Below are positions 1 through 64,000 of a stretch of 64,000 nucleotides of DNA, piece after piece (the first letter of the stretch is position 1; every line of letters begins with the position of its first letter). The stretch is from positions 1-64,000 of the forward strand of contig JAFYYM010000079.1 in NCBI GenBank assembly GCA_017557535.1, written 5' to 3'. The notes beneath the pieces are model-generated. The model was given only the letters and a program-made list of their open reading frames with translations. It did no database searches and was not told the origin of the DNA. The translations under genes were made by a program, and so were the position numbers. The stretch comes from Bacteroidales bacterium (GTDB lineage: Bacteria; Bacteroidota; Bacteroidia; Bacteroidales; UBA932).

Positions 1-68
1 CAACTCGCTAATTGTTAGACTTTTCCATTTGCAAGAAATGCTTGAAAATCTTCAAAAACATTCCTTCG

Positions 69-153
69 TGCCCCGGGCGGGAATCGAACCCGCACGGCCG
101 TTTCGGGCCAAGGGATTTTAAGTCCCTCGTGTCTACCATTCCACCACCAGGGC
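69..153 (-). tRNA. tRNA-Leu (anticodon TAA)
   Basis: An 85-nt class II tRNA reads on the minus strand. The acceptor strands GCCCTGG and CCGGGGC pair over seven positions, with one G-T pair. The T-arm is GCGGG-TTCGATT-CCCGC, and the anticodon loop CTTAAAA gives anticodon TAA. A long variable arm, GGCCCGAAACGGCC, is typical of leucine tRNAs. The discriminator base is A and is followed by CGA, so the CCA tail is not encoded and must be added by the CCA-adding enzyme. No other tRNA lies beside it within the window. Confidence 0.96.
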
Positions 154-223
154 GTGTGAGTTGACAATTATGCCGTCACACACACCGCGAAGTTAGTAAA
201 AAAAGGAACAATCCTACCAAAAA

Positions 224-616
224 CTACTCAAGCTTAGTGTCAGTCTTGGCCTGAAAACGAGCGACATTGACTATGAAGCGCTCGTGGGTGCCTTCGCCTA
301 TAATACCCTTGTCGTCACGGGCGACAACTCTGAAAGTCAGCCTACGCCCATCAATACCAATTAGTTCCGAATCGCACCAGACCTTCATTCCTTCAGGCGT
401 GGCGCTTACATGGCTCACGTCGACATGGGTTCCAACTGTCTCGAAGCCCTCATCTAGATAGGGCTGGACGCTAAGTCGGCAGGTACGTTCCATAAGGGTG
501 ATCATAAGCGGTGTGGCGAATACCCGCACTGTGCCGCTGCCGATATGGCAAGCGAGCAGCTCCGGAGTGACTATCTCCTCCTGGTAGCCTTTTATTCCTA
601 GTTCAACCATGATCAT
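224..616 (-). CDS. Hotdog-fold acyl-CoA thioesterase, FlK-like
   Basis: This 130-residue cytoplasmic protein has the look of small single-domain hotdog thioesterases of the fluoroacetyl-CoA thioesterase (FlK-like) type. These hydrolyse short acyl-CoA or similar thioesters. Visible family traits are the stretch VFATPLMITLMERTC near residues 32-46, the VGTHVDVSHVSATPEG segment in the middle, and the GEGTHERFIV strand near the C-terminus. The start codon overlaps the stop of the upstream isomerase-like gene as ATGA, so the two are probably translationally coupled. The substrate cannot be read from the sequence. The family assignment is from remembered sequence pattern and is fairly secure; the in vivo role is not. 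Confidence 0.75.
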   Translation of the reverse strand: MIMVELGIKGYQEEIVTPELLACHIGSGTVRVFATPLMITLMERTCRLSVQPYLDEGFETVGTHVDVSHVSATPEGMKVWCDSELIGIDGRRLTFRVVARDDKGIIGEGTHERFIVNVARFQAKTDTKLE

Positions 617-1839
617 TTAAGCAAGGCCTCCAGCACAGCCGCAACGTGGCCTGGAAGGATAATATGGTGATTCCCGATTGGTTCTGTCAAAAAATATTCT
701 ATCGCCTCCGATGGCAATCGAAGTACCACCTGAGTACGGCAAAGATCCGGCTTAGCCTCGCAACGCAGAAGGTCTCCCTCGCACACGAAATGTCTTGAAA
801 GGTCTCCGGAGACCTTGAAGACTGTGACCGGTCCTTCAGGAATATATCCCCGGATCCCAACCCCGATCCCAGACTCGAAATGAGTGTCCAGACCATAGCT
901 GGAAACCATATCTAATGGCACGGTGCAATGAGAGAAAACCATCTCCCCTGTCTCAAGGTTGATATTGGAAGGGTTTGCCTGGAAACCGCTGACCCCAGTA
1001 ACCGCCCGTCCGATCATCATCGACAGCATAGCTGGGACATCCCCTTCGCATCCGGCCACATAGCCCTCTGAGTTCAAACGGGCAAGCGCCAGGCAGCCTG
1101 TGTTTTTGACTGTGGTAAGAAGATCGAAACACCTGATTGTCAGGCCAGAAAGGCCGTAATCAGCCACAAGGGTCTTCAACGCCTTATATATGCGATAAGC
1201 TCCTGGAATAGCTTGTTTGACGGTCGTGGGCAATGGTGCGGATTCTTCGCTTCGATCAGAATGGCAACCGACCACTTCCTTCCAAGACTCGGAGATATCA
1301 TCTTTCAGCAACGAGTACTCCTCAAGCAACTCCTCCATAGGGATATACTGGAGGTTTATCCCCAAACGGTCGAGAATGGCTTCCTTATCGAACCCGCTGG
1401 AAATAAGCCAGTCGGAAGGATGACCCACTATCCCTAGGGTTGTGTATTCAAGGAAACGGCGCGCGGCCTCGACCTTGGAAAGCGCCTCGATACGGGATCG
1501 GATGTAGGCCGGACTCCCATGTAAAATCTCCCCTCTTAACCCCTCCTGGCGCAGATAAGAAAGTATCTCCATCGAAGCGGCCAGCGAGTTGCTCTTCCCT
1601 GAGGTTAGCAAGAGGATTGTCTGTCGTGAGAGTCCCTGCAAAGTGGGCAGTAATTCTTTGAACAGTCCCTCGGTCCCTCCCGTACGGACATAAATCAACG
1701 ATAATTCGCTGCCGTAGTCATCGTAATCATCCCCCATAAAAGAGTATTCGACACCTAGTCCGTCAAGAAACTCCCTGGTGACCGCGTCAACGGCGGCTTT
1801 ATCGTGCAGCGGGGAAGTTAGAGTGAATATTGAAATCAT
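613..1839 (-). CDS. L-fucose/L-arabinose isomerase-like protein with an in-frame repeat insertion
   Basis: This 408-residue protein resembles the fucose isomerase superfamily found in Bacteroidota. The C-terminal half carries CEGDVPAMLSMMIGR and later SHCTVPLDMV, which match the metal-site and C-terminal regions of that fold. The start at 1839 (MISIFTLTSPLHDK) is preferred over an upstream start at 1887, because a good promoter (-7 at 1857-1864) lies between them and the upstream start would precede transcription. Around residues 192-200 the sequence CHSDRSEES is the translation of a short interspersed hairpin repeat (1241-1266) rather than native protein. It falls in a linker before the C-terminal domain, so the protein may still fold. 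It is coupled to the downstream thioesterase. Whether it isomerises fucose or another sugar is unknown. Confidence 0.7.
   Translation of the reverse strand: MISIFTLTSPLHDKAAVDAVTREFLDGLGVEYSFMGDDYDDYGSELSLIYVRTGGTEGLFKELLPTLQGLSRQTILLLTSGKSNSLAASMEILSYLRQEGLRGEILHGSPAYIRSRIEALSKVEAARRFLEYTTLGIVGHPSDWLISSGFDKEAILDRLGINLQYIPMEELLEEYSLLKDDISESWKEVVGCHSDRSEESAPLPTTVKQAIPGAYRIYKALKTLVADYGLSGLTIRCFDLLTTVKNTGCLALARLNSEGYVAGCEGDVPAMLSMMIGRAVTGVSGFQANPSNINLETGEMVFSHCTVPLDMVSSYGLDTHFESGIGVGIRGYIPEGPVTVFKVSGDLSRHFVCEGDLLRCEAKPDLCRTQVVLRLPSEAIEYFLTEPIGNHHIILPGHVAAVLEALLK
1241..1266 (-). repeat. Short hairpin repeat inserted in frame (HSDRSEES type)
   Basis: On the minus strand this reads as the core GCCATTCTGATCGAAGCGAA followed by GAATC. 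It is an imperfect palindrome with ATTCT and AGAAT arms. It is close to the interspersed ATTCTGAGCGAAGCGAAGAAT repeat that I recall from many Bacteroidota and other bacterial genomes, usually between genes. Here it lies within the isomerase-like gene and is read through in frame. Confidence 0.7.
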
Positions 1840-1849
1840 AAAACCAGAT

Positions 1850-1880
1850 TTGTCAGTAAAGATAGTATTTATTAAATTTC
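1850..1880 (+). promoter_or_regulatory. Divergent Bacteroidota-type promoter for the EEP lipoprotein
   Basis: A TTG at 1850-1852 is followed after 20 nt by TAAATTTC at 1873-1880, one base from TAnnTTTG. The start codon of the downstream gene is at 1904, leaving a 5' UTR of roughly 20 nt. The two divergent promoters interleave, so they may exclude each other. Confidence 0.45.
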
Positions 1881-1887
1881 GTAACAA
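1857..1887 (-). promoter_or_regulatory. Bacteroidota-type promoter for the isomerase-like/thioesterase pair
   Basis: On the minus strand, a TTG at 1885-1887 is followed after 20 nt by TATCTTTA at 1857-1864. This fits the TTG-N19-21-TAnnTTTG pattern with one mismatch in the last base. It places transcription start near 1850, just upstream of the chosen start codon at 1839. It overlaps the divergent promoter on the other strand. Confidence 0.5.
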
Positions 1888-1903
1888 TTAAAAAGACCTC
1901 GCA

Positions 1904-2845
1904 ATGAGATTTCCAAAGATCACATTCATCATCGCCATAACCGCAGCCACGATGACCATTATCTCCTGTGGCCCGGCACGCAGGGTCACCACCCTGCAAG
2001 TAGGCACTTATAACATCCGCAACGCCAACCGCGGCGACTCCCTGAGAGGAAACGGCTGGGGGCAGCGCTGTCCGGTCATAACCCAGCAGATACTCTTCCA
2101 CGACATTGAGATATTCGGCACCCAGGAAGGGTTCATCCACCAGCTCGAGCAGATGAAATCCCTTCTGCCAGGTTATGACTATATCGGCTTGGGACGGGAT
2201 GATGGCAAGCAGGCAGGTGAGCATTCGGCCATATTCTACAAGACCGACAGGTTCGAACTTCTGGACCACGGCGACTTCTGGCTCTCACAGACTCCCGAGG
2301 TGCCAAGCGTCGGCTGGGACGCCGCCCTGAACCGCATCTGCACATGGGGCCGTTTCAGGGTTAAGGACACTAAGCAGGAACTATATTACTTCAGCCTTCA
2401 CATGGATCATATCGGCGTACAGGCCAGGATGGAGAGTGCCAAATTGGTTGTCCAGAAGATACGGGAAATTTGTGGCGGAAAGCCGGTTGTACTGACCGGA
2501 GACTTTAATGTTGACCAGACCAACCCGATTTATTCGGTGTTTGTCGACAGTGGCATCCTGGAAGACAGCTACGAGATTTGCGAGATACGTTACGCACTTG
2601 ATGGAACAGCCAACGGATTCGACCCCAACAGTTTCACCAACAGCAGGATAGACCACGTGTTCGTCACCCCTGGCACAAGAGTGATCCGCTATGGGGTATT
2701 AACCGACACCTACCGCACAATGACCGCCGAGGCCGAGAAATATGAAAACGGCAATTTCCCGAAGGAGATATCCTTCCAGGCTTACCAGGCCCGCACCCCT
2801 TCCGATCACTTCCCTCTGAAGGTCATCCTTCAGTTGCCAAAATAA
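1904..2845 (+). CDS. Lipoprotein of the endonuclease/exonuclease/phosphatase (EEP) family
   Basis: A 313-residue protein with a lipoprotein signal peptide (lipobox IISC, Cys near residue 23) followed by one EEP (DNase I-like) domain. Catalytic-fold motifs are present in order: GTYNIRN at the first strand, GTQEG with the metal-binding Glu, LHMDHIG with a catalytic-region His, TGDFNVDQ with the Asp/Asn pair, and the terminal TPSDHFP with the Asp-His pair. Family members cleave phosphodiesters or phosphomonoesters, including nucleic acids, sphingomyelin and inositol phosphates. The secreted form and compact size are common in Bacteroidota. The substrate cannot be told from sequence. It ends directly against the convergent downstream gene, with no room for a terminator between them. 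Confidence 0.85.
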   Translation: MRFPKITFIIAITAATMTIISCGPARRVTTLQVGTYNIRNANRGDSLRGNGWGQRCPVITQQILFHDIEIFGTQEGFIHQLEQMKSLLPGYDYIGLGRDDGKQAGEHSAIFYKTDRFELLDHGDFWLSQTPEVPSVGWDAALNRICTWGRFRVKDTKQELYYFSLHMDHIGVQARMESAKLVVQKIREICGGKPVVLTGDFNVDQTNPIYSVFVDSGILEDSYEICEIRYALDGTANGFDPNSFTNSRIDHVFVTPGTRVIRYGVLTDTYRTMTAEAEKYENGNFPKEISFQAYQARTPSDHFPLKVILQLPK

Positions 2846-4429
2846 TCAATCCTCAAGACGATTAAGATCTTCTGTCATCGATGCGAGACGGAGCAATGTG
2901 GTTATTGAGGAATAGCTACAGTTCATCCAGAAATCTCCTCCGTTCCCGGGCTTTCTCCAATTAAACATGGTCGGGATCCTGCCATCCTGGGCGTTCTGCT
3001 GGATGGTGATATTATCTATCAACGCCTTAGCCTTGGCGAGCGCCAGTAGGTCTCCCGTGACTTCATACAGGTCAAGCCAGGCGTTGGCGACATTGCAACT
3101 GCTGTCATCGACCGGCATCTCAAACTTGTATTGCTCATGGACACAAGGAGCGTTGAACTTGTGGAACCCGTCAGCTGTCGTGTCGGCATAATCCCAGTGA
3201 ACAAACTGGTCCTCGCAGAAACGAATGAGGTCTATTGCATTGGAAATATCTGATTCACTCATGGTTACCTTGTCCAGAAGATATGAGGCGTAAGGGGCTG
3301 CCGTGCAGTTCGTCAGGTTCTGATATGGTTCGAGTCCAAGCACGTTCACATCCTCAAACTGGCCGGTCATCTCGAAACGAACCATCGCTGTCTCGTCCAT
3401 CCATCGCTCCGCTTTCAGCCTGGCTTGAGAAAACTCACTGAATGCATATCCTTCAAGACGCTGGAAGTACCTGAGTAGCGGATGCAGCAAGGCTTGGGCA
3501 TCGTTGACAGGCTCCCCGGAGGCGAAATCCACCTTGATGGGCAGGGATCCATCCTCTCTCTGCAAGCGAACATATGTCCGGCCAATCTCGACCGCCCTGT
3601 CAAGCCATTCCTTTTCTCCAGTCACATCGTACAAGTCCATGAAGGCGTTCCCTGCATAGGTGGCCTCCATCGTCATGGTTTTCCCTTGATTCTGCTCTTC
3701 GCCAGAAGCTTGAGTGTCAAGATAATATGTAGGAGGGAAAAAAGCCAGGGGATCCCCTTCGGGGCGACTTTGCGAAATCAGGAAAGCCGCGGCAGACCGG
3801 GCCACTTCAAGAGCGTTCTCTCTCCTGTCGGGAAGAAAGCGAGCCACAAGGCACTCGTTCCGAATAGTGGAGCCTATTATCTTGCATGGATATGTATTTG
3901 TCCATAAGGACATATCAGGAACGGTATTCCCTATCCAGTTTTGTATCTGGGGCATCAGGTGGTTATGAAGGGCCGCCCTAGTCGCGGCTTCCTTGTAGCT
4001 CCTTACCGGACCGTTATAAGGCCCTTTGAAAGGGAAGTCCCTCAGGAAACTTCTTGAGTAAACCGTGTCCGCGGATTCCCCTATTAATGCTTCCACCGTC
4101 AAATCCACATTTGATGGAGGAACCTGATTCCAAATCGGAGACAAGTCGGCGTCGGGCCTGTCGGAAAGGAAAGACCAACTCCCTTCAGCATTCCTGACTG
4201 TAAAGCGGTAATTATCCGCCCCTGGAACAGAAGGCACTTCAAAAGCAGGTGCGTACATGAACTTCTTGGCGAATTTGTTCCAACAGGGATTCCTGCCTTC
4301 GGAAGCCGGACGGACTGGCTGGAGATACTCGGATTCTGCCTGCTGGTTCAGGCGTTCATAAACAGGACCTCGGCAGCCGGCGAGTATCATTAGCGGCAAG
4401 GATGCTAAAAATAACGCTGTATTTCTCAT
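2846..4429 (-). CDS. Lipoprotein with an N-terminal beta domain and an alpha/alpha-toroid domain, putative carbohydrate-active enzyme
   Basis: This 527-residue protein starts with a lipoprotein signal (lipobox ILAGC, Cys 19). Residues about 55-130 look like a fibronectin/Ig-type beta sandwich (YRFTVRN, SWSFLSDRPDADLSPIWNQ), as found at the N-terminus of some polysaccharide lyases and glycosidases. The remainder is helical, with repeated Trp-rich segments such as KEWLDRAVEIGRTYVRLQ and NAWLDLYEVTGDLLALAKA. This is the pattern of an alpha/alpha-toroid as in six-hairpin glycosidases, lyases and epimerases. No catalytic signature was recognised with certainty. A surface or periplasmic role on an oligosaccharide is an inference. 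It stands alone, convergent with the EEP gene and divergent from the next. Confidence 0.6.
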   Translation of the reverse strand: MRNTALFLASLPLMILAGCRGPVYERLNQQAESEYLQPVRPASEGRNPCWNKFAKKFMYAPAFEVPSVPGADNYRFTVRNAEGSWSFLSDRPDADLSPIWNQVPPSNVDLTVEALIGESADTVYSRSFLRDFPFKGPYNGPVRSYKEAATRAALHNHLMPQIQNWIGNTVPDMSLWTNTYPCKIIGSTIRNECLVARFLPDRRENALEVARSAAAFLISQSRPEGDPLAFFPPTYYLDTQASGEEQNQGKTMTMEATYAGNAFMDLYDVTGEKEWLDRAVEIGRTYVRLQREDGSLPIKVDFASGEPVNDAQALLHPLLRYFQRLEGYAFSEFSQARLKAERWMDETAMVRFEMTGQFEDVNVLGLEPYQNLTNCTAAPYASYLLDKVTMSESDISNAIDLIRFCEDQFVHWDYADTTADGFHKFNAPCVHEQYKFEMPVDDSSCNVANAWLDLYEVTGDLLALAKAKALIDNITIQQNAQDGRIPTMFNWRKPGNGGDFWMNCSYSSITTLLRLASMTEDLNRLED

Positions 4430-4461
4430 ATCGCAATTTAAGGAAAGTTATTAATTAATGC

Positions 4462-4469
4462 TATCTTTA
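4462..4469 (+). promoter_or_regulatory. Candidate -7 element TATCTTTA
   Basis: TATCTTTA lies 20 bp before the start codon at 4490 and differs from TAnnTTTG only in the last base. No clear TTG is present at the -33 position. The 60-bp divergent region holds nothing else that I recognise. Confidence 0.35.
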
Positions 4470-4489
4470 TGGACAAATAGCGACCAGAT

Positions 4490-5152
4490 ATGTACTTTTC
4501 TGAACACAACGACAATATATCTTTCAGCAATGAATGGGGAGGTGTCCTTAAAGTGGAGGGCAAAGGGTTGGTTTGCGCGGAAGACTTGAATGCAGGTCCC
4601 GGTTATTTTAAACCAGAAGATTACACTGAGTTGGAGTTCACAAAGGGAATCACCAAGGTGACCAAAGGCTTTATCGAGGCATTCACTTCGATGAAATGTC
4701 TGGTTATAGGTTTCTCGGTGAAGAGTATAGAACGGACACCGGAATTAGATAACTACCTGATAACCAATAACGTCCTTATCAGGGGCGAATACAACTCCCT
4801 CGCTGAGAAGCTGGCTGGAGAGCTGGGGCTCAGATTCCTCCACTGCGACATCTTTCTAGGCTGGACTAGTTTCGAGACGCAAGGTTATCGTGAAAGTACT
4901 AAACGAACTCTTTGTTTCAGGCTGGATGGCCCGCCCTATATCTATAGACAGATCTTCACCCCTGGAATATCTGCCGGCAGCAGCGGAGGTGCCGATCTCA
5001 GAGAGGATCTCCCCGAGGATTTCTATGTGGGATGCGATCTGGATGGGTTCACGTACAATCTGCCCCAGAAATGCGAAGAAGCTATCATGAAGAACAAGCA
5101 GCTGGGCCGCTTCCTCCGCATCGCTAACCAACGGCTGAAGGGCAACAAATAA
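4490..5152 (+). CDS. Hypothetical cytoplasmic protein, leucine-rich-repeat-like N-terminal half
   Basis: This 220-residue protein has no signal peptide or membrane segment. Residues about 45-125 alternate hydrophobic strands and short turns (TELEFTKGITKV, KCLVIGFSVKSI, NVLIRGEYNSL, LRFLHCDIFL). This resembles a few degenerate leucine-rich repeats, with decreasing match towards the end. The C-terminal third is acidic then basic and ends in a predicted helix (EEAIMKNKQLGRFLRIANQRL). I do not recognise a family. It sits directly beside the RAYT/REP locus, with a REP unit starting 20 bp after its stop codon, so its 3' end may lie within the REP-bearing transcript. Confidence 0.6.
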   Translation: MYFSEHNDNISFSNEWGGVLKVEGKGLVCAEDLNAGPGYFKPEDYTELEFTKGITKVTKGFIEAFTSMKCLVIGFSVKSIERTPELDNYLITNNVLIRGEYNSLAEKLAGELGLRFLHCDIFLGWTSFETQGYRESTKRTLCFRLDGPPYIYRQIFTPGISAGSSGGADLREDLPEDFYVGCDLDGFTYNLPQKCEEAIMKNKQLGRFLRIANQRLKGNK

Positions 5153-5171
5153 GTCCTCATTGAACTCGTAT

Positions 5172-5206
5172 GTACAAGGTGTAATAATATGTCCGAGACC
5201 TTGTAC
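5172..5206. repeat. REP-like palindromic unit 1
   Basis: Perfect 9-bp inverted arms GTACAAGGT (5172-5180) and ACCTTGTAC (5198-5206) enclose a 17-nt spacer. The 35-bp length matches three other units around the transposase gene, while the spacers are unrelated in sequence. Confidence 0.75.
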
Positions 5207-5234
5207 GGCAAGCCGCCTCGCAGCAATTCCTGTG

Positions 5235-5270
5235 GCACAAGGTCTTGCACCAAATTTATACACCTTGTGC
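5235..5270. repeat. REP-like palindromic unit 2
   Basis: Perfect 9-bp inverted arms GCACAAGGT (5235-5243) and ACCTTGTGC (5262-5270) enclose 18 nt. It ends two bases before the stop-codon end of the RAYT gene, so it lies in that gene's 3' UTR and could form a hairpin in the mRNA. Confidence 0.75.
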
Positions 5271-5271
5271 A

Positions 5272-6198
5272 CTATAGGCGAACATTCAGTAGCCTGGAGA
5301 CATCATCCCGGGAGAGTCCGAAGACCCTAGCCAGTTGAGGGACAGTGGTTTTCATCGTGTGATAAACAAACGGAATAATCCTGGTTTTCCTGGAGATTGG
5401 CAAGTTGTCGATTTCAGTCATGAACCACCTCAAGGATATAGCGTTGACTTCCTTCAGGAACTCCGCATCCGATAACATCTTTCTGGGAGAGATCACCAGT
5501 TTTTGAGTCATCTCCGCCGCATTTACGCTTCCAACGCTCCTGTAGAAGAACACTTCGTCCCTATTGAAGGCCTGTTCCAGATAATCAACGTCGCAGAAAC
5601 TGTACGGTTCCACCTCATAGTCTTCGTTTAAAGTCCAAGCGACATCGCCTAGGTTGTCACCGGTATGAAAGATCTCCCTCCATTCTCGACATGTCATAGA
5701 TGCGACCGCAAGTTGTGACTTAGGCTGATTACCGGATCTGAAAAATGCCCTGAATCCTGTCCACTTATAGTCAGCGACACTTTCAGCTCCGTTATCGTAC
5801 GCATTTCTTGGAATGTAAGCCAGAGCATTTCTCAGATACCAGTCCGTGTCAAGCAATTGGACTTTCACATCTGTGGCCCTGAGGACCTTTGCCACCCCAT
5901 ATCTGGATCGGAACAACTGGGAATAAGTCCTCTTCACTTCCCTGGCATAAGACTCCGCATCAGCAAGACTCTTTGCGAGAACAGCGGCATGGACATGATT
6001 GGACACGACGGCATAGATGATGATTATTACATTTTTCCTCCGCGCACAAACCACAAGGCATTTCACCATGGTGTCACAATCCTGGTCATCACGGCAGATG
6101 ATCACCTTCTCCAAGCCCTCGAAACTGACATGAAAAGGTAAGACGGCACCGACCGTACCGTCAGGCAGCCTTCTAGCTACCGCCTTAACCAAAGCCAT
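5272..6198 (-). CDS. REP-associated tyrosine transposase (RAYT, Y1 HUH family)
   Basis: A 308-residue single-strand transposase of the Y1/TnpA-REP family. These enzymes nick and rejoin DNA next to short palindromes (REPs). The HUH motif is NHVHA, with His 68 and His 70, after a hydrophobic strand IIIIYAVVS. The likely nucleophile is Tyr 128 in LAYIPRNAY, corresponding to the family's Y-x-x-N-P segment. The long region after the catalytic domain ends in a helix-turn-helix (VPQLARVFGLSRDDVSRLL, about residues 285-303), a known accessory DNA-binding part in some RAYTs. It is intact. It overlaps the upstream gene as TAATG, so translation is coupled. Two palindromic units flank each side, as expected for a resident RAYT/REP system. 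RAYTs are usually domesticated single-copy genes. Confidence 0.85.
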   Translation of the reverse strand: MALVKAVARRLPDGTVGAVLPFHVSFEGLEKVIICRDDQDCDTMVKCLVVCARRKNVIIIIYAVVSNHVHAAVLAKSLADAESYAREVKRTYSQLFRSRYGVAKVLRATDVKVQLLDTDWYLRNALAYIPRNAYDNGAESVADYKWTGFRAFFRSGNQPKSQLAVASMTCREWREIFHTGDNLGDVAWTLNEDYEVEPYSFCDVDYLEQAFNRDEVFFYRSVGSVNAAEMTQKLVISPRKMLSDAEFLKEVNAISLRWFMTEIDNLPISRKTRIIPFVYHTMKTTVPQLARVFGLSRDDVSRLLNVRL

Positions 6199-6608
6199 TA
6201 ATTATAATCCGTAGGAAGAGATTTCCGGAATAAAGAAGTGTCACCCATCACCAAAGGCCGTTGTTTGGATTCGGGATCGTAGCCATACTGTTCCTTAAGC
6301 GAATCGGCATATTTTTCAATAAAAGGGATGAAGTCAAACATCATCATAGACCAGAATTCTTCTGCCTGGGCATACGGCTCTGAACAAGCGCAAATCTCCG
6401 CTATACTTAACAACCGGATTACTTTGCTGATGCAAGTGTTCTTTTCGCCCCAGATACTGGAGACTAGACCTGAAAGCAATTTTTCAAAATTGGCGGCATG
6501 GCGCTTAAGATCACCCTGTGGAAAGTTCTCGTCGAACCATTTCTCGTTGTCGGTACGAAGAACCAGATTGCCTTCGTCGTCGATAAAAACATGAAGAAGA
6601 TTTTTCAT
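6198..6608 (-). CDS. Small hypothetical protein coupled to the RAYT gene
   Basis: This 136-residue protein has no signal peptide. It is mostly helical and acidic in the first half (FIDDEGNLVLRTDNEKWFDENFP). The middle reads like a helical bundle (KVIRLLSIAEICACSEPYAQAEEFWSMMMF) with two close cysteines. I recognise no family. Its stop codon overlaps the RAYT start (TAATG), which indicates one transcript and coupled translation. A role as a RAYT partner, regulator or inhibitor is suggested only by this arrangement. It could also be an unrelated host gene. Confidence 0.65.
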   Translation of the reverse strand: MKNLLHVFIDDEGNLVLRTDNEKWFDENFPQGDLKRHAANFEKLLSGLVSSIWGEKNTCISKVIRLLSIAEICACSEPYAQAEEFWSMMMFDFIPFIEKYADSLKEQYGYDPESKQRPLVMGDTSLFRKSLPTDYN

Positions 6609-6674
6609 AATTATAAAGTTTAATTGTTAACACTTGCAATTTAGACATATTTCCATATAGTAGCAAGGGAAAAT

Positions 6675-6709
6675 GTTCAAGGTAGGCAAAGACCCTAGGG
6701 ACATTGTAC
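6675..6709. repeat. Degenerate REP-like palindromic unit
   Basis: The arms GTTCAAGGT (6675-6683) and ACATTGTAC (6701-6709) pair at seven of nine positions and enclose 17 nt. The total of 35 bp equals the unit length of the intact copies. It appears to be a decayed copy. Confidence 0.5.
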
Positions 6710-6737
6710 AGGAATCGCTATTACACCCGACTCTGGT

Positions 6738-6772
6738 GTACAAGGTTCCGCTCACGGAATCCCACCTTGTGC
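6738..6772. repeat. REP-like palindromic unit 3
   Basis: The arms GTACAAGGT (6738-6746) and ACCTTGTGC (6764-6772) pair with a single G-T position. An inner stem TTCCG/CGGAA (6746-6750 and 6755-6759) extends the hairpin. It lies upstream of both the RAYT partner gene and the divergent DUF4153 gene. Confidence 0.7.
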
Positions 6773-6812
6773 AAAATGAGATAGGAATCTGCGCAATAAC
6801 GGAATCTATCTG

Positions 6813-6820
6813 TATATTTG
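6813..6820 (+). promoter_or_regulatory. -7 element TATATTTG upstream of the DUF4153 gene
   Basis: TATATTTG is an exact match to TAnnTTTG and lies 23 bp before the ATG at 6843. A start in the region of 6826 would give a short leader and excludes the TTG codon at 6834 as a likely start. No clear -33 TTG is seen at the usual distance. Confidence 0.5.
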
Positions 6821-6842
6821 TGGCAGACAAAGTTTGTTCACC

Positions 6843-8471
6843 ATGAGCAGGTTGACAGATTTTTCCAGCAAATCATGGAATACTATCTCACGAAGTGTCA
6901 GGGAGTTCCCTTTGGAGGCTCTTCTCGGGGTGACTTATTTTTTGGTGTTCTTCTTCGAGAAAAGCGTCGGCGAAGCCTTGGGCAAAACTGATGTTTACTA
7001 CCTTTTCTTCTGGTTCTTCCCGCAATATGTCCTCCTGTTCACACTCCATAAGTTGAGCGGGAAACACCTGACATTCAGAGTCTTGTATATACTTTCCTGG
7101 TTCCTCTGGATTCCGCTTTTGATTTGTGGCTCCCCAAACCAGGGATGGAGTCTCGGGGTAGCTTATATCATAGCGGTAATACTGCTGGTGATAGGGAAGG
7201 AACCACTAGAAAATGAGCCTTATGGGCAAAATATCCTAGATACTGTCATCAATGTGGCGGCGGGATTCATTATAGGATTCCTGCTGATCGCGATAGTGGA
7301 AATCATCATAGCCTCCATCAACTTCCTCTTCGACCTTGACTTAAAAGAAAAATGGTTCACAAATCCCATGGCTTTCATAGCTTTTGTGATCATTCCTCTG
7401 CTTTGCTGCTCATTTGTGACAAATAATAGCCACAAAGAAGTCAATGGGAAAATCCTCAAGATCATCATAGACTACATCCTCTCCCCTGCATTGGTCATCT
7501 ACACGATCATTCTATACATTTACATCGGGAGGATAGCGCTTCATTGGGAACTGCCAAACGGAGGAGTCGCATATATCGTGGCCATATTCATGGCCGTCGG
7601 ACTCGTTTGCCACCTGTTCCGGCTCCTTGTGGAGAAAAGGCATTTCGAGTGGTTCTACAAGGCTTTCCCTTTCATCTCCATAGCCCCTCTCATCCTGTTA
7701 TGGATAGGGGCGTTCCGCCGCATCGGTGAATATGGACTCACCGAAGTCAGAGTCTATCTTATTTGCCTCGCCCTGCTGCTGACCATTTTCACGGCCATGC
7801 TCGTGAAAGACAGGACGAGGAACTTCCAGCTCATGACCCTGATTCTCGCTCTATCCGCCATTCTGTTCACATATATTCCAGGAATAAGAGCCAAGGACTT
7901 TGGCATCAGGAGCCAGAAAGCAAGGTTAGAGAGAGTCCTGCCGAGTGTTCTGGTAGATGGGAAGTTTCCGGAAATACTTAACTATAAGGCAATTGACGCC
8001 GACCCGGAACTAAAAGAAGCCTGGTTGGCGGTTGATGGATCCTACAACTACCTAAAGCAGAATATGTCTCCCGGGGAGTTCAAATCCATACAAGACGATC
8101 TCGGAGATTTCCCATTCAATACTTTGGAACTTGAGGAAAAGCCTGAAACCGCGATTGCGGGATGGTCCATCAGCGACATCTCTGGCCCTATCGATCTGGG
8201 AGAATACAACCAGTTGATACCGCCTTCCGATTATCATTATTATGAGGACTCCGCGGTCGCGATATTCTATAAGGACAACTCCAGGACAGAAGAACTCCTG
8301 AGGTGCGAAATCCGCGAGGCGCTAGACTCTCAGGATGAGCCCTCTCTAGGAAAACTTGTCTATAAGAATGATGACTATATGGTGGTGTTTGACAGGATAG
8401 ATGATTTCAATTCATCACACTTGTCATTCTCAACTGGAAACCACACCCTCTATAAAAAACAATCTCGGTAG
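6843..8471 (+). CDS. DUF4153 multi-pass membrane protein
   Basis: A 542-residue inner-membrane protein. About ten to twelve hydrophobic segments fill residues 20-350, starting with FPLEALLGVTYFLVFFFEKS, which is the typical opening of DUF4153 proteins. The C-terminal 190 residues are soluble, begin after AILFTYIPGIRA and contain repeated short charged segments. The family has no established function. ATG 6843 is used because a -7 box ends at 6820. The stop codon overlaps the GTG start of the next gene by one base, so the two are likely cotranscribed. Confidence 0.75.
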   Translation: MSRLTDFSSKSWNTISRSVREFPLEALLGVTYFLVFFFEKSVGEALGKTDVYYLFFWFFPQYVLLFTLHKLSGKHLTFRVLYILSWFLWIPLLICGSPNQGWSLGVAYIIAVILLVIGKEPLENEPYGQNILDTVINVAAGFIIGFLLIAIVEIIIASINFLFDLDLKEKWFTNPMAFIAFVIIPLLCCSFVTNNSHKEVNGKILKIIIDYILSPALVIYTIILYIYIGRIALHWELPNGGVAYIVAIFMAVGLVCHLFRLLVEKRHFEWFYKAFPFISIAPLILLWIGAFRRIGEYGLTEVRVYLICLALLLTIFTAMLVKDRTRNFQLMTLILALSAILFTYIPGIRAKDFGIRSQKARLERVLPSVLVDGKFPEILNYKAIDADPELKEAWLAVDGSYNYLKQNMSPGEFKSIQDDLGDFPFNTLELEEKPETAIAGWSISDISGPIDLGEYNQLIPPSDYHYYEDSAVAIFYKDNSRTEELLRCEIREALDSQDEPSLGKLVYKNDDYMVVFDRIDDFNSSHLSFSTGNHTLYKKQSR

Positions 8472-9175
8472 TGTCAATCGCGCGACATAAAGGCAACCCG
8501 TTCGGGATCAAGGTGACTGACAGCGAATCTATGCTGGAAGCCATCAAAACCTACGGTATCATTCCTTTCTTTGAGAATCCCATCCCAGGATATTCGATTG
8601 AGGAATTGACACCGCCAAACCTATGGTTCACGGACGAGAACCTCGGACCATGGGATTGGAAGGTGGATGTCGTGCAGAGCGGGGAAATAGTCTATGGTAA
8701 GTTCCTTTGTGGCGGGAAGTCCGCTTTCGCTACACCGGAATGGTACGCCCACATTCGCAATTGGAGACTCTCCCAAGAAAAATTCAAACCCTCTACCGAA
8801 GGACGGAAAGTCTTGAAGCTCATTGAGAAAGAAGGCGCATGCGTCTCCCGTCAAGTTCGTGAGCTGCTCAAAGTGAAAAAGAGCAAATCGGACTCTGTGC
8901 TGGCCGGTCTCATGAACAGCACCAGACTTATCATTGGAGACATCCAGAGAGTTTACAGAGGACCGAACCTTGAATACAAAGGCTGGCAGACCGCCTCTTA
9001 TTGCACCCCCGAATCCTTATTTGAGCGGCCTGGAGAGGACTTCGGACCTTGGCATATAGGCGGGTGCACTCTGAAATGCGGATGTTCCCCGGAAGAGTCC
9101 TACTCAAAGCTTAGGGATCATATTCATGAACTGTTTCCTGAATCCACAGAAAAACAAATCACTAAAATCTTATAA
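8471..9175 (+). CDS. AlkZ-related (YcaQ-like) winged-helix protein
   Basis: This 234-residue cytoplasmic protein uses a GTG start overlapping the previous stop. From memory it matches a Bacteroidota family named AlkZ-related. Shared points are the opening IIPFFENPIPGYSIEELTPP, the conserved Trp-rich GPWDWK, the YGKF...PEWY block and the C-terminal GWQTASYCTPE followed by a helix ending in ATEEQI-like STEKQI. AlkZ/YcaQ proteins are DNA glycosylases acting on crosslinks and alkylated bases. Whether this shortened relative is active is unknown; the catalytic QxQ-type motif of AlkZ was not found. It lies two bases upstream of the oxidoreductase gene and is probably in one operon. Confidence 0.6.
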   Translation: MSIARHKGNPFGIKVTDSESMLEAIKTYGIIPFFENPIPGYSIEELTPPNLWFTDENLGPWDWKVDVVQSGEIVYGKFLCGGKSAFATPEWYAHIRNWRLSQEKFKPSTEGRKVLKLIEKEGACVSRQVRELLKVKKSKSDSVLAGLMNSTRLIIGDIQRVYRGPNLEYKGWQTASYCTPESLFERPGEDFGPWHIGGCTLKCGCSPEESYSKLRDHIHELFPESTEKQITKIL

Positions 9176-9177
9176 CC

Positions 9178-10146
9178 ATGAATGTCGGAATAATCGGAGC
9201 CGGACACATCGCCGGCAAAATAGCCAGGACACTTGAATTCACCGAAGGTATCAAATGTCTCGCTGTTGGCTCAAGAACACTGGATAAAGCCAAGGCTTTT
9301 GCCGCGGAATTCGGGATTCCCAAAGCTTATGGGTCTTACAGCGAACTTCTGGATGACCCGGAAGTGGACCTTGTATATGTCGCCACCCCTCACTCTCACC
9401 ATTTTGACGTGACGATGGAAGCCATCGGGAAGGGCAAGGCTTGTCTTGTCGAGAAAGCGTTCATGGCCAATGCTTTCCAGACAAAGAAGGTTCTGGATCT
9501 GGCTAAAGAGAAAGGAGTGTTCGTGGCCGAGGCGATATGGACACGCTACCAGCCGGCCAGGGATATAATAAACCGGCTGATCTCATACGGAAGGATAGGC
9601 ACAGTCTGCCAGATCAGCGCCACCCTCTCCCACAGGGTCATGCATCTTCCCCGTATTGTCAGGCCAGAACTTTGCGGGGGCACCTTGCTTGACATAGGAA
9701 TATATCCTTTGAATTTCATCCGGATGGTGTGCGACAATCCGATAGAGAAGATTGAGTCACAGTGTGTGCTCTCAGATTTGGGAGTGGACCTCAGCGAAAC
9801 TATATCCATGACCCTTGAAGGAGGCATACTGGCCACAATCCATAGCTCAGTCTACTGCGAGGGTTACAACACGGCGACCATATCCGGAACTGAAGGCTGT
9901 ATAGTAGTGGACAACACCAATAATCCGGGGCTGATCCGAATTTACTCAAAAGGCGGCAGGTTACAAGAGGAAATGGCTGTTCCTGAAAACATCAGCGGTT
10001 ATGAATATGAATTCCAGGCCTGCAAGGACGCGATGGAAAAAGGCCTCATAGAGCCGCCACAGATGCCGCACTCCGAGACCTTGTTCCTCATGGAGCTCAT
10101 GGACTCCCTCCGAAAAGAATGGGGAGTCCACTATCCAATGGACTAG
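9178..10146 (+). CDS. Gfo/Idh/MocA family NAD(P)-dependent oxidoreductase
   Basis: A 322-residue cytoplasmic dehydrogenase. The N-terminal Rossmann motif GIIGAGHIAGK (residues 4-14) binds the dinucleotide. The family's EKP motif is EKA here (LVEKAFM, near residue 97), retaining the catalytic Lys. WTRYQP and GGTLLDIGIYPLNF follow, the latter being the conserved helix that shapes the sugar pocket. The overall pattern is closest to the dihydrodiol dehydrogenase/1,5-anhydrofructose-type subgroup. The likely substrates are sugars, inositols or related polyols. It is the last gene of the 6843-10146 run and ends flush against the convergent stop of the next gene. Confidence 0.85.
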   Translation: MNVGIIGAGHIAGKIARTLEFTEGIKCLAVGSRTLDKAKAFAAEFGIPKAYGSYSELLDDPEVDLVYVATPHSHHFDVTMEAIGKGKACLVEKAFMANAFQTKKVLDLAKEKGVFVAEAIWTRYQPARDIINRLISYGRIGTVCQISATLSHRVMHLPRIVRPELCGGTLLDIGIYPLNFIRMVCDNPIEKIESQCVLSDLGVDLSETISMTLEGGILATIHSSVYCEGYNTATISGTEGCIVVDNTNNPGLIRIYSKGGRLQEEMAVPENISGYEYEFQACKDAMEKGLIEPPQMPHSETLFLMELMDSLRKEWGVHYPMD

Positions 10147-12069
10147 CTACTCCAGATAAATATTCCTGAAAGCCAGCGGGCCGCCCTCGCTCTGAAGAGC
10201 GATGTAACCTGCCTTGTAAGAGGTTGTCACCTCATTCTCAAGGCTGCCGTTGATGTACACTCTCATCTTGTTCCCTTTGCAGATGATCTCAGCACGGTTC
10301 CATTCCCCGTCTGACAGCTCTATGCTCGCCCCTGTGTGAACCCGCTTTTTCATCGGGAACTTAACTGAAGGATCATACGGGATTTCCGCTATCCTCGCTC
10401 CTCCCAAGCTGACGATATCGCCGGCCCTTCCTGCCATAAGCTGGCACTCGTAGGCGGCAGGCCATACCTTGTCGCCTTCCTGCACCCTCTGGAATATTCC
10501 GCTATTTGTGCCGGAACCTATCCATTTCCATTCCACGTGGAGGGAATAGTCACCATATTGCCGTGCTGTTCTGAGGTAGCCGTTGGGTTTGCCAGAGACG
10601 GTGATGCATCCATCCTCAACCTTGAATACGGGCTCTTCCGACTCCGATTCCGTGACAGGAACCCATCCTGTCAAGTCGTTTCCGTTGAAAAGAACAGTCT
10701 TTCCGCTATCACCGAAGAAGTTGTTGTAAATCACTGTAGGACGAGAGGCCCTGGTGCTCATGCTCGGGAACCACATATCCTCAGCGGTCAAACCGCACTT
10801 AAGGGTCATGTCTATGCTATTCTCAAGGCGCCCGAAATCAGCATTGGCATTGTTGGTGCCATAGGTGAACTTTATCCCGCGATTTTTCGCTTCCTTGATT
10901 ATGTACTCATTTGGTATCAGGTACCTTGAGCCTATCTCAAGGGCGATTCCATTCTCCTGCATGACATCCAACACCTTCGCAACTCTCTCAGGAGTCCACA
11001 TCTCGTCAAACCTGTCATTAAGAAAAGCCGGAAGGAAGAAAGAGTTGGCGAATATGTCCGCCGGCTCATTAGTGAGAATCTTAACAGTCTGGTCTACAAT
11101 CAGATCCATATATTTCTGATCAGAAAGACCTTCAGGCCTTACCTCCTCGTCACGGTAAAGTCTTGAGATACGGCCCTTCTGGTCAACTATCGTCATCGCG
11201 TCGGTGAAAAGATAGTCGAAGACTCCAAGCGCTTCGGAAGAGAAATCAGCAGTCCATTTACGACCCTCACCCTGCACTCCACGGAAAAAGGGCAAATCCT
11301 TGATCTCGTTGTAATACTCATATACTTCCTCGTCATTGGCAAGCATGCGGCCTACCCCGCCAGCTCCCGCATTGGGAGCTACGCCATAGTTAATGCCGTA
11401 ATTCATGCTCATCGCATGAGCCATTTCCGCGGTCAGTCCTCCTTTCAGATGGACATGCCAGTCTATAACAGGGAAATCCTCCTGCTGTAGCCGGATCGCC
11501 CTGTCTGAGGTCTCGTCTACTGGAGGAAGGGTGTCGCACGGATTGACGGCATCGGCAGGAAGCTTGGTCAACTTCATTTCCTTGAACCGGACTGTCCCGT
11601 TTCCCCCAACCAGACTGACAGAACCATGACCAAGGAGCATCTTCTCATATTGAGGAAGTCTATAAGGCTGAGCTGGTTCCGTATAACAGACCACGTCTTC
11701 ACCTTTAATCTTCACAGAGATGTTCTTTCCCCGAACAGCCAACTCGATTGGAGTCCACTCTCCCTCTTCCTCCAGCGCCCTGTAGAGGTTGCGCACGTGA
11801 AGGAGGGAGCCACTCTTGATGGTCCCGTCAATCGGACCACCATGAAGAAGCACCTGATACCCGCTTCCGGTGCCATCGTTGTGAAAAGTGACACATGCCG
11901 AGGCACCCGGCTCTGTCTGGAATTCACCACTCAATATGAAGTTGGTGTAATCGCCCTTGAACTGATGGCTGGATCCTTCGGTTATGGAAAATTCTTTGCC
12001 GCCGCAGGAAAGAAGGGTCAGGGTGACTGCCGCGGCAGCCAACCTGGAAATAAAACTGACTGTTCTCAT
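10147..12069 (-). CDS. Lipoprotein fusing DUF1080 domains with a metal-dependent hydrolase-like barrel
   Basis: A 640-residue lipoprotein (lipobox TLLSC, Cys 22). Residues about 30-165 form a first 3-keto-disaccharide-hydrolase-type (DUF1080) beta sandwich (FHNDGTGSGYQVLLHGG). Residues about 195-440 resemble a PHP/amidohydrolase TIM barrel, with the metal motif DWHVH near residue 204 and a late FTYGTNNANAD. Residues about 455-640 form a second, complete DUF1080 domain (LFNGNDLTGW, WKWIGSGTNSGIF, AYECQLM). DUF1080 enzymes act on 3-keto-glycosides and are often found beside Gfo/Idh/MocA oxidoreductases, one of which is the convergent neighbour. It is the last gene of a leftward series with the LOG-like and double esterase genes. 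Confidence 0.75.
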   Translation of the reverse strand: MRTVSFISRLAAAAVTLTLLSCGGKEFSITEGSSHQFKGDYTNFILSGEFQTEPGASACVTFHNDGTGSGYQVLLHGGPIDGTIKSGSLLHVRNLYRALEEEGEWTPIELAVRGKNISVKIKGEDVVCYTEPAQPYRLPQYEKMLLGHGSVSLVGGNGTVRFKEMKLTKLPADAVNPCDTLPPVDETSDRAIRLQQEDFPVIDWHVHLKGGLTAEMAHAMSMNYGINYGVAPNAGAGGVGRMLANDEEVYEYYNEIKDLPFFRGVQGEGRKWTADFSSEALGVFDYLFTDAMTIVDQKGRISRLYRDEEVRPEGLSDQKYMDLIVDQTVKILTNEPADIFANSFFLPAFLNDRFDEMWTPERVAKVLDVMQENGIALEIGSRYLIPNEYIIKEAKNRGIKFTYGTNNANADFGRLENSIDMTLKCGLTAEDMWFPSMSTRASRPTVIYNNFFGDSGKTVLFNGNDLTGWVPVTESESEEPVFKVEDGCITVSGKPNGYLRTARQYGDYSLHVEWKWIGSGTNSGIFQRVQEGDKVWPAAYECQLMAGRAGDIVSLGGARIAEIPYDPSVKFPMKKRVHTGASIELSDGEWNRAEIICKGNKMRVYINGSLENEVTTSYKAGYIALQSEGGPLAFRNIYLE

Positions 12070-12085
12070 TGCCTATTTGTCGTGT

Positions 12086-13216
12086 TTATCTGTCCGCTGT
12101 GAATGACAGGATGTTGGACACTACCTCCTCCGGATCATCCGTGATGGAAAGGATAAGGTTCTTGTAAACTCCCCTTGCTAGCAGATCCTCAAGCATAGGA
12201 TACACCGGTATCTGCTTACTGAAGAATTCCTTGCCGAAGAACACCATGGGGCTGGCGTAACCGAAGGACTCGTAGTGGTTCTGAGCGGCATCCTGGAATA
12301 TTTCCTGCATGGTTCCAGCTGATCCCGGGGAGTAAATAATGCCTCCCTTGGATATCGTCAGCAGGATGTCTTCCCTGACGCTGTTCATGAAGTATTTGGC
12401 TATGTCCGTGGCCAACGGTGTGGACGGCTCATGACCATAGAACCAGGTAGGGATACCCAAACTCCGGTACATCTCCTGGGGGTATTTTTTCCTTACCTCA
12501 AATGCGGTCCTCAGCCAACCTGGATCCCTGAACGTAGGCGCCACCCTCAATATAGACAAGGCATCGGCAAGCTCATCTTCAGTCTTTCCGGCCATCCATG
12601 CGCCCAGATGCGTTGCCTCCATGGCACCAGGCCCGCCGCCGGAAGCCATCAACTTGCCACTCTCGGTCAGCCTCTTGCTGACAAAAGCTATAGTGGCATA
12701 AGCGTCATCTGTCCTTTTGAGAGCGTGACCTCCCATCACCGCCACAACTTGCCTCTCATCGAATCGGCTGAGGAAGTCATTCATCGCCTCTCCGATGGCG
12801 TGGTCGTGAAGCGAGCGGCCTAGGGTCTCACGGATGTTGTCACTCTCCTTGCCTTTCTCGATATAGTCGGCGAAAACCTTCGAGTCAAAGCAGTTCGCGA
12901 AAGTTTCCTCATTCTCGGGATCATAACCGTCATAGAGATACTCGGCGGTGTACAACTTGCTACGGAACACATTGTACGGCATCCCCATTCTCGGGAACAC
13001 CAGGCATGAGGTCCCTATCCCATCCTCCAACTCCTTTGGAATCTCGCAACCGAAGAAAAAGCAGTCCGAGAAACGGTGTCTGGCCGCCACATACTGAGGC
13101 GCTTTGTTGAAATCTATGTACTGAAACACATAGTGGTTGACAAAACCGGAGCTATCCGGAGCGGGAAGCTTATTCAGACTCTCTATCTGCTTGTAAGAAG
13201 TGGTAGTCGTCATCAT
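12086..13216 (-). CDS. LOG-like Rossmann protein (lysine decarboxylase-like fold)
   Basis: A 376-residue cytoplasmic protein. The core from about residue 150 carries two glycine motifs of the LOG/Rossmann fold. SGGGPGAMEATHLGA (about residues 194-208) corresponds to GGGxGxM, and SPGSAGTMQEIFQDA (about 297-311) corresponds to the PGGxGTxxE motif. Canonical LOG proteins hydrolyse nucleoside monophosphates such as cytokinin riboside phosphates. This version has a 140-residue N-terminal extension and an altered Gly in the second motif, so its activity may differ. It is 16 bp from the next gene and 11 bp from the previous one, so it is probably cotranscribed with secreted sugar enzymes, which is an unusual setting for a nucleotide-binding protein. 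Confidence 0.75.
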   Translation of the reverse strand: MMTTTTSYKQIESLNKLPAPDSSGFVNHYVFQYIDFNKAPQYVAARHRFSDCFFFGCEIPKELEDGIGTSCLVFPRMGMPYNVFRSKLYTAEYLYDGYDPENEETFANCFDSKVFADYIEKGKESDNIRETLGRSLHDHAIGEAMNDFLSRFDERQVVAVMGGHALKRTDDAYATIAFVSKRLTESGKLMASGGGPGAMEATHLGAWMAGKTEDELADALSILRVAPTFRDPGWLRTAFEVRKKYPQEMYRSLGIPTWFYGHEPSTPLATDIAKYFMNSVREDILLTISKGGIIYSPGSAGTMQEIFQDAAQNHYESFGYASPMVFFGKEFFSKQIPVYPMLEDLLARGVYKNLILSITDDPEEVVSNILSFTADR

Positions 13217-13227
13217 GGCTATTCAGG

Positions 13228-14955
13228 TTATTCTTCAAATTGTGGTTTCAGGTACTCTCCTATACGGTCAAGCCAGGTGTAGCTGCCGGTTCCTGGGGAA
13301 GCCTTCTCCTGGAAGCAATGTGGCCTGAGCGCAAGGGTATGGAGCTCGCTCTGGATACCCATTGAGCGCATCTTCTCCCAGGTTTTCACCGAGTTCATAG
13401 CGGCCCAGCCATCAGCGTCACCATGGATGAAGAGCATAGGGGCCGTGTCCAAGTCAAAGGAGAACTCCGGCGCCAAGACAGCGGAATCATCATTCCCTCC
13501 CGTCTTATTTGGCGATTCAAGGCCGTCTGTGAGGGAATATGCCGGATAGATCCCGATTCCCCACTGGACATTGCAAGGAAGTTTGTCGATGTCATCAATC
13601 GGGTAATATGCCTTATGCCTTGATGATGTGACACCCATCAAAGTCAAGTGGCCACCTGCGGAGGAACCCATGATGCCGATCCTGTTAGGATCGAGGCCCT
13701 TGTCTGCCGCCTCACTGCGGACGATTCGGATAGCCCTCTGGAGATCCTGCCAAGCTGTGGTGTGTTTCGCCAATCCCGTCTTCGGACGTGGTGTGCGATA
13801 CTTCATGACCACGACAGCCATTCCCCTCTCATTCAAGTATTTCCTGGCCGGAGCGACCTCAAAATCTTCCGGGCGGTTAAAGTTATATGCTCCTCCCGCA
13901 TAGATGATCTGGATCGCTGTGGTTTTCAGTTCCGCGGGAATATGCCATTCGATGTATGGCTTGCATTGGTCGGGTTGCGGATCCGGCATCTTCCCCTCCG
14001 GCCAGATATCCTCAGTAGTCATCGTCACTCCGGGGACATCAGCGCTGAAACGGTCCATCAACTTGACCGGCTCGGCCAACTCTCCCAAATATCCCATCTG
14101 GGTCATGAACTCAATACCTCTCGCGAATCCGAAGGCGCCATGGCCCTTGCCGGGATAAAGATGGAGCTCCGCAGGGATTCCCATCCTCCTCAACTGCCTG
14201 TACACCTGAGTGGAGCCATTAGGAGAATAGGGATCCATTCCTCCATGGTGAAGACTCATCGGACAGGTCTTCTCATCGAACTTGAAAACCTCGCTCAGCT
14301 TCACGTCCGCCCCATAGCCCTCCCTGAGAGCGGGAGTTCCAGTCTCGCCATCGGTTGTGACATAGGCAGGGGCATTGACGATGGCCCAATTGATGTGGCA
14401 AGGGATCTCATCCAACTTGTCGACTGGTTCATAAGCGGGGGTCTGGGAACTGGTCGCCAGCAGAAGAGCCAAGTGGGAACCAGCTGACATTGAGACGGTT
14501 CCTATCTTTTCTGGATCAAATCCTCGCTTAGCCGCCTCCGAGCGGACCATACGGACCGCCCGCTGGCCATCCTCCCATGCGCTCTGATAAATCGGAAGTC
14601 CTACGGGACGGGGAGTCCTATAGACAAAATTGACACACTGGACACCTATCTTGGTGAGTTCCTTCTGCCAATAGTCAATCAGACCCACATCGCAACAGTT
14701 CTGGTAAGAGCCTCCGGAAATCAAGATCATGCAAACATCTTTTTTGACGGAGGGATCAGGAGCGTCAAACCATTCAAGGTAGGCGACCTGATGCTTAGCT
14801 GGTTTGAAGCCTTTAGTGCCGACCTCATTGGTCATGGCCGCGATTTGGTGATCTTGGGGATCTGGCATCTTGCCTTTCGGCCAGATAAGCTCACGCTCCA
14901 AGGCGAAAGCCTGCAGGGAGCAGAGAACGAGAAGGGATAGCAATAACTTTTTCAT
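13228..14955 (-). CDS. Secreted tandem alpha/beta-hydrolase (double-headed carbohydrate esterase)
   Basis: This 575-residue protein has a Sec signal peptide (MKKLLLSLLVLCSLQAFA) and two homologous alpha/beta-hydrolase domains. Domain 1 (about residues 25-300) has nucleophile motif SMSAG, with Ser replacing the usual first Gly, then HGGMDPY and GKGHGAFGF for the Asp and His. Domain 2 (about 310-575) has GSSAG, HGDADGW and LRPHCF. Both repeat the linker WP-GKMPDPQ, which points to an internal duplication. The family includes acetyl-xylan and feruloyl-type esterases, so deacylation of plant or host glycans is plausible. ATG 14955 is preferred over the TTG two codons upstream. A TATCTTTG box ends only three bases before this ATG, so the transcript may be nearly leaderless. 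Confidence 0.8.
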   Translation of the reverse strand: MKKLLLSLLVLCSLQAFALERELIWPKGKMPDPQDHQIAAMTNEVGTKGFKPAKHQVAYLEWFDAPDPSVKKDVCMILISGGSYQNCCDVGLIDYWQKELTKIGVQCVNFVYRTPRPVGLPIYQSAWEDGQRAVRMVRSEAAKRGFDPEKIGTVSMSAGSHLALLLATSSQTPAYEPVDKLDEIPCHINWAIVNAPAYVTTDGETGTPALREGYGADVKLSEVFKFDEKTCPMSLHHGGMDPYSPNGSTQVYRQLRRMGIPAELHLYPGKGHGAFGFARGIEFMTQMGYLGELAEPVKLMDRFSADVPGVTMTTEDIWPEGKMPDPQPDQCKPYIEWHIPAELKTTAIQIIYAGGAYNFNRPEDFEVAPARKYLNERGMAVVVMKYRTPRPKTGLAKHTTAWQDLQRAIRIVRSEAADKGLDPNRIGIMGSSAGGHLTLMGVTSSRHKAYYPIDDIDKLPCNVQWGIGIYPAYSLTDGLESPNKTGGNDDSAVLAPEFSFDLDTAPMLFIHGDADGWAAMNSVKTWEKMRSMGIQSELHTLALRPHCFQEKASPGTGSYTWLDRIGEYLKPQFEE

Positions 14956-14985
14956 ATTCAAAGATAATGACTATTTTTATATGTT
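14955..14985. promoter_or_regulatory. Divergent promoter block, copy 1
   Basis: A 31-bp stretch that recurs at 18038-18068 with two mismatches. On the minus strand it contains TATCTTTG (14959-14966) facing the double esterase gene. On the plus strand it contains TATTTTTA (14972-14979) 40 bp before the esterase start at 15020. The shared block suggests common control of the two divergent carbohydrate gene pairs. Confidence 0.55.
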
Positions 14986-15019
14986 CACTTAAAAAACCTG
15001 ATTTAATAATATCTGAAAC

Positions 15020-15877
15020 ATGAGAAGAATAATCTGCATCCTTTCTTTGGCGCTTACAGCGTCCGTATTCACCGCGAATGCCGGAAAAATAGTTTCCGAC
15101 AGTGTGGAGAGCGGCATTCTCGGCACCGAGGTGAAATACAATGTGTATCTCCCGGACGGCTTCGAACAGTCAGGGAAGCTCTACCCTGTTGTTTATCTCC
15201 TTCATGGCCTATACGGCACTTATCAGGACTGGGAGCAGAAAGGTACGATGAAGGAAGTCGCGGACGAGCTGATCCGCTCCGGAGAGGCCGTCGAGATGAT
15301 CATAGTCATGCCAAACGCCGGAGACCCCGACATCCACAATGTCTATAACGGCTACTTCAATATGCCAGGCTGGAGCTACGAGGACTTCTTTTTCAAAGAG
15401 TTCATCCCTGCCGTCGAGAAGAAATACCGCGGAGTTGGTGACAAGAGCCACAGGGCTGTAATGGGACTGTCTATGGGAGGAGGAGGAAGCACAGTCTATG
15501 CCCAAAGGCATCCCGACATGTTCTCCAGCTGCTATGCCATGAGCGCATGGCTGGACCAGGAGATTCCGGACGACGTGGAGGAAGCCAAGAAAGACAAGTT
15601 CTACTATACATGCAAGGCCGTTCATGAGCATTCCGCTCTGGATTATGTCGACAAGGCCGACGACGCCACATTGGAAGCCCTCCGAAGTGTCAAGTGGTTC
15701 TTCGACTGCGGTGACGACGATTATCTCGTGCGGCTGTCCTTCAACCTCCACATGACAATGATGATGAAGCGGGTCAAGGATGAACTCAGGGTCCGTGACG
15801 GTATCCACAATTGGGAATATTGGCATACCGCCCTTCGCACAGCCCTTCCTTTCGCTTCCAGGAACTTCGCCAAATAG
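15020..15877 (+). CDS. Secreted esterase, FrmB/esterase-D-like family
   Basis: A 285-residue alpha/beta-hydrolase with a Sec signal peptide cleaved after about residue 22 (FTANA). The catalytic Ser lies in GLSMGGGGS (about residues 150-158). The Asp is probably in FFDCGDDD, and the His in HNWEYWHTALR near the C-terminus. An HGLYGTYQDW segment supplies the oxyanion turn. The relatives are S-formylglutathione hydrolase-like and feruloyl/acetyl esterases secreted by gut Bacteroidota. A paralogue at 18081 shares most of the sequence, including the opening GKIVSDS/GKVVTDS and GYFNMPGW. It stands convergent with the GH36 gene five bases away. The natural ester is unknown. Confidence 0.85.
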   Translation: MRRIICILSLALTASVFTANAGKIVSDSVESGILGTEVKYNVYLPDGFEQSGKLYPVVYLLHGLYGTYQDWEQKGTMKEVADELIRSGEAVEMIIVMPNAGDPDIHNVYNGYFNMPGWSYEDFFFKEFIPAVEKKYRGVGDKSHRAVMGLSMGGGGSTVYAQRHPDMFSSCYAMSAWLDQEIPDDVEEAKKDKFYYTCKAVHEHSALDYVDKADDATLEALRSVKWFFDCGDDDYLVRLSFNLHMTMMMKRVKDELRVRDGIHNWEYWHTALRTALPFASRNFAK

Positions 15878-15881
15878 TCTT

Positions 15882-18023
15882 CTATTCAGGCATAATGTGC
15901 CATAGAGCACAGGATTTCGGCTCAGGCAGATTAATCTTGATCCCTTCTTCGGCGAGTGCGGCGCCGGTCAGAGTCAGAGTCTCTCCGGTGTCCACATTCG
16001 TAATAGTATATTTCTTATCGGGAACCAGGAAGCTCAACACGGCGGTGTAATCCGGCTCTTGACAAGTCTCTTGGCGGAAAGCCTCCAACACAGCCTCATC
16101 AGTCTCCCTGTCGTGCCAGACTATGGCGGTCCAATTGGAGTCGTCATCGTGACGATGCCAAGGAGTAAGAGGATGCATATCCTTGACAAGCAGGTGATTA
16201 TATTTCTTCCATTCCCCGAAGGTGGCTCTAAGACGGTCATAATCCAATTCCACATCATGAGTGAAAACCTCGGAGATGTTATAGACCGGCAGCCAGGAAG
16301 CCCTGGTGATGTAGAATGTACTGCCACCAGCCATTCCCGGCTCCAGCTCGTCAGCCGACTCCTTGGTATTCGCCCCATGGAAGGGAATCCAACGGCAATA
16401 TGAAGTCGTCATCGAGAGCCTTAATGCCGTCGTGGTCCTGTCCGCATCACTCCTCATGAAAGGTAGGCTGCGACGCAATGACTCGATGTCATTCCTTCCT
16501 CCTCCTGAAGCGCAATTGTCTATAAAAGTGCACTTCCCATTTTTAGCGCAGAAGTCGATGATCCTGTCCCAAAGCTCGTAATGACCCTGAATGGCCAGGT
16601 TCTCGGTGATGCCTTTGCGGGTGAGGTTCGTCTTCTCTTCCTCTTTGGCGTCAAATCCGGTCCATGCCTTAACTGGGTTGGAGTTATTATCTTCCCTGAA
16701 GAGATCCACCCCATTCTCACCCATCATCTTGGTTATCCTGCCAAGCGTCCATTCCAGACAGTCCTTGTTTCCGAGGTTACTCGTGTAGCGATTCCTTCTA
16801 TTATAGTCAGCCCATTCAGGGTTATAGCCGAAATTTTTCGCCAAGTCCTCAACGTCGCATACACTCTCCGGCTCAAACCACGTGAGGACCTTCATCCCGG
16901 CCTCATGGCAAGCCTGGTTAGACTCAAGGAAGGTCTTCCCGGGCCACTTCAAGGTGTCCAGTTCCCATGTCCCCACTGTGCCATACCAGTCGGATGGAAC
17001 GGTATTACCTCTTGGATCGAGATACCAACCGGCGTCGAACCACCTGAAATCAGGAACAACATCCTCATATATAAGACGTTCCAAAGTCCTTTTCCAAGTG
17101 TAGAATCTCTCTGATATGGAACCATCCGAATTGGGAAGCCCTGTGTCTGACGCGAAACAAGTGGTCGAGAATGGCTCTATCCTGTTGCCTTTGCCATCTG
17201 CTGAAGGCATGTTATACTTGATAAACCATTCCCTCCAGAGATTTGTGGCGTCATCCCTGTCACGCCCTTTGTAGGGCAACATGACAACAAGGGCGGTCCT
17301 GACTTTCTCCCCTGGCATCACCACAGAATCGAATCCGTTGCAGCTACCTCCCTTCATCGATATTCCATCAGCTGTACCGGCGAAATCGGCATGCCATGTG
17401 CCAGCCCACCCAAGGGCCATGAGGGTGCCACCATCGCCATGAACCAGGTCGAAATACGGGAAATAAACATGGGTAGCCCGACCGTTTGTTGAGACGAACG
17501 ACACCGTCGTGTCCCGTAGCGGAGTCTGGTAGTCGGCGTAATTGTTGACATGGTCCCCGAGACAACCCCGCAACATGGGATCAGAGCCAGGGAAATCCAA
17601 TACCACGCTCTCGATATCCTTGAGTTCCGCGCTAGGTGAGGTTCCCACATTCTCAAACCACACAGTGTACTCTACCTCTCCGAACTCGCCGTTGAGGAAG
17701 GCGTCCAACGTGGCGGTCAAGTTGTCATCAATTCGGAAAACAGCCTTTAAAGACTTCCCGGAAGCAGTTGTCTCACAATTCTTTGACAGTATCTCAAATC
17801 CTTGGAGTCCATTCACGGTCTCTCCTCCGTAGATAAACGAAAGCGGGACAGAGGACGGATCCTCCACCCATTTTCCGAACATATCAGTCCCGGTTTGAAG
17901 ATCGGCGCAGGGTCTGTCGGTGGGAGAAACCAAACCTTTTGTGGAGGAAACTATGCCTCCTTTCCCGCAACTGGAGAGCAGGAAAACAAAACAAACAAGA
18001 GTGAAAAACAGTTTTCTCATCAT
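15882..18023 (-). CDS. GH36-type alpha-galactosidase lipoprotein
   Basis: A 713-residue surface or periplasmic enzyme (lipobox LLSSC). GH36 hallmarks are in order: FDAGWY in the barrel, WFEPESV, the nucleophile segment LFREDNNSNP (Asp, normally KWDxN), the family cysteine motif NCASGGGR, and the acid/base segment RSDADRTT. The length is typical. It would release alpha-galactosyl residues, or alpha-GalNAc in some clade members. The Arg-Glu before the nucleophile Asp replaces the usual Lys-Trp and could shift specificity. Start 18023 is chosen because a TATCTTTG box lies at 18042-18049, overlapping a farther upstream start at 18044. It is divergently arranged with the second esterase. Confidence 0.85.
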   Translation of the reverse strand: MMRKLFFTLVCFVFLLSSCGKGGIVSSTKGLVSPTDRPCADLQTGTDMFGKWVEDPSSVPLSFIYGGETVNGLQGFEILSKNCETTASGKSLKAVFRIDDNLTATLDAFLNGEFGEVEYTVWFENVGTSPSAELKDIESVVLDFPGSDPMLRGCLGDHVNNYADYQTPLRDTTVSFVSTNGRATHVYFPYFDLVHGDGGTLMALGWAGTWHADFAGTADGISMKGGSCNGFDSVVMPGEKVRTALVVMLPYKGRDRDDATNLWREWFIKYNMPSADGKGNRIEPFSTTCFASDTGLPNSDGSISERFYTWKRTLERLIYEDVVPDFRWFDAGWYLDPRGNTVPSDWYGTVGTWELDTLKWPGKTFLESNQACHEAGMKVLTWFEPESVCDVEDLAKNFGYNPEWADYNRRNRYTSNLGNKDCLEWTLGRITKMMGENGVDLFREDNNSNPVKAWTGFDAKEEEKTNLTRKGITENLAIQGHYELWDRIIDFCAKNGKCTFIDNCASGGGRNDIESLRRSLPFMRSDADRTTTALRLSMTTSYCRWIPFHGANTKESADELEPGMAGGSTFYITRASWLPVYNISEVFTHDVELDYDRLRATFGEWKKYNHLLVKDMHPLTPWHRHDDDSNWTAIVWHDRETDEAVLEAFRQETCQEPDYTAVLSFLVPDKKYTITNVDTGETLTLTGAALAEEGIKINLPEPKSCALWHIMPE

Positions 18024-18037
18024 ACAAAATATGTGGT

Positions 18038-18068
18038 TATTCAAAGATAATCACTATTTTTATGTGTT
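18038..18068. promoter_or_regulatory. Divergent promoter block, copy 2
   Basis: 29 of 31 bases are shared with the block at 14955-14985. The minus strand has TATCTTTG at 18042-18049 for the GH36 gene. The plus strand has TATTTTTA at 18055-18062, 18 bp before the esterase start at 18081. Confidence 0.55.
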
Positions 18069-18080
18069 TAAGCGAAAAAT

Positions 18081-18938
18081 ATGAGGAAATTTATTCAAGT
18101 CTTTATCGCGCTGCTTTTCCTGCCGGTAATTTCCGCTAACGCCGGGAAAGTCGTCACCGACAGTCTGTCAAGCGGCATTCTCAAAGCCACTGTCAAGTAT
18201 AATGTCTACCTCCCGAATGGCTTTGACAAATCGGACCAGCGATATCCGGTGATTTATCTGCTTCATGGACTCAGCGACACCTACACCGCATGGATGGAGA
18301 AAGGTGGGATGCAGACGGTGGTCGATGAGCTTATCGGCACAGGAGAGCTCAAGGATGTGATCATTATCATGCCCAATGCCGGTGGTCCGGACATTCACAA
18401 CACTTGGAACGGCTATTTCAATATGCCGGGATGGAACTACGAAGACTTTTTCTTTAAGGAGCTCATCCCACAGCTCGAGAAAAAATACCGCTGCGTCGGT
18501 GATAAGGCCCACAGGGCGGTGATGGGACTCTCGATGGGTGGAGGCGGAAGCACAGTTTATTGCCAGAGGCACCCGGACATGTTCTCCAGCTGCTACGCTA
18601 TGAGCGCCTGGTTGGATAACGACCAGGGACAAGTCGGCGGCAATGATTTGAAGAAAGACAAGTTGTACTATGTCAGCAAAGCCGTCACCGACCACTCCGC
18701 ATTAGCGTTCATAGACAACGCCGATGACGCTACCCTGGAGTCGCTCCGCACGGTGAAATGGTTCTTCGACTGCGGCGACGATGATTTTCTCGTCCGCCTC
18801 TCTTTCGAACTCCACATGAAAATGAAGGAGAAAGGCGTGAAGAGCGAACTAAGGGTACGCAACGGAGTACATAACTGGGAATATTGGCACACGGCACTTC
18901 GTACCGCCCTGCCATTCGCCTCAAGAAACTTCGATTAG
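18081..18938 (+). CDS. Secreted esterase, paralogue of the 15020 gene
   Basis: A 285-residue alpha/beta-hydrolase with signal peptide (FLPVISANA). It has the same catalytic segments as the 15020 gene: GLSMGGGGS for the nucleophile, FFDCGDDD for the acid region and HNWEYWHTALR for the His. The two proteins have equal length and no obvious indels, so this is a recent duplication that also carried the promoter block. Differences concentrate in the middle loop (DNDQGQVGGNDLKKDK versus DQEIPDDVEEAKKDK), which lies over the active site in this fold and could change the substrate. It is followed after four bases by the propeller lipoprotein and probably leads a four-gene operon to 22090. Confidence 0.85.
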   Translation: MRKFIQVFIALLFLPVISANAGKVVTDSLSSGILKATVKYNVYLPNGFDKSDQRYPVIYLLHGLSDTYTAWMEKGGMQTVVDELIGTGELKDVIIIMPNAGGPDIHNTWNGYFNMPGWNYEDFFFKELIPQLEKKYRCVGDKAHRAVMGLSMGGGGSTVYCQRHPDMFSSCYAMSAWLDNDQGQVGGNDLKKDKLYYVSKAVTDHSALAFIDNADDATLESLRTVKWFFDCGDDDFLVRLSFELHMKMKEKGVKSELRVRNGVHNWEYWHTALRTALPFASRNFD

Positions 18939-18942
18939 ACCT

Positions 18943-20178
18943 ATGCGTACCAGGATCCTCATACCGGTGATCTGCACCATCATTCTCGCCACACTCTCCT
19001 CATGCCGCACAAGAGAGGATAACAACCACATAGTGGCGTCCGAAAAGATCATCGCGGAGTCTCCGGCTCCGGACAGCGTGTTCCTCTATACCCCCGGAAT
19101 AATTGAGGGTTTGGACGGGCGTCTTGTCGTGGCAATCGACTATGGCGGACCCGGAACCAGCGTTTTGGACGGCCCTAAATCTAACCTTGGAGACTACAAA
19201 AGCGGAAATCAGATCAGGGTCATGCTCTCTGATGACAATGGGAAGACCTGGCGCTGGACATCAACCAGGCTCCCCATGATGCATGAGATACTATTCAAAG
19301 CTGGCAAGTCCCTGTATATGATTGGCCATTCCGGAAGGCTCCTAGTCACCCGAAGCGACGATAACGGCGAGACCTGGTCAGACCCGGCGGTCCTCTGCCC
19401 GGAGCCTCGATGGCACCAGAGCTGCACGCCTGTCGACATCCATGACGGAAAGGTGACTCTCGTATATGAAAAATGGGTGTCTGACGGACATCCTTGGCCT
19501 GGAGTGGGACCTGTGCTTATGCAAGCCAATGTGGAGGACGACTTGACAAAAGCGGAGAATTGGAAGTTCTCCGACCTTTACAACCCGGATGAGGATATGG
19601 AGGCCTCCAGACCTTCAGGCATCCCCGTGTCCGATCCTGGTAAAGCCGGCATTTTGGAAACCAATGTTATCAGGGTCTATGACGAGAGTAGCCCGTTTTA
19701 CGACCCTTCCGGAAAATCAGTCGTGCTGATGATGCGCTCAAGCAACGGATTTCCCGACATAGGTGTGATGATGAAAGGCGTGGAGAAACCAGACGGTAGC
19801 CTTGCGATAGAGAAGCTTCAGAAAAACGGCAGGGACATGTATTTCGCTCATATTCCAGGAGCCGACTTGAAGTTTTACGTTCTCTATGACCCCGGGTCCA
19901 AATTGTATTGGCTGCTCCATTCGCAAATAGACGGGCGGATGAAGGACCGTAGACGGCTCGCCCTTTCCTTTTCCCCCGACCTTCTTCATTGGACTTTCGC
20001 CGGACTGGTAGCCGTTGGCCCCGCAGATAACGCGGCTCGTCACTACGCCACCATGATCGTTCATGGAGATGATCTCCTTATTGTCAGCCGCTCCGGGGAC
20101 GAACATGCCAAGAACGCTCATGACGGCAATATTGTGACTTATCATAGAGTTAAAGATTTTAGGAAATTAATATATTAA
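18943..20178 (+). CDS. Sialidase-superfamily (BNR propeller) lipoprotein
   Basis: A 411-residue lipoprotein (lipobox TLSSC). Two Asp-box repeats are clear: SDDNGKTW (about residues 90-97) and SDDNGETW (about 132-139), which mark a six-bladed sialidase-type propeller. The first Arg of the sialidase triad normally sits in an RIP motif early in the protein. Here the corresponding stretch is LYTPGIIEGLDGRLVVAI, without that Arg. The gene may therefore encode a propeller glycosidase or binding protein with a different substrate rather than a true sialidase. It follows the esterase by four bases and precedes the nucleoside-hydrolase fusion by 18, in the same operon. Confidence 0.75.
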   Translation: MRTRILIPVICTIILATLSSCRTREDNNHIVASEKIIAESPAPDSVFLYTPGIIEGLDGRLVVAIDYGGPGTSVLDGPKSNLGDYKSGNQIRVMLSDDNGKTWRWTSTRLPMMHEILFKAGKSLYMIGHSGRLLVTRSDDNGETWSDPAVLCPEPRWHQSCTPVDIHDGKVTLVYEKWVSDGHPWPGVGPVLMQANVEDDLTKAENWKFSDLYNPDEDMEASRPSGIPVSDPGKAGILETNVIRVYDESSPFYDPSGKSVVLMMRSSNGFPDIGVMMKGVEKPDGSLAIEKLQKNGRDMYFAHIPGADLKFYVLYDPGSKLYWLLHSQIDGRMKDRRRLALSFSPDLLHWTFAGLVAVGPADNAARHYATMIVHGDDLLIVSRSGDEHAKNAHDGNIVTYHRVKDFRKLIY

Positions 20179-20196
20179 CACATAATAACTTACAAC

Positions 20197-21567
20197 ATGC
20201 GACCTCTGAAATTATTCTCCGCTTTCGCCGCTCTCTTGGTCTCCTTGACCCTTTCGGCGCAGCAAGTGAAACTCTCCGACAAAGAGCTTTACAATGCCAT
20301 TTGGGCTATGGGACAGATGTATCCTGACGGCTTCACCCTTGATCTCAACACAATGAGGCAGCCCGAGAAAGGAATCATGGTCTCGTACATCGCCACCCAG
20401 AACAGTTTTGACAAAAAGAGCATTCCGGCTGTAGTGAAGCATGCCCGCGAGCACGACGGTCTCGTTGGTGGTTGGTATAATCCAGAGAACGGCAAATACT
20501 ATTTCGACTCGACCAGGATGTTCCCTGAGGACAGCCTGGCGGCTGCCGTGGCTTTTGCCCGTGAGAACGGCCAACACACCGTCTACGACGCCGGTAAGGG
20601 AATCAATATCAAGTCCAACTATGAGCAGAGGGATTGCCGCATCATCTTTGACTGCGACATGGGGTCCTCTACTGACGACCTGTTCGCCCTGATGCTGCTC
20701 TACCGCTATATGGACATGAAGCGCTGCACCCTCCTGGGCGTGGTTGTCGATCGTATGGGAGCCGCCAATGCCGACGCTGTGGATGTGATGAACAATTTCT
20801 ATGGATATCCCGACATTCCTATCGGACTTGAGAGAGCGGGAATCAAGGATCCCCGCGTGTTCATCCCTTACCACAATGTGGCCTATGCCCGTACTGAGGA
20901 CGCCGATAAACTGTTCAAGCAGACATACAAGAGCAAGGATGAGTACCCGGAGAGCTACAAACTCTACCGCAAGCTTCTCTCCGAGCAACCCGACCATAGC
21001 GTGACCATCGCTTCGGTTGGTTTTGTCACTTCACTTTCCCGCCTGTTACAATCCGGACCGGACGAGTATTCCAACCTTAGCGGAGTAGAGCTCGTCAGGA
21101 ACAAGGTCAACTCCATCTATGCGATGGGAGGTGTGTTCGGCGAGGCTGTGGAGCCCGACTACAACTTCACCCAGGCTATTGACTTCTCCCTGAAATTCTT
21201 CGAGCTTTGGCCTAAGGAGGTTGACATTATCTTCTGTCCTGGAGAAGTTGGAGACCCTCTGGACTATCGTCCGGAATTGGTAATCTCAGACATGGATTGG
21301 ACTGACTGCCACCCTATCAAGTGGATATATCAGAATGTCCAGTGCGACACCGGCCAGAAAATGTGGGATCCTCTAGCGGTGATCAACGCCGTCGAGGGCG
21401 ATGACCTCTATACTCTTTCCGAGCGCGGTTGGGTCGAGCTCACTCCTAAAGGCGAGACTATCTTCACACCCGATCCAAAGGGAAACGCCCGTTATCAATT
21501 ACCTGGCGACCAGGAGTGGTGTGACACTATCCTGAAATACCTGAGAATCATGGCAATACAACACTAG
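20197..21567 (+). CDS. Secreted nucleoside-hydrolase-like protein with an extra N-terminal domain
   Basis: A 456-residue protein with a signal peptide (LLVSLTLSAQ). Residues about 145-456 match the inosine-uridine nucleoside hydrolase fold. The calcium-binding motif is DCDMGSSTDD, in the spacing used by Bacteroidota relatives (DTDMGNDVDD), with IYAMGGVFG and YNFTQAIDF later in place of the usual NxxxE-Asn region. Residues about 25-130 form a separate domain (YPDGFTLDLNTM, TQNSFDKKS, HDGLVGGWYN, YYFDSTRMF). From memory it resembles a domain that occurs in large polyvalent proteins of phages and conjugative elements. This assignment is not verified. The fusion may bind or cleave nucleosides or a nucleotide-sugar-like glycoside outside the cell. 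Confidence 0.7.
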   Translation: MRPLKLFSAFAALLVSLTLSAQQVKLSDKELYNAIWAMGQMYPDGFTLDLNTMRQPEKGIMVSYIATQNSFDKKSIPAVVKHAREHDGLVGGWYNPENGKYYFDSTRMFPEDSLAAAVAFARENGQHTVYDAGKGINIKSNYEQRDCRIIFDCDMGSSTDDLFALMLLYRYMDMKRCTLLGVVVDRMGAANADAVDVMNNFYGYPDIPIGLERAGIKDPRVFIPYHNVAYARTEDADKLFKQTYKSKDEYPESYKLYRKLLSEQPDHSVTIASVGFVTSLSRLLQSGPDEYSNLSGVELVRNKVNSIYAMGGVFGEAVEPDYNFTQAIDFSLKFFELWPKEVDIIFCPGEVGDPLDYRPELVISDMDWTDCHPIKWIYQNVQCDTGQKMWDPLAVINAVEGDDLYTLSERGWVELTPKGETIFTPDPKGNARYQLPGDQEWCDTILKYLRIMAIQH

Positions 21568-21568
21568 A

Positions 21569-22090
21569 ATGATTATGTTTAAAACTCTTTTGGCCCTTTC
21601 GATGTTAGGGACGTTATTCTCCTGTGTAAAACCATGGGACAACAAAATTGTGAAAAACGTATCTCCCGACTCCATCAAGGAATATGAGCATTCGTATTCC
21701 GGAACTATGATGTGGTATATCACATGGTACAAGATTGAGAAAGGCGAGGACGGCAAGCTTCGGCTCATGTATTCCAAAGACTGCAATCCGGAGATAACCA
21801 TCTACAAATGTCCAGATGACGCCCTGGCGAAGATTGACGGATTCGTCCGGGAATATAAGCTCTGGAAGTTGGAGAACTCATATACCCCGAAGTTTGAAAT
21901 CCTTGACGGGTATATGTGGCACACATACATCCGGTATGAGGACGCTTCCATATCAACCGGGGGGTCTAACGCCTGGCCGCCGAAAAATCTCCAGGTAGGT
22001 CTCTCGGCTATTGAGGCCTATATCCAGTCCATAATAGACTCCGCCACCGAGAGCGACATCATAGGCACCGACTCTCACAACAACCGCTGA
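21569..22090 (+). CDS. Small hypothetical lipoprotein
   Basis: A 173-residue protein with lipobox LFSC (Cys about 19). The mature part is rich in Tyr and Trp (YSGTMMWYITWYKIE, YKLWKLENSYTPKF, YMWHTYIRYEDAS) and is probably an all-beta domain with one long C-terminal helix (GLSAIEAYIQSIIDSA). I recognise no family. It starts one base after the stop of the nucleoside-hydrolase gene and is the last gene of that operon. A second in-frame ATG at 21575 is an equally good start. Confidence 0.6.
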   Translation: MIMFKTLLALSMLGTLFSCVKPWDNKIVKNVSPDSIKEYEHSYSGTMMWYITWYKIEKGEDGKLRLMYSKDCNPEITIYKCPDDALAKIDGFVREYKLWKLENSYTPKFEILDGYMWHTYIRYEDASISTGGSNAWPPKNLQVGLSAIEAYIQSIIDSATESDIIGTDSHNNR

Positions 22091-22125
22091 CTCCCGCCTT
22101 CTCCATGCCTGGACGCACGGCGTGA

Positions 22126-22145
22126 CGCTGCCAGATCTGGCAGCG
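22126..22145. repeat. Perfect 20-bp palindrome between genes
   Basis: CGCTGCCAGATCTGGCAGCG is its own reverse complement over 20 bp. It lies in a GC-rich 90-bp stretch (22091-22181) between a small lipoprotein gene and the promoter of the protease gene. There is no following T tract, so it is not a typical terminator. It could be an operator or a remnant of a palindromic repeat. Confidence 0.6.
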
Positions 22146-22197
22146 CGCGCTTGAGGTCCTTCGCTGCCGCGGATTAGGAGAATGGCACGATATTTAG

Positions 22198-22205
22198 TAT
22201 TTTTG
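22198..22205 (+). promoter_or_regulatory. -7 element TATTTTTG upstream of the S41 protease
   Basis: TATTTTTG is an exact match to TAnnTTTG and ends 21 bp before the ATG at 22227. It rules out a farther upstream in-frame start at 22182. Confidence 0.5.
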
Positions 22206-22226
22206 TGGTTCGGAAATATTTTGAAC

Positions 22227-23840
22227 ATGAACGCCAAATCCATCATAGCGGCCGCCGCGGCGATTATTTTAAGCGGAGCCGCGGTTTCAGCGCAGTCCCA
22301 AAGTTTCAAACTCGGCCAATGGACCGAGATACAGAATTCCATCCTCAAGGAGCTGAATCGCTCCTATGTGGACTCACTCCCCGTGGATCGTATAGAAAGA
22401 GCCGGGATCAATGCGATGCTTGACGCCCTTGATCCGTACACCATCTACATCCCGGAAGAGGAGAATGAGGACCTGCAGATGATGGTCAGCAAGAGTTACG
22501 GTGGCATCGGAGCGGTCATCTATAAGCCGGATAAGGACGGAAACGTCATAATTAATGAGCCTTACAAGAACTCCCCTGCCGAGAAGTATGGGCTTCGCTG
22601 CGGCGATGAGATCATGGAGATAGATGGTCAGACCACCCATGGACTCACCAGCCAGGAAGCTTCAGATAAGATGAAGGGAAAGCCCGGGACGACAGTGGTG
22701 TTCAAGGTAAAGAAAGTCTACACGGGAGAAATTGTGGACATCAAGGTCACGAGGGAAAGAATCCATCTCCCGGATGTTGAATATGCCGGCATGCTCGACT
22801 CTGAGACTGGTTACATCTACCAAAGCGGTTTCACTGAGAATGTATCCGGAGAGATCCGCTCCGCGGTCTTGAATCTCAAGAAACAGGGTATGAAAAGACT
22901 GGTCTTGGATCTCCGGGGAAATGGAGGTGGACTCATGAGCGAGGCTATCAACATAGTTTCCCTCTTCGTCCCGAAAGGCTCATTGGTCGTGAGTTCAAAG
23001 GGTAAAGGCGTTGGTGAACAACAGTACAAAACCACCTCGGAACCCATTGACACCCAATTACCTCTCATCATCATGGTGGATGGTGGATCCGCATCCTCGT
23101 CCGAGATTGTCACAGGAGCCCTGCAAGATCTGGACAGGGCCACGGTCATGGGTACGAGAACCTACGGTAAAGGACTGGTCCAGACCATCAGGCCACTCCC
23201 TTACAACGGCCAGATAAAGGTCACCACAGCTAAATACTATACCCCTTCCGGACGCTGCGTACAAGCAATTGACTATGCGAAACGCAATGAGGACGGAAGT
23301 GTAGCTCATATTCCCGACTCGCTTACCCACGAATTCAAGACAGCTCACGGAAGGACGGTCAAGGACGGCGGCGGCATCACCCCTGATGTCATCGTTAAAG
23401 GTCATGAGTACAGCCGTCTTACCTTCTCCCTGGTTTATTCCAACATTATTCAGGAATATACCCTTAAGTATGTCCGGGAGCACCAAAGCGTTCCTGAGGA
23501 TTGGAGGATGACAGACGCCGACTGGAAAGACTTCGTGGAGTTCGCCAAAACCAAAGAGTTCGACTATCGTTCCAGCGCCAAGACTTACTTCGACCAGGTG
23601 AAAAAAGAGCTTGAGAAAGATGGTCTCGCGGAAAGCATGAAAGACCAGATCGACGCCATGGGCAAGGCCCTTGAGATGGATAAGGAGACATTCCTCAACC
23701 TCAAGAGAGAAGAAATCGTGCCCTTCATCGAGGAAGAGATAATGGTGCGTTACTATTTCCAGGAAGCCGGCATCAAGACCCGCCTCCGCTACGACGATCA
23801 ACTCAAGGAGGCGCTTACAAAACCCCTGATATCCTTCTAG
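22227..23840 (+). CDS. S41 family C-terminal processing peptidase
   Basis: A 537-residue periplasmic serine protease with a signal peptide (AAAAAIILSGAAVSA). A PDZ domain spans about residues 70-155 (GIGAVIYKPDKDG, ENAP-like NSPAEKYGLRCGDEI). The S41 core has LDLRGNGGG, the nucleophile Ser in GGSASSSEI (about residue 290) and the general-base Lys in RTYGKGLVQ (about 315). The tail is a helical C-terminal domain. CtpA-type enzymes degrade or trim periplasmic and outer-membrane proteins at their C-termini. It has its own promoter and is followed after 13 bp by the TonB receptor gene. Confidence 0.9.
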   Translation: MNAKSIIAAAAAIILSGAAVSAQSQSFKLGQWTEIQNSILKELNRSYVDSLPVDRIERAGINAMLDALDPYTIYIPEEENEDLQMMVSKSYGGIGAVIYKPDKDGNVIINEPYKNSPAEKYGLRCGDEIMEIDGQTTHGLTSQEASDKMKGKPGTTVVFKVKKVYTGEIVDIKVTRERIHLPDVEYAGMLDSETGYIYQSGFTENVSGEIRSAVLNLKKQGMKRLVLDLRGNGGGLMSEAINIVSLFVPKGSLVVSSKGKGVGEQQYKTTSEPIDTQLPLIIMVDGGSASSSEIVTGALQDLDRATVMGTRTYGKGLVQTIRPLPYNGQIKVTTAKYYTPSGRCVQAIDYAKRNEDGSVAHIPDSLTHEFKTAHGRTVKDGGGITPDVIVKGHEYSRLTFSLVYSNIIQEYTLKYVREHQSVPEDWRMTDADWKDFVEFAKTKEFDYRSSAKTYFDQVKKELEKDGLAESMKDQIDAMGKALEMDKETFLNLKREEIVPFIEEEIMVRYYFQEAGIKTRLRYDDQLKEALTKPLISF

Positions 23841-23853
23841 GGATAGGAATCAG

Positions 23854-26295
23854 ATGAATTCAGCAAAACTAATATGGAAAACCGCCCGGGCGGTCTTTCT
23901 GCTCGCGCTTTTGATAAGCCCTACGGCTCTGGCTCAGCGCAAGGTCACCATCAGCGGCCATATCACCGACAATGCCTCGGGAGAGACCCTGATCGGTGCG
24001 GGAATATTGGAGAGAGCGTCAGGAGTGGGCGCTGTTACCAATAATTTCGGATATTACACCTTGACCCTGCCGGCGGGAGAGTATGATTTCCATTATTCTT
24101 ATGTCGGTTACAGCGAGTCGGTTCTGCATATAGAAATGCACCGTGACACAGTGGTGAACGTGGCGTTGATGGCCGGCGAGACACTCTCCTCCTCCCATAT
24201 AGTCGCCAGGAAGGACGCTGGAATACAGTCCACCTATCTAGGGGCGATCGACATCCCTGCAGCCCAGATCAAGAACACACCTGTTCTGTTCGGTGAGGCG
24301 GACGTGTTGAAAGTTCTTCAGATGATGCCCGGAGTACAAGGAGGAAACGAGGGATTCTCAGGGATTTACGTTCGTGGTGGTGGACCAGACGAGAACCTGA
24401 TCATGCTGGACGGCGTGCCTATTTACAACGTCGACCACATGCTAGGGATCTTCTCGGTATTCCAACCGGAGGCGATCAAGAAAGTAACCCTTTACAAGGG
24501 CTCTTTCCCGGCTCGTTACGGTGGCAGGGTCTCGAGTATTGTGGATATCCGCACGAACGACGGCAACATGAAAGAGAATCATGGTACCGTCAGCATTGGC
24601 CTCATCAGCGATAAACTCCACCTTGAGGGTCCGATAATAAAAGACAAACTCGCTTATTCAGCCAGTGCGAGGGGTATGCACACTTTGTTGTACGCCCCGA
24701 TCATCAAACTCGCTCTCGATGACGCTTACGGGAATTACTATTTCTACGATCTCAACGGAAAACTGACCTGGCGTCTCAGCGACCGGGACCGTTTCTATTT
24801 CGGGGCTTATCATGGACGCGACCGTTTCGTGTTCTGGGAAGATGACGAGAACGAAGGAAGCGCTACTATAGGGACAGAAACATCCCATTACAAATATCAG
24901 GACAGAACTGACATAGGGGTCTTCTGGGGCAACACGGTCGGATCGGCAAGATGGAACCATGTGTTTAACAACAAGTTATTCTCCAACACCACAGTATCAT
25001 ATAACCGTTACCGAATGATCATGAACGCCGGTTCGACAGAGACGGAGATAGTGGACGGAGTGAAATCAACTAACCGTTACCACCTCAACTACCATTCAGG
25101 AATCCGGGACTTCGGAATCAGGACGGACATGGACTACACTCCGTCTCCTAGACATCTCGTGAAATTCGGCTCTGAATATATATGGCACACATTCATCCCT
25201 GAACGGATGTCTGCCGTGGACAAAGAAGTCACGGGAGGGAAAGTCCAAGTGGACACTACCTTTAATTTCGCTGACCCGAAGAAGAAATATGGCGGACACG
25301 AACTCTCTTTCTATGCGGAGGACGACTTCAACATAGGGGAACATCTTACTGTGAACCCCGGAGTCCACCTTTCCATGTTCAACACAGAAGGCAGGACATA
25401 TTGGAGTCTACAACCCCGTGTGTCAGCGAAATACTCGACCGGCAGAGGTCTATCTTTCAAGGCTGGTTACGCCAGGATGGCGCAATATGTCCACCTGCTG
25501 AGCTCCGCTCAGATCTCGCTTCCGGTTGACCTATGGGTTCCTATAACCAAAGACATCCGCCCGGTCACCTCGGACCAGTACTCAATAGGGGCGTATTACG
25601 ACGGAGTCAAAGGCTGGGAATTCTCAATCGAAGGGTATCTCAAGAACATGAGGAATATTCTTGAATACAAAGACGGCACGTTGATGCTCGGTACTTCGGA
25701 TGGCTGGGAGAAAAGAGTCGAGATGGGAGAAGGCACGGCGAAAGGTATTGAATTCCTGATCCAGAAAACCGCGGGAAATACATCAGGTTGGCTGGCCTAC
25801 ACCCTTGCCAAGACAGACAGGATATTCCCGGACGGATCAATCAACAACGGGGAACGTTTTCCTTATAAATACGACCGACGCCACGCCATCGACTTGAGCG
25901 TTGACCACCACTTCAATAAGAAATGGGGCATTGACGCCACTTGGTCATTCGCGACCGGCGGGACTACCACGGTGCCTGTACGCCAAGTCGCGGTAATGAC
26001 ACCAGATGGATATATCACTGACGCGCAGTACGTTAACCATAGAAATAATTTCCGCATACCTCCAAGCCACAGGCTCAACATAGGTTGCAGCCTCCACAAT
26101 GAGCGGCGCTGGGGAGAGAGCGTGTGGAACTTCAGTGTGTACAACGCATACAACCGCATGAACCCCAATTTTGTGTTCACGGACTATGGACCCGACTATG
26201 ACAAGAACGGCAACTACATCGGAACCACTCTGAAAATGAAGAAGATCACGATCCTGCCGTTACTCCCGTCGGTAAGTTGGACCCTAAATTTTTGA
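23854..26295 (+). CDS. TonB-dependent outer-membrane receptor
   Basis: An 813-residue outer-membrane transporter with a signal peptide (LLISPTALAQ). Residues about 30-115 form a carboxypeptidase-regulatory-like beta domain (ISGHITDNASGETLIGA). The plug follows at about 130-225 with MMPGVQGG, YVRGGGPDENLIMLDGVPIYN and GSFPARYGGRVSSIVDI, the standard plug signature. The remaining 580 residues form the barrel and end in an aromatic C-terminus (LPSVSWTLNF). The length is shorter than SusC proteins and no SusD follows. It is paired with a DUF4249 lipoprotein, a common receptor pair in Bacteroidota. The ligand is unknown. Confidence 0.9.
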   Translation: MNSAKLIWKTARAVFLLALLISPTALAQRKVTISGHITDNASGETLIGAGILERASGVGAVTNNFGYYTLTLPAGEYDFHYSYVGYSESVLHIEMHRDTVVNVALMAGETLSSSHIVARKDAGIQSTYLGAIDIPAAQIKNTPVLFGEADVLKVLQMMPGVQGGNEGFSGIYVRGGGPDENLIMLDGVPIYNVDHMLGIFSVFQPEAIKKVTLYKGSFPARYGGRVSSIVDIRTNDGNMKENHGTVSIGLISDKLHLEGPIIKDKLAYSASARGMHTLLYAPIIKLALDDAYGNYYFYDLNGKLTWRLSDRDRFYFGAYHGRDRFVFWEDDENEGSATIGTETSHYKYQDRTDIGVFWGNTVGSARWNHVFNNKLFSNTTVSYNRYRMIMNAGSTETEIVDGVKSTNRYHLNYHSGIRDFGIRTDMDYTPSPRHLVKFGSEYIWHTFIPERMSAVDKEVTGGKVQVDTTFNFADPKKKYGGHELSFYAEDDFNIGEHLTVNPGVHLSMFNTEGRTYWSLQPRVSAKYSTGRGLSFKAGYARMAQYVHLLSSAQISLPVDLWVPITKDIRPVTSDQYSIGAYYDGVKGWEFSIEGYLKNMRNILEYKDGTLMLGTSDGWEKRVEMGEGTAKGIEFLIQKTAGNTSGWLAYTLAKTDRIFPDGSINNGERFPYKYDRRHAIDLSVDHHFNKKWGIDATWSFATGGTTTVPVRQVAVMTPDGYITDAQYVNHRNNFRIPPSHRLNIGCSLHNERRWGESVWNFSVYNAYNRMNPNFVFTDYGPDYDKNGNYIGTTLKMKKITILPLLPSVSWTLNF

Positions 26296-26301
26296 CAAGC
26301 C

Positions 26302-27411
26302 ATGAGGAAACATTTGATAATCACCATATTGATTGCAGTCCTCGGGAGTGTCGCCTGCGAGAATACCATAAAATACGAATACGACTTGAGTGATGGTAAG
26401 ATGACAATCTTGGGACAGCTTTCAACCGCTGACTCAAAGCATACGTTATTCTTATCGATGAGTTATCCGGATAGGATTGATTCACTTCCCGACGCCACGG
26501 TAGAGTGCTTTGTCAACGAATCGAGAAGCCTGGCGAAAGCGATACCCGCAGGGTACACCGAAGAGATCGTCGATTGGTGGACAGGAGAGACAGAGCTGGT
26601 CCCTAACCACTTCCCTTACACTCGATATGAATTCGAGGCCAACTTTAAACCCGGAGACAAGGTCAGGATAGAAGCCACAAAAGGAAGCTTGAGAGCATGG
26701 TCGGAAACCGTTATCCCGGCTCCTGTGGCGATTCTCTCCGTGGACACGGCTACGGTTGTCAAGACTTCGGTGTATCAAAGTGTTGGAGAGACTGAGACCT
26801 ACGAGCAGGAATATATGGAATTCACTGTCAGGCTGGGCGATGTGAAAGGGACTGACAACTATTATTCGATGAACCCGGAGATCACCACAGTCAACACCCT
26901 GAGTTCAGAGACAGAAGAGGCTTTCGCTATCGATAAGAGCGGCCCGGTCGGATTGTACTATGAGACCTTCCATGACCTTATCCTTGAGGATGGATATTCA
27001 TCCGGCATGGGAGACTTGTTTGAGGACCTGCTGCCGGTGAATTACACACACTGTTTCTCGGATAAACAGTTCAAGGACTCGAATGCTACGGTAAGGTTCT
27101 ATATTCCTTCTTACTATTTCCACGGCTTCCCCTACGAATACTACCATATAGCCAGCAAAGTCGTGGTGGACAAGACCTTCCGTCTTTCAGTCAAGAGTTT
27201 TGACCGCTCTTTCTACAACTACCTGAGGGCAATCAACAACATGGAGTGCTACGGCTATGATGTTTCCCCCATCATTGAGCCCACCATGTTGCCCAGTAAT
27301 GTCAACGGAGGAATGGGAATGGTCTCCGTGGCGTCAGAGTCTGGAATAGAAATAACTCTCCCGACAGAGATATTCCACCGGGGAGAGGATGATGATATCT
27401 ACTATTATTAG
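26302..27411 (+). CDS. DUF4249 lipoprotein
   Basis: A 369-residue lipoprotein with lipobox SVAC (Cys about 19). The sequence after it (MTILGQLSTADSKHTLFLSMSYP, then a PDATVECFVN segment) is typical of DUF4249 proteins, which consist of beta sandwiches and accompany TonB receptors. A role as the surface partner of the receptor six bases upstream is likely by analogy. It overlaps the convergent RNase R gene by four bases, so no terminator lies between the two genes. Confidence 0.8.
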   Translation: MRKHLIITILIAVLGSVACENTIKYEYDLSDGKMTILGQLSTADSKHTLFLSMSYPDRIDSLPDATVECFVNESRSLAKAIPAGYTEEIVDWWTGETELVPNHFPYTRYEFEANFKPGDKVRIEATKGSLRAWSETVIPAPVAILSVDTATVVKTSVYQSVGETETYEQEYMEFTVRLGDVKGTDNYYSMNPEITTVNTLSSETEEAFAIDKSGPVGLYYETFHDLILEDGYSSGMGDLFEDLLPVNYTHCFSDKQFKDSNATVRFYIPSYYFHGFPYEYYHIASKVVVDKTFRLSVKSFDRSFYNYLRAINNMECYGYDVSPIIEPTMLPSNVNGGMGMVSVASESGIEITLPTEIFHRGEDDDIYYY

Positions 27412-29531
27412 GACTCTGTGGGCTCGATCAGCTCATAGTCCAGGAGTCTCTGCTCCAGGCTGGCGGACTTGACGCGGATACGTATTTGGTCGCCTAGGCG
27501 GTAAATCTTCTTGGTTCGCTTGCCTACAATCCTGTAATTATCCTCATCGAACTCGAAGAAGTCCGCTCGCATTTCCCGCAGGGCCACCATTCCCTCTATC
27601 ATCTCGGGCTTGATCTCCACGTACATTCCCCACTCGGTGAGACCGGATACAACTCCGTCATATTCCTGTCCGATCTTGTCGATCATGTACTCGATCAACT
27701 TATACTTGATGCTGTCACGCTCGGCATTGGCCGCTATCTGCTCCCTCTCGGAGGCATGCTGGCATTGAGCCTCGTAATAGTCCTTGTTCTGGCTCTCCCG
27801 ATTGTCAAGGTACATGGAAAGAAGCCTATGGACCATCGTATCGGGATAACGGCGGATCGGGGATGTGAAATGAGTATAGAACTTGAACGCCAAACCATAG
27901 TGGCCGATGTTCTCCGTGGAGTATATAGCCTTTGCCATCGAGCGGAGGGCTATCATCTGGAAAGCATCCCGCTCCGGAGTATCCTTAGAATCGGAAAGCA
28001 ATGTGTTGAGCGACTTGGCGATGTCACGCCCAGTCGTGACAGGTCCCATCTTGTAGCCGAAATTACCCACGAACTTGCCCAGGCTGGCGATTTTCTCCAT
28101 ATTCGGCTCATCATGGATACGATATATGAATGTCTTGGCATTTTTGTCCTCCCTGCCGTTCATCTTACCTGACGTGGCGATGAACTCAGCGACAGACTTG
28201 TTGGCCAAAAGCATGAATTCCTCAATCAGCCAGTTCGCTTCCTTGGAGACTTTCTCATAGACCTTGACCGGCTTACCATTCTCATCAACCTCAACTTTCA
28301 TCTCCGGTCTCTCAAAACTGATAGCGCCTGATGAGAAACGCCTCTTGCGCATAATGGCGGCTAATTTGTTCAACTCGAGAACCGCCTCACGTATCTCCTT
28401 GGTCACAGCCGGATCCTCAGGCTCCTTGCCCTCGGTCTCAATGATCCTCTGTGCCCCCTCATAATCAAATCGATAGTCAGAACGGATCACAGTCCTTCCG
28501 AACCAGCGATCGACCACATTGGCATCCGGGGTGATCTCAAATACCGCCGAGAATGTCAGCTTATCCTCATTGGGACGCAGCGAGCAAAGCTTATTGGAAA
28601 GCTTCTCCGGAAGCATCGGGACTGTCCTGTCCACAAGATATACGGAAGTACCCCTCGCCTGCGCCTCCTGATCCATAACGGATCCGGGCTTGACATAATA
28701 AGACACGTCGGCTATGTGCACTCCAACCTGGTAGTTGCCGTTCTTCAGCGTGACCAGGGACAACGCATCATCAAAATCCTTCGCATCGGTCGGGTCAATC
28801 GTGAATGTCAGGGTGCCGCGGAAGTCCTTACGGCCTTTCAGATCCTTGTCGGTGATCTCCTCTGATATCTTGTCGGCGGCATTCTCCACCTCGGGAGCGA
28901 ACTTGTATGGAAGCCCATATTCAGCCAGGATAGCGTGCATTTCTGTCTCATTGGCGCCAGGCTCGCCAAGCACATCAGAGACATATCCGTGGGGATTAGG
29001 CTCTTTCCTATCCCAGCCGTCAATGATGGCCGCCACTTTCATCCCTTTCTTGGCTCCTTCCGGAAGTGTCTCGAAATCAACGGATATGTCATAAGGCATA
29101 GTCCTCGACTGCATCAAGACCCAAGCTTGTTTTCCGACAATGTGGAGTATTCCCACGAACGGAGTCTTGCTCCTCTCGACAATCTCAATAATCTCTCCTT
29201 CCCTGCGTCTGCCTCCATCCTTTCCTTGTTGCCGACCACCCTTGATCCTCGGGGCGATCATCGCCTTCTTCTCTTTAGTGACAACGCATCTGACTATGTC
29301 CCCGTTCAGGGCTCCTCTTGTCTTTGCAGCCCTGACGAAAACATCATTATCTTTCTCTCCTCCTTCCGGGACGACGAAGACAAAACCGTCCCTGCTCATC
29401 TGGACCTTTCCGGTCACTTCCTCAAATTTCCGCTTTCCACCCTGCCTTGATCCGAATTGTCTCTCACGGCTCTTTTTCAGGGCTTGTCTTCCTCCTTTGG
29501 CGCCACCTTGGCGCTTGTTTCCTCTTTTCAT
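27408..29531 (-). CDS. rnr: Ribonuclease R
   Basis: A 707-residue 3'-5' exoribonuclease that degrades structured RNA. After a very basic N-terminal tail (KRGNKRQGGAKGGRQ) come a cold-shock-like domain (VSRDGFVFV-type MSRDGFVFVVPEGG), the RNB catalytic domain with TIDPTDAKDFDDALSL (metal-binding Asp cluster, about residue 260) and the HFTSPIRRYPD segment, and a C-terminal S1 domain (EYDGVVSGLTEWGMYVEI). Length and order fit RNase R or VacB. A TAACTTTG -7-like element lies at 29553-29560 on the minus strand, 22 bp before the start. Confidence 0.93.
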   Translation of the reverse strand: MKRGNKRQGGAKGGRQALKKSRERQFGSRQGGKRKFEEVTGKVQMSRDGFVFVVPEGGEKDNDVFVRAAKTRGALNGDIVRCVVTKEKKAMIAPRIKGGRQQGKDGGRRREGEIIEIVERSKTPFVGILHIVGKQAWVLMQSRTMPYDISVDFETLPEGAKKGMKVAAIIDGWDRKEPNPHGYVSDVLGEPGANETEMHAILAEYGLPYKFAPEVENAADKISEEITDKDLKGRKDFRGTLTFTIDPTDAKDFDDALSLVTLKNGNYQVGVHIADVSYYVKPGSVMDQEAQARGTSVYLVDRTVPMLPEKLSNKLCSLRPNEDKLTFSAVFEITPDANVVDRWFGRTVIRSDYRFDYEGAQRIIETEGKEPEDPAVTKEIREAVLELNKLAAIMRKRRFSSGAISFERPEMKVEVDENGKPVKVYEKVSKEANWLIEEFMLLANKSVAEFIATSGKMNGREDKNAKTFIYRIHDEPNMEKIASLGKFVGNFGYKMGPVTTGRDIAKSLNTLLSDSKDTPERDAFQMIALRSMAKAIYSTENIGHYGLAFKFYTHFTSPIRRYPDTMVHRLLSMYLDNRESQNKDYYEAQCQHASEREQIAANAERDSIKYKLIEYMIDKIGQEYDGVVSGLTEWGMYVEIKPEMIEGMVALREMRADFFEFDEDNYRIVGKRTKKIYRLGDQIRIRVKSASLEQRLLDYELIEPTES

Positions 29532-29552
29532 CTTATAATCTTAAAATACATG

Positions 29553-29560
29553 CAAAGTTA
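29553..29560 (-). promoter_or_regulatory. -7 element TAACTTTG upstream of rnr
   Basis: Exact TAnnTTTG match on the minus strand, 22 bp upstream of the rnr start. The -33 TTG is not at the normal distance. It is back to back with the element for the ROK kinase gene. Confidence 0.4.
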
Positions 29561-29603
29561 GCAATTTCCAGCCAAAGGCATAGCCTTGAAACATGATAAT
29601 GAT

Positions 29604-29611
29604 TATCTTTG
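29604..29611 (+). promoter_or_regulatory. -7 element TATCTTTG upstream of the ROK kinase
   Basis: Exact TAnnTTTG match 35 bp before the ATG at 29647. A TTG is present at 29586-29588, closer than the usual 19-21 bp spacing. Confidence 0.4.
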
Positions 29612-29646
29612 TGTGACAGATTGAATCTTTAAAAACAACTTCCCAT

Positions 29647-30753
29647 ATGGCAGACATCAAAAATGACAACAGAATCGTCCTTACCCTGGACGCCGGCGGC
29701 ACCAATATGGTGTTCGGAGCGATGAAGGGCGGGGAGTATCACGGTGAAACCATAACCCTTCCCTCGAATTCGGGCAATCTCGACCTTTGCCTCCAAGCGA
29801 TGGTACTGGGGTTCGCCACCATCATCGAGAGGCTCGGCGATGAGAAGCCGGTGGCCATTAGTTTCGCTTTCCCTGGCCCCGCCGATTATCCGAACGGAAT
29901 CATCGGCGGATTCCTTCCCAACTTCCCTTCTTTCAGGGACGGTGTAGCCCTGGGACCCTTCCTTCAGAAGAAGTTCGGTATCCCGGTATTCATTAACAAT
30001 GATGGAGATCTTTACGCCTATGGCGAAGCTCTGGGGGGCGCTCTTCCAGAGATCAACAAGAGACTGGAGGAGGCTGGAAGCTCAAAGCGTTACCACAATC
30101 TCATCGGTTACACTTTCGGTACTGGTTTCGGAGTCGGGACCGTGATAGACGGCCGACTTAACCGGGGAGATAATTCCTGTGTCGAGACATTCTGCCTCAA
30201 GCATCCCGATATGCCCGACATCATTGTCGAGGATGGAGTCGCCATCCGTGCTGTAAAGAGGGTTTATGGAGAGCTTTCAGGCAATCCCAGCCACGGACTT
30301 GAGCCGAAGGAAATCGGCGCTATAGCGAAGGGAACGGCTCCTGGTGACCGCGAGGCGGCGATCAAGGCCTTCGATAAAATGGGAGAGGTCGCCGGTGACG
30401 CCATCGCTACAGCGGTCACTCTGATTGACGGTCTGGTCGTAATTGGAGGCGGGATCATGAATAACCACGAGTTCCTGATGCCAGGTATTCTCCGCACAAT
30501 GCGTTCCAAGATGCATCAGTTGACTGGTGAGGAACTTAACAGGGTGCAGATGAAGGTCTACAATTTGGACGATCCCGCAGAATTCGTGGACTTCGCCAGA
30601 GGCGAGGCCAGGAAGCTAAAAGTATACGGTAGTAATGACGAGGTGGTCTACGACCCTCAGAAGAGAATCGGAATAATGCGCTCAAAGATTGGCGCGAGCA
30701 AGGCCATCTCTCTTGGAGCCTACGCTTTCGCCCTTTCAGAACTTGACAAATAG
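29647..30753 (+). CDS. ROK family sugar kinase
   Basis: A 368-residue cytoplasmic kinase. The ATP-binding motif LDAGGTNMVFG is near residue 14, and the catalytic Asp lies in FINNDGDLYAYGEALGG (about residue 118). YTFGTGFGVGTV and VVIGGGIMNN form the second phosphate-binding part. The zinc cluster CxCGxxGC found in many ROK kinases and repressors is absent; its place is taken by GDNSCVETFCLKHPD. No helix-turn-helix is present, so it is an enzyme and not a repressor. The characterised Bacteroides relative RokA phosphorylates hexoses such as glucose and mannose. With manA 11 bp downstream, mannose or another hexose is the likely substrate here. Confidence 0.85.
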   Translation: MADIKNDNRIVLTLDAGGTNMVFGAMKGGEYHGETITLPSNSGNLDLCLQAMVLGFATIIERLGDEKPVAISFAFPGPADYPNGIIGGFLPNFPSFRDGVALGPFLQKKFGIPVFINNDGDLYAYGEALGGALPEINKRLEEAGSSKRYHNLIGYTFGTGFGVGTVIDGRLNRGDNSCVETFCLKHPDMPDIIVEDGVAIRAVKRVYGELSGNPSHGLEPKEIGAIAKGTAPGDREAAIKAFDKMGEVAGDAIATAVTLIDGLVVIGGGIMNNHEFLMPGILRTMRSKMHQLTGEELNRVQMKVYNLDDPAEFVDFARGEARKLKVYGSNDEVVYDPQKRIGIMRSKIGASKAISLGAYAFALSELDK

Positions 30754-30764
30754 GAGGTTTTGAG

Positions 30765-31751
30765 ATGTATCCTCTTAAATTCAAGCCTTACCTTTGCGAG
30801 AAGGTCTGGGGCGGAGAGAAAATAGCCCCTTTCAAAGGAATATTCACCACCAGGAACCGCATCGGAGAAAGCTGGGAGATCTCAGCCGTCGAGGGGCATG
30901 TGTCTGTGGTCGAGAATGGCCCGCTCGCCGGGAAGTCGTTGACAGACATAATGAAAGAGAATGGAGCAGAGCTTGCCGGGAAGAAGGTTGTGGCTAAGAC
31001 CGGGACTGAATTTCCTCTCCTGATTAAGTTCATCGACGCCAAGCAAGATCTCTCTGTTCAAGTCCATCCGACTGATGAATTGGCGGCCAGGATAGCCCCT
31101 GGGCAGAAGGGAAAGACAGAGATGTGGTATGTCGTGGGAGCGGACAAGGGAGCGAAACTCCTGAGCGGCCTCACCCAAGAGATCACGCCGGAGGAATATG
31201 AGGAGAAGGTGAATGACAACACCATCACAGATGTCCTCGGACACTATCAGGTGCATCCTGGAGACGTGTTCTTCCTTCCCGCCGGACGTATTCATGCCAT
31301 TGGAGCCGGCTCTTTCGTCGCGGAAATCCAGCAGACCTCTGACATCACTTACAGGATTTATGATTATGGTCGTCTCGGACTTGACGGCAAGCCACGCGAG
31401 CTTCATCTTGAGAAAGCCAAGGAAGCCATAGACTATTCCGTCTATCCCGACTACAGGACAAATTATACCCCCACAAAGAATGTCGAGACTCAGCTCGTGA
31501 GCTGCAAGTATTTCACGACTAACCTGTTCGATCTGGACAAGATGGTCTCGAAGAACCTTTCTGCCCTCGACTCGTTCGTCGTGGTCATGTGCGTGTCCGG
31601 AAAAGGTGACCTTGTGGACAATGAGGGCGATGGTAGCGTTCATCGCCTTCAACTCAAACAGGGCGAGACCGTGCTGGTTCCCGCCACATCCAGCACCATC
31701 GAGTTTCATCCCGACGGTAATATGACATGCCTGGCCAGTTTCATAGAGTAA
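30765..31751 (+). CDS. manA: Mannose-6-phosphate isomerase, class I
   Basis: A 328-residue cupin enzyme that converts mannose-6-phosphate to fructose-6-phosphate. Zinc-ligand segments are visible: SVQVHPTDE (Gln and His, about residues 92-100), GKTEMWYV (Glu, about 118) and GRIHAIGAG (His, about 177). The length is that of the short bacterial type. It directly follows the ROK kinase and together they would channel mannose, the product of the GH92 enzymes elsewhere in the window, into glycolysis. A GC-rich inverted repeat overlaps the stop codon. Confidence 0.92.
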   Translation: MYPLKFKPYLCEKVWGGEKIAPFKGIFTTRNRIGESWEISAVEGHVSVVENGPLAGKSLTDIMKENGAELAGKKVVAKTGTEFPLLIKFIDAKQDLSVQVHPTDELAARIAPGQKGKTEMWYVVGADKGAKLLSGLTQEITPEEYEEKVNDNTITDVLGHYQVHPGDVFFLPAGRIHAIGAGSFVAEIQQTSDITYRIYDYGRLGLDGKPRELHLEKAKEAIDYSVYPDYRTNYTPTKNVETQLVSCKYFTTNLFDLDKMVSKNLSALDSFVVVMCVSGKGDLVDNEGDGSVHRLQLKQGETVLVPATSSTIEFHPDGNMTCLASFIE

Positions 31752-31763
31752 CCGGCCAGGCAT
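31727..31763 (+). terminator. Possible hairpin terminator at the end of manA
   Basis: The arms ATGCCTGGCC (31727-31736) and GGCCAGGCAT (31754-31763) are perfectly complementary over 10 bp around a 17-nt loop containing the manA stop codon. The following AATCTTTC is only weakly T-rich, so intrinsic termination is uncertain. Confidence 0.35.
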
Positions 31764-31778
31764 AATCTTTCATTATCC

Positions 31779-32426
31779 CTACTTGAAGAGGAAGCTGACT
31801 CCTATATTGAAGGAGTTCCTGTAGGCCATCTCATCCTCGTACTTCAAGTCCTTGTTGTCTTTCAAGCACTTGGTGAGACCGAAATCATAACCACCGCGAA
31901 GCACGACCGCATCCGCGATAGTGATACCTAAGCCAACTCCCCATTGGGCGTCTATCGGCTTTATGCTGGGATAGGTTTTACCTGTGCTGAAGGAATTGCC
32001 TGCGATTCCCAGATTGAGACGAGGACCCGTGTATACAGCCAGACCAAATCCAGAATCGTTCGTCGGGAACGTGAATTTAAGGTTGACAGGAACGCTGAGG
32101 TAATTGCAATGGTAAGACTTGTTCTTCTTATCATCGGAATCTCCGAAAGTGAAAGACTTCCCATAATGAATAATGTTGAGACCTGGCTCCAATGTCAAAC
32201 CATCAATTGAGGAGAACGGATAGTCTAGAATCACTCCGAAATAGAATCCGGGCAACGGCTGAAAGCCCCAGCCCTTGGCCTTATCAGCACCCTCTCCGGA
32301 AAGGCTCATCATAGAGAAACCTCCGCCAAAAGACCATACGCCATCAATGTTCGAAATCTGGCCGAATGTCTTTGGGCTGGCAAGGAGCAATAGAGCTCCC
32401 AACAGTGTGACCAATACTTTCTTCAT
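31779..32426 (-). CDS. Small outer-membrane beta-barrel protein
   Basis: A 215-residue protein with a signal peptide (LLGALLLLASPKTFG). The mature part alternates amphipathic strands with Gly/aromatic ends (SNIDGVWSFGGGFSMMSL, FGLAVYTGPRLNLGIAG, WGVGLGITIADAVVLRGGYDFGLT) and finishes NSFNIGVSFLFK. This is the PorT/OmpX-like eight-strand barrel type common in Bacteroidota. The function is unknown. It ends the long leftward gene run, 27 bp after the tricorn-like protease gene. Confidence 0.75.
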   Translation of the reverse strand: MKKVLVTLLGALLLLASPKTFGQISNIDGVWSFGGGFSMMSLSGEGADKAKGWGFQPLPGFYFGVILDYPFSSIDGLTLEPGLNIIHYGKSFTFGDSDDKKNKSYHCNYLSVPVNLKFTFPTNDSGFGLAVYTGPRLNLGIAGNSFSTGKTYPSIKPIDAQWGVGLGITIADAVVLRGGYDFGLTKCLKDNKDLKYEDEMAYRNSFNIGVSFLFK

Positions 32427-32453
32427 AGTTGTGAATATTTAATATCTATTTGA

Positions 32454-35400
32454 TTACTTAATCTGAGGAAGACCTAGATCCTTGAAAGTACGAGGTGCCG
32501 GCTTTCCGGGGAGATCCTTGTGAGACTTCTGGGTCTTGATCTGTTCGAGGGCCACCTCAATGGCTTTCAAGAGCTGCTCGTCAGTGCCGGCGTACTCCTT
32601 GATCGGGTCATTGTCCAAAAGGATGTCAGGATCGACACCATGATTCTCGATGATCCACTCACCGGTGTTGGGATCGTAGCTTGTGGATCCAGGGACTCTC
32701 ACGTCAGTCCCGTCCATATAAGGCAGTGAGCCACCGATACCGATGATACCTCCCCATGTCCTGGTGCCGATAACGGTTCCGAGATTATTGGCTTTGAAGC
32801 CCCAAGGGAAGAGGTCTCCGTCAGAAGCTGAGTACTTATTGATCAGCAACACCTTAGGCCCGACATGTGCCCCATCGGGGATGGTGCTTACACGGTCGGA
32901 TCCGCGGCCGGCGTTCATCCGGTATACAGTCCTCTGGAGACGCTCGATGATCATCGGGGAAACATTACCGCCACCGTTTTCACGGTCGTCGATAATGAGA
33001 GCCTCCTTATCAAGCTGAGGATACCAGTAACGGGCGAACTCGTTCAGACCTTCCGCACCCATATCAGGAATATATATATAGCCGACCTTGCCGCCAGACT
33101 TCTCTTCGACGGTCTTGATGTTCTTCTGGATCCACTCGTAATGCTCCAGGGGGTATTCGTCGTCAATGGGCTTCACGACCACCTTGCGCCCACCTTCCGC
33201 CGCATTCTTGTTGACGGTCAGTTCGACGAGTTTCCCGGCCTTCCCGATCAGGAGTTTGTAGATGTTGTCGACATCCTTGAGCGACTTCCCGTCGATGGCG
33301 GTGATATAGTCACCCTCGGAGATATTCATTCCGGGCTCTGTGAGCGGGCTCCTGAGTTCAGGTCTGTAGGTCGCCCCAGAGTAGATATGGTTGATCTTGA
33401 AATAACCCTTGTCCTTGCTCACCTTGGCTCCCAGAAGACCCATAGGGATTCTTTCAGGCTTAGGATATGATCCTGGAGTCACGTAAGCGTGGCCGCTGGC
33501 CACCTCAGCGATCATGCCACCGAGAATATAATTGAGATCAAGACGCGTCTTGACATAAGGAAGGAGAGGCTCGTATTTGGCCTTGACGCCCTTCCAGTCG
33601 CGACCGTGCATATTCTCTGTGTAATAACCATCACGGAATGCCCTCCAGACCTCATTGTAAATCTGAGGCCACTCCTGGGCGTAATCGATAGTGACATACA
33701 TGTTGTCGGCGTCGATTTCCTCTCCTCCGGGGCCTACCTTTGGCGAAGGGAAGTTGATTACGGTCATCTTGCCTCGGCTGTTAAGAATAGCCTTCTTGTC
33801 TCCGAGACGATAGCTGATCATCCCTTCCGCACAGTCATCCGTCTTGCCGGTCGCGAAATCATAGGTCTTGACACCCATGCCTGAACCGCCTCGTCCACCC
33901 ATGGGACCTCCGGGGCCGCCCATGGGGCCACCGCCTATTCCACCGTTGAACCATACCTTCTTGCCGTCGCAGAACATGACCCTGCCGCTGACAGGCAGTT
34001 TCACCACGCGGTCGATCAAGCCTTCGGGGTCTATCTTGGTCTCGACAACCTTTTTCTCTCCAGGCTTCTCTCCGGGATTGGCGCCGGGAAAACCGCCCGG
34101 AGGGCCGGGTCGGGCTCCGGGACCGTCGGGACGCTCCGGACCCGACTTCGTCTCTTCCTCCACGGGATTGGTCTCGCTATCAGTGGGAATGAGCGGTGAC
34201 GGCGTGTCCTTTGCAAGCATGGCCATATATGTACCGGACATGTCGCTGTAGGAATAGTTCCACTCGATACGGCTGTAAATAGGATTGAGATCCCTGTCTG
34301 AGGTGAATATCAAATACTTCCCGTCAGAAGAGAACATAGGGGAAGATGAATTGTACCATTTCTCGGTGACAGGATACTCCTTGCCGGAAGCCAGGTTCCT
34401 GACATAGACGATCCCCATTTCATTGGGTGCCGGCTTGGTGTAGGCTATCCACTTGCTGTCGGGAGAAAAAGCGACCCCATAGACTCCGCCCTCGGGGGTG
34501 GTGAACACCACCTTCTTAACCTTCGCGACCGGATCCACCTCCACGAGGCGGTTCTTGCGGTCGGTGTAATAGACATGCTTGGAATCGGGAGCCCACATCA
34601 GGTTGCTGATGTAGGTGTCGTTGCCCTTGGTCGCCTGGACAGTAGTCGCTGAGGACACCTCATAGAGATAGACCTCGTTCTCTCCTGTCTTGTCGCTTAT
34701 GTAGGCGATCCATTTGCCGTCCGGACTCCACGTGGCACTCCTCTCGTTGGCTCCCGGGGTGTTGGAGATATTCCTGGTGATTCCCTTGCCCACCGGCACG
34801 TCGAAAACCTCGCCGCGGGCCGTAACTGTGGCCCTCTTGCCATCCGGAGAGACGCTGAATCCACCGCCGCCGAATCCGCGGCCGCCGCCTGCCTGCACTT
34901 TCTTCAGTTCAGGACGGGAATAAACCACATCTGAAGCCAGGGTGATGTGAATCTGCTCAGCCTTCTTCGTGGCGGGATCGAGTTTGTAAAGGAAGCCTCC
35001 CTTCTCGAAAATGACCAATTTACCGTTGGTGCTGGGGAACTTCACATCGAAATCCTCGAAATTGGTGACCTTGGAAGTGGCCTTCGTCTTGGTGTTATAG
35101 ACAAAGACATTCATTGTCATGTCACGGTCCGAGACGAAATAAATCTCATCGCCAACCCACATCGGGAAGATGTCCTGGGCGTCGTTGTCCGTGATCTTCT
35201 CAACCTTTTTACCGTCATATACCCAGACCTCGTCAGCCATTCCGCCACGATAGTACTTCCAGGTACGGAACTCTCTCATCACGCGGTTGTAAGCCAGCTT
35301 CTTGCCATCTGGAGAATAGCTGCAGAAACCGCCCTCGGGAAGAGGCAACTCCTCCGGCATTCCTCCGTTGATGGAGACTTTCCACAATTTGCCAGGGAAG

Positions 35401-35825
35401 CCGTCACCTGTCCTGTTACGATATATGACATATTTCCCGTCAACGGTCCAAGCCATGACAATATTGTTGGGCCCCATACGGTCACCAAGGTCATCACGGC
35501 CATTGGTGGCGGTGTATGTAAGACGAGTGGGCTCTCCGCCGGTGGCTGGAATAATATATACTTCCCTGTTACCGTCATACTCGCCCGTGAAGGCTATAGT
35601 CTTCCCGTCCGGGGAATATCTCGCGAACATCTCGTAACCGATGTGCGAGGTGAGACGCTTCGCCTCGCCACCGGCGAGGGGAGCTGTGAACAAATCTCCA
35701 GCATAGGAGAAAACGACATCGGTTCCGTTGGTGGCGGGGAACCTGAGCAGGCGGGCCTCATCCGCCTTCGCCGAGAAGGTGAACGCAAGGCCACACGCCA
35801 GGACCATCAAAAGGATTCTTTTCAT
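32454..35825 (-). CDS. Tricorn-like S41 protease with WD40/PD40 propeller
   Basis: A 1123-residue secreted protease (signal peptide AFTFSAKA). Residues about 30-560 contain TolB/WD40-type propeller repeats with the signature SPDGK (ARYSPDGKTIAF, SPDGKKLAY, SPDGKWIAY, SSDGKYLIF). Two low-complexity stretches follow, a Pro/Gly-rich linker near 570-610 and a Gly/Met-rich one near 655-675. The C-terminal part holds the tricorn core: SGHAYVTPG with the catalytic His, a PDZ domain (ISEGDYITAIDGKSL), the nucleophile Ser in NKYSASDGD and GTRTWGG. Tricorn proteases trim peptides. Here it probably works in the periplasm with the M3 peptidase encoded 25 bp upstream. Confidence 0.88.
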   Translation of the reverse strand: MKRILLMVLACGLAFTFSAKADEARLLRFPATNGTDVVFSYAGDLFTAPLAGGEAKRLTSHIGYEMFARYSPDGKTIAFTGEYDGNREVYIIPATGGEPTRLTYTATNGRDDLGDRMGPNNIVMAWTVDGKYVIYRNRTGDGFPGKLWKVSINGGMPEELPLPEGGFCSYSPDGKKLAYNRVMREFRTWKYYRGGMADEVWVYDGKKVEKITDNDAQDIFPMWVGDEIYFVSDRDMTMNVFVYNTKTKATSKVTNFEDFDVKFPSTNGKLVIFEKGGFLYKLDPATKKAEQIHITLASDVVYSRPELKKVQAGGGRGFGGGGFSVSPDGKRATVTARGEVFDVPVGKGITRNISNTPGANERSATWSPDGKWIAYISDKTGENEVYLYEVSSATTVQATKGNDTYISNLMWAPDSKHVYYTDRKNRLVEVDPVAKVKKVVFTTPEGGVYGVAFSPDSKWIAYTKPAPNEMGIVYVRNLASGKEYPVTEKWYNSSSPMFSSDGKYLIFTSDRDLNPIYSRIEWNYSYSDMSGTYMAMLAKDTPSPLIPTDSETNPVEEETKSGPERPDGPGARPGPPGGFPGANPGEKPGEKKVVETKIDPEGLIDRVVKLPVSGRVMFCDGKKVWFNGGIGGGPMGGPGGPMGGRGGSGMGVKTYDFATGKTDDCAEGMISYRLGDKKAILNSRGKMTVINFPSPKVGPGGEEIDADNMYVTIDYAQEWPQIYNEVWRAFRDGYYTENMHGRDWKGVKAKYEPLLPYVKTRLDLNYILGGMIAEVASGHAYVTPGSYPKPERIPMGLLGAKVSKDKGYFKINHIYSGATYRPELRSPLTEPGMNISEGDYITAIDGKSLKDVDNIYKLLIGKAGKLVELTVNKNAAEGGRKVVVKPIDDEYPLEHYEWIQKNIKTVEEKSGGKVGYIYIPDMGAEGLNEFARYWYPQLDKEALIIDDRENGGGNVSPMIIERLQRTVYRMNAGRGSDRVSTIPDGAHVGPKVLLINKYSASDGDLFPWGFKANNLGTVIGTRTWGGIIGIGGSLPYMDGTDVRVPGSTSYDPNTGEWIIENHGVDPDILLDNDPIKEYAGTDEQLLKAIEVALEQIKTQKSHKDLPGKPAPRTFKDLGLPQIK

Positions 35826-35850
35826 GAATAATATGATTTAAAAAAATTGT

Positions 35851-37887
35851 CTATTCAAGGCCTCTCGCTCTGAGCAAGGCTCCAGGATCAGGCTGCGCGC
35901 GACGGAACATCATGTAAAGCACCATCGGCTCCTCGCTGCCTCCTCTCTCAAGGAATGTCTGGCGGAACTTGGCCGCCACGGCAGGGTTGTAAATCCCGTT
36001 CTCCACGAAGAATTCAAAGGCGTCTTTATCAAGCACTTCCGCCCAAAGATAGCTGTAGTAACCAGCGCTGTATCCGCTATTGAAAATGTGGTTGAAATAG
36101 GTCGTGCGGTAGCGTGGGATAATCTCACCAGGAAGACCCATCTCCTTGCAGACCTTATCCTCGAAAGCAGCCACATTGGCAGCCTGGTCGCCCTCGCTCA
36201 TTTTCGCCAGATCCTCAGGTGTCAACTCATGCCATTTCATATCCAGGATCGACGCCGCACAAAGTTCCGCTGTCATGAAGCCCTGGTTGAACTTGCGGGA
36301 GTTGTTTATCTTAGCCACAAGAGAGTCGGGAATAACTTCCCCTGTCTGGTAGTGCTTCGCATACATGGCGAGAATCTCGGGCTGGAAGGCCCAGTTCTCA
36401 TTGAACTGGGAGAAGGTCTCCACAAAGTCACGTTTGACGCTTGTTCCACTCACCGATTTGTAGGCGCACTTAGTCAGTAGCCCATGCAATCCGTGGCCGA
36501 ACTCATGGAACACGGTCTCCACATTGTCAATGGTAAGGAGCCCCGGCTCAGTCTCAGTAGGAGGATTCATATTGCCTACATTGACAACGATGGGACGCAC
36601 ATCATTGCCGTCCTTGTCGAGGTATTGATCACGGAAAACATTCATCCATGCTCCACCTCTCTTGGAAGAGCGGGGGAAATAGTCGGTCATGAATATTCCG
36701 AGAAGGCTGCCGTCAGAGTCTGTGACTTTAAAGGTCTCGACCGCGGGGTTGTATACGGGAACACCATCCAAAGGCTCCACATTGATGCCATATATCTTAT
36801 GAGCGGCGGCGAAAATACCCTCCCTGACATTCTCCATCTTGAAATATGGCTTGGTCTGGCTCTCATCAAGGGCATACTTGCGAGCCCTGACCTTTTCCGC
36901 ATAATAGAACCAGTCCCAGGGCTGGATCCTCGATCCCTTCGGAAGCTTGCCTGCAGCGACATCCTCATCCATAATCTTCTGCATATCAGCGACTTCCTCT
37001 TTAGCCTTCACATTGGCGGCTTTCTGGATCTTGTCAAGGAACTCATCCACCGTAGCCGGATTTCCAGCCATCTGGTCGTCGAGCTGGTAGGCTGCGAAAG
37101 AATCGAAACCAAGCATCTTGGCTTTCTCGGCGCGGAGTTTCAATATGTCAAGGGAAAGTGCCTTATTGTCATACTCATTGCCATTGTTGCCCCTCGATGA
37201 ATATGCCTTGAACATTTCCTCCCTGCGGGAGCGATCCTCGCAGGATGTCATCTCATCGGTGTAGGACGAGACAGGAATACCGAACTTGTCCTTGAAAGCG
37301 TTATTCTCGGCAAGAAGGTTGGTGCCGAACTTCTGCTGGAGACCGGCGATCTTGATATTGATTTCCTTCAGGCGCTCCTGTGAAGCCTCATCCAGATCAA
37401 CTCCGTTGCGGGTGAAACTCTTATAGAGGTTTTTAAGGACCATCTGCTGCTCTCTTGTCAAGGCGCTCTGATCAGCCTCATATATCACTTTCACCCTCTC
37501 GAAGAACTTCTTGTTCATTGAGATGGAGTTATCAAGGGCGGTTAGAAGCTCAGTGGCCTCCTCGGCAACTTTCTCCATCTCGGGACCACCATCTGTCTCC
37601 TGGAGATTGAACAGCACTCCCGTGACCTTCTCGAGGATTTCCCCAGATTGCTCATAAGGATCGATAGTGTTCTTGAAAGTCGGAGCCTCCGGATTATTCA
37701 AGATCGCATCCAACTCCTTCTCTTGCTGCTCAATGCCGGCCTTGACGGCGGGGATATAGTCAGCGAGGGTTATCTTATCGAACGGCGGGATGCCGTAGGG
37801 GGTGTCCCATTCCTGCAAGAACGGATTTTTGGGTGCGCAAGCTGTCATCGCCACAATCACTCCTATCGCAAATATTGTTTTTCTCAT
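35851..37887 (-). CDS. M3 family metallopeptidase, Dcp-like lipoprotein
   Basis: A 678-residue zinc peptidase. The zinc motif HEFGHGLHGLL (HExxH, about residue 460) and the helical N-terminal half define the thimet/Dcp group, which cleaves short peptides and, in Dcp, removes C-terminal dipeptides. The start at 37887 gives a signal peptide with lipobox AMTAC, so the protein is anchored outside the cytoplasm. The upstream extension to 37917 would spoil the signal and is rejected. It lies between the DUF5689 gene (10 bp) and the tricorn-like gene (25 bp), which suggests peptide processing linked to the upstream nuclease system. Confidence 0.9.
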   Translation of the reverse strand: MRKTIFAIGVIVAMTACAPKNPFLQEWDTPYGIPPFDKITLADYIPAVKAGIEQQEKELDAILNNPEAPTFKNTIDPYEQSGEILEKVTGVLFNLQETDGGPEMEKVAEEATELLTALDNSISMNKKFFERVKVIYEADQSALTREQQMVLKNLYKSFTRNGVDLDEASQERLKEINIKIAGLQQKFGTNLLAENNAFKDKFGIPVSSYTDEMTSCEDRSRREEMFKAYSSRGNNGNEYDNKALSLDILKLRAEKAKMLGFDSFAAYQLDDQMAGNPATVDEFLDKIQKAANVKAKEEVADMQKIMDEDVAAGKLPKGSRIQPWDWFYYAEKVRARKYALDESQTKPYFKMENVREGIFAAAHKIYGINVEPLDGVPVYNPAVETFKVTDSDGSLLGIFMTDYFPRSSKRGGAWMNVFRDQYLDKDGNDVRPIVVNVGNMNPPTETEPGLLTIDNVETVFHEFGHGLHGLLTKCAYKSVSGTSVKRDFVETFSQFNENWAFQPEILAMYAKHYQTGEVIPDSLVAKINNSRKFNQGFMTAELCAASILDMKWHELTPEDLAKMSEGDQAANVAAFEDKVCKEMGLPGEIIPRYRTTYFNHIFNSGYSAGYYSYLWAEVLDKDAFEFFVENGIYNPAVAAKFRQTFLERGGSEEPMVLYMMFRRAQPDPGALLRARGLE

Positions 37888-37897
37888 GATATATGAT

Positions 37898-38926
37898 CTA
37901 TTGGATCTTGACGCCATCGAGGTCGATGAGGGTAAACTGGGCAGCGCCGTTGTAGTTCGTCAGGATACCGGTCAGGTTGATCTTGGCCCCATTGAGGATA
38001 GCCTGGTCAATCGGAGTGTCGGCGAACTTGGCATAACCGCTGGAACGCACTTGTATCTCGGTTCCGCCTGGCATCTTGAAATACTGGCTCACCGCATAGG
38101 CCGCCGAATTATTTAAAAGATCGGTGAGATGGTCACGCACTGTGCCATAATTGTAATCCCCTGAATTGCCGATCTTGGCGGAATCCCAGACACCCCACAC
38201 AAGATATTTTCTCATTTGCTGGGCGCTGAATGCCCAAGTCTCAACTCCCCACTGGCTATCCGAGAGGAACAAGCGGTTGGAAGAGGCCTTTTTGTCAGCG
38301 TTGCTGTCAAGATAGATAAGGACAAAGATTTCATTGCCATAGGTCAAACCATTGAGGGTCACCAATTTCCCGAAATAGGGACTCTTGTAACCTGACTTGA
38401 GGGCTTCCTTCACTTCGGCCTCGGTCACCACTAAAGGGGAAATAGGAGTTCCTTTCGGACCCTTGAACACATGCGAAGCGACGATGCTCTTCACGTCAAT
38501 GTATGCGGTCTCATATTCCCCGGTAGGATCCTCCATGCCTATCTGGAGCATTCCTCCATAGTTTCCAAGGGCGAGACCCTGGCATTTGACATATAGCATC
38601 TGTCCGACCTTATAGTCATTGTACAGTGCCGAGTTGCCGATCTTGACCTCAATCGCCCCTGTCTCATCCTGTATGTAAAGGGAGCGGTAGATGTTTCCGG
38701 AAGCATCAGAGGAAATCACCTGTCCCCCTATGACGATATCCTGCTCGATGTGTACAGGCTTCCCCTGATAGAGGGCCTTCAAGCTGGCTATGGTGGTGTT
38801 GGCCTGCATCGAGGCGGCAGCCGGTTCGGCAGGCTCACCCTGATTACCCATGACGGGCTCCCACTCCTGGCAGGAAACAACTGTGAATGAGAGCGCTATC
38901 GCTATTGAATATATTAACTTTCTCAT
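37898..38926 (-). CDS. DUF5689 lipoprotein with OB-fold-like domains
   Basis: A 342-residue lipoprotein (lipobox VVSC, Cys 19). Residues about 45-260 match DUF5689 (IASLKALYQGKPVHIEQDIVIGGQVISSD, YIQDETGAIEVKI, YKVGQMLYVKCQGL). A second OB-like part follows at about 255-342 (MRKYLVWGVWDSAKIGN, INLTGILTNYNGAAQFTLID). DUF5689 proteins accompany TonB receptors and secreted nucleases in Bacteroidota. The OB-type fold fits binding of single-stranded nucleic acid or oligosaccharide, but the ligand is inferred. It is located 16 bp after the receptor gene and is probably its lipoprotein partner. Confidence 0.75.
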   Translation of the reverse strand: MRKLIYSIAIALSFTVVSCQEWEPVMGNQGEPAEPAAASMQANTTIASLKALYQGKPVHIEQDIVIGGQVISSDASGNIYRSLYIQDETGAIEVKIGNSALYNDYKVGQMLYVKCQGLALGNYGGMLQIGMEDPTGEYETAYIDVKSIVASHVFKGPKGTPISPLVVTEAEVKEALKSGYKSPYFGKLVTLNGLTYGNEIFVLIYLDSNADKKASSNRLFLSDSQWGVETWAFSAQQMRKYLVWGVWDSAKIGNSGDYNYGTVRDHLTDLLNNSAAYAVSQYFKMPGGTEIQVRSSGYAKFADTPIDQAILNGAKINLTGILTNYNGAAQFTLIDLDGVKIQ

Positions 38927-38942
38927 AATAGTACCTCCTGCT

Positions 38943-41828
38943 TTAGAATCTGAAATAAAGGTTCAGCATGTAATTGAAACCGGACATGTAGAAATATTTC
39001 GGATCGAAGTTATAGTAGCGGCTCTTGCTGACAGTGTTGTCGACCATCCTGGTCTGCTCGAAACCGCCGGTCTTGACATCTGTCTTATTAAGGATGTTCT
39101 TGGCGTTGAGCGAGAATCCTAGCTGGTATTTCCTCTGAATGTACCAGGACTTACCGACACTGAAGTTCACGAGCCAGGCCGGATCGAATTTCTCCTGAGA
39201 AGTCATAGCCTCAACCTCTTCAGGGGTTATGGTCTTGTCAGGACCAGCCGTGGCATAGTCCGTGCGACTCAGAGGGCTCATGTCGAGATACGAATTGGCG
39301 AAATAATCCACATCAGCATCTATGAACCAGTAGTTGTAGAAATATGACAACCCGAGACATCCGGCAATCTGCGGCGTGCTGGGCACGTAGTGTTTCTGAT
39401 ATGTCCCGTCAGTTTTCGGAGTTCCCTTCCAGTACGGAACCGGTAGGTTCGAATAGATCGGGGAGGCGTTGTTGTCGACGGTCGCTGTCAGGATCGGGGT
39501 GGATGTGTAGATATATTCTCCAGCCGTGAAGGCGCCGATCACAGAAAGACCACTCAATGGAGTTGGAACCTCGAAGCCCAATTCCATTCCTGTGTGCCTC
39601 TCGTCAATGCCGCTTAGGGCGAAGTTTCCGAACGAGTTATTGAGGTCGTAATACACGCTCATCACATCTGTCTGGTCGGTGATATTAGTGTAGAACCCGG
39701 TGATACGCAGGCTGTAGCCGTTTGTGGCGTACATATAGTTCACGTCCGCGGAAAGGGCCTTCGTGTTCTCGATCCCCTTGATAAGGGTGTTCCTGGTCCT
39801 CGGGGCAACGAACGCCTTATCGAAATACGGAGCCTCGCTGGAATAACCGGCGTTGGCGTAAATCCTGTGTCCTCCCGTCAAAGTGTAGGTCAGGTTGATC
39901 TTGCCAGCGTAGGTAAGGAAAGAGCTCTTCTCAGAATTGCCCTTGGAAGTGATCGGGGAACCGTCATCCTCGTAAGAGGTGTAGATGTCATCGCCGATTT
40001 GGATAGGGTTCCCGTTGTCATCCAAACCAGGGAAAAGGCCCTTGCGGACAAGACCTTCCCTCCAGAATGAGTTGGAGCCAACCCTACCGCCGACCGTCAC
40101 GTCAAGACCACCGAAAGCGAATTTGCCGGTAGCCCAGGCTTCCCCTTTCAGGAGATGCGCATAATAGTCATAACCATATTTGTCACCCACCTTCAGCTTG
40201 CGGGCCTCTCCGTGGGAAAGATAGTAGTCAAGGTCGTTCTGGACCCTGATGGCTGAGGCGGAATAGTCTCTCTCGGCGAACTGGTCAACATCAAGGAAAT
40301 AACTTCCCCCGAGCAGGTCATTGATTGACTTGTAGTATTCAGTACGGTTGTATTTGGCGTTGAAACCAGCCCGCACCGCAACCCCTGTCTTAGGTTTCCA
40401 CAGGATACTTGTGGCGAGATTGAGGTCGTTCTGGTCCACGTGCCTTTCCTCAAGGGCATATTTCGAACGACCTCCCTCAGAATTGCGGTTGACCGAATAT
40501 AGCCTGTCCCAATCCACATGGGTGGTTGAAGCCTGGTCTGTCTGCCAAGCCTCCCTGGCCCAAGCCGCCTTCGTGGGGTTCAGGCGGTTGTAATCCTCAT
40601 TGGCCATATAGAAATAGCTCGGGAGGTTACGGTAATAGTCCGGACGGGGATCCGGGGCATCATACCAGTCGAGGGCGGTGTATCCGTTTTTACCGGTCCT
40701 GAAAAGCAAGGTGCCGGAGACAGCGAATTCTTTCGAGGGTGTGTAGTCGTACTTGAGGAAGGTGATAGGCTCGTAGGTTATCCTGTTACGGGCGTTGCGG
40801 ACCTTGCCGTTCTGATATCCCCAGTTGGAGTTGTACATGTTGTCTCCCACCAGGTCGTAAACTTCCTGGGTGGAAGCGTTCTGGGCTCCTCTCTGACCGG
40901 GAGCTCCGAAGGTGACCAAAGCGAGGCGATGGACGTCGCCCCAGTTCTTCTCAACACCGAGATAATAAGCGAAAGAACGATAGTAAACACCTTGTATCCA
41001 ATCGTTTCCTCCAAGACGGGCGGAGGCGCTCACGGCGTAAGACCAGCCTTTATCATTCTCGGGGACAGCCCAGGTCCCCATCAAACGGAGGCGATAAAGC
41101 GCGCTGTTTGTGAGAATGCTGAAACGATTGCCAGGGCGGACCTGGCCCGGGGTGGCATAAATATTCGTCAGTCCATTATAGCCTCCTATACCGTAAGGGG
41201 ATATCTCCGAACCGATAGCGGAGGATTTCGCCCTGGTGACCTCGTTGAGACCACTCCAAAGGGAATACGGGGAAAAACCGGTCAACGCATCGTTCATCTT
41301 CACGCCTGCGATGTACACATCCTGGGACTCGCTGGCATAGCCGCGGGCTTTGAAACGTACAGCGCTGAAGTTGTAGCCAGCCTGGTTGTTGAACACGTCG
41401 TTCTGGTCATAAAGGATCGTGGGAGTGTCCTCATATCCATTACCGTCTAAGTCAAACTCGCCGAATGAAGAGTCATCCACCTCGCCAGCCACAACAGAAG
41501 GTGAAAGACTGAGGTTGAACATATTCTTCACATATCCGTCATTGACCGTCACGTTGACAATGGTAGGAAGATATCCCGGGGCCTCGATCGTAAGGTTGTA
41601 TATTCCGTCAGCAAGCTCATTGATAATGAAGTTGCCTTGGGCGTCGGAGCGCATCTCACCTACTTCAGCGGCGCCGGACGCTAGTTTCAACACGGCCCCC
41701 TCAATGGGAGTCCTGTCGGCCCTGTTTATAACCGTTCCCTTCACTCCTCCCGTCGGGGTCTGGGCGTACATGACAACACCGGCCAGACAGGCGGCGAGGG
41801 CAACGGAGATTCTCTTGAGGATATTCAT
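38943..41828 (-). CDS. TonB-dependent receptor of the putative nucleic-acid locus
   Basis: A 961-residue outer-membrane receptor with a signal peptide ending AGVVMYAQ. An N-terminal carboxypeptidase-regulatory-like domain (residues about 25-110: GVKGTVINRADRTPIEGA) precedes a plug at about 130-260 (VYIAGVKMNDALTGFSP, GGYNGLTNIYATPG), which diverges from the SusC type. The barrel covers the rest and ends FNYMLNLYFRF. No SusD is nearby; the partner seems to be the DUF5689 protein. Its gene is one base from the EEP nuclease gene upstream. Import of nucleotides, oligonucleotides or their breakdown products is inferred from that context. Confidence 0.88.
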   Translation of the reverse strand: MNILKRISVALAACLAGVVMYAQTPTGGVKGTVINRADRTPIEGAVLKLASGAAEVGEMRSDAQGNFIINELADGIYNLTIEAPGYLPTIVNVTVNDGYVKNMFNLSLSPSVVAGEVDDSSFGEFDLDGNGYEDTPTILYDQNDVFNNQAGYNFSAVRFKARGYASESQDVYIAGVKMNDALTGFSPYSLWSGLNEVTRAKSSAIGSEISPYGIGGYNGLTNIYATPGQVRPGNRFSILTNSALYRLRLMGTWAVPENDKGWSYAVSASARLGGNDWIQGVYYRSFAYYLGVEKNWGDVHRLALVTFGAPGQRGAQNASTQEVYDLVGDNMYNSNWGYQNGKVRNARNRITYEPITFLKYDYTPSKEFAVSGTLLFRTGKNGYTALDWYDAPDPRPDYYRNLPSYFYMANEDYNRLNPTKAAWAREAWQTDQASTTHVDWDRLYSVNRNSEGGRSKYALEERHVDQNDLNLATSILWKPKTGVAVRAGFNAKYNRTEYYKSINDLLGGSYFLDVDQFAERDYSASAIRVQNDLDYYLSHGEARKLKVGDKYGYDYYAHLLKGEAWATGKFAFGGLDVTVGGRVGSNSFWREGLVRKGLFPGLDDNGNPIQIGDDIYTSYEDDGSPITSKGNSEKSSFLTYAGKINLTYTLTGGHRIYANAGYSSEAPYFDKAFVAPRTRNTLIKGIENTKALSADVNYMYATNGYSLRITGFYTNITDQTDVMSVYYDLNNSFGNFALSGIDERHTGMELGFEVPTPLSGLSVIGAFTAGEYIYTSTPILTATVDNNASPIYSNLPVPYWKGTPKTDGTYQKHYVPSTPQIAGCLGLSYFYNYWFIDADVDYFANSYLDMSPLSRTDYATAGPDKTITPEEVEAMTSQEKFDPAWLVNFSVGKSWYIQRKYQLGFSLNAKNILNKTDVKTGGFEQTRMVDNTVSKSRYYNFDPKYFYMSGFNYMLNLYFRF

Positions 41829-41829
41829 A

Positions 41830-42903
41830 TTACTTGTTGGATATTACTATGTAAGTTGGATAGTGATCGCTGTAGCCGTTGATGAAAGCACCGTTGGACG
41901 AGGTTCTCTTCGGGGTTCCTTTGTACTGACCCTCCTGCTGGGTCATGAAAGGCTGTTGGAACACCCTGCCGTAGAACTTCTTCTTGACCAGAGGCTGGAT
42001 GCCATAGGTTCCTTTTTGCGGATTCACGAGATTCTCGTTGACCATGATGATGTCGAATATGCACCAGACACCCTGATAAGCGAGAGAACCGTATCCGGCT
42101 TTTATCATCGAGAGGAAAGGATCGAAGAAATCCTCTTTCCCTACTTCGGAGATATTCTCCTTGCCGTGGAGGTAAGTCACCATACTCTCATCAAACGGGT
42201 TGTCATTCATATCCCCCATCACAACGATCTTGATCCCGGGATATTTCTCCATCAGGGCCATGGCGTTCTCATGGATGATCTCGGCTCCCCTGGAACGCAA
42301 GTCACCGCTTTTCCCGCCAATCCTGGAGGGAAGGTGGGTAACATAAAAGGCGAACATCTCGTCTCCGATGGTTCCCCTCACCTCAAGTACATCCCTAGTA
42401 CGGAAATTCGCCTGCTCCTCGGGTGTCATTGAGAAATTAATGGACTGGGAATCGAAGGTAAACGGTATCGGACGGCTTTCCAGGAGAGTAAACTGGTCAG
42501 GTCTGTAAAGGAGGCCGCAGTCCACGCCTCGTCTGTCGGGGCCATCATAATGGACAATCTGGAAATTAGCGTCAGCTATCTCAGGCTGAGACACCAGGTC
42601 CTCGAGCACATTGCGATTCTCAATCTCACTGACACCAAGGATAGTGTGATACACCTTGTTGTCGTCTTTCATCGCCCGGATCACCTCGGCCATGTTGTGG
42701 AGTTTCTTCTGGTATTTCACATCGGTCCACTGGTTGGCACCGTCCGGAAGGTACTCATAGTCATTCTTACCTTCGTCGTGATAAGTGTCGAACAGGTTCT
42801 CGAGGTTGTAGAACCCGATCACGTGAGTCTTCTGTACCTTTTGGGCCCCCGCCACAGGTGCGAACAAAAGGGCTGCCAGGAGTATAAAGTGAAATCTTCT
42901 CAT
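41830..42903 (-). CDS. Secreted EEP-family nuclease
   Basis: A 357-residue protein with a signal peptide (LLAALLFAPVAGAQ). A single EEP domain has FYNLENLFD at the start, SEIEN with the metal-binding Glu (about residue 92), THLPSR with the catalytic-region His, MGDMNDNP with the Asp/Asn pair (about 230) and the final SDHYP with the Asp-His pair. Close relatives in Bacteroidota are annotated as secreted endonucleases. Its place between a DNA/RNA non-specific endonuclease gene (23 bp upstream) and a TonB receptor gene (1 bp downstream) supports a nucleic-acid substrate. Confidence 0.87.
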   Translation of the reverse strand: MRRFHFILLAALLFAPVAGAQKVQKTHVIGFYNLENLFDTYHDEGKNDYEYLPDGANQWTDVKYQKKLHNMAEVIRAMKDDNKVYHTILGVSEIENRNVLEDLVSQPEIADANFQIVHYDGPDRRGVDCGLLYRPDQFTLLESRPIPFTFDSQSINFSMTPEEQANFRTRDVLEVRGTIGDEMFAFYVTHLPSRIGGKSGDLRSRGAEIIHENAMALMEKYPGIKIVVMGDMNDNPFDESMVTYLHGKENISEVGKEDFFDPFLSMIKAGYGSLAYQGVWCIFDIIMVNENLVNPQKGTYGIQPLVKKKFYGRVFQQPFMTQQEGQYKGTPKRTSSNGAFINGYSDHYPTYIVISNK

Positions 42904-42926
42904 TGGCTATAGCTGTGTTAATATCT

Positions 42927-44171
42927 TTACCACCACCAGGATACCGAGGCGGGGTTCTCTTCTTTTATGGCTTTGGCTGTCTCAGCACCAACTTTGGCGT
43001 CGAGATTCACGAACAATTTATATCCTAGTTTCTTTTCCAGATCTGAGATAGAAATAGAAAGATCCTTGGTGATTTTAGATCCGTACTTATTCTCATTCTC
43101 CATCCAGAAGGCGCAGGCCATGAAGCCTTTATACCCTACGGACTCGTTGTTCTTGTAGCGAAGCAGGGCCTTGAAATATGCTTCCGGGACCGCCACGGCC
43201 TTGCCGGCATTGTCTTTGGCCTTCTTTGTGGAACCTCCAATGAAACAACCCGTAACGACATAAAGGGTGTCTGTACCAGACGTAGTTCCTGTCTTCTTCG
43301 CCCATGTCCGCACCTGGTTCTCAAGGTTCGCCCAAATGCCTCCGTTGAAATCGTAATCCTGAGGAGTCATGTTGGTGAAGTAGAATGTCTGGACATTGGC
43401 GTCCTTGTTGAGCCTGTCAGCGGAAGGGATCTGATGCCCCCTCGAACCGAAGCCGGAGAAGGCGGCGTAAAGGATAGGTTGTTTTGTGTCCGGAAGCAGA
43501 GGGTCAAGTCCCCACTGGTCTGTACGGCTGCCGCTTCCGATGTTGCCGGTGCACAGAGGATATGCCACCCACGGAGCGACAAGATTGTCGTAATCCCAAT
43601 CAAAGGAATAATTCCTCACCGTGGCATCGCCTATTTTCATATAGTGTGTGAAGAACTCAAGCTTATCATCCTCCGGAGTTTCCGGCAATTCAAGCCAGCT
43701 ATGCGGTGCGGTCTTGAACCCATAGCCATTCTCTTCTTGCGCTGGCGGGTCATCGGGCGTGCCTGGAGTTGGAGGTGTCGGAGGGACAGGAACCACCAGT
43801 TTGCTCTGGGTGATATTCGCGATTGCGGAACCTCCAGAACTGGAAATAGTTACAACTCCTGTACGAATAGCGTCAGTGTTCTCTGTGTAACTGATCACAA
43901 CTGTGCTGGAGCTACCGGAGCCGCTTGAAGGACTCACGGTGAGCCATGAGGCGTTAGTGGTTATGGTCCAGTTTCCAGTAGCTGTCACTGTCAAGAATTG
44001 GCTACCCGCCTCACCTGTAACCGACTGTGTCTTGATGCTAACTGTAGGCGGAACAAGCGGTTCCTCTTTGCCTCCATTGCCCGAACCGCCACCACAGGAT
44101 ACGACCATCAGTGACAGCGCCAGAAGCACTGCCACTGATGGACATAATAATTTATGGAATCTCCTATTCAA
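42927..44171 (-). CDS. BACON-domain lipoprotein with DNA/RNA non-specific endonuclease domain
   Basis: A 414-residue lipoprotein (lipobox VVSC, Cys about 26). Residues about 45-125 form a BACON domain (GNWTITTNASWLTVSPSSGSG), a surface beta sandwich common in this phylum. The rest matches the NucA/Serratia-type endonuclease. SRGHQIPSADR (about residues 263-273) carries the catalytic His, with Ser in place of the first Asp as in EXOG, and NMTPQ with FNGGIWANLE supplies the Asn and Glu of the metal site. The start must be TTG at 44171, because an in-frame stop lies just upstream and no ATG follows before the signal peptide. It begins two bases after the previous stop, which implies coupling. 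Confidence 0.85.
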   Translation of the reverse strand: MNRRFHKLLCPSVAVLLALSLMVVSCGGGSGNGGKEEPLVPPTVSIKTQSVTGEAGSQFLTVTATGNWTITTNASWLTVSPSSGSGSSSTVVISYTENTDAIRTGVVTISSSGGSAIANITQSKLVVPVPPTPPTPGTPDDPPAQEENGYGFKTAPHSWLELPETPEDDKLEFFTHYMKIGDATVRNYSFDWDYDNLVAPWVAYPLCTGNIGSGSRTDQWGLDPLLPDTKQPILYAAFSGFGSRGHQIPSADRLNKDANVQTFYFTNMTPQDYDFNGGIWANLENQVRTWAKKTGTTSGTDTLYVVTGCFIGGSTKKAKDNAGKAVAVPEAYFKALLRYKNNESVGYKGFMACAFWMENENKYGSKITKDLSISISDLEKKLGYKLFVNLDAKVGAETAKAIKEENPASVSWWW

Positions 44172-44173
44172 TT

Positions 44174-46975
44174 CTATTTAACATTGATTCCGAAGAGGAT
44201 GATTCTAGTATTAGTTCCAGTCGTAGTCAACGTCACTGTTGTATCAGAAGCGAGAGCATCAAAGGTCTTGGTATAACAATCGGAGCTAGTCACTGTCATT
44301 GTGAAAGGAGGGTTACCAGCAGCTCCATCATTAGTGGCAAGGTCCTGAGAGAAAAACTCTTTTTCACCAATTTTGGCCAGGAGTTTGGCTTTTTTCGCTT
44401 TCCATGACACACCGTAAAAAGAGAGTGATGTACTACCCTTGGGAAGAACTATAGTGGCCGTACCGGTCTTGGTAGAAGTTCCTAGTTTCAAAGCTGTGAT
44501 CTCCTTACCATTGACGGTCGCTTTGGCATCAGAAGCACTCTCACCCTTTGTCCATTCAACATTGCTGGTGAAATCTCCCGAAACTTCTCCACCTGGAGTG
44601 TCTCCTCCGGGAGTGTCACCACCCTCACCGGTGATAGCGATGCCATTAATCTCAGTGGCGATCACATAGAGATACTTGCCTTGGGAAGTATGGTAGAGAT
44701 AATATCCCTTGATAGTGACTTCTTTTTCGTTAAGGGACGCGATATCCTCAACAGGTTTCACGATACTTCCTGTCACAGTGGTAGCGCCATCAACCACGAT
44801 ATTGAAGTATTTATTGTTACTGATTGAGAGTTTGCCCTTCAAGGTCACGAACTCACGGGTATCAGATGAATATGTGTCCACGGATGAGGTTATGTCCTTG
44901 GCCTCGGGATAACTCACCTCAACACCGGTCGAATTAGTCTCAACCGTAGCCTCGGAGAGTTGTGGAGCGTCTCCGTACTCAACTTTCTTTCCAGTCACCG
45001 TGACCTTGTCACCAACTTTCGCCTTGGAGCCATACACATAGATCTTCGCACCATCTTGCTCCATGAGGAATCCAGCGTCAGCGGAAGCGACAACAACTGC
45101 GGGTCCAACCTTCAACTGGGTATCATTATCAGCGGCAATCGCCTCCGCGACAGTCGCATCCTGAGCCTCCGGCGGAGCGGCGGCCTCGAAGGAGAGGATG
45201 TATGCCTGGACAACCTCATGCTGCTCTTTCGCCGAGTAATAGTCATACTTACCAGCAAGAGTAACAGTTCCCTCATTGGAGACCTTGGAAGACCACTCAT
45301 TCTTGTTAGCGACACTGTAAACATAAATGGTACCACTGTCATCCGTCAAATCAAAGCTGCAATACTGGGAGTTGAACTTGCTGACGGTACCGGTAAGTTT
45401 GAAGTAAGTGTTCTTATCAGCCGCAGATATGAAGTCTGCCACGGTCTTGGGCTCAGCCGATGTATAATCGTCTCCGCCAGGACCCGGATCGTCACCGCCG
45501 GTCACACCGTTGAGTGAATACAGGTATGAATTATTGGCATCCGTCTCGGGCGTGTTGCCGTGATAATTCATCAACTTGCCGCAGATGATCACTTCATCAC
45601 CGACCTTGATATCGGTCTGGCCTTCCGCGAACTTCTTGTTGCCGAGATAAAGAGTCCTGAATATATGGAACTCACCTTCTCCCGTTCCGTCCTCAGAGAT
45701 GAAGAACGAAGCGTTGCCATATTTGATCCCCTCAGTAAAGGTGCCATTACTGGCAATCTTGCATATCTTACCCTTCACATAAACGACATCCGTGGTCTCG
45801 TAATTATCATTGGAGGTCCAGGTAAGATCCTTCACTGCGGCAGCCGCTCCTGCCGGATTGTACGGATCTTCAAGGGTTCCTGTGCCCTTCGGATCGCCTG
45901 AAGGGGTATCGCTTCCGCCCTCGAAGGAGAGAATCTGGGCGCTTACGACCTCATGCTGGCTGTTCTTCTCGTAGTAGGTATACAGACCGGCAAGCTCAAT
46001 GGTGCCTCCGTTCTTGATCTTGTCAACCCATTCGTCTTTGTTATTAACGTTGTAGACGTATATCTTACCACTGTCATCAGTCAAATCGAAGCTGCAGTAC
46101 TCCTTATTGAAACGACTGACTTTCCCTTTAAGGCGGTAGAAATTAGCCTTATCAGCCTTATCAATAAACGCCTGGACAGTTATCAGCTCAAACTTGGTGA
46201 AGTCTATCTTACCAGGTTCAGTGCTACCATTGATGGAAATGAGCTTGCTGCCAGCGGTGTATTCCGGAGCATTCCCCTTGAAATTGACCAAGGTTCCGTA
46301 GACGACAACCTCATCCCCGACCTTTAGCTGATCTGCCATTATGAAGTTGTCCCCATTAATATACTTGCCCCTGTAAACCTCAAGCTGGGTTTCTGCTGTT
46401 CCGTCGGCGGAGATGTAGTATGTGGCATTGCCATAGCTCGGATCTATCTCGACAGACACCACCTTACCCTTGGTATAGACTGTGGCGGAGTTCTGTGAGC
46501 CGAGTTCATCTCCATTGTTATATGCTACCAGAGACTGCGCTTTCTGGAGCGCGGCGGCGACATTGTAAGGATCAGACGCCGTTCCGCTGCCTGAAGGAGT
46601 CACGTTGGGATCCTCTCCCTTCTGACCCTTCTGAGAGACTGTGACGGTCTTGAAATCGAAGTCTGTCTTCACCTTAAAGGAAGATGTCCTGTCGTTTGAA
46701 GTATTGGAGAGGGCGGTCACAGTGACCGACACAGGAGCGTCGGAAGCGCTTCCGTTACTAGGACTGAAAGCCAGCCAGTCCGCATCAGTGGAGATGCTCC
46801 AGGGACGGTTGGAAGTCACTGTGACTGTGGCCGTTCCACCGTTCTGCTCGAAAGAAAGCTCAGTTTGACCAACATTGAGCACGGGGATCGCCGGCTCCGG
46901 TTCCTTTTGCTCTTTGCAGCCGAATACCAATGCAGTGGCAGCAAATAGCGTCAAAAATAAATTCCGCGGTTTCAT
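44174..46975 (-). CDS. Large lipoprotein with BACON domain and tandem OB-fold repeats
   Basis: A 933-residue lipoprotein (lipobox LVFGC, Cys 20). A BACON domain (about 33-115) is followed by alternating OB-like units: type A at about 130-250 (VYTKGKVVS, LKVGDEVVVYGTLVNFKGN), type B at about 262-350 (YRLKGKVSRFNKEYCSFDLTD), type A again at about 358-490, type B again at about 505-600 (FKLTGTVSKFNSQYCSFDLTD), then two more divergent units to about 775. The last 130 residues form a separate beta domain ending IILFGINVK. The A-B-A-B order shows an internal duplication. OB folds often bind single-stranded nucleic acid, and the downstream genes encode nucleases, so surface capture of DNA or RNA is the favoured idea. 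Carbohydrate binding is possible. Confidence 0.75.
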   Translation of the reverse strand: MKPRNLFLTLFAATALVFGCKEQKEPEPAIPVLNVGQTELSFEQNGGTATVTVTSNRPWSISTDADWLAFSPSNGSASDAPVSVTVTALSNTSNDRTSSFKVKTDFDFKTVTVSQKGQKGEDPNVTPSGSGTASDPYNVAAALQKAQSLVAYNNGDELGSQNSATVYTKGKVVSVEIDPSYGNATYYISADGTAETQLEVYRGKYINGDNFIMADQLKVGDEVVVYGTLVNFKGNAPEYTAGSKLISINGSTEPGKIDFTKFELITVQAFIDKADKANFYRLKGKVSRFNKEYCSFDLTDDSGKIYVYNVNNKDEWVDKIKNGGTIELAGLYTYYEKNSQHEVVSAQILSFEGGSDTPSGDPKGTGTLEDPYNPAGAAAAVKDLTWTSNDNYETTDVVYVKGKICKIASNGTFTEGIKYGNASFFISEDGTGEGEFHIFRTLYLGNKKFAEGQTDIKVGDEVIICGKLMNYHGNTPETDANNSYLYSLNGVTGGDDPGPGGDDYTSAEPKTVADFISAADKNTYFKLTGTVSKFNSQYCSFDLTDDSGTIYVYSVANKNEWSSKVSNEGTVTLAGKYDYYSAKEQHEVVQAYILSFEAAAPPEAQDATVAEAIAADNDTQLKVGPAVVVASADAGFLMEQDGAKIYVYGSKAKVGDKVTVTGKKVEYGDAPQLSEATVETNSTGVEVSYPEAKDITSSVDTYSSDTREFVTLKGKLSISNNKYFNIVVDGATTVTGSIVKPVEDIASLNEKEVTIKGYYLYHTSQGKYLYVIATEINGIAITGEGGDTPGGDTPGGEVSGDFTSNVEWTKGESASDAKATVNGKEITALKLGTSTKTGTATIVLPKGSTSLSFYGVSWKAKKAKLLAKIGEKEFFSQDLATNDGAAGNPPFTMTVTSSDCYTKTFDALASDTTVTLTTTGTNTRIILFGINVK

Positions 46976-47032
46976 ATAGCTATAGTTTTGTATTATTCTT
47001 TACAGGTCCTTAAAAGCACTACTTGCAGTTTG

Positions 47033-47062
47033 CTAAATTACCACATTATATTGAAAAATCAA
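47033..47062 (-). promoter_or_regulatory. Candidate promoter of the nuclease/OB-fold operon
   Basis: On the minus strand, TTG at 47060-47062 is followed after 19 nt by TAATTTAG (47033-47040), one base off TAnnTTTG. It would give a leader of about 50 nt before the ATG at 46975. It overlaps the last codons of the exonuclease III gene. Confidence 0.4.
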
Positions 47063-47814
47063 AGAGACAGGTCTAGTTCGACCGGGCAGTGGTCCGACCC
47101 AAAAATCTCATTGTGGATGTCTGTGGCCGCTATTTTATCCTGAAGATTCTCAGAAACCACAAAATAATCTATGCGCCAACCGGCGTTATTCGCCCTCGCA
47201 TTGAACCTGTACGACCACCATGAATATTTAACTTCTTCCGGGTGCTGAAAACGCCAGGAATCAATGAACCCTGACGATAACAAATCGGAGAACTTGCCCC
47301 TCTCCTCGTCCGTGAATCCGGCGTTACGGCGATTGGACTGGGGATTCTTGATGTCTATCTCCTTATGGGCGACATTGAGGTCCCCGCAAATCACGACTCC
47401 TTTACGAGCTTTCAAAGAAAGAACATATTCCCGGAAAGCATCCTCCCAAGTCATACGGTAGTCAAGCCTTCGAAGGCCGTCCTGGGAGTTCGGTGTGTAG
47501 ACGCAAACCAAGTAAAAATCAGGCATCTCCAAAGTTATGACACGACCTTCTGTATCATGCTCGGGAACACCTATCCCATAGGTTACGGAAAGAGGCTGAT
47601 GCTTGGTGTAAACAGCCGTTCCCGAATAGCCTTTCTTCTCGGCTGAATTCCAGTAAGAAGTGTAACCTAGGTATTCAAGATCCAGCTGCCCAGGCTGCAT
47701 CTTGGTCTCCTGAAGACAGAAAAAGTCGGCGTCCAGGGCGGTGAAAGCCTTATCAAAATCGCCCTTCCCGGCGCAGGCCCGCAGGCCATTCACATTCCAA
47801 CTTATGAATTTCAT
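47059..47814 (-). CDS. xth: Exodeoxyribonuclease III
   Basis: A 251-residue cytoplasmic apurinic/apyrimidinic endonuclease and 3'-5' exonuclease of base-excision repair. The motifs match ExoIII/ExoA: ISWNVNGLRA at the start, LQETKM with the metal-binding Glu (about residue 37), GDLNVAHKEIDI (Asp-Asn), SWRFQHPEEVKYSWWSYR and the final GSDHCPVELDL (Asp-His). ATG 47814 is chosen over a TTG three codons earlier. There is no signal peptide, which sets it apart from the secreted EEP proteins. It lies 20 bp after the six-hairpin glycosidase gene on the same strand. Confidence 0.95.
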   Translation of the reverse strand: MKFISWNVNGLRACAGKGDFDKAFTALDADFFCLQETKMQPGQLDLEYLGYTSYWNSAEKKGYSGTAVYTKHQPLSVTYGIGVPEHDTEGRVITLEMPDFYLVCVYTPNSQDGLRRLDYRMTWEDAFREYVLSLKARKGVVICGDLNVAHKEIDIKNPQSNRRNAGFTDEERGKFSDLLSSGFIDSWRFQHPEEVKYSWWSYRFNARANNAGWRIDYFVVSENLQDKIAATDIHNEIFGSDHCPVELDLSL

Positions 47815-47834
47815 GATTATCAATCGTTTATTAT

Positions 47835-50009
47835 TTACATCATCCTTTCAAACCCCTCATATTTGACTACCCAACTACCGTCCTTCGGAAAGCCGGGACT
47901 CTCCCCGGTCGACCCGGACACCCCTTTTGGCAGGCCATCCCAACCGGCACACATCATCGCGACCGCAGTCAGAAGACCTCCATTTGCCGGGAAATACGGG
48001 AACGGCCACATATCCGCCAAACCGTGCTCATCAAATTTGAATTTATGGGAGGTTGTGCACAACAAATCGATAGCCTTCTCAGGTTCGCCAAGCCTTGCGG
48101 CGGCCATGGCGAGCATAGGATAATCCCAGCCCCATATCCTTTCCATCTGCCATGTTTCCAGGACACGATGAAAGGTGCGGCGGAAAATCTCAACATCAAC
48201 TCCGTCTCCCGGCAACCACCCATACACCCCCGTTAGAGCGGGATGCTCGAAATTATAATTGCTCCACATGTCAATCATCCCTTCGTGAGTGATGTAAAAA
48301 CCATCCTCGACAGGTAGGTCGGAGAGTTTACGGAGAACGTCTTTCCAAGCCTTTACCCTTTTTGCGGGCAAACCGAGTCGTTTGGCCCAATCCAAAGCCA
48401 CACGAAGACCGAAACGCCAATATCCTAATTCGAATATGGGGTTCATTGTCTCCATCATCTTTGTGTTCTCGGAGACGGGGATGACCGGCGGCCCTATCAC
48501 AAAACGCTTTCCGGCCTTATCCAGGAAGACATAATCGGCCATATAATCGGCGGTATTGATCACTATATCCGCCCATTTGTCAAGTACTTCCCGTGATGGA
48601 TTCAAGCGATACTCTTCCTCAGCGAACCATATCGGATGAGGCTGTTGCCAACAAAGAGCGGCATGTGGCTCACATGGCCACTCCCTATTGAAATTCCCTG
48701 TGCATTTAGGCCATTTCGCACCTTTTCGACCTTCGAAAGAAGCCCTTGAGATTGCCTCTTCCATGAATTCGCTGTACTTTGAGAGGTAACCATCAACGCA
48801 ATTCTGACGGTTCCAAAGCAGGAAATGCGCCCCATGCCACCATATCATTTCCCAGTGGAAACGACCATACCACCCGTTATTCACAAGTCCGGCTTCTTGA
48901 GGCGGGAATATCCCTGTCTCGTTAAGCTTCAACACAAACTGGGAAAGGACGATACGTCGTTCCAACTCTTTCCAACGAGGATCAGAGCTTCCGCTCAGGT
49001 CCACAGCCGCCCCAGACATCCAATAATTCTCCCAGCTTTCAGCAGAAGCTTTTTCCACATCTTTCACCTCCAGCTTGGACGCACCCTTTGACTCTTCCAA
49101 GATATCAAGAATATCCATCTCTGGAATACTGGATGGCTTAAACAGGACCGTGACATCAAAACTGTCCTCGCCGGACGGGACAAACCGATATTCATGGGCT
49201 GCGGCGCTTAAGCGTGAAAGATCCGCATCCCCTTTCCATTGAATGTCAATCTCATATTCGGTATCATCCATAACATGGGTGATTACCCCGCTGCCGGGTC
49301 CTTGGGAGGAAAGCTCACTCTTGTGGTTTCCTGGATTATTGAAATCCCCAACCGATGTCAACATGCTCTTTCCATCGGAATAAGGGAGATCCACAAAAAG
49401 CTCGATCCTTCCAAGTTTAACCAACGGGGATTCCACGTGGATGGAGATCATATCCATCGACGGATGGCAAGCCGTCCTGACAGACACCGGCATCCCTTCT
49501 AGCGCAAAATGGCTATTCACGATGCCCGTCCAAAGATCGGTCTGCTGACGAGTGTCACTTAAGTCTTTTTCCTCTGCCCGCTCTCCATCAGCTCTTGTCA
49601 ACACGAAACCTATTCTCGCCAAATTGATCCGATGTGGGTTCCAACGCAGCCAATCAGATATCTCCGGGCAATCCGGATTGTTAAGGATATACGGGATACG
49701 GTGTCCCCATGTCTCCAATTCCACAGGCTTGTAGTCCTCCACAGACACGCCGTCTGGAAGCGGATTTGAATGCCACCCCCAATCACTCAATGTGTTGAAT
49801 GAGCGGAAAGTTTGGAGTCCGGTTATGTCGGCCCCAAACGCGAAACGGCCATTACCGACCTGGGAGGGACTTTTTTCAAAAGAAACAAATGTCACAGGAT
49901 TGTGCCGGGAGACCACCGCTTTCCGGTCAATCCCTTCCGCATTCGCGAGAGAGACCGCTGAGACGAGCGTCACAGCTATCAGCGAAATGACACTCAAGGA
50001 TTTGTTCAT
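47835..50009 (-). CDS. Secreted six-hairpin glycosidase, GH65-like arrangement
   Basis: A 724-residue protein with a signal peptide ending SLANA. The N-terminal part (about 30-320) looks like the beta super-sandwich of GH65/GH95-type enzymes (GNGRFAFGADITGLQTF, WGHRIPYIL). The rest is a Trp-rich alpha/alpha-toroid with NGWYGRFHWEMIWWHGAHFLLWNRQ-like core segments near residue 395, where GH65 members carry the substrate-facing strand, and GWDYPMLAMAAARLG near residue 650. The family number is uncertain and the catalytic acid was not identified. Relatives act on alpha-glucosides or alpha-fucosides. It overlaps the metallophosphoesterase gene by four bases (ATGA). Confidence 0.65.
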   Translation of the reverse strand: MNKSLSVISLIAVTLVSAVSLANAEGIDRKAVVSRHNPVTFVSFEKSPSQVGNGRFAFGADITGLQTFRSFNTLSDWGWHSNPLPDGVSVEDYKPVELETWGHRIPYILNNPDCPEISDWLRWNPHRINLARIGFVLTRADGERAEEKDLSDTRQQTDLWTGIVNSHFALEGMPVSVRTACHPSMDMISIHVESPLVKLGRIELFVDLPYSDGKSMLTSVGDFNNPGNHKSELSSQGPGSGVITHVMDDTEYEIDIQWKGDADLSRLSAAAHEYRFVPSGEDSFDVTVLFKPSSIPEMDILDILEESKGASKLEVKDVEKASAESWENYWMSGAAVDLSGSSDPRWKELERRIVLSQFVLKLNETGIFPPQEAGLVNNGWYGRFHWEMIWWHGAHFLLWNRQNCVDGYLSKYSEFMEEAISRASFEGRKGAKWPKCTGNFNREWPCEPHAALCWQQPHPIWFAEEEYRLNPSREVLDKWADIVINTADYMADYVFLDKAGKRFVIGPPVIPVSENTKMMETMNPIFELGYWRFGLRVALDWAKRLGLPAKRVKAWKDVLRKLSDLPVEDGFYITHEGMIDMWSNYNFEHPALTGVYGWLPGDGVDVEIFRRTFHRVLETWQMERIWGWDYPMLAMAAARLGEPEKAIDLLCTTSHKFKFDEHGLADMWPFPYFPANGGLLTAVAMMCAGWDGLPKGVSGSTGESPGFPKDGSWVVKYEGFERMM

Positions 50010-51472
50010 ATCACGATCTCTTTTGAAAGTGTTTCACTTGCCGCGTCCCATGAGTCAAAAGCGGTCAAAGAAATCGTGTATACACCTGGCTCGAATTGTT
50101 CCTGACCCGCCCAATCATCACTCTCAATAAGGTCGAATAAGGTCAAATTCTCCCTCCAGACCTGCTTCATCATCGAAGGTTGCGGGTATTTATAGAAATC
50201 CGCCAGTATCTTCTTGCTCATGATAATCTCATCACCCTTGCTTAGAGTCAAGACATAGTGATGGACAAATTCATCATCCGCCCCGGCGGAGAAACTCACA
50301 GAGAAATAACCAGGCTCACTCTTCTTCCATGACTCAGGCGATTTCTCAAAGACCACATCCATTGAAGACATAGTCGGAGGCTCATTCGAGGCCTCACGTA
50401 AGTCGAAAGAATACTCCTCCAGATGCTTTCCGTTTTTGGTTGGCCGGGGAATGATGACAGGCTCTCCTATGACCGCCTTGTTGTAGAAATCCATCCTGTG
50501 AATCATCATGTTCCCCTTCTTGTCGAACTGGACCAGATGCCCTTGTGAGAACTCGTCCTTGTCTTTCATTGTGGTCTGACCGGCCATGTTCTCATAACCA
50601 CCGGCCTCTATGGCCATATACCTTACGGAGCCGCAGCCCAAGGCCGTGAAAGCTCCCTGCCAGATGCTCCGGGGATCATTGAGCGGGAAGTGAAGATGGC
50701 CACCGAAAGCCACAACTTGCGGATATTTGGACAATATTCCCGGCAGTTCCCTCGTCGCCCAATAACCAGGGTGATATGACTTCCAGATGCCGTCCGCCTC
50801 ACCTAGAAGACTGCCATAGACGGTGTCGTAGAGCATCGGGTGAGTGATCAAAATCACATATTTGGAAGGATCCTTCGAGGTAATCTCAGACAGCGTCTTG
50901 TCCAACCACTCCAAAGCTTTGGGGTCGTAGATCACCGGACTGGTACCGTAGGGGGATATAGCGATGATATCATAGTCGCCGACGACGCAGTGACGACACT
51001 CTAGAGATGTGCCGGCCTCTATATCGACATCGGTCTGGAAATAATTATCACCCAGTGCTTTGCGAATATATTCAGCATCTCCCACCATTGTCTCGCTCCA
51101 CTTGTAATTCGGGACATCGTGATTGCCGACGGCATAGATCAAGGGCGCTTTCAGGGGATCCAACACAGACTCATAGACCCGCTTGAATTCCTGTATCGCC
51201 GGAACATCGGGATAATCGATCAAATCTCCAGCGACCAGCACTCCGTCCAATCCGTCATTGTCCGTCTCCAAAGCCTTTACGGAAAGTTGATTGAGGGCGG
51301 ATTCCCATTTCTGGGAGGTCACTGGAAGACCAGTGTTTATATGAACGTCACTGACCACCCCAACAGAAAGGACGACGGCACTCTCGTCGAAGCCACCTTG
51401 AACAGCATTCTGAGCACATGAAACCGCCGCCAAGGCGGCGATGAAAAGAATCAATAATTTCTTGCTGGGCAT
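50006..51472 (-). CDS. Calcineurin-like metallophosphoesterase lipoprotein
   Basis: A 488-residue lipoprotein (lipobox AAVSC). Dimetal motifs are in order: SDVHIN (about 51), AGDLIDYP (about 90), VGNHDVPNY (about 125), ILITHPM (about 230) and FGGHLHFPL (about 275). The C-terminal 180 residues form beta-rich domains (SFDLREASNEPP, EPGYFSVSFSAG) and end with a strand VYTISLTAFDSWDAASETL. The enzyme is a phosphodiesterase or phosphomonoesterase of the exterior face; the substrate is unknown. The start at 51472 is chosen because TATCTTTG lies at 51492-51499 on the minus strand, downstream of the longer alternative start at 51568. Confidence 0.85.
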   Translation of the reverse strand: MPSKKLLILFIAALAAVSCAQNAVQGGFDESAVVLSVGVVSDVHINTGLPVTSQKWESALNQLSVKALETDNDGLDGVLVAGDLIDYPDVPAIQEFKRVYESVLDPLKAPLIYAVGNHDVPNYKWSETMVGDAEYIRKALGDNYFQTDVDIEAGTSLECRHCVVGDYDIIAISPYGTSPVIYDPKALEWLDKTLSEITSKDPSKYVILITHPMLYDTVYGSLLGEADGIWKSYHPGYWATRELPGILSKYPQVVAFGGHLHFPLNDPRSIWQGAFTALGCGSVRYMAIEAGGYENMAGQTTMKDKDEFSQGHLVQFDKKGNMMIHRMDFYNKAVIGEPVIIPRPTKNGKHLEEYSFDLREASNEPPTMSSMDVVFEKSPESWKKSEPGYFSVSFSAGADDEFVHHYVLTLSKGDEIIMSKKILADFYKYPQPSMMKQVWRENLTLFDLIESDDWAGQEQFEPGVYTISLTAFDSWDAASETLSKEIVI

Positions 51473-51491
51473 AATCTTCACTCTGATAACA

Positions 51492-51499
51492 CAAAGATA
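51492..51499 (-). promoter_or_regulatory. -7 element TATCTTTG for the metallophosphoesterase operon
   Basis: Exact TAnnTTTG match on the minus strand, 19 bp upstream of the ATG at 51472. It sits back to back with TAAATTTG at 51521-51528 on the plus strand, serving the divergent esterase gene. Confidence 0.5.
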
Positions 51500-51520
51500 A
51501 GGTTTGTTGCCAAAAAATAG

Positions 51521-51528
51521 TAAATTTG
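51521..51528 (+). promoter_or_regulatory. -7 element TAAATTTG for the SGNH esterase
   Basis: Exact TAnnTTTG match 38 bp before the ATG at 51567. It excludes an in-frame start at 51504, which would be upstream of transcription. Confidence 0.45.
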
Positions 51529-51566
51529 TTGACACGACACATGATTTCAATATAATAAACTTCATC

Positions 51567-52643
51567 ATGATAAGAAGACTTTTAATTCCGGTTTTGATGG
51601 TGATGGCTTTAAGCGCCGCGGCGCAAACATCTCCAAGAGTTGTTTACACGGAAGCCAGCAGCCTGACCCTCACGGGAAAACTCATGGACACTCCCAATCC
51701 TTATCATAGGGTGGACACGGTACGTTTCAAAGGCTTCACGAAAAGCGAGAACAACCAGGTCCGGAACTCAGCCGGAATCGCCGTGGCATTCAGGACGAAC
51801 GCCAAGTCAATCTCTGTTCTCACTGAATACGGAGACGTGGGCTGGCCGAACAACACCGGAGGATTCTCCGCCAGAGGATATGACCTCTATATTAAAAGGG
51901 ACGGCAGATGGATTTGGGCAGGCGCTGGAGTTCCCGGGGATCTCACAAAGCCCTTCAACGTCATCTCAAACATGGATGAAACCATGAAAGAGTGCCTGAT
52001 GTACCTCCCTATTCTCAGTGAAGAGTATTCCGTTAAGATCGGGGTCGAGGAAGGTTCTGTACTTGAGCCGCTTCCCAACCCGTTCCGCTACAGGATAGGC
52101 ATTTTCGGATCCAGTTTCACCCACGGTATCTCCACGAGCAGGGCAGGAATGGCTTATCCGGCCATATTCACAAGGGACACAGGCCTTCAACTCCTCAGCC
52201 TTGGTTGCAGCGGCAATTGCAAACTCCAGGGCTATTTCGCTGATGTCCTTGCCGCCGCGAATGTGGATGCCTTCATATTCGACACATTCTCAAATCCTTC
52301 CATCGAACAAATCAAGGAACGGCTGTTCCCTTTCATCGAAAAGGTCCAGACGGCACATCCCGGAAAGCCCCTTATCTTCCAGAGGACAATCTACCGTGAA
52401 TGGCGCAACTTCAACACGGTCACGGCCGCGTCCGAGGCTAACAGGATCGCTGTTGTCGACAGCCTGATGAAGATAGCCTGCAAGAAATACAACGATGTGT
52501 ATTACATCCACCCGAGCGCATCCGCTCCTGATCATGAGACCACACAGGACGGTACTCATCCATCCGACAGAGGATACCAGCTTTGGGCACAGTCAATCGA
52601 GAAACCAGTTAAAAGGATTCTCCGCAAATACGGAATTAAATAG
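51567..52643 (+). CDS. Secreted SGNH/GDSL esterase
   Basis: A 358-residue protein with a signal peptide (VMALSAAAQ). Residues about 20-170 form an N-terminal beta domain found in Bacteroidota SGNH esterases. The hydrolase domain begins with the nucleophile block GIFGSSFTHG (about 176-185), then the Gly block LGCSGN, a block-III-like region in FDTFSNP and the Asp-His block DGTHPSDRGY (about 330-340). Such proteins remove acetyl or other acyl groups from glycans. It is followed after nine bases by the GH92 gene, so it probably deacylates the same mannose-containing glycan. Confidence 0.85.
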   Translation: MIRRLLIPVLMVMALSAAAQTSPRVVYTEASSLTLTGKLMDTPNPYHRVDTVRFKGFTKSENNQVRNSAGIAVAFRTNAKSISVLTEYGDVGWPNNTGGFSARGYDLYIKRDGRWIWAGAGVPGDLTKPFNVISNMDETMKECLMYLPILSEEYSVKIGVEEGSVLEPLPNPFRYRIGIFGSSFTHGISTSRAGMAYPAIFTRDTGLQLLSLGCSGNCKLQGYFADVLAAANVDAFIFDTFSNPSIEQIKERLFPFIEKVQTAHPGKPLIFQRTIYREWRNFNTVTAASEANRIAVVDSLMKIACKKYNDVYYIHPSASAPDHETTQDGTHPSDRGYQLWAQSIEKPVKRILRKYGIK

Positions 52644-52652
52644 TTGAAGCTC

Positions 52653-54974
52653 ATGAAAATCAATTTGTTAACAATCGGAGCGCTACTACTTGCTTGTTTG
52701 TCCGTTTTCGGACAGAATCACACCAGCTATGTTGATCCGTTCATCGGCACGGACGGGATGGGGCACACCTTCCCGGGAGCTTGCGTTCCCTTCGGAGGGG
52801 TCCAACTAAGCCCGGACACCGATTCTATTCCTCATAATATCAACGGAAAGTACCAGCCGATGGTCTATGAGACCTGCGCCGGCTACCGTTACAACGACCC
52901 TACGATCGTGGGATTCAGCCACACCCATTTCAGCGGGACAGGTCACTCAGACCTCGGGGACATTCTCATAATGCCCGCCACGGGTGCCTTGAAGCTTAAC
53001 CCTGGCACAGCTGAGAATCCGGACAGCGGATTCCGCAGCCGGTTCAGCCACTCGACTGAGAGCGCCCACCCCGGAATCTATGGGGTGACGCTTGATGACT
53101 ATGGTATAAAGGCAAGGCTCACAGCGACTTCCAGAGTTGGGGTACATGAATATACCTACCCTTCAGACGGTCATATTATCCTTGACCTTATCCACGGAAT
53201 TTATGACTATGACGGAAAAACCTTGTGGGCGGAAGTACAGGTTCAGGATCCGACCCATGTCACCGGTTATCGTATAACCAATGGATGGGCAAGGACAAAT
53301 TACACCTATTTCGCCATCGAGTTCTCCCAGCCAATCGTCGAATACGGCTACACGGACCGCCAGAAGATTGACTATAAAGGCGGCTGGAGCAAGTTCGACA
53401 CCAGCAGGAATTTCGCGGCGATGGCTGGACGCAAGTTGGTCGCATGGTTCAAGTTCGCCACTTCAAAGAACCCGAAACTGACCGTCAAGGTCGCCCTCTC
53501 CTCAACGGGAACCACCGGAGCCATGAAGAACCTGATGTCGGAGGCTGTCGGCAAATCATTTGACCAAATCGCCTCCGAGGCTTCCAAGGCTTGGGAGAAG
53601 GAACTGAGCCAGATGGAGATACAGGGAACAGACGCTGAGAAGAGGATGTTCTACACATCCCTCTACCACACCATGATCAACCCCTCTGTCTACATGGATG
53701 TGGATGGTTCTTACAGGGGCCTTGACCATGAGATCCATAAGGCAGATGGATTCACAAACTACACGGTATTCTCACTCTGGGACACCTATAGGGCGGAGCA
53801 CCCGTTCCTGGCGCTATTCAAGCCGGACAGGGATAGGGACATTGTCATGTCAATGCTGGCTCATTACGACCAGAACGTGCTCCACATGCTCCCGGTTTGG
53901 AGCCATATGGCGAACGAGAATTGGTGCATGAGTGGTTATCATGCGGTGCCTGTGCTGGCAGACGCCATCGTTAAAGGACTGGATATTGATAAGAGCAGAG
54001 CCCTTGAAGCCATGGTGACAACATCGAAGCAAGAATGGTACTGTGGCCTTGGGGACTATATGAAACTTGGATATGTTCCCTATGACCACATCTCCACAGC
54101 GGCCAGTAACACCCTTGAATATTCCTACGACGATTGGACCATCTGGAACACCGCCCGCCTCTCCGGGAACAAGGCGGTGGAAGAGGAATACGCCAAAAGG
54201 GCATTATATTACAGGAATGTGTTCGACACCGGGCTGGGCTTCTGCCGGCCGAAATATACGGACGGGACCTTCAAGAAGGATTTCGACATCATGCAGACCG
54301 TAGGAGAAGGATTCATAGAGGGTAACTCGTTGAATTTCACCTTCCACGCCCCACAGGATGTGTATGGCGTGATGAAGCTGATGGGCGGAGAGAAGAAGTT
54401 CACCGCCGCTCTCGACGAGCTATTCTACAACGACCTTCCCGAATATGCTTATGCGGACAATGAGGACATCACCAAGGACTGCCTGATAGGAGGTTATGTC
54501 CACGGCAACGAACCAAGCCATCATATTCCTTACCTTTACGCATGGACCTCGCAGCCTTGGAAGACCCAGTATTGGATGAGGGAAATCATCAACAGGATGT
54601 ACAAGCCCGAGATACGCGGACTCGGCGGCAACGACGACTGCGGCCAGATGAGCGCATGGTACATTTTCGGAGTCCTGGGATTTTATCCAGTCTGTCCCGG
54701 AAGCGACCAGTACGTGATCGGAGCTCCATTCCTAAAGGAGGTATCCATCAATCTTCCAAACGGGAAGTCGTTGACAGTCAAGGCCCCGAAGGCAAGCGAC
54801 AAGAATCGCTATGTCAAGAAGGTCCTTCTGAACGGCAAGGAATATTCCAAGCTCTACCTGACCCATTCCGACCTTATGGCCGGCGGTGTCATTGAGTTTG
54901 AGATGGCCTCCAAACCCAACAAGTCCAGAGGTCTCAAGCCCGCTGACAAGCCTTATTCGATGACTTCCCGATAG
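52653..54974 (+). CDS. GH92 calcium-dependent exo-alpha-mannosidase
   Basis: A 773-residue secreted enzyme (signal peptide LLLACLSVFGQ). The N-terminal domain opens with the family signature YVDPFIGTDGMGHTFPGA, then FSHTHFSGTGHSDLGD. The toroid domain contains SLWDTYRAEHPF, GYHAVPVLAD, HGNEPSHHIPYLY and GNDDCGQMSAWY; the last two carry the catalytic acid and base carboxylates in this family. GH92 enzymes invert alpha-linked mannose from N-glycans or mannan. The ATG at 52653 is used over a TTG at 52644. Its 3' end overlaps the convergent CPBP gene by 22 bp. A second, diverged GH92 gene follows at 57101. Confidence 0.95.
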   Translation: MKINLLTIGALLLACLSVFGQNHTSYVDPFIGTDGMGHTFPGACVPFGGVQLSPDTDSIPHNINGKYQPMVYETCAGYRYNDPTIVGFSHTHFSGTGHSDLGDILIMPATGALKLNPGTAENPDSGFRSRFSHSTESAHPGIYGVTLDDYGIKARLTATSRVGVHEYTYPSDGHIILDLIHGIYDYDGKTLWAEVQVQDPTHVTGYRITNGWARTNYTYFAIEFSQPIVEYGYTDRQKIDYKGGWSKFDTSRNFAAMAGRKLVAWFKFATSKNPKLTVKVALSSTGTTGAMKNLMSEAVGKSFDQIASEASKAWEKELSQMEIQGTDAEKRMFYTSLYHTMINPSVYMDVDGSYRGLDHEIHKADGFTNYTVFSLWDTYRAEHPFLALFKPDRDRDIVMSMLAHYDQNVLHMLPVWSHMANENWCMSGYHAVPVLADAIVKGLDIDKSRALEAMVTTSKQEWYCGLGDYMKLGYVPYDHISTAASNTLEYSYDDWTIWNTARLSGNKAVEEEYAKRALYYRNVFDTGLGFCRPKYTDGTFKKDFDIMQTVGEGFIEGNSLNFTFHAPQDVYGVMKLMGGEKKFTAALDELFYNDLPEYAYADNEDITKDCLIGGYVHGNEPSHHIPYLYAWTSQPWKTQYWMREIINRMYKPEIRGLGGNDDCGQMSAWYIFGVLGFYPVCPGSDQYVIGAPFLKEVSINLPNGKSLTVKAPKASDKNRYVKKVLLNGKEYSKLYLTHSDLMAGGVIEFEMASKPNKSRGLKPADKPYSMTSR

Positions 54975-55795
54975 CGGTCCTCCGGGCTGGATCTCCGGGC
55001 GGATTTGATGATGAGAAAAACCGAGATCGCCGCACCTATCACCACGGAGATTATGGACGCCTCGGCGCCGAAAGAGCCTCCCGTCAGGATGTCCGGGCCG
55101 CTGAGGCTGGCATGGATGAGACTTGCCTCAACTCCTCCGCCAGACACGGCGAAGCCGAAGATGTTACCCTGGAAGAAGTTCCAGGCCCAATGTATACCGA
55201 TAGGGAACCATAGGGTCCCGGACCATTTGTAAGCCGCGCCCAACAGAAGACCGGCCTCTATCGCTATGGCCAAGGAAGACCACCAAGTGCCTTGCGGGAA
55301 GTGAACGGCCCCGAATAATAAAGCGGAGACGATCAACGCCGCCGTGAAACCCCATTTCTCGTCAATCCAGCGGAAAACCACTCCCCGGAACCAGATTTCC
55401 TCGCCAACAGCCACTATCAGGAAGAGGAAGAAGGAGTCGACTATGTCAAAGGTCCTGTCATAGCCGATATTGAGTATCGAATACACTCCGGAGAGCATCA
55501 TGATTCCCACCACCAAGACGAAGAAAAGGACTCCGATCCCGAAACCTTTCGAAGTGTCACTCAACGACTTCCGTCTAGGGACATCTTTGGCGGGGCTTTT
55601 CTCTATCCACTTGACGAACACCGAGTACAGAGCTGTCATCCAGATGGCGGCAGCCACACAGGCGATCCAGCGGATCCATCCGACTGGAATGAGACGCACC
55701 GCCTCATCGCTTAATCCATAGAGGAGAAAAGCCAGGATAAACGAGGCCAGAAGCAACAGGGACCACTTCCATACGGGCATTGACTTGATAGACAT
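54953..55795 (-). CDS. CPBP family intramembrane metalloprotease
   Basis: A 280-residue protein with about eight membrane segments. The CAAX/bacteriocin-processing (CPBP, ABI) motifs are VGEEIWFRGVVFRW (Glu-Glu and Arg, about residue 145), FGAVHFPQG (His) and GIHWAWNF (His, Asn). These proteases cut within the membrane; in bacteria most have no known substrate. The start at 55795 begins just before the first membrane helix, and longer alternatives lack support. The gene is antisense to, and overlaps by 22 bp, the 3' end of the first GH92 gene, which is unusual inside a glycan locus. Confidence 0.85.
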   Translation of the reverse strand: MSIKSMPVWKWSLLLLASFILAFLLYGLSDEAVRLIPVGWIRWIACVAAAIWMTALYSVFVKWIEKSPAKDVPRRKSLSDTSKGFGIGVLFFVLVVGIMMLSGVYSILNIGYDRTFDIVDSFFLFLIVAVGEEIWFRGVVFRWIDEKWGFTAALIVSALLFGAVHFPQGTWWSSLAIAIEAGLLLGAAYKWSGTLWFPIGIHWAWNFFQGNIFGFAVSGGGVEASLIHASLSGPDILTGGSFGAEASIISVVIGAAISVFLIIKSARRSSPEDRYREVIE

Positions 55796-55869
55796 GGCTC
55801 TTGATTTTCGGCAATATAATGATTCTTCCCGAAAAACCACGGCCCGCACATCTATTTGGCGGGAATCAT

Positions 55870-55877
55870 TATCTTTG
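55870..55877 (+). promoter_or_regulatory. -7 element TATCTTTG for the beta-helix gene
   Basis: Exact TAnnTTTG match 29 bp before the ATG at 55907. A -33 TTG at the expected distance was not found. Confidence 0.45.
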
Positions 55878-55906
55878 TGTAAATCATCCCGGAAAGAACC
55901 AACATT

Positions 55907-57061
55907 ATGGAAAGACGAGATTTCATCCAAAAAACAGGTCTCACGAGTTTGGCAGGGCTGGCGGCAGCTTCCCTGTCTTTTCAGTCCTGTGCGCCAGCAT
56001 CATGCGATAATACGGACAATAGGTTGAATGTCAAGGATTTTGGGGCGAAGGGGGACGGTAAGACACCTGACTCCAAAGCAATCCAGGAGGCCCTGGATGC
56101 GGCTGGAAAGATTAATGGCACCGTTTGGTTCCCCCCTGGAGTTTACCGCTGCCATGACTTGAAAGTTCCTCCATATGTGACTCTGCTGGGTGATCCAGTG
56201 TGGATATACAGGTGCGAAAACCGGGGGGCGGTCCTTGAACTCGACAGTAATGATGCCGAGTGTTTGCTTGACATTACGGGAGCGTATGCTGTCAGGATTA
56301 GGGGCATGGTGCTTAACGGTATTCCAGACGCCAAGAAACCGATTCACGGAATATATCTGAACAACACTGAGGCTTGGAGTCCGAAAGAGGATACCATCGT
56401 CATCGACGACACCAAGGTTATGAGGTTCTCGGGGCATGGGGTGTTCCTGAAGCGCATTTGGCTCTTTATTGTACGCCACAGCCATTTCATGAGCAACAAA
56501 GGTGATGGCTTCAGGATACTCGGCTGGGACGGCTTTGTCACTGACAACCAGTTTTCAGGGAACGGCGGAAACGGTTTCGGCTGCGACGACTGTGGAGCCA
56601 CCGTCATGTTCACGGCCAACCGGGTGGAATGGAACCGCGGATACGGGCTGTTCATCCACAACGGGGACGACTGGAATGTGACCGGTAATTCTTTTGACCG
56701 TAACTATAGCGCTGGTTTATATGCCCTTAAAGCCAGTGCGGTCGCCGTCACCGGCAATGTATTCAGGCGCTGCGGCAAAGATTCGAATCTCCTGAATCCC
56801 GGAGAACGTTCCTGCCAGGTGAAACTCGAGGACTGCCACGGTCTTTCTATGACCGGGAATGCATGCCTCGCCGGACAGGATGACGGAGGATCCGGGTTAT
56901 TCACCCCTCAAGTAGGTTTCATAATCAAGAACCTTTCCCACACAATCATTTCCGGCAATACGCTTTGGAGGGGCTATATGGAAGACATGGTTGTCGACCT
57001 TGGTGGACACGGTGAAGGCTTCATCATGAAGGATAATGTCGGCTGCCCTCGACAGGAATAA
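55907..57061 (+). CDS. Secreted parallel beta-helix protein with Tat-type signal
   Basis: A 384-residue protein. The N-terminus MERRDFIQKTG fits a twin-arginine signal and is followed by a hydrophobic stretch and a lipobox-like FQSC. The sequence VKDFGAKGDGKTPDSKAIQEALDAA (about residues 40-65, in two conserved blocks) is the start of the pectate-lyase-3 (GH28-like) beta-helix superfamily. Repeated coils follow (GDGFRILGWDGFVTDNQFSG, NGGNGFGCDDCGATVMFTANRVEWN, GYGLFIHN). Members act as glycan lyases, hydrolases or isomerases. No catalytic Asp trio of GH28 was identified. It lies between two GH92 genes and may act on the same glycan. Confidence 0.75.
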   Translation: MERRDFIQKTGLTSLAGLAAASLSFQSCAPASCDNTDNRLNVKDFGAKGDGKTPDSKAIQEALDAAGKINGTVWFPPGVYRCHDLKVPPYVTLLGDPVWIYRCENRGAVLELDSNDAECLLDITGAYAVRIRGMVLNGIPDAKKPIHGIYLNNTEAWSPKEDTIVIDDTKVMRFSGHGVFLKRIWLFIVRHSHFMSNKGDGFRILGWDGFVTDNQFSGNGGNGFGCDDCGATVMFTANRVEWNRGYGLFIHNGDDWNVTGNSFDRNYSAGLYALKASAVAVTGNVFRRCGKDSNLLNPGERSCQVKLEDCHGLSMTGNACLAGQDDGGSGLFTPQVGFIIKNLSHTIISGNTLWRGYMEDMVVDLGGHGEGFIMKDNVGCPRQE

Positions 57062-57062
57062 T

Positions 57063-57070
57063 TATCTTTG
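57063..57070 (+). promoter_or_regulatory. -7 element TATCTTTG for the second GH92
   Basis: Exact TAnnTTTG match 30 bp before the ATG at 57101. It overlaps the codons of an alternative start at 57068, so that longer reading is not the real one. Confidence 0.5.
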
Positions 57071-57100
57071 TACTATCAACGACGATTAATACTTACAGCC

Positions 57101-59533
57101 ATGGATTATCTCAAAGGATTGGCCGCTGCGGCACTCATCTCCATAACTTTCTCTGTCATACCCGTTTCCGGCAATATAGCCCTCCCCAAAACCTTCGGGC
57201 CTGACGGCCCTCGTCCCACCACCGGCTTCGCCGGCGGTTCCCCCGTTCACGTGGCCACGGGCGGCCACGGTTTCTGGGAGGGCTATATTGCCGGAAACGA
57301 AAACCAGAAGAAGTTAATTGACGATGTGAATGTGTTCGTGGGGACGGATGGGTTCGGGAATGTGTATCCTGGACCGCAACTGCCTTATGGAGGCATCCAA
57401 ATCAGTCCCGACTGCGACGACAAGGACTACGACTGCGCAGCCGGGTACAAATATTCAAAGCCTTTCGTGCAAGGATTCAGCTTGACTCACCTTAGCGGAA
57501 CCGGGATTCCCGATCTCGGTGATTTTCTGTTCCTTCCGGGAATCGGACAGGAGATAAAACCCTCCAAACTTGACCATGGCAAGGAAAATTCGCACCCGGG
57601 ATATTACGGAATAACCCTGGACGGTGATGTCAAAGCAGAAATGACAGCCGCACTCCGTTCTGGAGTATTCAAATTCACCTATCCAAAGAAAGATGGCGCC
57701 TACGTGATGATTGACCTCGACCACACCCTGAAATGGGATTGTGAATGGTCAACTGTCAAACTCCTTGACGAATACACAATCATCGGCAGCAAGGTCGTGG
57801 CTGGATGGAACCCTGGACGTTATGTCTATTTCGCTGCCCGATTCTCGGAACCTATCAAAGACTTCACAATTCTTCAAAATGGTGAGCCTGTCATCTACAA
57901 CACAAAACGCTTCCGCAGCTCGTTGGAGGCCTGGGGCAAAAAGCTTAAGGTTGTAGTACGCTTTGACGGCGACTCATCGCCGTATATAACCCGTATGGAA
58001 CTGCCAACGGCTGTCGGGAAGCTAGGCGGAACTTCCGAGCGGCAACAGTTCCAACTGGAGATCAAGGTGGCTGTTTCCGGCGTCGGCACTGACGGCGCCC
58101 TGTTGAACCTTAAGGAACTGGATGGAAAGGACTTTGACAAAGTGCTGGACGAAGCGGAGAACACATGGGAGAAGGCTCTCGGGACATATTCATTGGACAG
58201 CAAGGACAAAACGCTCCGGGAGACCTTCTACACCAGTGTCTACCGTACCATGCTCCATCCCTTCGTGTTTCAGGACGCCGACGGACGGTTCCGCGAGCAC
58301 GACGGCACGATAGGCAAGGCGGAAGGATTCACAAACGTCACGACATTCTCCTTCTGGGACACCTTCAGGGCCTTCGAACCTTTGATGAATCTCGTCAACA
58401 GGCCCCTCCAGGCTGACATAGCGAACTCCATGCTCGCCCACTTCGACAAGAGCGCCGAGAAGATGCTGCCTTACTGGTCATTCTACGGAGGAGAGACCTG
58501 GTGCATGATAGGCTATCATTCGTGTTCCATCCTTGCGGATATGATCCTCAAGGATGTGCCGGGCTTCGACTACGAGAGGGCTTTCCAAGCCATGAAAACC
58601 ACGGCCACCAATGCCCACTACGACTGTATTCCCGAATACACCGCATTAGGCTACGTTCCCTTCGACCTGGAGAAAGAGAGTGTCTCCAAGACCCTTGAAT
58701 ATGCCTACGACGACTGGTGCATTGCCCAGGTGGCAAAGAAGTTAGGTCACGAGGAGGATTATACGTTTTTCCTGAACCGCTCCATGAATTACAAAAACCT
58801 GGTCGATCCCGAGACCGGTTACATGCGAGGAAAGGATTCAAAGGGCGCCTGGCGTGATCCTTTCGCCCCGATAGCCTATCAGGGACCCGGCTCAGTCAAC
58901 GGCTGGGGCGACATCACCGAAGGGTTCACTATGCAATACACCTGGAGCGTTTTCCATGACTTTGACGGCTATGTCCAAATGGCTGGTCGCCAAAGGCTTA
59001 AGAAATACCTTGACGAGCTCTTCACTATTGAGCTTCCGGAGGATATCCCTGGAGCGCACGATATCTGGGGCCGTATCGGTGGCTACTGGCATGGGAATGA
59101 GCCATGCCACCACGTGACCTTTCTTTATGACTATTTTGGGGAGCCTTGGAACTGCCAGAAATGGGTCCGCTACGTGGCCAAGAACTATTACGGCAATGAG
59201 CCAGGCTCCCTGAGCGGCAACGACGACTGCGGGCAGATGAGTGCTTGGTACCTCTTTAACTGCCTGGGATTCTATCCCTTCTGCCCCGGAGCCGACTGGT
59301 ACTATGTCGGTTCCCCTTGCGTTCCGGGAATGTCGATCACCCTCTCTAACGGCAAAAAGATCGAGATGACCACCAGCGGCTGGAGCGAGGACGCCGTCTA
59401 CGTCAAGGCCGCCTGGCTCAACGGCAAAAGGCTTGACTATCCCGTCATCAACTATGACGACATCAAGGACGGAGCGACCCTCCACTTCGAGATGTCCCGC
59501 AAGCCGGTCAAGGGAGCGTTTACAGCCCGATAG
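57101..59533 (+). CDS. GH92 exo-alpha-mannosidase carrying an in-frame palindromic insert
   Basis: An 810-residue secreted enzyme. The signal peptide (residues 1-23, ending VIPVSG) is followed by an odd Gly/Pro-rich stretch, residues about 21-66, encoded by a 137-bp palindromic element. The GH92 domain then begins at DVNVFVGTDGFGNVYPG. Hallmarks are LTHLSGTGIPDLGD, FWDTFRAFEP, GYHSCSILAD, HGNEPCHHVTFLYD and GNDDCGQMSAWY, so the catalytic core is complete. The insert lies before the first beta domain and would form an exposed linker, which explains why it is tolerated. Sequence divergence from the first GH92 suggests a different mannoside linkage. The gene is convergent with the PD40 gene ten bases away. 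Confidence 0.93.
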   Translation: MDYLKGLAAAALISITFSVIPVSGNIALPKTFGPDGPRPTTGFAGGSPVHVATGGHGFWEGYIAGNENQKKLIDDVNVFVGTDGFGNVYPGPQLPYGGIQISPDCDDKDYDCAAGYKYSKPFVQGFSLTHLSGTGIPDLGDFLFLPGIGQEIKPSKLDHGKENSHPGYYGITLDGDVKAEMTAALRSGVFKFTYPKKDGAYVMIDLDHTLKWDCEWSTVKLLDEYTIIGSKVVAGWNPGRYVYFAARFSEPIKDFTILQNGEPVIYNTKRFRSSLEAWGKKLKVVVRFDGDSSPYITRMELPTAVGKLGGTSERQQFQLEIKVAVSGVGTDGALLNLKELDGKDFDKVLDEAENTWEKALGTYSLDSKDKTLRETFYTSVYRTMLHPFVFQDADGRFREHDGTIGKAEGFTNVTTFSFWDTFRAFEPLMNLVNRPLQADIANSMLAHFDKSAEKMLPYWSFYGGETWCMIGYHSCSILADMILKDVPGFDYERAFQAMKTTATNAHYDCIPEYTALGYVPFDLEKESVSKTLEYAYDDWCIAQVAKKLGHEEDYTFFLNRSMNYKNLVDPETGYMRGKDSKGAWRDPFAPIAYQGPGSVNGWGDITEGFTMQYTWSVFHDFDGYVQMAGRQRLKKYLDELFTIELPEDIPGAHDIWGRIGGYWHGNEPCHHVTFLYDYFGEPWNCQKWVRYVAKNYYGNEPGSLSGNDDCGQMSAWYLFNCLGFYPFCPGADWYYVGSPCVPGMSITLSNGKKIEMTTSGWSEDAVYVKAAWLNGKRLDYPVINYDDIKDGATLHFEMSRKPVKGAFTAR
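57163..57299. repeat. 137-bp palindromic element inside the GH92 gene
   Basis: Perfect 24-bp inverted arms at 57163-57186 and 57276-57299 enclose 89 bp. An inner 5-bp stem (57189-57193 with 57269-57273) continues the fold. Three separate hairpins lie inside: 57197-57210 (GGGCC stem, TGAC loop), 57222-57234 (CCGGC/GCCGG, TTC loop) and 57251-57268 (GTGGCC/GGCCAC). The predicted fold is cloverleaf-like. It is open in the reading frame and sits directly after the signal peptide. No second copy was seen in this window. Confidence 0.85.
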
Positions 59534-59543
59534 CCGGTTGTGT

Positions 59544-61004
59544 TTATCTGGCTTGGACGTCAGTGCCTGGAGACTTTCTCAAGACGTCGACGAGCTTACG
59601 GCGGCTGATTTTGACCTTCCCGGTGGTGAACGCCGGCAGGTTGTAGGATTGCATCAGACGCTTGTAATAAGCGAGAGGATTCTTCTGGGGTAGCAAGAAT
59701 GGCTTGCCGGCGTTCCCGTCGGCGTCGATATGGGTGAAATATGGCTTGGTGTAAAGGCCATCGTCACGCCTGCTGCTGAAAACCAGCCACTTCCCGTCTG
59801 AGCTCCATGTGTGGAAACTCTCCACATCATCGGAGTTTACCTTCTCCATGGGTTTCAGCGACCCGTCTGTCAAATCAACCAGCCAAAGGTCGGCGTCCTT
59901 GTGCCAGATGGAAAAATTACCGTAACCGTGGCGGGTAAAGCAGAGGAAACGTCCATCAGGGGAAATACGTGGGAATGAAACACTTGCGCTGTCGGCGGGA
60001 GCGTCATAAACGCATTCCAACGTGTCCCCGAAACTCATGTCCTCGGCATTGAACGCGATGCGGTACAGGCCGTAGCGGGCCTTGCGATATTTGTCCGGCA
60101 TCGGAGAGACAGCCTCAGCGGAACAGAAATAAAGCCACTTCCCATCCGGGGAGAATGTCGGGAACGTCTCGAAGCGGTCTTCGGTCCTCGTAAGAGGAGA
60201 CCATGCTATCTCCTTGGTATTCACATTGTAAACCACCACGTCCGAAGCTTCGTCATAGACCTCGATCCTGTTCGGATCGTGATTATGGAAAGCCTGAAAG
60301 GTCTTGTTCACGGAGAAGGCGACATAGTCTCCCGAAGGATGCCAATACGGATAGACAAGGGCGCTGATGGTGGAGTCGGTCTTGGTGTTCAGTTTCTCTA
60401 TCTCCCCCTCGTCAACGACGATGGTGCCTCCGAAAGCGGATCTGGCATGAAAAACCATTTTTGAAGGATCTCCTTTCAAAAAAGTGTGGCAATTCATGCA
60501 ATTCCCTCCGGTAAGGTCGTTTGTCAGGATCGCCTCTTCTGAATATGACTCCAGATTCCTCTGGTAGATGCCCATCTCCTGCCAGCCCTGGTAGCCCGGA
60601 GGAATCAGGCGGTAGGAGAGCCAAGGATCGATCTTGTCCTGGCTGAAATAAATATTGAAAGGCTTGTAGGACAACCACTTCCCGTCCTTTTTCACGGACA
60701 GGGAGAATTGTACCTTGCCGCTTTCCTTCCCTTCTGAGATGAGTTTTCTCCACTTGCGTCCTCCGAATTTGAAAACGCCATGACAACTCTTGATGACATT
60801 ATCCCCGGCAAGCAGGACCGCCTTTCCCTCTCCGAGGTATGAAAAGTTCAGAGGAGCAATGTTCTCCGGAACAGTAACCTCTTTATAATCAGGGAATATA
60901 GGGGCCTCCTCGGCTATCTGGGAAGCGCCTTCCGGAACACCCGAGCAAGAGAACGACAGCGCCAGTGCGGCAAAGGAAATAGCTGTTGTGAGAATCCTTT
61001 TCAT
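59544..61004 (-). CDS. PD40 propeller lipoprotein with a CxxCH haem-binding motif
   Basis: A 486-residue lipoprotein (Cys 20, SFSC). Residues about 40-160 form a beta domain (VQFSLSVKKDGKWLSYKPFNIYFS). Cys169-Met-Asn-Cys172-His173 is a single c-type haem motif. The C-terminal part holds PD40/TolB propeller repeats (SPDGKWLYF, SPDGRFLCF, SSDGKWLVF). Similar proteins stand next to DUF6057 membrane proteins in Bacteroides GH92 loci, as I recall for B. thetaiotaomicron, but their role is unknown. A redox or sensing function linked to the glycan is a guess. It is the last gene of the leftward set with the DUF6057 protein and the small lipoprotein. Confidence 0.75.
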   Translation of the reverse strand: MKRILTTAISFAALALSFSCSGVPEGASQIAEEAPIFPDYKEVTVPENIAPLNFSYLGEGKAVLLAGDNVIKSCHGVFKFGGRKWRKLISEGKESGKVQFSLSVKKDGKWLSYKPFNIYFSQDKIDPWLSYRLIPPGYQGWQEMGIYQRNLESYSEEAILTNDLTGGNCMNCHTFLKGDPSKMVFHARSAFGGTIVVDEGEIEKLNTKTDSTISALVYPYWHPSGDYVAFSVNKTFQAFHNHDPNRIEVYDEASDVVVYNVNTKEIAWSPLTRTEDRFETFPTFSPDGKWLYFCSAEAVSPMPDKYRKARYGLYRIAFNAEDMSFGDTLECVYDAPADSASVSFPRISPDGRFLCFTRHGYGNFSIWHKDADLWLVDLTDGSLKPMEKVNSDDVESFHTWSSDGKWLVFSSRRDDGLYTKPYFTHIDADGNAGKPFLLPQKNPLAYYKRLMQSYNLPAFTTGKVKISRRKLVDVLRKSPGTDVQAR

Positions 61005-61023
61005 GATTATCGGGCTTGTTCCG

Positions 61024-62718
61024 TTAAATCTCCGTGTGAACCAGATAGTACCAATATGTGCCCCGGAACTTCTTCAAGGACACGGGCCCGGCGACTGCCG
61101 CCCTTTGATATTCTTCAAAACGCTTAACAGTCTCAGGCTTGACTCCGTGCTCATAGCACCAGTCCAGGCCGAAGGGCTCGATTCCTTCCATATTCCTTGA
61201 GTATTCACTGTAGAATACCATCGCCTCCTGGGCTATCCTCGGCAGTTCGGGCGATTCAGGTGAGCTGTAATAATCCGTGATGAACCGCTTCACGGAATTC
61301 AAGTCTTTGGCGAGGAGAAGATAGCACAGGCCATATTCCAGGGCCCTCTCGTCCTTGGGGTTGACATCAAGGATGGGGAACAACTCCGACATCGGGTCGG
61401 TGTACATGATGAAGGAATTCTCCGCGGCAAGGTTCCGGCGGCCGTTCCCCAGCAAAGGATCCGCCTCGACAGCGTCGTCATTGAATATGAAGCCGCGGTA
61501 CTTCCTCGCCCATTTCCGGTAACGGGGAGCTTTCTCCAGCAAAGAGAGATATTTGTCCGCCACTTCATAACTTCCTCGCATCAGCTCCACCTGGGCATTG
61601 AGCTTAACCATGTCGGGGCAGAATCCCTGAAGGGAGGAAAGAGAGTTGAACGCGACGTCCTGGGCGGCCGCCACATTCCCCATTGTGAACATGAGATGGG
61701 CCTGAGCGACGTCCACGGCGCGATCCTTGGTGGTCATCACAAGAGACTGTGGCCCGCGCTGGTCATATTCCAACAGACGTTCCGAAAGCTCGCCTTTCCA
61801 CGCCAGGGCCATATTGAGATAATTGGCCGTCCGTGGAAGCCACGGGGCCTTCCCGCAGGACTTGACAAGCCCATCCCAGTCCTCATTGGCGGCATAATGC
61901 TCGAACACGTAGGCGAGACTTGGCTGTTTCTCCTCGATTTTCTTTGAGAACTTTGATGCCGGGACGAAAAGAACACCCAGCAGCGCTATTCTGGAGACAA
62001 CCGTGATCCAGCCTTTCGAGGGGACAGGTTTAGCCAATCCGGCGCAAATGACCACCAGCGACAGGGTGACCCATCCGGCCCAGTGCATGACCGGAAGCGA
62101 GGCGTCGAGGTCATAGTACAAAGCCGGAGTGAAGGCTTCGCTCCAAGTCGGGACCAACGCGAGGGCGTAGGAAACAATCCCGCACAGAGCCACCGCGACA
62201 ATACTGAGAAGCGTCCACGGGAAATGAGATTCACGGTCAAGCCGGGAATGACGCCAAGAATCAGGGACGGCGGCGCTGATGGCGAAAATCACGGCGGCGG
62301 AACCTGCTGTGAAATAAAGGATTATAGTCAGCAAAACACCCCATAGCGTCCTATGGGACTTAATCCCCTTATATATCAGAAGACCGGCCTGGACGAGAAG
62401 TATGGCGGTGAAATAATCAAAATGCAGACTGTTGTCGGAAAGGGAAGCTCCTATGAATAAGGAAGGTATAACGCATAAAGAAAAAACGCTCCAGTCATTC
62501 CGGGATTTCCTCACTATGGCCCAGGTCATATATGCCGACAAAGCCAGCGACAGCAGTGTCAGGACAAGCGCCACCGTAGGGTTCCAGAAGAACTGGACGA
62601 TGAAACGGGATAGCAAGGTCGCCAATCCTCCCACCTTCAGGAATGTCCCAAGGATGTAGGTCCTGTCAAATATGAACAGCTGTTGCCGCTCCCGATATGC
62701 CAGGGCAAACGGATTCAT
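61024..62718 (-). CDS. DUF6057-type membrane protein with TPR-like soluble part
   Basis: A 564-residue protein. About eight to nine membrane helices lie in residues 20-265 (LATLLSRFIVQFFWNPTVALVLTLL and others). The soluble remainder is made of helical pairs with TPR-like spacing (YLNMALAWKGELSERLLEYD, AQAHLMFTMGNVAAAQDVAF, ADKYLSLLEKAPRYRKWARKYRG). This matches DUF6057, seen beside the haem-motif PD40 protein in glycan loci. Residues about 155-163 (HSRLDRESH) in a loop between membrane helices are encoded by a short hairpin repeat. The function is unknown. Gaps of 6 and 19 bp to its neighbours suggest a single transcript. Confidence 0.7.
   Translation of the reverse strand: MNPFALAYRERQQLFIFDRTYILGTFLKVGGLATLLSRFIVQFFWNPTVALVLTLLSLALSAYMTWAIVRKSRNDWSVFSLCVIPSLFIGASLSDNSLHFDYFTAILLVQAGLLIYKGIKSHRTLWGVLLTIILYFTAGSAAVIFAISAAVPDSWRHSRLDRESHFPWTLLSIVAVALCGIVSYALALVPTWSEAFTPALYYDLDASLPVMHWAGWVTLSLVVICAGLAKPVPSKGWITVVSRIALLGVLFVPASKFSKKIEEKQPSLAYVFEHYAANEDWDGLVKSCGKAPWLPRTANYLNMALAWKGELSERLLEYDQRGPQSLVMTTKDRAVDVAQAHLMFTMGNVAAAQDVAFNSLSSLQGFCPDMVKLNAQVELMRGSYEVADKYLSLLEKAPRYRKWARKYRGFIFNDDAVEADPLLGNGRRNLAAENSFIMYTDPMSELFPILDVNPKDERALEYGLCYLLLAKDLNSVKRFITDYYSSPESPELPRIAQEAMVFYSEYSRNMEGIEPFGLDWCYEHGVKPETVKRFEEYQRAAVAGPVSLKKFRGTYWYYLVHTEI
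62228..62252 (-). repeat. Short hairpin repeat inserted in frame (HSRLDRES type)
   Basis: On the minus strand the core ATTCCCGGCTTGACCGTGAA forms a hairpin with a CTTGA-type loop and one mismatch. It resembles the widespread GTCATTCCCGGCTTGACCGG interspersed repeat that I recall from several bacterial phyla. It is translated within the DUF6057 gene. Confidence 0.65.
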
Positions 62719-62724
62719 CCCAAA

Positions 62725-63168
62725 TCACTGTTTAATAGGATCGCACATTGACAAGTAAGTCACATACAAGTTCCTGCTCTTGTCATCCATCTTTTGCCGG
62801 AACTCTTTTATCCCGTCATCATCCAGATATTTTGCGCCCACAGCGGCATGGACATAGACATCGGAGCCTTTCGCCATACTCATGAACGAATCCCTAGCGA
62901 AAACATAGCGCATCGGCTGGCTCATGTTGTTTCCGGAAGCGTCGGCAGAAGACGCCACACATTGTATGACGCAGATGCTGTCACTATCATAGACAAGACG
63001 GACATCGCTTATCTCCGGTCTCTTTACGGAGCCGAGATATATGGACATTGATTCCTCCACCTTATCCGGCAGGAACCCAAGTGCCATATCCTCAAGACCG
63101 CTTTTTGAAGAGCAGGACGCCAGCAAAAGCAGCGAAGACAGTATGAGTGTCAATGATTTCCTTTTCAT
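62725..63168 (-). CDS. Small hypothetical lipoprotein of the GH92 locus
   Basis: A 147-residue lipoprotein (lipobox LLASC, Cys 19). The mature part has a beta-rich centre (SDVRLVYDSDSICVIQCVASS) and a basic tail with a short helix (EFRQKMDDKSRNLYVTYLSMC). I recognise no named domain. It sits between the SusD terminator and the DUF6057 gene and is probably cotranscribed with the latter (6 bp apart). Confidence 0.6.
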   Translation of the reverse strand: MKRKSLTLILSSLLLLASCSSKSGLEDMALGFLPDKVEESMSIYLGSVKRPEISDVRLVYDSDSICVIQCVASSADASGNNMSQPMRYVFARDSFMSMAKGSDVYVHAAVGAKYLDDDGIKEFRQKMDDKSRNLYVTYLSMCDPIKQ

Positions 63169-63170
63169 AA

Positions 63171-63205
63171 GAATAAAAAGACCGGCCCCCAGCGGAGCCG
63201 GTCTT
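63171..63205 (-). terminator. Intrinsic terminator downstream of the SusD gene
   Basis: On the minus strand the arms AAGACCGGC (63205-63197) and GCCGGTCTT (63186-63178) form a 9-bp stem with a 10-nt loop, followed by TTTTT. It ends the SusC/SusD transcript 17 bp after the SusD stop codon; readthrough would reach the small lipoprotein gene. Confidence 0.75.
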
Positions 63206-63221
63206 AAATGTTGATTAACTA

Positions 63222-64000
63222 TTAATAGCCATCGTTCTGAGGGATCTTCACGTCCTTATTGGACTGAATGATCTGGGTCGGGATCGGGAACACGTAGTTG
63301 TGCGGCTTGAAGTTGGAATAGTGACGGGTCTTGCCGTATATATCCGTGTAAGCCTCACGGGCTCCGGGGGCGCCTTCGAATCCGAATCCATACTTGTGGA
63401 CACGCTCATACATATAGTTGGAAGAGGTCGTGTTCTGGGTAGGATATTTCTCAAGAACGTAAGTGGCGTTCGGGTTGCAGGTCAGACGGTTGAGGGTGAT
63501 CCAACGCTGCTCCTCACCGAAGAGCTCGCGGATACGCTCGTCCATGATGTAGTCGATGTCAATGTCTCCGGCGGTGGCAGGCTTCGCTCCGGCGCGCTCG
63601 CGAAGGACATTGATATCAGCGGCGGCGCTGGCCTTGTCGCCAAGTCCAAGATACGCCTCAGCGCGAAGCAGGTAAGTCTCGGCTATACGGACCATGTACC
63701 AGTCGCAATCATAGAATACACCGGTGGACTTGCTGGGGTGCTTGTCATCGGAGAATTTCCAGAAACGAGGAGTGACGTTCATGGTGTCGGCGGCGGTCAG
63801 GACATAGTTGGGCTCATCGGGATGAGCGGCGGCGCGCTCGTCGATAAGTTTCTTAACCTCTGACCACTTCTTCCCTGAAGGGAGGTAAGGATCCCTCTGG
63901 ATCATGACCTCGGAGCCACGGAAATCGTTGGGGTCGTCCCACACGCTGCCGAGAGGATCTCCGGCGACGCGGGTCACATATTCAGTGGCGATGTTGGTAA
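63222..64000 (-). CDS. SusD/RagB nutrient-binding lipoprotein, C-terminal part (runs off the window)
   Basis: The reading frame continues past position 64000, so only the last 258 residues are present. RAEAYLGLGDKASAAADINVLRERAG is the conserved SusD C-terminal helical segment (split here as RAEAYLGLG and INVLRERAG). ELFGEEQRW and FPIPTQIIQSN, ending IPQNDGY, are the typical SusD tail. SusD proteins bind glycans at the cell surface and cap the SusC transporter, whose gene is expected just upstream, to the right of this window. Position beside the GH92 enzymes suggests alpha-mannoside or N-glycan binding. A terminator follows the stop codon. Confidence 0.93.
   Translation of the reverse strand, partial: TNIATEYVTRVAGDPLGSVWDDPNDFRGSEVMIQRDPYLPSGKKWSEVKKLIDERAAAHPDEPNYVLTAADTMNVTPRFWKFSDDKHPSKSTGVFYDCDWYMVRIAETYLLRAEAYLGLGDKASAAADINVLRERAGAKPATAGDIDIDYIMDERIRELFGEEQRWITLNRLTCNPNATYVLEKYPTQNTTSSNYMYERVHKYGFGFEGAPGAREAYTDIYGKTRHYSNFKPHNYVFPIPTQIIQSNKDVKIPQNDGY

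Follow-up and report, generated by a model that had tools for sequence, protein, structure and literature searches.

A 137-bp palindrome that is read in frame inside a GH92 gene of a Bacteroidales bacterium (UBA932) recurs at many unrelated loci as a conserved, pseudoknotted core between complementary arms. We judge, with a probability of roughly 0.7, that it is a dispersed, non-autonomous palindromic element whose encoded peptide is a tolerated by-product, and whose arms are homogenized and core inverted by template switching or recombination. The copy was found in the window, the whole 64,000-nucleotide stretch analyzed (positions 1–64,000 of contig JAFYYM010000079.1, assembly GCA_017557535.1, forward strand).

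The reading frame of the GH92 gene is open from the ATG at 57101 through the element. In the 811-residue translation counted from 57098, Pfam placed Glyco_hydro_92N (PF17678) at residues 77–293, downstream of the insert, and PF07971 at residues 334–800. These results confirmed the first-pass annotation of this DNA, made from the letters alone, in placing the insert between a signal-peptide-like start and the enzyme and in estimating that about 45 residues are added with the frame kept open (Table 1). The perfect complementarity of the outer arms (P1) over 24 bp was likewise confirmed. P1 could be extended to 31 nt at 94% complementarity by an inverted-repeat search and was the longest of the 11 inverted-repeat pairs in the window (at least 18 nt, arms within 400 nt), the runner-up measuring 24 nt at 79%. 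The three inner hairpins that had been described as far from chance were all recovered in the RNA MFE fold of the element, with −89 kcal/mol compared to −51.99 (s.d. 4.29) in 200 dinucleotide shuffles (z = −8.63, 0/200 as good); the DNA fold gave z = −8.50. The MFE fold gives the last outer base of P4 to the arm pairing instead. In addition, ACGGG in the P4 loop is complementary to CCCGT upstream of P4, forming a pseudoknot that was absent from the earlier description. The cloverleaf proposed there comes near to this multi-hairpin fold, to which the pseudoknot has to be added.

Elsewhere in the window, positions 56946–56979 at the end of the upstream gene resemble parts of both element arms (15 nt at 93% and 16 nt at 81%), by chance or as an old remnant. 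A weak match to the core model lies at 2770–2826 (15.6 bits, E = 0.098), and a second GH92 gene at 52731–54926 has 42% identity to the query over residues 77–806.

Table 1. Features of the element-bearing GH92 gene, in window coordinates.
Feature	Position	Strand	Basis or remark
GH92 gene carrying the element in frame	57101..59533	+	signal-peptide-like start, insert, GH92N, GH92 catalytic domain
Palindromic element, 137 bp	57163..57299	+ (plus orientation relative to the gene)	adds ~41–46 residues
Outer arm P1, left strand	57163..57186	+	24 bp perfect
Outer arm P1, right strand	57276..57299	+	24 bp perfect
Hairpin P2, GGGCC/GGCCC	57197..57210	+	RNA MFE fold
Hairpin P3	57218..57238	+	RNA MFE fold; covariation
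CCCGT, pseudoknot 5′ side	57242..57246	+	sequence; covariation in family
Hairpin P4, CGTGGCC-ACGGGC-GGCCACG	about 57250..57269	+	sequence, covariance model
ACGGG in P4 loop, pseudoknot 3′ side	57257..57261	+	sequence; covariation in family
Region matched by the family-core covariance model R1	57213..57274	+	55.8 bits, E = 1.3e-10

A DNA search of the element's own genome (G000) returned partial matches at unrelated places, in which the inner part was conserved and the arms were different yet complementary. Covariance model R1 gave 9 matches in this genome at E ≤ 0.001, a count that rose to 16 at E ≤ 1; ten were inspected, and several weak ones had full arms and an open frame. The core pattern CCCGTTCA-N(1–5)-GGCCACGGGCGGCC was present in 20 of 199 genomes of the taxonomic family, spanning 7 of 25 genera, while the reversed pattern used as a control had no match in the same 199 genome rows. 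A scan of genome contigs yielded at least 119 stretches with the core pattern; all 119 listed were titled Bacteroidales, Bacteroidia or members, and Candidatus Cryptobacteroides and Merdivivens were among the matches listed. With filters stricter than those of the family scan, the core was detected in 5 of 393 genomes across the order (four families) and in 1 of 395 across the phylum, namely its own genome, the phylum sample being poor in members of the order. The element family has so far been seen only in Bacteroidales. Since the collections partly overlap in genomes, copies were de-duplicated by sequence, which left at least 168 distinct contexts. Searches with the 137-bp element or the core pattern gave no match among viral contigs, phages and plasmids. 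Rfam at its curated threshold, applied to the window copy and 20 small loci, gave over the elements just sub-threshold hairpins such as miRNA families, and no description of the present element family was found in the open-access papers searched.

Within the own genome, the matches on C2 and C135 probably represent a single locus split between the ends of these two contigs. Both ends fall within an MtaB copy with a partly duplicated arm, and the palindrome may have caused the contig break. On the same contig as the window and beyond it, two more core matches (G000:C58:77666–77731 and 78508–78569, E = 8e-4 and 0.2) lie within long open frames that read as a putative GH3 glycosidase; one gene may hold two elements.

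The anatomy of the family was derived from 149 of the 168 contexts, 19 having been dropped: 13 lay at contig edges, and in 6 no arm was detected. The copies kept have a median of 27 arm pairs and a median length of 134 bp, with 12 arm pairs or more in 139 of them. Between the arms follow, in order, an optional P2, the motif (A/G)TCCC, P3 and P4, whose six-base loop ACGGGC pairs with CCCGT a few bases upstream. Arm sequence varies from locus to locus with complementarity kept, and the conserved part is the structured core. A scan for hairpins with a six-base loop between complementary arms, in which the pseudoknot was not required, found full 5/5 pseudoknot complementarity in 69 of 105 contexts: CCCGT/ACGGG in 56, CCCTC/GAGGG in 9, CCCCC/GGGGG in 2, and CCCAT/ATGGG and GCCGC/GCGGC in 1 each, proportions that are biased because most of the scanned sequences had been collected via the ACGGG pattern. 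An apparent 70th full match was a run of N. By eye, the remaining 35 contexts seemed to be different hairpins within these elements, chance cases or off-register loops, one of the last (L123) being a second CCCAT/ATGGG copy.

Covariation was assessed on core alignment A4 of 30 copies, picked from 44 for ease of alignment; it was used instead of the mixed-subtype alignments A1 and A2, with poorly aligned arms, and A3, with few consensus pairs. The pseudoknot helix was 100% paired in the 30 copies, and two of its five pairs had changed on both sides. Over the whole structure, 51 double-change cells were counted compared to 12.2 in shuffles (0/500 as many); further pair types were not clearly above shuffles in the same copies (20 versus 17.4, 68/500). 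Core changes among the GH92 copies fall in loops or junctions or are compensatory. Among the MtaB copies, the pseudoknot is intact in G129 (CCCGC/GCGGG) and G263 (CCCGT/ACGGG), and four of five pairs form in G000 and G359 (CCCGC/ACGGG).

In genomes G035 and G183, several copies have the same long arms and the same outer ends, GATTATCCGCAAAATTACCCC or close variants of it, in units of ~200 bp. Examples are L081, L083, L089, L093, L052 and L105, and G035 has 33 pattern matches. These copies look like a MITE-like amplified subfamily. The L182 and G150 pairs, with identical inner arms and different complementary outer arms, prompted the idea that arms are copied wholly from the target flank, which was rejected because subfamilies, and some GH92 orthologs, have common arms. 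Flank copying is possible as the origin of the outermost base pairs alone.

Genes carrying copies were named from Pfam domains and a reading of the proteins. Among 133 copies with 400 bases on each side, a long open frame covers 38, ends inside 19 and starts inside 21, and the other 55 show none of these; some of the 38 covering frames are chance frames. Several copies are in frame inside housekeeping genes. In 20 proteins analyzed by Pfam, a single model extends through the insert in five (TilS, RibF, two HemW proteins and a radical SAM protein of YgiQ type), models flank it on both sides in ten, and a model lies on one side only or is cut at the insert in five, including the window GH92. Covered copies have 3.08 of six frames open compared to 1.96 in the others (p = 1.3e-5), as expected if only readable insertions survive in genes; this excess partly reflects base composition, because single-letter shuffles of the same copies differ too (2.16 and 1.72, respectively). 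Two HemW copies, L004 and L202, occupy one position in the gene but are translated in different frames, which argues that what is conserved is something other than the encoded peptide. The GH92 and MtaB copies are read on both strands. Insertion into transcription terminators was also considered; a few copies fit and the pattern is not general, with A-rich left and T-rich right ends in 3 of the 95 copies that have no covering frame and in 0 of the 38 that have one. Relatives carry other, partly repeated in-frame inserts in the HemW loop (L301, L305 and L307) and the MtaB linker (L337 and L339), which appear to be hypervariable, insertion-prone linkers.

At orthologous sites, the element was found filled, flipped, decayed and empty. 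This part of GH92 was matched by 57 of 300 genomes of the genus, and the 30 loci read comprised seven with an intact core (three plus and four minus), two decayed copies, two deletion remnants and 19 in which none was seen. The core is plus in the window, G425 and G402, and minus in G506, G263, G359 and G487, as well as in L197 from another collection; the sequence of L228 is identical to that of G359. The decayed copies (G217 and G301) and the in-frame deletion remnants (G310 and G375) were all judged by eye, and G129 provides a near, clean site without the element (GTTTCCGGACAAAAG). Ordinary protein sequence would have left the same coding stretch in all close orthologs, with synonymous variation breaking the arms; this pattern was sought in the 30 loci and not found, which upholds the first-pass view that the palindrome is an element. 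CCGG, itself palindromic, stands at both ends of seven of eight intact GH92 copies (the left end of L197 is CTGG) and once in the empty G129 site. Because the close pair G058/G139 offered no clean empty site (of five non-shared sites used as queries, three retrieved a relative, and each of these showed larger intergenic differences), a target duplication could not be fixed.

A 20-row tree of the GH92 catalytic part pairs G506, with a minus core, and G425, with a plus core, as sisters (support 99/98); between these two, the left arm shows 2 differences in 32 positions and the core 0 in 77. Parsimony on this tree requires four orientation changes, with remnant G375 scored as plus, and three presence changes, with remnants scored as present. 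Both orientations were also found in HemW (G000 plus, G263 minus) and in MtaB (G000 and G129 minus, G359 and G263 plus). For each of these genes, 30 loci were read from 137 matching genomes in 151 searched, and the core was present in 2 for HemW and, pseudoknot variants included, in 7 for MtaB.

Among copies of one core type, divergence is usually much lower in the core than in the host gene. Between the window and G506, the core differs at 1 of 77 positions and the left arm at 3 of 32, compared to 151 of 887 in the next 900 gene bases. Over the 28 pairs of eight GH92 copies, core differences range from 0 to 8 of 77, versus 70–193 of 792–900 in the gene. The three HemW pairs give 1–2 of 50 versus 162–208 of 700, and two MtaB pairs with the same P3 give 1 of 54 and 1 of 57 versus 127 of 700 and 112 of 640. 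Between MtaB copies of different P3 type, core and gene have diverged to a similar degree (four mixed pairs, 8–10 of 54 plus 3 gaps versus 112–140 of 640–700). Arms may differ at about half of their positions and still close (15 of 32 between G402 and G263). Relative to G506 and G425, both window arms are altered together, from GCTTCC with GGAAGC or GGGAGC to GTTTCC with GGAAAC. Element and gene trees conflict for G263, G402, G487 and G375; G263 has arms, core type and short flanks as in G487 and a leader and catalytic part as in G402, a mosaic suggesting that short tracts have been exchanged between species. Such exchange may lie behind some flips and, besides selection, may have lowered core divergence. 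That a copy held over a long time is so strongly conserved would be unexpected for a dead selfish insertion and leaves room for a host function.

In the explanation that we favor, the element would insert at many sites, and only frame-keeping insertions at permissive linkers and loops would survive, and the encoded peptide would itself be functionless. The arms would be homogenized and the core flipped when a polymerase switches template from one arm to the other, or by recombination between them. Conservation of the pseudoknot suggests that something recognizes the folded single strand; a trans-acting system or host function recognizing this strand, as RNA or DNA, may have spread the element, and the same recognition may explain why the fold is conserved. 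Template switching would give self-repairing arms and flips without an enzyme and would leave dispersal unaccounted for. PMC8604942 describes template switching at inverted repeats in yeast genes that homogenizes arms and inverts spacers of 2–5 bp; the spacer here is ~80 bp, which speaks against this step. The mobility proposed by the first-pass annotation agrees with copies at many unrelated loci, although movement itself was not observed and no mobilizing gene was found; the enzyme examined, Y1 transposase PF01797, occurred in 4 carriers and 5 presumed non-carriers out of 12 each, which speaks against a RAYT link. A more far-reaching and less probable reading is that the family may form a separate class of mobile nucleic acid. 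Its heritable unit would be the pseudoknotted fold and not a sequence end; the core would be copied or exchanged, and template switching would rewrite the arms at each site, keeping the hairpin closed. The element would sit in essential genes without evident harm, flip repeatedly and have its fold selected while being translated.

Invertons are common in Bacteroidales, and the GH92 copy could be a programmed intragenic one, with a site-specific recombinase flipping the core and thereby switching the N-terminal peptide of the enzyme (phase variation). Near relatives do carry both orientations in frame, observed between species for GH92, HemW and MtaB, and the frame of the window element stays open when it is reversed, as seen in a frame check only. 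We nevertheless consider an inverton improbable, as a sequence-specific recombinase should not tolerate arms that differ between loci, and switching has no obvious use in the housekeeping genes that also hold copies. It is more improbable still that the palindrome is a cis-acting structured mRNA element controlling GH92 expression or secretion. A very stable fold near the start codon and a core more conserved than the gene would suit that role; the same element is nevertheless found in unrelated genes, in mid-gene and intergenic positions, orthologs hold it in opposite orientations, and it is missing or decayed in relatives that retain the GH92 gene. Control of secretion by a structured mRNA, raised in the first-pass annotation, gained no support from copies that lie in genes for cytoplasmic enzymes, in both orientations, and between genes.

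There is also little chance that the family is a classical MITE, that is, a deletion derivative of an insertion sequence in which the arms serve one IS transposase as terminal inverted repeats. The ~200-bp G035 and G183 units, with their common long arms and outer ends, would fit such an origin, but most other copies have locus- or subfamily-specific arms and no family-wide ends, what is conserved is the internal fold, and PF01797, the transposase family examined, shows no association. That the stretch is ordinary coding sequence or an assembly artifact is barely credible: the open frame alone would be compatible with it, yet some relatives lack the element, separate assemblies hold it at the same place in both orientations, and the core turns up again at loci unrelated to this one.

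Palindromic elements that are read in frame are known above all from Rickettsia, and the mechanism of their spread is, to our knowledge, open. The family described here, with more than 100 copies in gut and rumen Bacteroidales and with filled, flipped, decayed and empty orthologous sites, makes their mode of insertion, the persistence of their fold and their effects on proteins testable. It also shows a single stretch evolving under a double constraint, that of folding and that of keeping a frame open, and the pseudoknot changes within translated genes are compensatory.

Several known systems share some of these properties. The yeast process of PMC8604942 likewise combines arm homogenization and spacer inversion with repeated flips and amino-acid changes; the ~80-bp spacer here, in contrast to 2–5 bp, lies inside a conserved, dispersed element. 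In nematomorph mitochondria, according to PMC6649704, long perfect inverted repeats occur within functional genes, and both arms code for conserved protein. Long perfect inverted repeats are kept in functional genes here too, but the arms are inserted and not conserved as protein. REPs are also short palindromic repeats with some members inside genes; they measure 20–40 bp and have GTAG or CGTC tags (PMC3733652), whereas our elements are of ~137 bp (median 134 bp) and show no association with the Y1 transposase of REP/RAYT systems. MITEs, for which in-frame fusions with genes are known (PMC10969869), are similarly short and non-autonomous with inverted-repeat ends, and the G035 and G183 copies are MITE-like; the family as a whole has no common terminal repeats. 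Closest in behavior are the Rickettsia palindromic elements (RPEs), which PMC10969869 describes as dispersed elements of ~150 bp, nearly half of them in frame within unrelated genes and each encoding a conserved peptide. Our elements are likewise palindromic, dispersed and in frame in unrelated proteins, with a median of 134 bp and 27 arm pairs in 149 copies, but they belong to another phylum and have no conserved peptide, the copies being translated from both strands and in more than one frame. The comparison with Rickettsia elements made in the first-pass annotation, whose overall interpretation was partly supported, holds for behavior and not for every defining feature. As the conserved peptide is lacking and the comparison was by description rather than by sequence, we regard the family as RPE-like in behavior and do not file it as RPE. 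Set beside RPEs on the same descriptive basis, its own traits are locus-specific arms, a pseudoknotted core and both orientations at one locus.
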